From a virus: DNA of 21,366 bases. The stretch is taken from IMG/VR virus record IMGVR_UViG_3300009409_000062, positions 1 through 21,366 of that record, one strand, 5' to 3'. The notes beneath the pieces are model-generated. The model was not told where the DNA came from and made no database searches. It was given only the letters and a program-made list of their open reading frames with translations. How positions within the stretch are numbered: the first letter of the stretch is position 1; every line of letters begins with the position of its first letter. Positions 1-21,366 of this stretch are shown one piece after another. The translations under genes and the position numbers were made by a program.

Positions 1-238
1 CCCCAAACTTCTCTTTTACTTGAGTAGCCTCAACATTGACTGTGGGAGGGTCTTGGTCTTTTCGTAAGTTATGCTTCAGGTGGTTCTGGATCTGATTGCA
101 TAGAGTGTCGAGGATGTTATACCACCCATCTCCGGTGTCGATTCCCCAGCACATGCAGGTTTGGGACATGGGGAGGTCTTTCTGTCGAAAGATACTGGGG
201 TAGTCTTCAAACAGCTTGTTTTGCAGTTCAGGCTTCAT
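1..238 (-). CDS. Conserved phage hypothetical protein (3' part off the left edge)
   Basis: This is the N-terminal 79 residues of a leftward gene whose end lies outside the window. It starts MKPELQNKLFEDYPSIF and contains a CMCWGIDTGDGWYNIL segment and, at the edge, QVKEKFG. I recognise this pattern (K-x-L-F-x-x-Y-P-x-I-F, CMCWG, GDGWY, QVKEKFG) as a small hypothetical protein common in many tailed phages; its function is unknown. The start could be the ATG at 238 or the in-frame ATG at 241. The AAGGA just upstream is better spaced for 238. It overlaps the stop of the preceding gene by 11 bp, which suggests translational coupling in the leftward operon. Confidence 0.75.
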   Translation of the reverse strand, partial: MKPELQNKLFEDYPSIFRQKDLPMSQTCMCWGIDTGDGWYNILDTLCNQIQNHLKHNLRKDQDPPTVNVEATQVKEKFG

Positions 239-518
239 CATCTTCCTTGGGTGTCCAATCCCAAGCGTAGGCTTTCTTTTCAGGAGCCCACTTGAAAGTT
301 CCGTTGTTAAAGAAATACTCGTTAATACCGTCACGCTCTATGTCCCGCTTTGCCATTTCGATCTCCTCAAGGGTTTGCAGGCTAGCTCGGCAGAACGTGT
401 TATATTCACCAGTCTTTCCGAGAGGGTATAACTCAACAAGCATGTTGATTTGTACGGTGTCGAAGGGGGGTTCATCAAGGGCAACCTTAATCAATCCGTA
501 CTTCCACCCCCTATTCAC
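228..518 (-). CDS. Hypothetical small phage protein, GTG start
   Basis: This 96-residue protein of the leftward operon was not recognised. It has several aromatic and acidic stretches, no evident signal peptide or membrane segment, and a strongly acidic end (PKEDDEA). The GTG at 518 is chosen because it overlaps the preceding stop (GTGAATAG) and has AAGG about 8 nt upstream. An internal in-frame ATG (the M of MLVELYPLGK) is a weaker alternative start that would remove about 25 residues. Overlaps on both sides place it in the same polycistronic unit as its neighbours. Confidence 0.6.
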   Translation of the reverse strand: MNRGWKYGLIKVALDEPPFDTVQINMLVELYPLGKTGEYNTFCRASLQTLEEIEMAKRDIERDGINEYFFNNGTFKWAPEKKAYAWDWTPKEDDEA

Positions 519-921
519 TAGGTTCTACCTTCGGATTCTTTGTTAGATTCGAGAGGGTGGACCCCTTGTGCTCACCCCAGTCCTCACAGATCTCCGTCTC
601 TCCCCACTCAATCTCGTCACCAATTTCCCAACCTAGTTGTTCCATTAGTTCATCCGGAAGCCTTATACAGAGTTCTCCCACACCACGATCTGGGTCAGCG
701 GCATCTAGGCGCTCAACCTTTACTTTCCACATCTGCTTACCGCCCCCATGAACTTTGTTTTCCATTATCGGCAATCTTACTTTTTTCTGGGGCGGCCTAA
801 GTGCTCTATCCCTTGCTCTTTGCCCAGCAGGGCAGTCGCATAAAATTCTTTGTACGCGCGCATCTTGGTACACCTGTCGGTAACCAAAGCCGTGGCATTT
901 GGCGCAGTCTGCTAGTCTCAT
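511..921 (-). CDS. Putative zinc-motif plus AbrB-like small protein
   Basis: This 136-residue frame has two recognisable parts. The N-terminus has CAKCHGFGY and then CDCPAG, a spacing that resembles DnaJ-type zinc motifs (CxxCxGxG). The C-terminal half (from MWKVKVERLD) contains LPDELMEQLGWEIGDEIEW, which resembles the swapped-hairpin AbrB/SpoVT-type pattern 'LP..l...lGw..GD.ieW' seen in small phage proteins. The ATG at 921 lacks a clear ribosome site and follows a weak hairpin (GGAGAC/GTCTCC, 949-954 with 922-927). The internal ATG of MWKV is preceded by GGGGGCGG about 7 nt away. The frame may therefore encode two products, or only the C-terminal half may be a gene. The function of either part is inferred only from pattern. 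Confidence 0.55.
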   Translation of the reverse strand: MRLADCAKCHGFGYRQVYQDARVQRILCDCPAGQRARDRALRPPQKKVRLPIMENKVHGGGKQMWKVKVERLDAADPDRGVGELCIRLPDELMEQLGWEIGDEIEWGETEICEDWGEHKGSTLSNLTKNPKVEPSE

Positions 922-958
922 GGAGACTACTCTATCTCAGGGAACAGTGTCTCCGTAG

Positions 959-1243
959 TTATAATCCGGCCGCGTGCTCAGTGTCGCCCGACGTTACGCC
1001 CTGCCCACAGTGGGGACAAAACGGGGCCGCCGGAAGATCCGGCTCACCCGCCTCTTTCCATCGATTCACTGCGTAGGCGAAGTTACTATGGGTATTGTCC
1101 CATTTGGTTTGTGACGCCCAATACAAAAGGGCGCGGGTTTCTTGCGCTATCCCCGTCGACCGCAAGAGATCTTCCAAAGCGCACACACGCTGTTGAAGCG
1201 CTAAGGCCTGCGCACAGTTACATGGTCCGTTGTCACTCATCAT
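959..1243 (-). CDS. Hypothetical small Cys-rich protein
   Basis: This protein of about 94 residues starts MMSDNGPCNCAQ and carries a CPHCGQG zinc-ribbon-like knuckle near residue 77. Together with the N-terminal CNC this could make a four-Cys site, but that is inference. A leucine-rich stretch (LALQQRVCALEDLLRS) could form a short helix or coiled coil. Two adjacent ATGs (1243 and 1240) could each serve as start. GGAG lies 5 and 8 nt upstream of them, within the tail of the preceding gene, whose TAA directly abuts the first ATG. No function is recognised. It is part of the leftward replication operon, downstream of DNA polymerase. Confidence 0.6.
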   Translation of the reverse strand: MMSDNGPCNCAQALALQQRVCALEDLLRSTGIAQETRALLYWASQTKWDNTHSNFAYAVNRWKEAGEPDLPAAPFCPHCGQGVTSGDTEHAAGL

Positions 1244-1255
1244 TTACACTCCAGC
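1238..1255. repeat. 18-bp direct repeat, copy A (17/18 match to copy B)
   Basis: The sequence catcatttacactccagc here matches catcacttacactccagc at 1547-1564 with a single difference. The copies are 309 bp apart, so each spans a gene junction (stop, ribosome site and start of the next gene). The small gene at 1244-1549 sits exactly between them. Confidence 0.85.
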
Positions 1256-1549
1256 ATTGAAGCCCTCACATGCAAGACACGTTGCGACGCTGTGCCCTAG
1301 GCTCAGTGACATGCGGGGCATCTCGCATTGGCAGCGGGCATCTTCAGACAGTTCCCACCCAAAATGGGTGTATCCGTATTCATCGGATAGCCAGTCGGTA
1401 ATGACTTGGAATCCTTCTTCTTTGTACTCCTCAACTAGTTGTTTTGGGATCGTTACGGTGTGAGGGCAGCCCGACTCTTTAAGAGCCTCTGCATAGTCTA
1501 CGTCCTCTAACTCGGTGTCACCGAAATCCCAGTCTACTTTTATCTCCAT
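1244..1549 (-). CDS. Small phage protein with EYGY motif and C-terminal Cys pairs
   Basis: This 101-residue protein begins MEIKVDWDFGDTELE and contains TIPKQLVEEYK and VITDWLSDEYGYTHFGWEL. That combination (KVxWDF near the start, DWLSDEYG later) matches a short conserved phage hypothetical family I recognise by pattern only. It then continues with a Cys-rich tail (CQCEMP ... CLACEGF) that may bind zinc. The ATG at 1549 overlaps the DNA polymerase stop (TGATG), with GGAG 8 nt upstream. An in-frame GTG at 1552 is less likely. The gene is bracketed exactly by 18-bp near-identical direct repeats, as described in the repeat entries. Confidence 0.7.
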   Translation of the reverse strand: MEIKVDWDFGDTELEDVDYAEALKESGCPHTVTIPKQLVEEYKEEGFQVITDWLSDEYGYTHFGWELSEDARCQCEMPRMSLSLGHSVATCLACEGFNAGV

Positions 1550-1564
1550 CACTTACACTCCAGC
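1547..1564. repeat. 18-bp direct repeat, copy B
   Basis: This is the second copy of the junction repeat, covering the last codons of DNA polymerase, its TGA and the start of the next gene. On the coding strand it reads GCTGGAGTGTAAGTGATG. The same bases are read in a different frame at copy A, so shared protein sequence does not explain the match. Confidence 0.85.
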
Positions 1565-3444
1565 CAGTTGTCCCCATACTTTCCTGACGTCTCCAATGGG
1601 ACCGCCAAGTCAAAGTCAAAGGGATGCGCCATCAGGTCTCTGATGCGCTCGTTAAATTCTTTATCTTCTACGAACTCTTCAGGCACTTCGAACACGATCT
1701 CATCGTGAACCTGAACGACCATCTTGGCACCGGAAGCAGTGATCAATGGGTCTTCCCATATCTTGATCATGGCCATCTTTGTGATGTCTGCCGCTGTACC
1801 CTGAATTGGTGAGTTCTTAACCTTGCGCTCTGCTTGTGAGACATCGGAGGAGAAGTTTGAGCTGAGCCCAGGAACACTCCTGCGTCGGCCCAGCACTGTT
1901 GTGCAGTAGCCGTCCTCTTTTGCCTTGGCAATAGCGCGCTTGAAATACTTGGTTACCTTCGGGAATGCGGAGAAGTACTGCTTGATGAGCACCTTGGCTT
2001 CGTCAATCGAGCACCCAAGGGTACCCGCCAACTTGCCAGAGCCCTGCCCGTACATGAGGCCAAAGTTGATAGCCTTCGCGCTCTTTCTATGTTTCAGAAG
2101 AGTTATGTCGGTCGTGCTGAGCTGCTCTCCAGCATCATCGCGCGCGCGAGCATCCATGATGTCTTCATAGGACACCTTGAACATCTTGCCGGCGGTGCTG
2201 CTGTGAACATCCAGGCCGTCATTGATCGCTCCACAAAGGGTTGGGTCCTTCGAGAAGTGGGCCAATATCCGCATCTCTAGCTGCGCATAGTCTGCCGCGA
2301 ACAGGCGCATTGCCTTCCCAGGAACGTACGCGCTCCTGATGTATGGCGGCTGATTCTGCAGGTTGGGCGCAGACGAGCTTAGTCTTCCTGTCCTCGCGCC
2401 GGTCTGGTTGAACGACGCGTGGATGCGCTTGTCTACGTGGATCTTGTCCAGCAGGTTGGTGATGTAGGTCCCAAGCTTCTTGTCCAGATCTCGGTACTCA
2501 AGAAGCTTTTCTGCGAACTCACATCCACCCTTGGCCCATCTGTCCAGGGTTGTCTTGTTTAGCTGCGGGTTCCCCTTATCAGTGAGTGATAACGGGGAGC
2601 GGCCCAACACGCCAAAGAAGAACGCCCCCATCTGGGCATTGCTGCTGAGGTTAACGTCAAGACGTTGCATAGCGCGGCCAAACCAGCGTTGAATCGCCAG
2701 CAGCTTGGCCTCGATCTCCGGCGCTTGCCGGAGTAGCTCGCCCTGATCGATACAGATCCCACGCCTCTCCATCTCCCAGAGCACCTTCGTAAACGGAAGC
2801 TCTGTCTCCAGGTAGTAGTCCCAGAGCGTTTTGCCCTCCCAGGCACCGGCCTTTATCTCGTTTGAGATCAGGCGCTGCCTGAGAACTATGAATAGCTTGA
2901 ACGTTGCATAAGCGTCCAGGCTCGCGTAGTTGGCTACAATGTCTTGATTCTCCGGATCCAGCAGAATGTCGTGAAGCTTCCGCTTACGCATCTGCGCGCC
3001 GAAGACGCTCTTGAACGGAATCATATCGACACCGACGTACTCCTTCGACAGCGATTTCAGATCGTGCGGCGCCATATCGTCTACGAGCGCGTGCATAACC
3101 ATCGTGTCGTAGACACGGTAGTGGTCTCGATTGCAGTGCCGATTCATATCGATTCCGCAGTTGAGAAGCATCCACTGGTCGAAGTTGGCGTTGTGCATCA
3201 CCAGCTTCAGTTCAGGGTTTTCCAGCAGGTCCTTAAAGTACGGGAACGCCTCTGGACGAACGCAATAGCGCTCTTTGCCGTCGCTGATAGCCAGGATTAC
3301 GGCCAGGTCTTTTGTTCGTGATAGGCCGGTTGTCTCTGTGTCAACGGCCAGGACTTTCTTGTCACCCAGGGCAGCTACCGCGGCGACCGCCTCATCTGGC
3401 GTCGTCACAACGATTGGCTCGGGCAAGACAGAGAACATGCTCAT
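1549..3444 (-). CDS. polA: Family A DNA polymerase with 3'-5' exonuclease
   Basis: This 631-residue replicative DNA polymerase is of the Pol I type, without a 5' nuclease domain. The proofreading domain is intact: VDTETTG (D35, E37), HNANFD (D89) and YASLD (Y173, D177). The polymerase domain has motif A DYAQLEMR (D385), motif B KSAKAINFGLMYG and motif C VHDE (D581), so both metal-binding aspartates are present. The residue equivalent to E. coli F762 is Phe (F461), the state associated in environmental surveys with lytic phages. The ATG at 3444 was chosen because GGAGG lies 5 nt upstream; a TTG 12 nt further upstream would overlap that site. The gene lies downstream of primase, helicase and a putative SSB in one leftward operon, separated from the SSB by a 111-nt gap holding a strong hairpin. 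Confidence 0.97.
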   Translation of the reverse strand: MSMFSVLPEPIVVTTPDEAVAAVAALGDKKVLAVDTETTGLSRTKDLAVILAISDGKERYCVRPEAFPYFKDLLENPELKLVMHNANFDQWMLLNCGIDMNRHCNRDHYRVYDTMVMHALVDDMAPHDLKSLSKEYVGVDMIPFKSVFGAQMRKRKLHDILLDPENQDIVANYASLDAYATFKLFIVLRQRLISNEIKAGAWEGKTLWDYYLETELPFTKVLWEMERRGICIDQGELLRQAPEIEAKLLAIQRWFGRAMQRLDVNLSSNAQMGAFFFGVLGRSPLSLTDKGNPQLNKTTLDRWAKGGCEFAEKLLEYRDLDKKLGTYITNLLDKIHVDKRIHASFNQTGARTGRLSSSAPNLQNQPPYIRSAYVPGKAMRLFAADYAQLEMRILAHFSKDPTLCGAINDGLDVHSSTAGKMFKVSYEDIMDARARDDAGEQLSTTDITLLKHRKSAKAINFGLMYGQGSGKLAGTLGCSIDEAKVLIKQYFSAFPKVTKYFKRAIAKAKEDGYCTTVLGRRRSVPGLSSNFSSDVSQAERKVKNSPIQGTAADITKMAMIKIWEDPLITASGAKMVVQVHDEIVFEVPEEFVEDKEFNERIRDLMAHPFDFDLAVPLETSGKYGDNWLECK

Positions 3445-3464
3445 CAGATCCTCCAATGTAAACA

Positions 3465-3507
3465 GGACGCAGTCGGCGAACTCTTTGAAAAGCCACCGAC
3501 TGCGTCC
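3465..3507 (-). promoter_or_regulatory. 12-bp perfect inverted repeat upstream of DNA polymerase
   Basis: The arms GGACGCAGTCGG (3465-3476) and CCGACTGCGTCC (3496-3507) are perfect complements around a 19-nt loop. They lie in the only sizeable gap of the replication operon, between the SSB-like stop (3556) and the polymerase start (3444). The transcript has no U-run after the stem, so a classical intrinsic terminator is unlikely. An RNA structure or protein operator controlling polymerase expression is more plausible. Just upstream in the transcript lie near-repeats CTAAGCGCC and CTAAGGCGCC (3547-3555 and 3525-3534 on the plus strand). Confidence 0.75.
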
Positions 3508-3555
3508 CTCAGAGGCGCCCCCGTCTAAGGCGCCATCCGTTATTGCCTAAGCGCC

Positions 3556-4743
3556 CTAGAAGGGTACTTTGTCATCACTTAGCCCCTTTGTATCGCTCTC
3601 TGTCCCATAAGGCACAGAGTGCGTATCGGGCTCACTCGGATCGTCCTGGAAGTGCCGCTCCAGGATTGTCTGCGCGCTAGCATCGAACACGTTGGGGCGG
3701 GCCAGGGTTCTGGCTTGCTCTTCCAGGTCCATGTAAGAGAAGAACTCCTTGAAGGCCATTGGTCGCGCCATCCAGTCCTTGATGCGCTCGTCGTCATTGT
3801 CGCTCGGGACAAAGTCCACGATGTCGATAAGGGTCCCCTTACTAGCAGGGCCTCCCCGTACGACCAGATCGCATTCTGAAGGATCGATCATCGTCGGATT
3901 GTCACAGCCAGCCACATACGATGTAGCGCTACCATACCCGCGCTTGCTAACGCACTCAGTCACCTGTGTTGCCTTTCCTTGGTGATCGCACGCCTGACAC
4001 GCGACCTGCTCATTTCGGAGTTGTCGCTCAAGGTCTGGCCGGATTGGGTTGGTCTTGTGGTTGGCGATCTCCTCGCCACATTCCCCGCAATTATAGGCGT
4101 AGACCGAGATGGCCCCTTCCTTGCAGTTCCCACACCGCTCAGAGACAGCAGAGAGCTGCTCCATGAAGTGCTCGTACTGGTCCCCATCTCTAAGGCTCAG
4201 GTGAAGCTGTCGACCAAAGACCTTCTCATGCCCGGCGTCAGCAAGCTCAGCAGGATCGAGGCTACGCCCGAACTGGTCAGTTCCGTAGGAGCGCTTGTAC
4301 TCGTAGTACGTTCCGCCGTTCTTGCTTGTCTTGGGAACCTTGTAGAAGTCCTCAAGGACAAGAACCGTCACAACGTACGTCTTACGTGCAAACAGCATCC
4401 TGTTCTGATCTTCGTAGGCGTAGAAATACAGAAGGTCTGGCACCTCCAGAATACCGTTATGTGAATTGGAGAGGATGAACCTCTTCCGGTCACCGACAGT
4501 CAGCCACTGGCCAAAGTAGGTGTGCCACAACTGACCGCTCTCTTGAGGGATGAGGCGAATCCTCGTGGGAGCCTCGTCAGCCTTGAAGTAGCGAAGCCGC
4601 ATTGCCCATGAAGGTATGCGGGTCTCGGGCCGTTCAGTGAAGTTTCGCTTCGCCCTGTTTGGAAATACTTGCTGCCGCCGTGCTTTTTGGTTTTTGTAAA
4701 ACTCGTGGAAATCCACTTTTTGGTTGTCATCTGACACGTTCAT
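3556..4743 (-). CDS. Putative single-stranded DNA-binding protein with zinc motifs
   Basis: This protein of about 395 residues lies between primase and DNA polymerase. Its C-terminus, GLSDDKVPF, closely resembles the acidic tail of bacterial SSB proteins (DDDIPF), which docks partner enzymes, and the preceding region is acidic. The middle has CGNCKEG ... CGECGEE and CQACDHQG ... C, suggesting one or two zinc sites, as in T4 gp32-type proteins. The N-terminal half (RIRLIPQE, WHTYFGQW, VPDLLYFYAYEDQN, YKVPKTSKNGGTYYEYKRSYG) is typical of a conserved phage family that I cannot name more precisely. The ATG at 4743 is only 2 nt from GGAG. The GTG two codons later (4737, giving MSDDNQ) has better spacing of 8 nt and may be the true start. 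It overlaps the primase end by 17 bp. Confidence 0.65.
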   Translation of the reverse strand: MNVSDDNQKVDFHEFYKNQKARRQQVFPNRAKRNFTERPETRIPSWAMRLRYFKADEAPTRIRLIPQESGQLWHTYFGQWLTVGDRKRFILSNSHNGILEVPDLLYFYAYEDQNRMLFARKTYVVTVLVLEDFYKVPKTSKNGGTYYEYKRSYGTDQFGRSLDPAELADAGHEKVFGRQLHLSLRDGDQYEHFMEQLSAVSERCGNCKEGAISVYAYNCGECGEEIANHKTNPIRPDLERQLRNEQVACQACDHQGKATQVTECVSKRGYGSATSYVAGCDNPTMIDPSECDLVVRGGPASKGTLIDIVDFVPSDNDDERIKDWMARPMAFKEFFSYMDLEEQARTLARPNVFDASAQTILERHFQDDPSEPDTHSVPYGTESDTKGLSDDKVPF

Positions 4744-5713
4744 TTCTCCAACTGAATGGGTTAATTGCTGTTTCTATCGCATGCCTGACAGCGCCCGCAG
4801 GCAGATCGTCAGGCGATATTGGCTCGGCCGTTCTATAATTAGCCACTCGAACATCAATGCCGCATAGTCGATTAATAATCTTGTCCATGGCCTTAATGCC
4901 AGGCTCGTCGTTATCCAAAAATAGTACGACCCGGCTGGTTATTCGGGTCAATAAGAACTGCTGCTCTCTGGTCATGGATGAACCGATAAGCCCAACCACA
5001 GTCGGATAACCACTCTGCACAACCCACATAACCTGCTTGAACCCTTCGCAAACAATCACCGGCATGTCCGATTGGCCGGACATACAGTCTGCATAGAACT
5101 TATCTAGCCCCCAGAGCACCCGACCCTTCTTGAAAGAATAGTCGGACGATACCTCCAGAAGCTCGGACAAATATATCTTGTACCTGGGATAGTCGTCAAC
5201 CACGGTTCTACCAGAGATACCAACCAGTTGCCCCATATGGGTTCGTATAGGGAACGTGATCCTTTTCCTGGCCCTGTCAAAGCCAATATCGTACTTTTTC
5301 AGTACCGGCAGACCGAATCCGGCGTCGAGAAGTGCTTTTGGCGCGTAGTCGAACATGCCGAGAATATGGTCTGGCAACGGCGACAGCCCGCTTGACAGGT
5401 CTACGGGGATATCGCTCCTCTCTCCCGGCTTAGGGACAGCTGGGGCCAGTTGTCGCGCTTTCATCGCCAGGGACTTATCGTTGGTCAGAAGGCCAACCAG
5501 CTTGAGCAAGGACCACCCTTCCTGGCACGTATGGCAATAGCTCGATCCGAACTTTGCCTGGCTTGCGCCTATGTACACATAGAAGGATGGTTTTTGCTCG
5601 TTGCCGCTTTTATGGAACGGACAAAATGCCGCGATATTATCGCTGTTGGTCGAATACACCTGCTCTGGAAAGCGAATATGCGGACCTAGTAAATCGATGA
5701 TTTCCTGTGACAC
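4727..5713 (-). CDS. DnaG-type DNA primase
   Basis: This 328-residue primase makes RNA primers for replication. The N-terminal zinc-binding domain has C31-x2-H34 (CPFHKSGNEQKPSF) and C60-x2-C63 (CHTCQEGW), the CHC2 arrangement of DnaG. The TOPRIM catalytic core shows VIVCEGF (E223) and LFLDNDEPG (D267, D269), with a GLIGSSMT segment between them. It has no helicase-binding extension of DnaG length and no fused helicase; the helicase is the adjacent upstream gene. It begins with GTG at 5713, with AGAGGA about 8 nt upstream, only 2 nt after the helicase stop. Its end overlaps the SSB-like gene. Confidence 0.93.
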   Translation of the reverse strand: MSQEIIDLLGPHIRFPEQVYSTNSDNIAAFCPFHKSGNEQKPSFYVYIGASQAKFGSSYCHTCQEGWSLLKLVGLLTNDKSLAMKARQLAPAVPKPGERSDIPVDLSSGLSPLPDHILGMFDYAPKALLDAGFGLPVLKKYDIGFDRARKRITFPIRTHMGQLVGISGRTVVDDYPRYKIYLSELLEVSSDYSFKKGRVLWGLDKFYADCMSGQSDMPVIVCEGFKQVMWVVQSGYPTVVGLIGSSMTREQQFLLTRITSRVVLFLDNDEPGIKAMDKIINRLCGIDVRVANYRTAEPISPDDLPAGAVRHAIETAINPFSWRNERVR

Positions 5714-5715
5714 AC

Positions 5716-7122
5716 TTATTCCTCTTCCAGGTCGCTACCGATCTCATCCAGTGCCGCTGTCGCCCCCTGCCTGTATTCACTCATAAGAGATGTTGAGTTC
5801 TCTATGATGGGTACGGGCGGGGGTTGGTCCTGGCTGGGATGCTCTTCAGAGTCGTTCCCCACTGCATGTAATTGATCGTGGGCGAAGTCGAAGTTTTCAG
5901 CCGCGATGGCATGAATCGTAAACCCAGGGTCTGTGGTCTCCCTTGCTGCGGGTAAATGGACACTTATCTCTTGTCTCTTCGGGTTATAGACAAGCCGAAT
6001 GCCAACATCGCAATCCATGACAGCGCCTGTGTTCATGGACAGGGACGCGGTGCCCCTGCTTTTACTGTACTTCAGTGCTGCGCGCTCGTTCTCCTGGAGG
6101 ATCGCCAGCATTGGGATCTTGGTTGTCTTGCATATCTGCTTTAGCCGTCGGTTCACCACAGAGAGCTGCCGCCAGTCCAGCGCGTTAGCGCCAGCGCCGG
6201 GAAGCTCCAGCATGTATGACGAGTCAAGCAGCACGAAGTGGGGCTTGTACGTTTCGATCTTCTTGCGGATCTCGTCTGGTCCGCCAGGTGACCCATCAGC
6301 GCGGTCAGCCGTTGTGAAGATCAGGTCCCCACCGCCCTCTTTCACTTGCTCGATCCCATCCAGGAAGTTTGTAATCTCTTGTGCAGAGAGTGTTCCCTCC
6401 TTGAGCTTGGTGTAGTTGGTCCTGGAGAGGATACAGCCGACCCTGCGGCGCATTGATTTCCACAGCATCTCCTTGGAATAGACAAGGACACGCCGGCCTG
6501 TTTGCAGTAAATAGGCCGCTATTACGAGCCCAAACCACGTCTTCATGGACTTCGGCAAAGCCCACACCATTATGAAGTCACCTTCTTGTATTCCGCCTGT
6601 CGCCTTGTTCATGCGTGCCCAGGGCCAAGGCATCCCCGTCACTCCATCGGAGCTATCGATTCTTCGGATATCTTCCAGGGTCTCGTCTAGCGCGACCTCG
6701 CTGAAACTTATGTCTGTCTCAGAGAAGAGCTGCTCTTGCAGCTGTGCAAGCGCGGACGCCAGATCGGCAACAGCCGCCGCAGGGTCGGTTGTTACCGCCT
6801 GAAGATAGTCATTGACAGACTGTTCAGATTTCCGCCGCAGGTAGCCGGCGTTTACCTTGCCGCACAGGTCTTTGAAGTTCTCGATTGGCTCCGGTAGGTC
6901 GAGGTACGGGAACTGCTCTTGTAGGGATTCCTCACTCGGGACATGCCCGAAGTTGTGGGGCCTCCGATAGTGGGCGTCGATCGTTGACCAGAGCTGCTTG
7001 GACTCCATCCCCCCAAAGCAGGTGAAACGGATACCTTGCGCCTGAGCACTCTCGAAGAGATCGCTCGGATCGTTGCCTCGCACAATAGCGGCAAGCAACT
7101 GTAGCTCCCAGTTTGCTGCCAT
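5716..7122 (-). CDS. DnaB-like replicative helicase with variant P-loop
   Basis: This 468-residue RecA-fold ATPase of the DnaB/SF4 type unwinds DNA ahead of the polymerase and works with the adjacent primase. The N-terminal ~150 residues are helical, as in DnaB. The core begins with a GMPWPWARMNKATGGIQEGDFIMVWA stretch typical of the region before DnaB Walker A. The P-loop itself reads ALPKSMKT (188-195) rather than GxxxxGKT, keeping the Lys and Thr but not the two glycines. Walker B is FVLLDSSYML. ILQEN and the RGTASLSMNTGAVMDCDVGIRL region match the later DnaB motifs. The C-terminal tail is acidic and Pro-rich (DLEEE end). The ATG at 7122 overlaps the preceding stop (TAATG), with AAGGA 7 nt upstream. 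Confidence 0.92.
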   Translation of the reverse strand: MAANWELQLLAAIVRGNDPSDLFESAQAQGIRFTCFGGMESKQLWSTIDAHYRRPHNFGHVPSEESLQEQFPYLDLPEPIENFKDLCGKVNAGYLRRKSEQSVNDYLQAVTTDPAAAVADLASALAQLQEQLFSETDISFSEVALDETLEDIRRIDSSDGVTGMPWPWARMNKATGGIQEGDFIMVWALPKSMKTWFGLVIAAYLLQTGRRVLVYSKEMLWKSMRRRVGCILSRTNYTKLKEGTLSAQEITNFLDGIEQVKEGGGDLIFTTADRADGSPGGPDEIRKKIETYKPHFVLLDSSYMLELPGAGANALDWRQLSVVNRRLKQICKTTKIPMLAILQENERAALKYSKSRGTASLSMNTGAVMDCDVGIRLVYNPKRQEISVHLPAARETTDPGFTIHAIAAENFDFAHDQLHAVGNDSEEHPSQDQPPPVPIIENSTSLMSEYRQGATAALDEIGSDLEEE

Positions 7123-7412
7123 TACACGTCCTTATTCAGTATTCCTTGTGGGGGGCCTTCGGCCAAAAACTCTTCCTTTGCAGAACCTGCCAGAGAAGCC
7201 ACGTGCTCTTCGATAGCCTCAATAAGCTGCTCGCTCAAAGTAGCTATTCTCTCCGAGCCCTCCTGGACCGACTCTACTCGAACATTGCCAAAAGGCTGGC
7301 CATTCATGGAGAAGCCAACGTCGGCAGCCACGGCAGGGCCACCGACGCCAGCATAGACTTCGACCTTCAGTGCAGAGACACCATTGATCCCACAATCACT
7401 CAGAGCTTTCAT
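7122..7412 (-). CDS. Hypothetical protein, 96 aa
   Basis: I do not recognise this protein. It begins MKALSDCGINGVSALKVEVYAG. A beta-like first half (VGGPAVAADVGFSMNGQPFGNVRV) is followed by an amphipathic helical half (SERIATLSEQLIEAIEEHVASLAG). A hydrophobic strand followed by helix layout like this also occurs in the gene just upstream (7396-7875), which may hint at a shared fold, but the similarity is weak. The ATG at 7412 is preferred over a longer reading because GGAG lies 7 nt upstream and the overlap with the previous gene is then only 17 bp. It feeds directly into the helicase gene. Confidence 0.65.
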   Translation of the reverse strand: MKALSDCGINGVSALKVEVYAGVGGPAVAADVGFSMNGQPFGNVRVESVQEGSERIATLSEQLIEAIEEHVASLAGSAKEEFLAEGPPQGILNKDV

Positions 7413-7875
7413 TGAACAACTCCGGATATAGGTTCTTTTGGATGTTGGTGGCGTGGCCGACAACGGTCCTCCCCATCACCCCGCGCGCATGCTCCCATGC
7501 CAGGTCATACGCCACCTCTTGGGCGACCTGAACAGCCTCTGCGTTTTGATCGCACTCAAGCGAAACACTTGAGAAGATCTCAACGCTGTATGGGATCTTG
7601 TCCCATTGCCCCTTCCCCCAATAGACAGCATCGCTGACTTTTGTGCTTACGCTACTTGTGATCTTGGCAGAGGCGTCAGCGCCTTCCCTGGACCGCTTGG
7701 TAAGCTCACGCATCAATTTAGTTCTGTGTTCGTCAGACAATTGTATCTCCTCCTCAAATCGCTCGGTTTTCTCGTGCGGTGTGCCGGAAGGGCTCTCTTT
7801 CCATGAGCACCTAATAAATGTAGACATGGAGGCGTACGCATTAGCGTACGCCTCCACATGAGCGTTACTGCTCAT
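7396..7875 (-). CDS. Hypothetical protein, 159 aa (start uncertain)
   Basis: This protein is unrecognised. The central charged stretch (FEEEIQLSDEHRTKLMRELTKRSREG) is followed by SSVSTKVSDAVYWGKGQWDKIPYSVEIFSSVSLECDQN and a helical AQEVAYDLAWEHA segment. The ATG at 7875 overlaps the previous stop by 4 bp (ATGA), which supports coupled re-initiation, but no ribosome site is visible. An alternative ATG at 7827 (MSTFIRCSW) lies immediately after a perfect 13-bp hairpin. With that start the hairpin would be untranslated. With the longer start the palindrome encodes an odd AYANAYA run, which makes the shorter start worth considering. Confidence 0.6.
   Translation of the reverse strand: MSSNAHVEAYANAYASMSTFIRCSWKESPSGTPHEKTERFEEEIQLSDEHRTKLMRELTKRSREGADASAKITSSVSTKVSDAVYWGKGQWDKIPYSVEIFSSVSLECDQNAEAVQVAQEVAYDLAWEHARGVMGRTVVGHATNIQKNLYPELFNESSE
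7827..7856 (-). promoter_or_regulatory. 13-bp perfect hairpin containing GGAGG, tetraloop
   Basis: The arms TGGAGGCGTACGC (7827-7839) and GCGTACGCCTCCA (7844-7856) are perfect complements around a 4-nt loop. In the leftward transcript the same stem forms. A GGAGG ribosome-site-like sequence sits in its 5' arm, paired with CCTCC, and the 3' arm ends directly at an ATG (7827). No U-run follows, so it is not a standard terminator. It could control translation of the 7396-7875 gene or be an RNA-processing or protein-binding site. Confidence 0.8.
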
Positions 7876-8336
7876 GCTGTGAGGTTAAACTCGCCGGGAC
7901 CGTCAATCTTGACGACCGGCTTGCCCTCTTGGCGTGCATCGCTGATCTCGTTGAACTCGATCTCACCGCTTTTAAGCAGCTCACTGATCTTGGCGGAACT
8001 CACCTTTACGACGCCCGGCATACGGAGTACGTGGTCAGGCAACATGGCGGGGTCGTAGCTCAACCGAGTAGACGGCCTTGAGCGGGTCCACTGCCCGATA
8101 CGCTCAGTTTCTGTCGCCGCCTCGATGGCCCGAACAGCCTTCTTTGCAAGCTCTCTGGCCGTGTTATGTCTCTCGATAAGAGCACGCAAGTTGCCGAAAC
8201 TCAGCCCCGACTTACCTGCGTTATTGAGAACGATATCTACGTCCTCCATGTGCTCCTCTACCGCGCGACGGGCGAGGACAAACTCTTTATTCTTACGCTC
8301 TGCAGCGCGCCGTTGCGCCGTGTATTCATCCGACAT
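7872..8336 (-). CDS. Hypothetical protein, 154 aa, helical N-terminus
   Basis: I cannot assign a function. The N-terminal two thirds (MSDEYTAQRRAAERKNKEF ... RHNTARELAKKAVRAIEAATE) is strongly charged and helical, possibly a coiled coil. The C-terminal part (LPDHVLRMPGVVKVSSAKISELLKSGEIEFNEISDARQEGKPVVKIDG) looks like a compact alpha/beta domain. The ATG at 8336 is chosen over an upstream in-frame ATG because AGAGGA precedes it by about 9 nt and the overlap with the glycosylase-like gene falls to 11 bp. Its stop overlaps the next gene by 4 bp (ATGA). Confidence 0.7.
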   Translation of the reverse strand: MSDEYTAQRRAAERKNKEFVLARRAVEEHMEDVDIVLNNAGKSGLSFGNLRALIERHNTARELAKKAVRAIEAATETERIGQWTRSRPSTRLSYDPAMLPDHVLRMPGVVKVSSAKISELLKSGEIEFNEISDARQEGKPVVKIDGPGEFNLTA

Positions 8337-8994
8337 ATTTGTTTTCCTCTCTTGTTGCTGCAAGTGTCTTGGCGATAGCTATTGCCTCGCCTATATGGTC
8401 AATGGACTTATTCCAAATTAGGGCTGACTTTTGATTCCGTATCAGGTGCGTCATCGAGTGGGTAACCATCGTTGGGACCGGGTAGCTCACCAGGTCACCC
8501 CCGATGAACGATTCAAGAACACGGCCGACGTTGCTGCTGAATGTCGGGGCTGTCTTCTCATGCAGGCTCTTGAGCGCATTGGCGCCGCAAGCGACGATGA
8601 CCTCTGGCTGAACCAGATGGACCTCCCCATGCACTCTTGCACGGCAAGCGTGCAACTCACTTATCTTCGGCAGGGCCAGCATGCCCGGACCGCTCCAACT
8701 CTCAGACGCCTTTGGTGGACACAGGACGACATAGCTGTACCAGAAGCTGTGCTTGTCGTGGCCAAGGTGGTTGATGAGGTTCAATAGAACCCCGCCCTCC
8801 TGGCCTTCCAACACGTTGCCGCTTAGCGACGCCCTATGACTAACACGGTCAAGCAGGAACACCACGTCTGCATTCGGGTCCCCTGTCCCCCGAATGAGCC
8901 GTTTCCTGTTTTGATGAAGTCCACATGCCGTACAATTTCTATAGCCGTAAAATAGGTTATCTATTCCATCCGACGATTTCGAATGCTCCGCCAT
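8326..8994 (-). CDS. Uracil-DNA glycosylase superfamily protein (family 4-like), degenerate active site
   Basis: This 222-residue protein has the layout of family 4 uracil-DNA glycosylases, which remove uracil from DNA and carry a 4Fe-4S cluster. The cluster cysteines are in the expected order: C21-x2-C24 (NCTACGLHQNR), C92 (VVLCPPK) and C117 (LHACRARV), with LVQPEVIVACGANAL following. The usual GE(A)PG motif is replaced by LLDRVSHRASLSGNVLEGQEGG, and the C-terminal HPS-type motif reads VTHSMTHLIR, so catalysis may be altered or lost. Related phage proteins are often annotated as SPO1 DNA-polymerase-related. The start at 8994 (MAEHSKS) is preferred because the longer reading would sit deep inside the upstream helicase gene; even so 38 bp overlap remains and the ribosome site is distant. 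Confidence 0.8.
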   Translation of the reverse strand: MAEHSKSSDGIDNLFYGYRNCTACGLHQNRKRLIRGTGDPNADVVFLLDRVSHRASLSGNVLEGQEGGVLLNLINHLGHDKHSFWYSYVVLCPPKASESWSGPGMLALPKISELHACRARVHGEVHLVQPEVIVACGANALKSLHEKTAPTFSSNVGRVLESFIGGDLVSYPVPTMVTHSMTHLIRNQKSALIWNKSIDHIGEAIAIAKTLAATREENKYVG

Positions 8995-10393
8995 TTTCTC
9001 TGATCTTCCTCCGCAAACTTTTACACATGCCGTGCGCAGGGCCCACGCGGAAGTCATCGAGGATGACAACCAGCGGCTCCCGCTTTCCTGAGCTACTTCT
9101 TTCTATTCTTCCTTTACCTTGTTGAAACGCTCCCCATGCTTTGAACGGGGTAGCGAATATGAGGGTGTCTAGCTCTGGAGCATCTAGACCCTCTTTAGCT
9201 ACACCAAAGGTCGCGAAGGTTACATCGGATTCTCTAATAATATCCGCCCTTCGTTTCCCTGGCGTAGCGCTGGTCACAACCCCTACTGTATATCCATCAG
9301 TACGAAGCTGGCAAGCGCAAAGTTCCTCAAGGGTTTCAGGGTGTTCCTTCGAGTGTACCAGCACCAGCACCTTTCGTTCGGCGGACAGTGCGGAGCGAAC
9401 GGTATCCGCGATTGCGTGGTTTCTGTCATCAAGGGTCGCCATGTGCTTGTACATTTTCCCAGCAGAGAACTCGCCTGTACAGTCCAAGATCCTCGCATCG
9501 CCCTCATCAATCTGCGTGTCGACCCGCTTGAAGTAGATCGTCGCGGGCCTGTCGCCTTTGAGATCAGTATGGAAGATCTTCCCTATATGCGAGTAATAGA
9601 CATCCTCCAGACCGTCTTCCCTGTTGGGGGTGGCGGTCAGGCCAAACCTGTTGCCGTAAAATAACGGCGCAGTGAGGCAGAACTTGGAGGCGGACAGGTG
9701 ATGTACCTCGTCAAAAATAACAGTCCCGAAACGGGCCCTGACGTCCATCGGGATGCCACCTGCTCTGTTTGACAGTGTTTGGATCATGGCCAGCACAAGC
9801 GGCCGATCGTACTGTTCCTTCTTTCCCTGAACGATGCCGATATCATCATCGCTGAGGCCGAGAAACTGCGCAGCGCGCTCCCGCCACTGCTCCACCAATC
9901 CAGTGTTATTAACGATGACTATTGCTGGGTAATTCCGTTGGGCGATCTTCTTGAGCGCCATGACGGTCTTGCCCTTGCCACAGGCCAGGTTTAGTACACC
10001 GCAGTCTGCCCTGGAGAAGCTGTTCCACGCATCCACCTGCCCTGGGTCGCGCGGGACAATGTTCTCGTGACTCATGAATCCAGCATCCATATATTCTGGA
10101 CGCGGTTGGAGTATTGGTAGGGGCAACTTACGCCGCTCCAGCTCTTCGATAGGGAACAGGTGTCGCGGTACGGTCACGTGCCAGGGTTGCGCCTTTGCGA
10201 GCGGAATGAGGTTCTCAGTGCCCGATCTCTTGTCGCTGTGTATTACCGACGTCAGGCGCAGGAACATCTCTTTGTTTCTTATTTCCTCGTTCGGGATCCA
10301 GATATCTGCCGACACGCACGCCAGTCCTTTTATCTGCTCACCCCCATCTAGTTCTGGAAAATATTGTTGACCGTCACTTGTTAGAATTGTCAC
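8957..10393 (-). CDS. SF2 DEAD/DEAH-type helicase
   Basis: This 478-residue ATP-dependent helicase of superfamily 2 resembles XPB/SSL2 and phage UvsW-type enzymes that remodel replication or recombination forks. The motifs are in order: Walker A CGKGKT (K142), VIVNNTGLVEQWRERA (Ia), DEVHHLS (D228-H231), RFGLTATP (III), VLVLVHSKEH (IV), TFATFGVAKEGLDAPELDTLIFATP (V) and QQGKGRIERS (VI). An N-terminal ~110-residue extension precedes the helicase core. GTG at 10393 overlaps the regulator stop (GTGA). GGAGG is only 1 nt away from it but would be well spaced for a rare ATT two codons later, so the exact start is uncertain. It lies near the head of the replication operon. Confidence 0.93.
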   Translation of the reverse strand: MTILTSDGQQYFPELDGGEQIKGLACVSADIWIPNEEIRNKEMFLRLTSVIHSDKRSGTENLIPLAKAQPWHVTVPRHLFPIEELERRKLPLPILQPRPEYMDAGFMSHENIVPRDPGQVDAWNSFSRADCGVLNLACGKGKTVMALKKIAQRNYPAIVIVNNTGLVEQWRERAAQFLGLSDDDIGIVQGKKEQYDRPLVLAMIQTLSNRAGGIPMDVRARFGTVIFDEVHHLSASKFCLTAPLFYGNRFGLTATPNREDGLEDVYYSHIGKIFHTDLKGDRPATIYFKRVDTQIDEGDARILDCTGEFSAGKMYKHMATLDDRNHAIADTVRSALSAERKVLVLVHSKEHPETLEELCACQLRTDGYTVGVVTSATPGKRRADIIRESDVTFATFGVAKEGLDAPELDTLIFATPFKAWGAFQQGKGRIERSSSGKREPLVVILDDFRVGPAHGMCKSLRRKIRENGGAFEIVGWNR

Positions 10394-10833
10394 TCCTCCC
10401 CCAGTATACCTTCTATTTTTTGCCGTATATAGAACTCGAAGCTCTCAGTCCGCCTGTCCTCCTCGAACTGGTCGAAGAAAAGATTGACAAGCTGGTCTAC
10501 TCGGTCCTTATCAACACTGTTATTATCTTTAATATGCCGTCGCAGCTCCTTTGTGGCAGCTACGCCATAGGAGCGTTTTTTAGGTGCCGCTCGCTCTTCC
10601 CTTGCCTGGCAGATGCTGCTGATTATGCCCTTAGCCTCTTCCGAATCCACGCTTACACTCAGGGTATCGAAGATCCTCAGCAGTGATTCATTGGTCGGGA
10701 TGGCACGCCCGGTCTCGTACGCCCTCACCGTCTCACGGGAGAGGCTGGTCAGGGCCGCAAAGCCTCGGCTAGACCCGAAGCCTCTGTTGACCCGAAGATC
10801 AACGAGAAGCTGTGAGAATCGGGGAGATGCCAT
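10390..10833 (-). CDS. XRE-family helix-turn-helix regulator
   Basis: This 147-residue DNA-binding protein has an N-terminal Cro/C1-type helix-turn-helix: RGFAALTSLSRETVRAYETGR followed by AIPTNESLLRIFDTL, spanning roughly residues 22-58. The C-terminal half is helical and charged (VDQLVNLFFDQFEEDRRTESFEFYIRQKI), likely for dimerisation or partner binding. Being second in the leftward unit and close to the divergent region at 11083-11157, it is a good candidate to control that region; this is inferred from position. The ATG at 10833 has AGGAGGGG six nt upstream. Confidence 0.9.
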   Translation of the reverse strand: MASPRFSQLLVDLRVNRGFGSSRGFAALTSLSRETVRAYETGRAIPTNESLLRIFDTLSVSVDSEEAKGIISSICQAREERAAPKKRSYGVAATKELRRHIKDNNSVDKDRVDQLVNLFFDQFEEDRRTESFEFYIRQKIEGILGEE

Positions 10834-10836
10834 TTA

Positions 10837-11082
10837 CTACCCCTCCTCTTCTTCTGCATCGTTGGCAGTGTCGTCAGCTTGTTCATCTGGAGGGCCGAGT
10901 TGAACCTTTGGGATGTCGATTGTCAACCTCCACGGGGGGCGGTTGTTATTTTTAGTCAGCTGATCGGCCACTGCGCGCAGCGCCGCGCTGCCCGCCTTGA
11001 CTAATACGTCTCTCAGGTCTATGGCTGTACTAGTTTTTCTAGGAACTTCCATTTCCAATGTATACGACTTATCATTACTCAT
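10837..11082 (-). CDS. Hypothetical small acidic protein, first gene of leftward operon
   Basis: This 81-residue protein is not recognised. A beta-rich N-terminus (SYTLEMEVPR), a helix (DVLVKAGSAALRAVADQL) and a second strand (PWRLTIDIPKV) are followed by a very acidic tail (DEQADDTANDAEEEEG). Two adjacent ATGs exist. The second, at 11082, is chosen because AGGAGG is 6 nt upstream (only 3 nt from the first). Its TAG precedes the regulator's start by 3 nt, within the regulator's ribosome site. As first gene of the replication unit it may be an early protein, but its role is unknown. Confidence 0.7.
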   Translation of the reverse strand: MSNDKSYTLEMEVPRKTSTAIDLRDVLVKAGSAALRAVADQLTKNNNRPPWRLTIDIPKVQLGPPDEQADDTANDAEEEEG

Positions 11083-11157
11083 CATGCGCCTCCTGGCTAG
11101 CAGATTGGGGACCAGTTTGCTTATACCGAAAATTCTGTCGCCCTTGTGGAGAACACC
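11083..11157. promoter_or_regulatory. Divergent intergenic region between the two arms
   Basis: This 75-bp gap separates the leftward replication unit from the rightward morphogenesis unit, so it should hold promoters for both. It contains ribosome sites for both flanking genes (AGGAGG for 11082, GGAG for 11158) and the promoter-like element at 11114-11133. I see no convincing host-type -35/-10 pair in either direction. Confidence 0.6.
11114..11133 (+). promoter_or_regulatory. Candidate phage promoter element, copy 1
   Basis: The sequence AGTT-tg-CTTATACC-GAAAAT lies about 38 nt upstream of the ATG at 11158. It matches AGTT-CTTATACCC-GAAAAT at 15016-15034, upstream of the polymerase gene. 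It has a -10-like TATACC but no -35 at proper spacing, which points to an unusual promoter or an operator. The direction is inferred from the downstream genes. Confidence 0.35.
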
Positions 11158-12150
11158 ATGAACAAACTTGCTAAGGTCTTGGATCACTACGATGATGGTG
11201 GTCTCCTTTTGAGAAAACTGTTTGCTGAGCGTGGGATGCCATCAGTCATCAAGACTGCTGCTGACCTGTCCAACAACACGAGAAAGAACGACACGGACTA
11301 TGCGGTCTGTGTTGGTACGTCGTCGGGCAGGCAGTTCCGGTACCCCTGCACTGACGCCGGCAACACGCTTGCGTCTGCTGTCTACTTCGGCGAGTACGGA
11401 GACAGCCTCCCTGACGACATCAGAAAAGAGGCGGCTACTCGGCTTAATGGGGCGTTGGCTTCATTCGGATTTACCCCCCCAGACGAGCTGACGAAGACCG
11501 CCGCTATGGAGTTGGGGTTCAGTGGGGAAGGGGACGACATGGCCCTTGAGAAGCTGTTTGGCTTCGCCGGCAAGGACGATCCCTTTGAGATCGTGGAGGA
11601 CGCTTTTAACAACTGCAGCCCCCGCGGGAAGCGCCGGATTATGATGCAGGTCAAGGAGGCGGGGCTTGCTGATGAGACCTTTTCAAGAGAGCTTATGGAT
11701 TACAGCAGAGACGAGGTCGGCAGTGACTTCGAGATGGCGCTGGACACGCGAAAGTTGTGTGCTATAGACCCTGAAGCGACTGATGAGCTGAGCGCGCTAA
11801 AGGAGAAGAAGGCTTCCGTGAGTCCCGATGACCTCGCTGCTGAACTGGCTGCATTCGACGTAAGGCACGGAATTACGCACTTGTACGGTAGCGTGATCCC
11901 AGACCCCTATGCGTCCGTTTTGGGAACTAGCATCGAGAAGAGCGCATCCGTCTCCCGCCCTGTTGAGATCGATGGGCGGGAATACGACAACGAGACCATC
12001 AGCGCGTTCGCAGAGAACAGCGCAGATCGCGTCACTGGTGCCTTCGGTGATGACTTCACGGAGCAGTTCCTGTCAGACCCGTCTGGCGTACTGTCGAGCC
12101 TGCCGATCACACATAAACAGGCAATTGCTCGGATGATTGATGAAAGCTAA
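11158..12150 (+). CDS. Hypothetical protein, first gene of morphogenesis arm
   Basis: This 330-residue protein is of unknown function. It begins MNKLAKVLDHYDDGGLLLRKLF. Residues ~40-100 contain RQFRYPCTDAGNTLASAVYFGEYGDSLPDDIRKEAATRLNGALASFG, a layout (YP..t...A..YF.....lP...r..aA..l..a...fG) that I associate loosely with phage virion-associated proteins. The rest is helical and acidic with no recognised catalytic motif. The ATG at 11158 is preferred to the in-frame GTG at 11146, since GGAG sits 6 nt before it. It overlaps the next gene by 11 bp. Its place two genes before the portal suggests a role in head assembly or the virion. Confidence 0.75.
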   Translation: MNKLAKVLDHYDDGGLLLRKLFAERGMPSVIKTAADLSNNTRKNDTDYAVCVGTSSGRQFRYPCTDAGNTLASAVYFGEYGDSLPDDIRKEAATRLNGALASFGFTPPDELTKTAAMELGFSGEGDDMALEKLFGFAGKDDPFEIVEDAFNNCSPRGKRRIMMQVKEAGLADETFSRELMDYSRDEVGSDFEMALDTRKLCAIDPEATDELSALKEKKASVSPDDLAAELAAFDVRHGITHLYGSVIPDPYASVLGTSIEKSASVSRPVEIDGREYDNETISAFAENSADRVTGAFGDDFTEQFLSDPSGVLSSLPITHKQAIARMIDES

Positions 12151-12805
12151 GACTGGCGAAGTCCCTTCGGATGGGCCGCAAACGCCAAAGCACGCGTTTA
12201 CCAACAAGGACACCCATCCGCTTGTCCTCGACCTTCTTCTGATCAAGGAGTTCGGACCAGACTATCTGGGGTGGGAGCCCGAGACGCTGTGGCTCGAAAT
12301 AGGGCGGAACTGGGGAGTAGCGACGGCAGAGAGCAGCAGAAACAAGATCCAAGCAATGAGAACGTGTCATGTCTCAGACCAGCCGTATACGTCGTGGGGT
12401 GTATTCGAGAAGGTGGCTGGTGGCCTGATGGGGCTGAGCCCAAAGTTTGATCTCATACAGCGAGCCACTCCGCACAGGGCCGCAGCAGCGCTGGAGATTA
12501 TGTCTCAGGCCAGGGATAACCGGCCTGTCTCAGACCAGGTCTACAAGTACATCGCCGCCTGTCTGTTGGACGCAGGCATGGTCTACGGGCCTGGGCCGCT
12601 TGAGCCGTGCAATAAACACATGACCAAGTTTGTGGGCGCCGATCTCCAGAAGAGCGTAAAGAGCGCTATCTCTGCAGGCAGAACACCGACCTTCGATGGC
12701 GCCAATAGCTCCGATGTCCAAGTCATGAAATCGCTGTCTGTCAAAGACTTCATCGAATACGTATCCAGGCTCCTTCTCATGCAGCTGAAGAGGCTTATCA
12801 ACTAG
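12140..12805 (+). CDS. Conserved phage protein of unknown function upstream of portal
   Basis: This 221-residue protein contains HPLVLDLLLIKEFGPDYLGWEPETLWLEI, then RNKIQAMRTCHVSDQPYTSWGVFEKVAGGLMGLSPKFDLIQRATP. The pattern 'L..lLL...fG.dyl.WepeTlw.ei ... N..Ki.A......d......W..Fe....' is one I have seen in phage structural gene clusters, but I cannot name its role. It is mainly helical, with no signal or membrane segment. The ATG at 12140 is used; a TTG one codon earlier is possible. Its start overlaps the end of the preceding gene and its TAG is 9 nt before the portal ATG, so all three are probably co-translated. A neck, connector or head-assembly role is only an inference from position. 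Confidence 0.72.
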   Translation: MKAKTGEVPSDGPQTPKHAFTNKDTHPLVLDLLLIKEFGPDYLGWEPETLWLEIGRNWGVATAESSRNKIQAMRTCHVSDQPYTSWGVFEKVAGGLMGLSPKFDLIQRATPHRAAAALEIMSQARDNRPVSDQVYKYIAACLLDAGMVYGPGPLEPCNKHMTKFVGADLQKSVKSAISAGRTPTFDGANSSDVQVMKSLSVKDFIEYVSRLLLMQLKRLIN

Positions 12806-12814
12806 GGGAAGCAA

Positions 12815-14851
12815 ATGCCTGTTCCGATGCTTGAGTCAACGAAGACGCGGTCAAAGACGGTTGGCAAGCCAGAAGGCTTCTATCCAAGTCCGTTCTTCGA
12901 TATAGCGAAGAACTATATGCCCAAGACCATCAAGGAGACCTTCTCCTGGTGTACGTACTATCAGCTGACCAATCCGCTCATCAGCGCGGTGACAAACAAG
13001 CTGGCGACATACCCGATCACAGACCTCATCTATGAGGACGATAACGAGGGTGTTGTCGCTGTGTACAGGGACCTGTTTGAGAACCAGTTTCTCCTCAGAA
13101 CGTTCCTCGTAGAGACAAATCTCGACCGCTACACCTATGGGAACAGCTTTGTTTCCGTGTCTTTCCCATTCACAAAGATGCTGAAGTGTAAGGGGTGTGG
13201 CGAAGAGGCCCCCGCCAGAGAATCTGGCTACAAGTGGAAGAAGTTCGAGTTTCACCTGGAGTGCAAGGAGTGCGGACATTCCGGCACAGCGACAGCCAAA
13301 GACGACCCCATAAAGTCTTACAAGCAGATCAGGCTGATCAGGTGGAACCCGCGCAGTATTACGGTGAAATACAACGAGATCACCGGCCGGTACCAGTACT
13401 TCTACGAGATGCCGCGGCACTTGAAAAACGACATCATGCTGGGCCGTCCCTCGGTCATTGAGACGATTCCGCAGACGTTCATTGATGCGATCAGAAAGAA
13501 AAAAGCCATTATGCTTGATTCTGGTAAGATCTTTCACGCGCGCCGCGCGTCTATATCAAGGAGCCCGTCAGATAGTGGGTGGGGGGCCCCGCTAATCCTG
13601 CCTGTCTTGAAGGACATCTTCTTCTTGCAGGTCTTGCGGAAGGCCCAGGAAGCCGTCGCGATGGAGCACATTGTGCCCATGCGTGTTGTGTTCCCGCAGA
13701 TCACAACCGACGCGAACAACCCGTATACGACCATCAACCTCAAAGACTGGCAGAAAGAGGTCCAGACCCAGATCAAGCTCTGGCGAACGGACAACAACCA
13801 CATCCCCGTGATGCCAGTCCCAATCGGCTACCAGATGATTGGGGGACAGGGGAGGTCGCTGCTACTTCACCAGGAAGTGCGGATCTATAGTGACCAGATC
13901 ATTGCCGGTATGGGCGTCCCGACAGGCTTCTTCTATGGCGAGGCACAGTACTCAGGCGCATCCGTTAATCTCCGCGCTCTTGAAAACGAGTTCCTTGGGA
14001 ACCGGCAGGACATGCTCAGGCTGGTTGAGTTCATTGCCGGCCGGGTAGCCTCGTTTTTGGATCTGCCAGAGGTAAGGCTCAAGTTCAAGCCATTCAAGAT
14101 GGCTGACGACATCCAGCGCGCAGCCTTTGATATGAACCTGGCTAATGCGGGCATGATCAGCCGGCAGTCCTTCCTGCAAAGCAGGGACTACGAGTATTCG
14201 GCCGAGCAAGAGCTAATAAAAAAAGAGACGGACACGTTCAACAAGCAACAGCGAGAAAACCAGCTCAAGCAGGCAGAGTCCCAGGGAGAGGCGCAGCTTA
14301 TTGCGACCAAGTACCAGATTCAGGGCCAGACAATGCAGGCCGAGTATCAGCAGCAGATGCAGCCTCAAGGCGGTCCTCCTCAAGGCGGTCCTCCTCAAGG
14401 CGGTCCTCCTCAAGGCGGTCCTCCTCAAGGCGGTCCTCCTCAAGGCGGTCCTCCCGGAGGCCCACCCCCCGGTGGCCCACCCCCCGACTCCCCTTCTGGG
14501 GCTGGCCCACCACCTTCTCCCGAACAAGGACCTCCCCCGCAGGGGCAGCCGGAGGTCGGGGCAGGGTCGAGCCCACAAGCGCCAATGCCACAAGGAGGAG
14601 CAGAGCAGAGCCCAATTAATGCGCAGAATGGCGGCAGTATGGTAGATCTCTTCGCCCAGGCAAAGCAGCTTACGGCACAGCTAAAAGCAATGGGCGAAGT
14701 TGACAGATATAGGGCGCTGGCGCAGTTACGCGCCAGCAACCCTGATCTATACATGTTAGTTAACCAAGCCCTATCAGGCAGTGGCCGAGCAATGCGGCCA
14801 CTTCCAGAGATACTTCCGCCGCGCGCCGGCCCAGAAAATCAAAGTATCTAG
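12815..14851 (+). CDS. Phage portal protein with internal zinc ribbon and Pro/Gly-rich tail
   Basis: This 678-residue protein forms the dodecameric portal through which DNA enters the capsid. Recognisable portal features include the NPLISAVTNKLATYPITDLIYE start of the core, DRYTYGNSFVSVSF, the RIYSDQIIAGMGVPTGFFYGEAQYSGASVNLRALENEF region and the DDIQRAAFDMNLANAGMISRQSFLQ segment. Unusually, residues 125-153 carry C125-x2-C128 ... C150-x2-C153, a zinc-ribbon-like insert. After a Gln-rich helix the C-terminus has six QGGPP repeats (residues 518-547), a further Pro/Gly-rich stretch and an amphipathic end. AGGGGA precedes the ATG by about 5 nt. No terminase or major capsid gene is in this window. 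Confidence 0.88.
   Translation: MPVPMLESTKTRSKTVGKPEGFYPSPFFDIAKNYMPKTIKETFSWCTYYQLTNPLISAVTNKLATYPITDLIYEDDNEGVVAVYRDLFENQFLLRTFLVETNLDRYTYGNSFVSVSFPFTKMLKCKGCGEEAPARESGYKWKKFEFHLECKECGHSGTATAKDDPIKSYKQIRLIRWNPRSITVKYNEITGRYQYFYEMPRHLKNDIMLGRPSVIETIPQTFIDAIRKKKAIMLDSGKIFHARRASISRSPSDSGWGAPLILPVLKDIFFLQVLRKAQEAVAMEHIVPMRVVFPQITTDANNPYTTINLKDWQKEVQTQIKLWRTDNNHIPVMPVPIGYQMIGGQGRSLLLHQEVRIYSDQIIAGMGVPTGFFYGEAQYSGASVNLRALENEFLGNRQDMLRLVEFIAGRVASFLDLPEVRLKFKPFKMADDIQRAAFDMNLANAGMISRQSFLQSRDYEYSAEQELIKKETDTFNKQQRENQLKQAESQGEAQLIATKYQIQGQTMQAEYQQQMQPQGGPPQGGPPQGGPPQGGPPQGGPPQGGPPGGPPPGGPPPDSPSGAGPPPSPEQGPPPQGQPEVGAGSSPQAPMPQGGAEQSPINAQNGGSMVDLFAQAKQLTAQLKAMGEVDRYRALAQLRASNPDLYMLVNQALSGSGRAMRPLPEILPPRAGPENQSI
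14366..14455 (+). repeat. Six tandem 15-bp repeats in the portal gene (QGGPP x6)
   Basis: The unit CAAGGCGGTCCTCCT occurs five times perfectly and a sixth time with its last base changed to C, giving 90 bp head to tail. It encodes QGGPP six times. The near-perfect DNA identity indicates recent expansion by slippage or unequal recombination. Confidence 0.97.
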
Positions 14852-15059
14852 TCGGTTGTTGTTGGCCTACTTTCCGGGGTCTAGGCTCTCCTCTACCGCG
14901 TCGTCGAAATCCGACAACGATGAATCACACACAAGGTAAGGGAGACGGCTGCAATGTTGATAGTCAGGCATGATAACTCCTTTGCTAGATGCCTAGAGCG
15001 TGTTCGCTCCTTCATAGTTCTTATACCCGAAAATGCTTTTGTAATAGCCGGAGGCGTAA
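14852..15059. other. 208-bp non-coding gap between portal and RNA polymerase genes
   Basis: This is the largest gap in the window and holds no convincing gene. A 17-codon frame from ATG 14921 and a frame from ATG 14954 that would overlap the polymerase start are not credible. I see two weak hairpins (CGTCGTCG/CGACAACG at 14899-14919 with one mismatch; GAGCG/CGCTC at 14996-15009), neither followed by a strong T-run, then the promoter-like element at 15016-15034. GGAGG at 15050-15054 is the polymerase ribosome site. It is likely a regulatory region giving the polymerase gene its own transcription. Confidence 0.6.
15016..15034 (+). promoter_or_regulatory. Candidate phage promoter element, copy 2
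   Basis: AGTT-CTTATACCC-GAAAAT lies about 40 nt upstream of the RNA polymerase ATG. Compared with copy 1 at 11114-11133 it has one extra C and lacks a TG, and both copies are followed by a base and then CT. The equal distance to the start codon in the only two right-arm genes preceded by a real gap supports a regulatory role. Confidence 0.4.
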
Positions 15060-18000
15060 ATGTCGATTCTGGACCCAGAGAGGGCAATGCAGGCCCTCGA
15101 AGAAGGGACCGTACGCAGCGTCGATACCTTTTTCCCACTAGTAGGTAAATCCCATACCCTAGTGGCAAAGAGCATCTATCCAGACAAGGGTAGAGACATA
15201 GACGACATCGCGAGTCAAAAGAGAGCGCGGCTGCGCGGACGCACGTGGTCAACAGGCATATACGGCGACTTTGACCTGGTTGATAACTCCTCTGGCAAGG
15301 TCATTGACTCTGTAAAGAAGATGAAGCTGCTGAGCCTCCCGAAGATGACGAGGAGGTTTAGCTACATTGTCGATGGGACAGAGTATCAGGCAGACCACCA
15401 GTGGCGACTAAAGTCAGGGGCCTACGCCAGAGTAAAGGCAAACGGCGAGCTTGAGACACAGTTCAATCTCGCACGCGGGCGAGGGTTCAGGCTGGACTTT
15501 GCGCCAGGGAAGAAGTCATTTTCGCTCAAGTATGGCACCACAAACGTCCCACTCCTACCCGTTCTGCAGGCACTCGGCGTAAAAGACGAAGACGTGAGAT
15601 CGGCCTGGGGGGCGAGCCTGTATGCAGCCGCTGCTGTGTCAAAAAAGCGCGGCGGAATGGCTCGACTAGCCAAGATTCTGGACCGAAAGTCTGACCCAAA
15701 GTCAGATGCAGACGCAGCTGTAGTCATCAAAGACGCTCTGGCCGAGACTGAATTAAGTCCAGACACAACCAAGATTACCCTCGGCCAAGCGTTCAAATCC
15801 GTTACCGGCGGAGCGCTCTTGGCGGCAGCCAATAAGCTTCTCGGGATAAGCCGGGGCACCGAGGAACCGGATAATAGAGACTCTCTGAGGTTCAAAGAGC
15901 TGTGGGGCACACAAGACCACATCCCAGAAAGGCTCCTGAACTCCAAACGGCGTATTGGCTATAAGCTCCGCAATAACCTGGATAGGAGGGATTCGGTCAA
16001 GGCAATAGTGACACCAGACATATTCAACGTGCCGGTGAAGGCATTTTTCACGTCTACGTCACTATCTCAGCAATCGTCACAGGTAAACCCGGTCGACATG
16101 GTTGGTGGGTTCCTCAGGACAACCATTATGGGTCAGGGCGGTATCTCGAATGAGCAGGCCGTGTCTGAGGACGCCAAGCTGATCGATTCCAGTCATCTCG
16201 GCTTCATAGACCCTGTCCACACGCCAGAGGGGAAGCGGTCTGGAATCAGCAGCCACTTAACTCTGGGTGTTAGCAAAGACGGCGTGAACCCAACCATTCG
16301 CGTGTACGACGTCAAGAATAAGAAGTTCGTCCAAATGTCACCCACCGGCCTGGCGGGAAAAGCCTTGGCGTTCCCCGATCAATACGACTTCAAAAAGGGC
16401 ATCCCCACGCCACGCAAAAAGACAGTAACCGTGGTGAAGAAAGACGGCGGAGATCCAGAGAATGTGCTCGCAGTGGACGTGGACTACGTCCTTCAATCCT
16501 CAAAACAGCTGTTCTCTATTACGGCCAATCTTGTGCCCTTCCTGCCGTCCGATCAGGCCAACAGGGCCGGGATGGCTACGCGACACATGGAGCAATCGGT
16601 ATCCCTCAAGCACAGAGAGGCGCCGCTTGTCCAGGTGGCTTCTGGTAATCCCAGTGAGCACCTCGACACTTGGGAAAAGATCGTTGGTCGACTGAACTCC
16701 CACAACAGCCCCGTTAGTGGGGTGGTCGAGAGCGTATCCTCGCAACGGATCGTCGTGTCGGACAAGTCTGGCGAAAAGCACACAATCCAGCTGTATGACG
16801 CGTTCCCTCTTAATGAGAAGAAGGCGTTTATCAGCAGCGCTGCCACAGTCAAAAAAGGCGACACAGTCAAAAAAGGCGAGATTGTCGCCGACACGAACTT
16901 CACGAAGGGCGGCACGCTGGCCCTCGGCGTGAACCTCAATATTGGCTATCTTCCGTATAAGGGGCTGGTCTTTGAAGACGGAATAGTAGTTAGCGAGGGC
17001 GCAGCCAAGAAGTTAACCAGCGAGCATCTTCACAAGAACAGAGCCTACGTTGAAAAGAACATGTCCGTTGGCCTGAAGAGGTTCCGGGCAAACTATCCAG
17101 GAGCGATTACCGACGAAAACGCGGCTAAGCTGGATGATGATGGCGTTATAGAAAAAGGCCAAATGGTTGCCCCGGGTGACACGTTAATAACTGTTCTGCA
17201 GAAGACAGAGCCCTCGAAAGAGCAGCTTCTTCTAAAGGGCATCCACAAGTCACTGGTCAGACCCTTCAAGAACAGGGCGGTCGTTTGGGACAAGCCCTAT
17301 GTCGGATTTGTCACCGACGTTGTCAGAAATGGGCGGGAGATAGCCGTTCACGTAAAGACCGAAGAGCCTGCCGACGTTGGCGATAAGCTGAGCGGAAGGC
17401 ACGGAAATAAGGGCGTTATTACCGCCGTAATCCCAGACGAAGAGATGCCGAAAGACGCCGAAGGTGTGCCGCTTGAGATCATAGTCAACCCCAGCGGCGT
17501 TCCTGGCCGAATCAATCCAGGGCAGATCTTGGAGACCGCTCTTGCCAAAGCCGCATACAAGCGCGGCAAAGCCTACGCGGTGGATAACTTCCAGCGTGAC
17601 GATGAGAAGAAGATCATCACTGTCAAGGCGCACTACAGGACGATCAAGACAAAAGAGGGCCCGAAGCGCGTGTACGTCAAAGAGCACGAGCGAGAGCTGG
17701 GTTACCAGGAGGTTGTTGCCGCAATAGTGAAGTCCGAAGGCGTATCCGAGACCGATGAACTCTTTGACGGAGAAACGGGCAAGAGCCTCGGCAAAGTTCT
17801 AGTTGGCAAGCAGTACATCCTCAAGGCGCTACACCAGGTAGACAAAAAGCTATCTGCGCGCGCACATGGGTACGGATATGACTATGACGCCAATCTGAGC
17901 CCCAAGAGCGGCGGCAAGGGAAGCGCCGGACGGTTTGGCGAGCTTGGCCTTTACGCCATGCTCGCACATGGCGCGACAGCAAATATTCGCGATGCCCTTA

Positions 18001-21000
18001 CATACAAGAGTGACAAGGCGCAGGACGAGGTCTGGACCGCTATTCAAACCGGCTCTATATTGCCGGCCCCGAAGCCGTCTTTCGCCTACGAGAAGTTCCT
18101 CGCGTATCTGACTGCGCTTGGCGTGAATGTTGAGAAGGAGGGCAATGGCCTGATAATCAGCCCGCTCACAGACAAGCAGATACGCGAGATCTCGAACGGT
18201 GAGATAAAAGACGGCAGCCGGGTCATCAGAGGGAAAGACCTCAAGCCAGAGAAGGGTGGGCTGTTCGACGAAGATGTTACCGGTGGTCCTGGAGGAAAGA
18301 ACTGGGCACACCTGCGCTTGTCTGAAGATCTACCCAACCCAATGTTCGAGAAATCGATCACCTCCCTACTGGGTATAACGGGCAAGCAGTACGACAGCAT
18401 CATCTCAGGCAGCGCAGGATTCGATGACGAGGGGGAGTACACCGAAGAAGATCCCCGCTCTTCCGGGCCCAAGGCCATCGTTGAACAGCTCAAGGAGATC
18501 GATGTAGAAGCGTCGCTTGCCGCGGCCAAAGAGAAGATACAGGTGGTGAGTAAAAGCCAGCTTGACCGGGTTAACAAGAAGATCAAGTACCTTCTTATGC
18601 TCAAGAAGAACAAGATGCGCCCAGAGGAAGCATATGTTCTGTCAAACCTGCCGGTTATTCCCCCTGTGTTCCGCCCGATATCAACTATGGAGGGTGGCGA
18701 TCTAAACATTGACGGCCTCAACATGCTGTATCGGGACATTGCGATACTGAACAACAAGCTCAAAGAGGCAAAGGGCGTTCTCCCAGACGAAGCAGTGGCC
18801 GGGCTGAAGAGCGACCTATACAGCGCCATCGACGCCCTCTACGGGACCCTGCCGAACTCGACAGAGGGCGAGACGGGGCTCGACGGGCAGATTAGGCCGC
18901 CCGGAATACTGAAGATTCTGTCTGGGAGAAATTCTCCAAAACAGAGCTACTTTCACAAGCGCATGATGGACAGGCGCCAGGATATCAGCCTCAGGTCGGT
19001 TATTGTTCCTAATATGGACCTCCATCTCGATGAGATCGGGATACCTAGAAAGGGGGCGATGCAGATCTTCCGACCGTTTGTCGTCAAGGAACTGGTCAAG
19101 ATGGGATACACCCCACTACAGGCCAGAGAAGAGATCGAGAAGAAGACGACGCTAGCCAATAAAGCACTGGACATCGCAGTGTCCCAACGGCCGGTTTTGT
19201 TCAAGCGCGACCCCGTGCTCCATAAGTTTGGCGTTATGGGCTTCATGGCGAAGCTGCACGACAAGTCCTCTATCCATATCCACCCGCTTGTTACCGAAGG
19301 CTTCAACGCAGACTTCGACGGCGACACAATGGCGGTCTTTGTTCCCGTCTCAGCAGAGGCGGTTGACGAAGCCTATAAGATGTTCCCCTCCAAGAACCTG
19401 TATAACCCCGCCACGGGTAGGGTCATGTACCAACCGTCTCTGGAGGGGCAGTTGGGGCTGTTCCTGCTTACCCGGTTCGGCAAGAAGACAGACGACGTAT
19501 TTGAAGATGAAAAGTCTGCCATTGCTGCCGCCAAAAATGGCGATATAAGCATGACCGACCAAGTCATGGTCGACGGCGTTCGTACTACCGCAGGGAGGCT
19601 TTCCTTCCTCAATGCACTGCCAAAGTCTATTCGCACAGAAGAGTTGTTGACCGATCCGGACGCGGTCGTCGGCAAGAAAAAACTACAGCAGGTGCTTCGA
19701 ACACTCGCCAAAAAGGCGCCCGGAGACTTCGCCAATTCCGTCGACAAGATAAAGTCCCTTGGGTTTGGCTATGCGTACTCAACCGGGTTCTCGTTCAGTC
19801 TGGACGATTTCACGACGTTGCGCGGGATCCGCGATAAGCATCTGGCCAATGCAGCCCCGGTAGAGGCTCGAATCAGAAAACAGCAGAAGATGAAAATGCT
19901 CTCCGATGAGGCGGCAGATAAAAAGGTCGTAGACCTCTACGCAAAAACTACCAAGGACATCAACGCCGACGCCATCAAGGTTCTGAAGAAGAGCGGGAAT
20001 AAGCTGTTTGCCATGCATCAGGCGGGAGTCAAGCCAGGCTGGCTACAACTACAGCAGCTGGTCCTAGCCCCCATGCTGATGGAGAACGCGAAAGGGCGCA
20101 TTATCCCGGTCCCGGTGACAAAGTCTTACTCTGAAGGCCTATCCACGTCTGGATACTGGGTGGCATCATCTGGCGCAAGAAAGGGCCTTATCGCGAGAGT
20201 GCTGTCCACGGCTATTCCTGGCGTACTGAACAAGCAGTTGGCAAATACCCTGATGCCCTACGTTGTGACGGCGAATAATTGCGGCACGACGAAGGGCATT
20301 GCCCTGGATATCAATGATTCTGGCGTCGTTGACCGCTTCACAGCGAAGTCAGTCCGTGCCGGCAAAACGACCATCCCCGCTAATGTGGCAATCACACCAA
20401 ACCTGATATCCAAAATGAAGGCGGCCAAGATATCCAAGGTGGTTGTCCGCTCACCGCTGAAGTGCGAGTCAGCAAAGGGCCTTTGCTCCAAGTGTTACGG
20501 CGTGGCCGACAACGGGCGACCGCTAGAGATCGGCACAAATATCGGATTGATCGCCGGGTCTGCCTTAGGGGAGCGTGGGGCACAGTTGGCCATGCGCGTG
20601 TTCCATACAGGCGGCGTTGCCGGTGGCGGTGGAGAGGTAGTTGGCAGCATCGATCGTGTGTCTCAGCTATTAAAGCTCCCCGCCGTGCTGCCAAACGCCG
20701 CAGCACTGTCCCCATCGACAGGCTCGGTCGAGTCTGTCAGCAAGAGCCCTGCGGGTGGCTTTGATCTCAAGATCGGCGGACAGGAAGTATATGTTCCTGG
20801 CGGTCGAGGCCTGCTCGTCAAAAAGGGAGACAAGGTCCGACGTGGGCAAAAGGTGTCTGCTGGGGTGATTAACCCAAGGCAGCTGCTTGAGCTAACAAAC
20901 GTGGACACCGTTCAGCGCTACATGGCGGACGAACTACACAAAGTGTACGCTTCAGAGGGGATCAAACGAAGGAACGCAGAAGTGGTCGTAAAGGCGCTCA

Positions 21001-21323
21001 CAAACCTCGGGCGCGTAGAGGACCCAGGTGACGTAGACGGATTTATTCGGGGAGATTATGTTTCCATATCAGCCATTAATGCCGCAAACAAAAAGCCTGG
21101 GGTGAAAAAGCCCATGGTGGTCGAGCCCGTTCTGCGCGGTATAGAGACGCTGCCGCTCGATCAGACAACCGACTGGATAGCCCGCCTCCAGTATCGCAAA
21201 CTCAAAGAGACCTATATCAGAGCTGCCAACGAGGGGTGGGAGTCTGATATCCATGGTTTACATCCGTCGCCAGGACTGGCTTACTCTGCTGAGTTTGGTA
21301 AGTCAGAGAAGGGGCCCTACTGA
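15060..21323 (+). CDS. rpoBC-like: Fused beta-beta' multisubunit-type RNA polymerase, single chain
   Basis: One 2087-residue chain carries both large RNA polymerase subunits in beta then beta' order. Beta motifs: FIVNG-like YIVDGTEY; SLSQ rifampicin region (335-357); DPVHTPEG (384-391); NRAGMATR (501); FEDGIVVSE (E639, D640); GDKLSGRHGNKG with K776 and K784; IIVNPSGVPGRINPGQILE (806 on); and GRFGELGLYAM (957 on). Beta' starts near residue 1036 (LTDKQIREISNGEI ... LKPEKGGLFDED). It shows FRPISTMEGG (1204), clamp-helix region (1218-1265), FNADFDGD with Mg-binding D1418, D1420 and D1422, bridge-helix GLSTSGYWVASSGARKG (1693 on), zinc site C1741/C1802/C1809/C1812 and trigger loop MRVFH (M1845-H1849). 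The first beta' zinc site is absent. GGAGG is 5 nt before the ATG. No alpha, omega or sigma gene is in the window. Confidence 0.97.
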   Translation: MSILDPERAMQALEEGTVRSVDTFFPLVGKSHTLVAKSIYPDKGRDIDDIASQKRARLRGRTWSTGIYGDFDLVDNSSGKVIDSVKKMKLLSLPKMTRRFSYIVDGTEYQADHQWRLKSGAYARVKANGELETQFNLARGRGFRLDFAPGKKSFSLKYGTTNVPLLPVLQALGVKDEDVRSAWGASLYAAAAVSKKRGGMARLAKILDRKSDPKSDADAAVVIKDALAETELSPDTTKITLGQAFKSVTGGALLAAANKLLGISRGTEEPDNRDSLRFKELWGTQDHIPERLLNSKRRIGYKLRNNLDRRDSVKAIVTPDIFNVPVKAFFTSTSLSQQSSQVNPVDMVGGFLRTTIMGQGGISNEQAVSEDAKLIDSSHLGFIDPVHTPEGKRSGISSHLTLGVSKDGVNPTIRVYDVKNKKFVQMSPTGLAGKALAFPDQYDFKKGIPTPRKKTVTVVKKDGGDPENVLAVDVDYVLQSSKQLFSITANLVPFLPSDQANRAGMATRHMEQSVSLKHREAPLVQVASGNPSEHLDTWEKIVGRLNSHNSPVSGVVESVSSQRIVVSDKSGEKHTIQLYDAFPLNEKKAFISSAATVKKGDTVKKGEIVADTNFTKGGTLALGVNLNIGYLPYKGLVFEDGIVVSEGAAKKLTSEHLHKNRAYVEKNMSVGLKRFRANYPGAITDENAAKLDDDGVIEKGQMVAPGDTLITVLQKTEPSKEQLLLKGIHKSLVRPFKNRAVVWDKPYVGFVTDVVRNGREIAVHVKTEEPADVGDKLSGRHGNKGVITAVIPDEEMPKDAEGVPLEIIVNPSGVPGRINPGQILETALAKAAYKRGKAYAVDNFQRDDEKKIITVKAHYRTIKTKEGPKRVYVKEHERELGYQEVVAAIVKSEGVSETDELFDGETGKSLGKVLVGKQYILKALHQVDKKLSARAHGYGYDYDANLSPKSGGKGSAGRFGELGLYAMLAHGATANIRDALTYKSDKAQDEVWTAIQTGSILPAPKPSFAYEKFLAYLTALGVNVEKEGNGLIISPLTDKQIREISNGEIKDGSRVIRGKDLKPEKGGLFDEDVTGGPGGKNWAHLRLSEDLPNPMFEKSITSLLGITGKQYDSIISGSAGFDDEGEYTEEDPRSSGPKAIVEQLKEIDVEASLAAAKEKIQVVSKSQLDRVNKKIKYLLMLKKNKMRPEEAYVLSNLPVIPPVFRPISTMEGGDLNIDGLNMLYRDIAILNNKLKEAKGVLPDEAVAGLKSDLYSAIDALYGTLPNSTEGETGLDGQIRPPGILKILSGRNSPKQSYFHKRMMDRRQDISLRSVIVPNMDLHLDEIGIPRKGAMQIFRPFVVKELVKMGYTPLQAREEIEKKTTLANKALDIAVSQRPVLFKRDPVLHKFGVMGFMAKLHDKSSIHIHPLVTEGFNADFDGDTMAVFVPVSAEAVDEAYKMFPSKNLYNPATGRVMYQPSLEGQLGLFLLTRFGKKTDDVFEDEKSAIAAAKNGDISMTDQVMVDGVRTTAGRLSFLNALPKSIRTEELLTDPDAVVGKKKLQQVLRTLAKKAPGDFANSVDKIKSLGFGYAYSTGFSFSLDDFTTLRGIRDKHLANAAPVEARIRKQQKMKMLSDEAADKKVVDLYAKTTKDINADAIKVLKKSGNKLFAMHQAGVKPGWLQLQQLVLAPMLMENAKGRIIPVPVTKSYSEGLSTSGYWVASSGARKGLIARVLSTAIPGVLNKQLANTLMPYVVTANNCGTTKGIALDINDSGVVDRFTAKSVRAGKTTIPANVAITPNLISKMKAAKISKVVVRSPLKCESAKGLCSKCYGVADNGRPLEIGTNIGLIAGSALGERGAQLAMRVFHTGGVAGGGGEVVGSIDRVSQLLKLPAVLPNAAALSPSTGSVESVSKSPAGGFDLKIGGQEVYVPGGRGLLVKKGDKVRRGQKVSAGVINPRQLLELTNVDTVQRYMADELHKVYASEGIKRRNAEVVVKALTNLGRVEDPGDVDGFIRGDYVSISAINAANKKPGVKKPMVVEPVLRGIETLPLDQTTDWIARLQYRKLKETYIRAANEGWESDIHGLHPSPGLAYSAEFGKSEKGPY
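16845..16880 (+). repeat. Tandem 18-bp duplication inside the polymerase gene
   Basis: ACAGTCAAAAAAGGCGAC is followed directly by the same unit with only the last base changed, encoding TVKKGD then TVKKGE. A short run of A6 in each unit could promote slippage. The protein pattern (VKKGDTVKKGEIVAD) also fits a normal turn in the beta sandwich/hybrid region, so part of the repeat may be selected at the protein level. Confidence 0.8.
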
Positions 21324-21366
21324 TGCCCGACCCGTATGGCAAAAGTCCTGGCGAATGTGATGGCCC
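21323..21366 (+). CDS. Start of a downstream gene (5' part only)
   Basis: An ATG overlaps the RNA polymerase stop (TGATG) and opens MPDPYGKSPGECDG before the window ends. AAGGGG lies about 8 nt upstream. Too little is visible to assign a product. The overlap indicates it is co-translated with the polymerase in the right-arm unit. Confidence 0.6.
   Translation, partial: MPDPYGKSPGECDG

Follow-up and report, generated by a model that had tools for sequence, protein, structure and literature searches.

How phage-encoded bacterial-like RNA polymerases find their promoters is an open question. In the jumbo phages phiKZ and AR9, a virion multisubunit polymerase reads early promoters with an AT-rich motif of roughly 10 nt near -10 (PMC7598289), and RNA polymerase-encoding phages of group 1 (phiKZ-type) have no recognisable sigma factor (PMC7824862). 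Bacterial-like beta and beta' subunits also occur in mReC phages, Caudovirales from IMG/VR with capsid, portal and terminase genes (Weinheimer and Aylward 2020; PMC7481178); promoters and sigma factors are unmentioned in that paper. By description, these phages resemble the one analysed here. Our window is an entire IMG/VR record, a fragment of 21,366 bases; the sigma gene of this phage falls outside it. Genes were called with a simple custom script. Like the early promoters of phiKZ and AR9, the element described below is a conserved AT-rich motif near -10 that precedes early operons, "early" being judged from strand and gene content. In contrast to them, it is bipartite, has sigma70-like spacing and is accompanied by a co-encoded sigma70-like factor. 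The enzymes differ too, since phiKZ-type polymerases are split over several polypeptides and the polymerase of the window is fused.

An earlier note on this DNA had reported an element shared by two right-arm genes, one of them coding for the polymerase. Both copies are present where it placed them, AGTTTGCTTATACCGAAAAT at 11114-11133 (site A) and AGTTCTTATACCCGAAAAT at 15016-15034 (site B), and their core CTTATACC begins 38 and 40 nt ahead of the two right-arm ATGs, as claimed. The two copies found by pattern search are weak evidence on their own: with up to 3 mismatches allowed, two are seen in the window against 0.99 expected, and 26 of 100 shuffles reach two. It is the relatives that settle the question. 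Of 17 related loci, with polymerase identity mostly 55-69%, 15 have CTTATACC directly 5' of the polymerase gene, in a gap whose remainder is largely unrecognisable; the core is present again at the site A position in relatives holding that region, and most relatives keep it at both sites. Since the core is kept while its flanks diverge, comparison of sequences identifies the two copies as a real conserved element. The GAAAAT tail, previously taken as part of it, is not conserved: CTTATACC is followed mostly by AAAAA at site A of relatives and by TAACTAA, TAATA or similar at site B. The exact motif with this tail was therefore dropped as a search pattern. When both strands of the window were scored with a model derived from relatives, sites B and A ranked highest (Table 1), the third-best place reaching 14.0 bits.

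We examined in which direction the element is read. At both window sites the reverse strand presents GGTATAAG, then a leader, a Shine-Dalgarno sequence and the ATG of a leftward gene, and a reverse-complement Shine-Dalgarno sequence is found left of many CTTATACC matches across relatives. Among 119 model sites, 106 are on the strand opposite to polymerase and late genes and 13 on the same strand (binomial 1.5e-12, a value inflated because the model was seeded on the motif and homologous sites in relatives are not independent). In the genomes mapped, model sites occur in leftward blocks containing replication genes and small genes, and are missing from the large late blocks of the polymerase strand. 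Both copies are thus almost certainly promoters directed leftward, away from the polymerase gene, as far as sequence can tell. The earlier note had instead seen a rightward class driving right-arm genes, including the polymerase gene itself in an autoregulatory loop. Distance to both right-arm ATGs is indeed constant among relatives, at about 30 and 33 nt, but this follows from the leftward promoter, whose -35 region borders on the ribosome-binding site of the divergent gene. The rightward reading is very improbable: the strand bias runs the opposite way, which also leaves the loop unsupported, other late genes have no sites upstream, the T-1/G+1 and -10 geometry match the reverse strand only, and the start site would sit on the ribosome-binding site. 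What holds of the proposed promoter class is that it is genome-wide, distinct from host sigma70 promoters and likely read by the phage polymerase; its right-arm targets have to be given up. The statement that a -35 box is missing needs amending, as a -35-like box is found on the other strand, weak at both window sites.

Some candidates were rejected. A TTGCG-like block downstream of CTTATACC, considered as a rightward -10, was ruled out by gene orientation. Several CTTATACC matches lie within tRNA-like sequences (e.g. G001:133792-133799) and some within coding sequence; these are not promoters. In three genomes, two copies of GGTATAAG stand face to face, 38 nt apart (G001:137532-137577, G002:162615-162660 and G003:42861-42906).

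The reverse-complemented element has the form GCAAAA-N17-nATAAG. The promoter model was built from 119 sites in relatives, seeded on the motif. It displays GCAAAA at -35 to -30, a T-rich stretch at -19 to -16, a 17-nt spacer, GG at -14/-13 (above 0.9), a variable -12 and A-11 T-10 A-9 A-8 G-7 (each at least 0.97), followed by T-1 (0.84), G+1 (0.92) and a purine-rich beginning of the predicted transcript; between the motif and the start codon there are 55 nt in the median. No other 8-mer is as enriched in the upstream regions of genes of nine relatives as GGTATAAG (55 versus 1.03 expected); GGCATAAG is enriched there as well (14 versus 0.78). GTATAAG is also enriched, with 103 occurrences versus 5.9 expected. 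Neither TATAAT (32 versus 24 expected) nor TTGACA (17 versus 23) is enriched in relatives. Identical counting on 100 kb of T4 recovered the known motifs GTTTAC, GTATAAT and TATAAATA, and no GGTATAAG. Among six distant relatives (GC 50-60%), ATAAG with G-7 and variable -12 is enriched in four (G020, G026, G035 and G038), with polymerase identities of about 39-43%; the other two, G024 and G032, which carry a sigma gene, show no clear ATAAG motif. With bacterial sigma70/sigmaA promoters the class shares A-11 T-10 A-9 A-8, a spacer within the 16-18 nt range and a predicted +1 purine about 7 nt past the -10. It differs from them in G-7 (0.97), GG instead of TGn at -14/-13, GCAAAA instead of TTGACA and conserved T-1/G+1. 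T4 late promoters, served by gp55, likewise represent a phage-specific -10 class, but they have TATAAATA, no -35 element and the host core. Orientation and promoter class are well supported by these comparisons, and the sites are highly likely to be promoters of early or replicative genes. From the listed upstream regions of late genes, no late promoter consensus was established.

Table 1. Features of the window around the two promoters.
Feature	Position	Strand	Remarks
First left-arm gene, 81 aa	10837..11082	-	from ORF list; starts leftward arm
Site A putative transcription start, T-1 G+1	11113	-	predicted from model
Site A extended -10, GGTATAAG	11120..11127	-	TATAAG = -12 to -7, GG = -14/-13; 27.0 bits, second best
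Site A -35-like, CCACAAG	11143..11149	-	-36 to -30; placed from 119-site model; weak match
First right-arm gene, divergent from site A	11158..12150	+	function unassigned
34-aa ORF MPDYQHCSRLPYLVCDSSLSDFDDAVEESLDPGK, gene of site B	14867..14971	-	overlooked before; kept in relatives
Site B leader hairpin, GAGCG AACA CGCTC	14996..15009	-	stem starts at +5
Site B putative transcription start, T-1 G+1	15013	-	predicted from model
Site B extended -10, GGTATAAG	15020..15027	-	31.2 bits, best place in window
Site B -35-like, GGCTATT	15043..15049	-	placed from model; weak
Fused beta-beta' RNA polymerase, 2087 aa	15060..21323	+ (late strand)	Pfam Rpb2 and Rpb1 domains

Site A is flanked by two divergent genes. 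Its -35-like element overlaps with both the leader and the ribosome-binding region of the right-arm gene, which has no Pfam or PHROG match. Site A faces the left arm, composed of the 81-aa protein (no family match), an HTH protein, a helicase and then DNA polymerase, the helicase and DNA polymerase matches being located further left; site A would accordingly be the promoter of the replication arm. The 208-nt gap before the polymerase gene had been regarded as real non-coding sequence. Half of it is occupied by the antisense 34-aa ORF. Most of 20 loci have a small ORF of about 26-48 aa in this position, and a C-terminal (L/F)xxAVExxL-like motif is common to these ORFs. Since site B faces left onto this conserved ORF, the gap contains a short antisense gene under a promoter of its own. 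Leaders often open with a hairpin: a stem of at least 5 bp starting at +1 to +4 is present in 10 of 20 site B leaders of relatives (shuffled mean 2.4, maximum 7) and in 43 of 102 leaders overall (shuffled mean 16.7, maximum 28), and the mean folding z-score is -1.15. The 678-aa gene preceding the polymerase gene has QGGPP repeats in its C-terminal part (window 14360-14500). Polymerase open frames of some relatives are enlarged by large insertions (2498 aa in G008, 2405 in G035 and 3259 in G037, compared with 2087 in the window).

A sigma70-like protein was found in 20 of 24 polymerase-carrying records; none was detected in G021, G008, G012 and G010, which may be incomplete. It is encoded on the polymerase strand in 19 of the 20, with G032 as the exception. 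Detection relied on a profile built from relatives, because Pfam Sigma70_r2 alone finds almost nothing in them. Of six members, four pass the Pfam cut-off for Sigma70_r3; region 2 stays below its cut-off and region 4 gives a weak match only. Nearly all matches of a PDB profile search are sigma factors, and Foldseek matches are mostly sigma-containing, using a model of modest quality (mean pLDDT 63). Terminase and DNA polymerase were all that PHROG scans of genes around sigma and polymerase genes identified. Arash, D69 and one clade member carry a second sigma70-like protein, different from the first (L310:20656-21693, which is Arash gp196, L305:33187-33963 and G020:15697-16896), as a candidate late sigma.

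We wondered if the same promoters occur in cultured phages. Among upstream regions of Salmonella phage Arash, no 8-mer is more enriched than GGTATAAG (9 versus 0.11 expected), found there on the minus strand only, and most copies show T/C-1 G/A+1 geometry. Arash Gp10 is homologous to the sigma of relatives (30% identity, 2e-29) and Gp206 to the polymerase (31%). Mass spectrometry of Arash virions ranked Gp206 (beta) first with 3516 spectra, and also detected Gp216 (beta', 1210 spectra) and Gp10 (467); the authors suggested a role in early transcription and also cautioned that co-purification with virions may be all that explains the presence of abundant enzymes (PMC10585845). The word "promoter" is absent from their text. 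In Vibrio phage D69 the motif is GTTATAAG, distributed 18:1 by strand, and a homologous sigma is encoded at 10959-11681. Both phages resemble the window and its relatives in about 30% identical polymerase, homologous sigma and G[GT]TATAAG on the early strand. They differ in having the polymerase split into two proteins and in carrying the second sigma of the other type, and D69 also has T at -13. The sole plus-strand GGTATAAG of Arash (L308:11588) is situated just before gp9-gp10, the latter coding for the virion sigma.

Which enzyme reads these promoters? The reader would be the holoenzyme of the phage itself, made of fused beta-beta' core and the phage sigma70-like factor. It would recognise the -35 GCAAAA-like element, 17-nt spacer and extended -10 GGnATAAG, and start at T-1/G+1; the transcript would pass through its leader and Shine-Dalgarno sequence into a leftward gene, at site A the first of the replication arm and at site B the antisense mini-gene. 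Polymerase and sigma both have their genes on the late strand. Presumably they are produced late and packaged; once injected, the holoenzyme would begin early transcription in the next cell. As a whole, early promoters read by such a virion-carried holoenzyme are the best explanation, which we hold with reasonable confidence. Reading by a phage sigma is likely when judged from sequence, and it is somewhat more probable than not that phage core does so as an enzyme of the virion.

Many phages begin with host polymerase, and the sites might be ordinary early promoters read by host RNA polymerase with host sigma70, leaving late promoters to the phage enzyme. TATAAG differs from TATAAT by a single base and the -35/-10 spacing is sigma70-like. 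Yet a near-invariant G replaces T at -7, the consensus hexamers are unenriched, +1 G is conserved and the same motif is found in phages of GC 48-62% and in Arash, a Salmonella phage with TATAAT at background level (1 versus 1.6 expected); such reading is therefore unlikely. Alternatively, the phage sigma could steer host core to the promoters while phage core has another role, a strategy for which T4 gp55 (annotated so) is known and with which co-occurrence of the sigma70-like gene and the motif agrees. We regard this as quite unlikely, given that beta, beta' and sigma are found together in Arash virions (PMC10585845), that sigma is encoded on the polymerase strand in nearly all records, and that the clamp-helix region, the part of bacterial beta' which binds sigma, is covered by the alignment with the phage polymerase.

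The promoter class is, in the sequences compared, common to distantly related phages with their own bacterial-type RNA polymerase and their own sigma. No description of it was found in the open-licence literature searched; we cannot exclude that a sigma has been paired with a virion polymerase earlier elsewhere. There is about an even chance that a complete sigma-type holoenzyme, with beta-beta' fused (window clade) or split (Arash, D69) and no alpha found or needed, is carried in the virion by a phage lineage of ancient origin and serves dedicated G-7 early promoters, whose conservation extends over Salmonella, Vibrio and uncultured phages. If true, packaging of sigma together with core would allow transcription to start without host RNA polymerase. 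The analysis supplies a concrete promoter consensus and a candidate sigma, and Arash is a culturable phage for testing both.

Finally, a second, palindromic motif of TATTA-N3-TAATA type, e.g. TATTAGCCGCTAATA, was observed in G008 (L186-L193) and also in G007, G005 and G004. ATTA-N5-TAAT is present in 209 copies, 71 of them non-coding, versus 12 and 3 for the inverted control. This motif is possibly an operator or a partition site.
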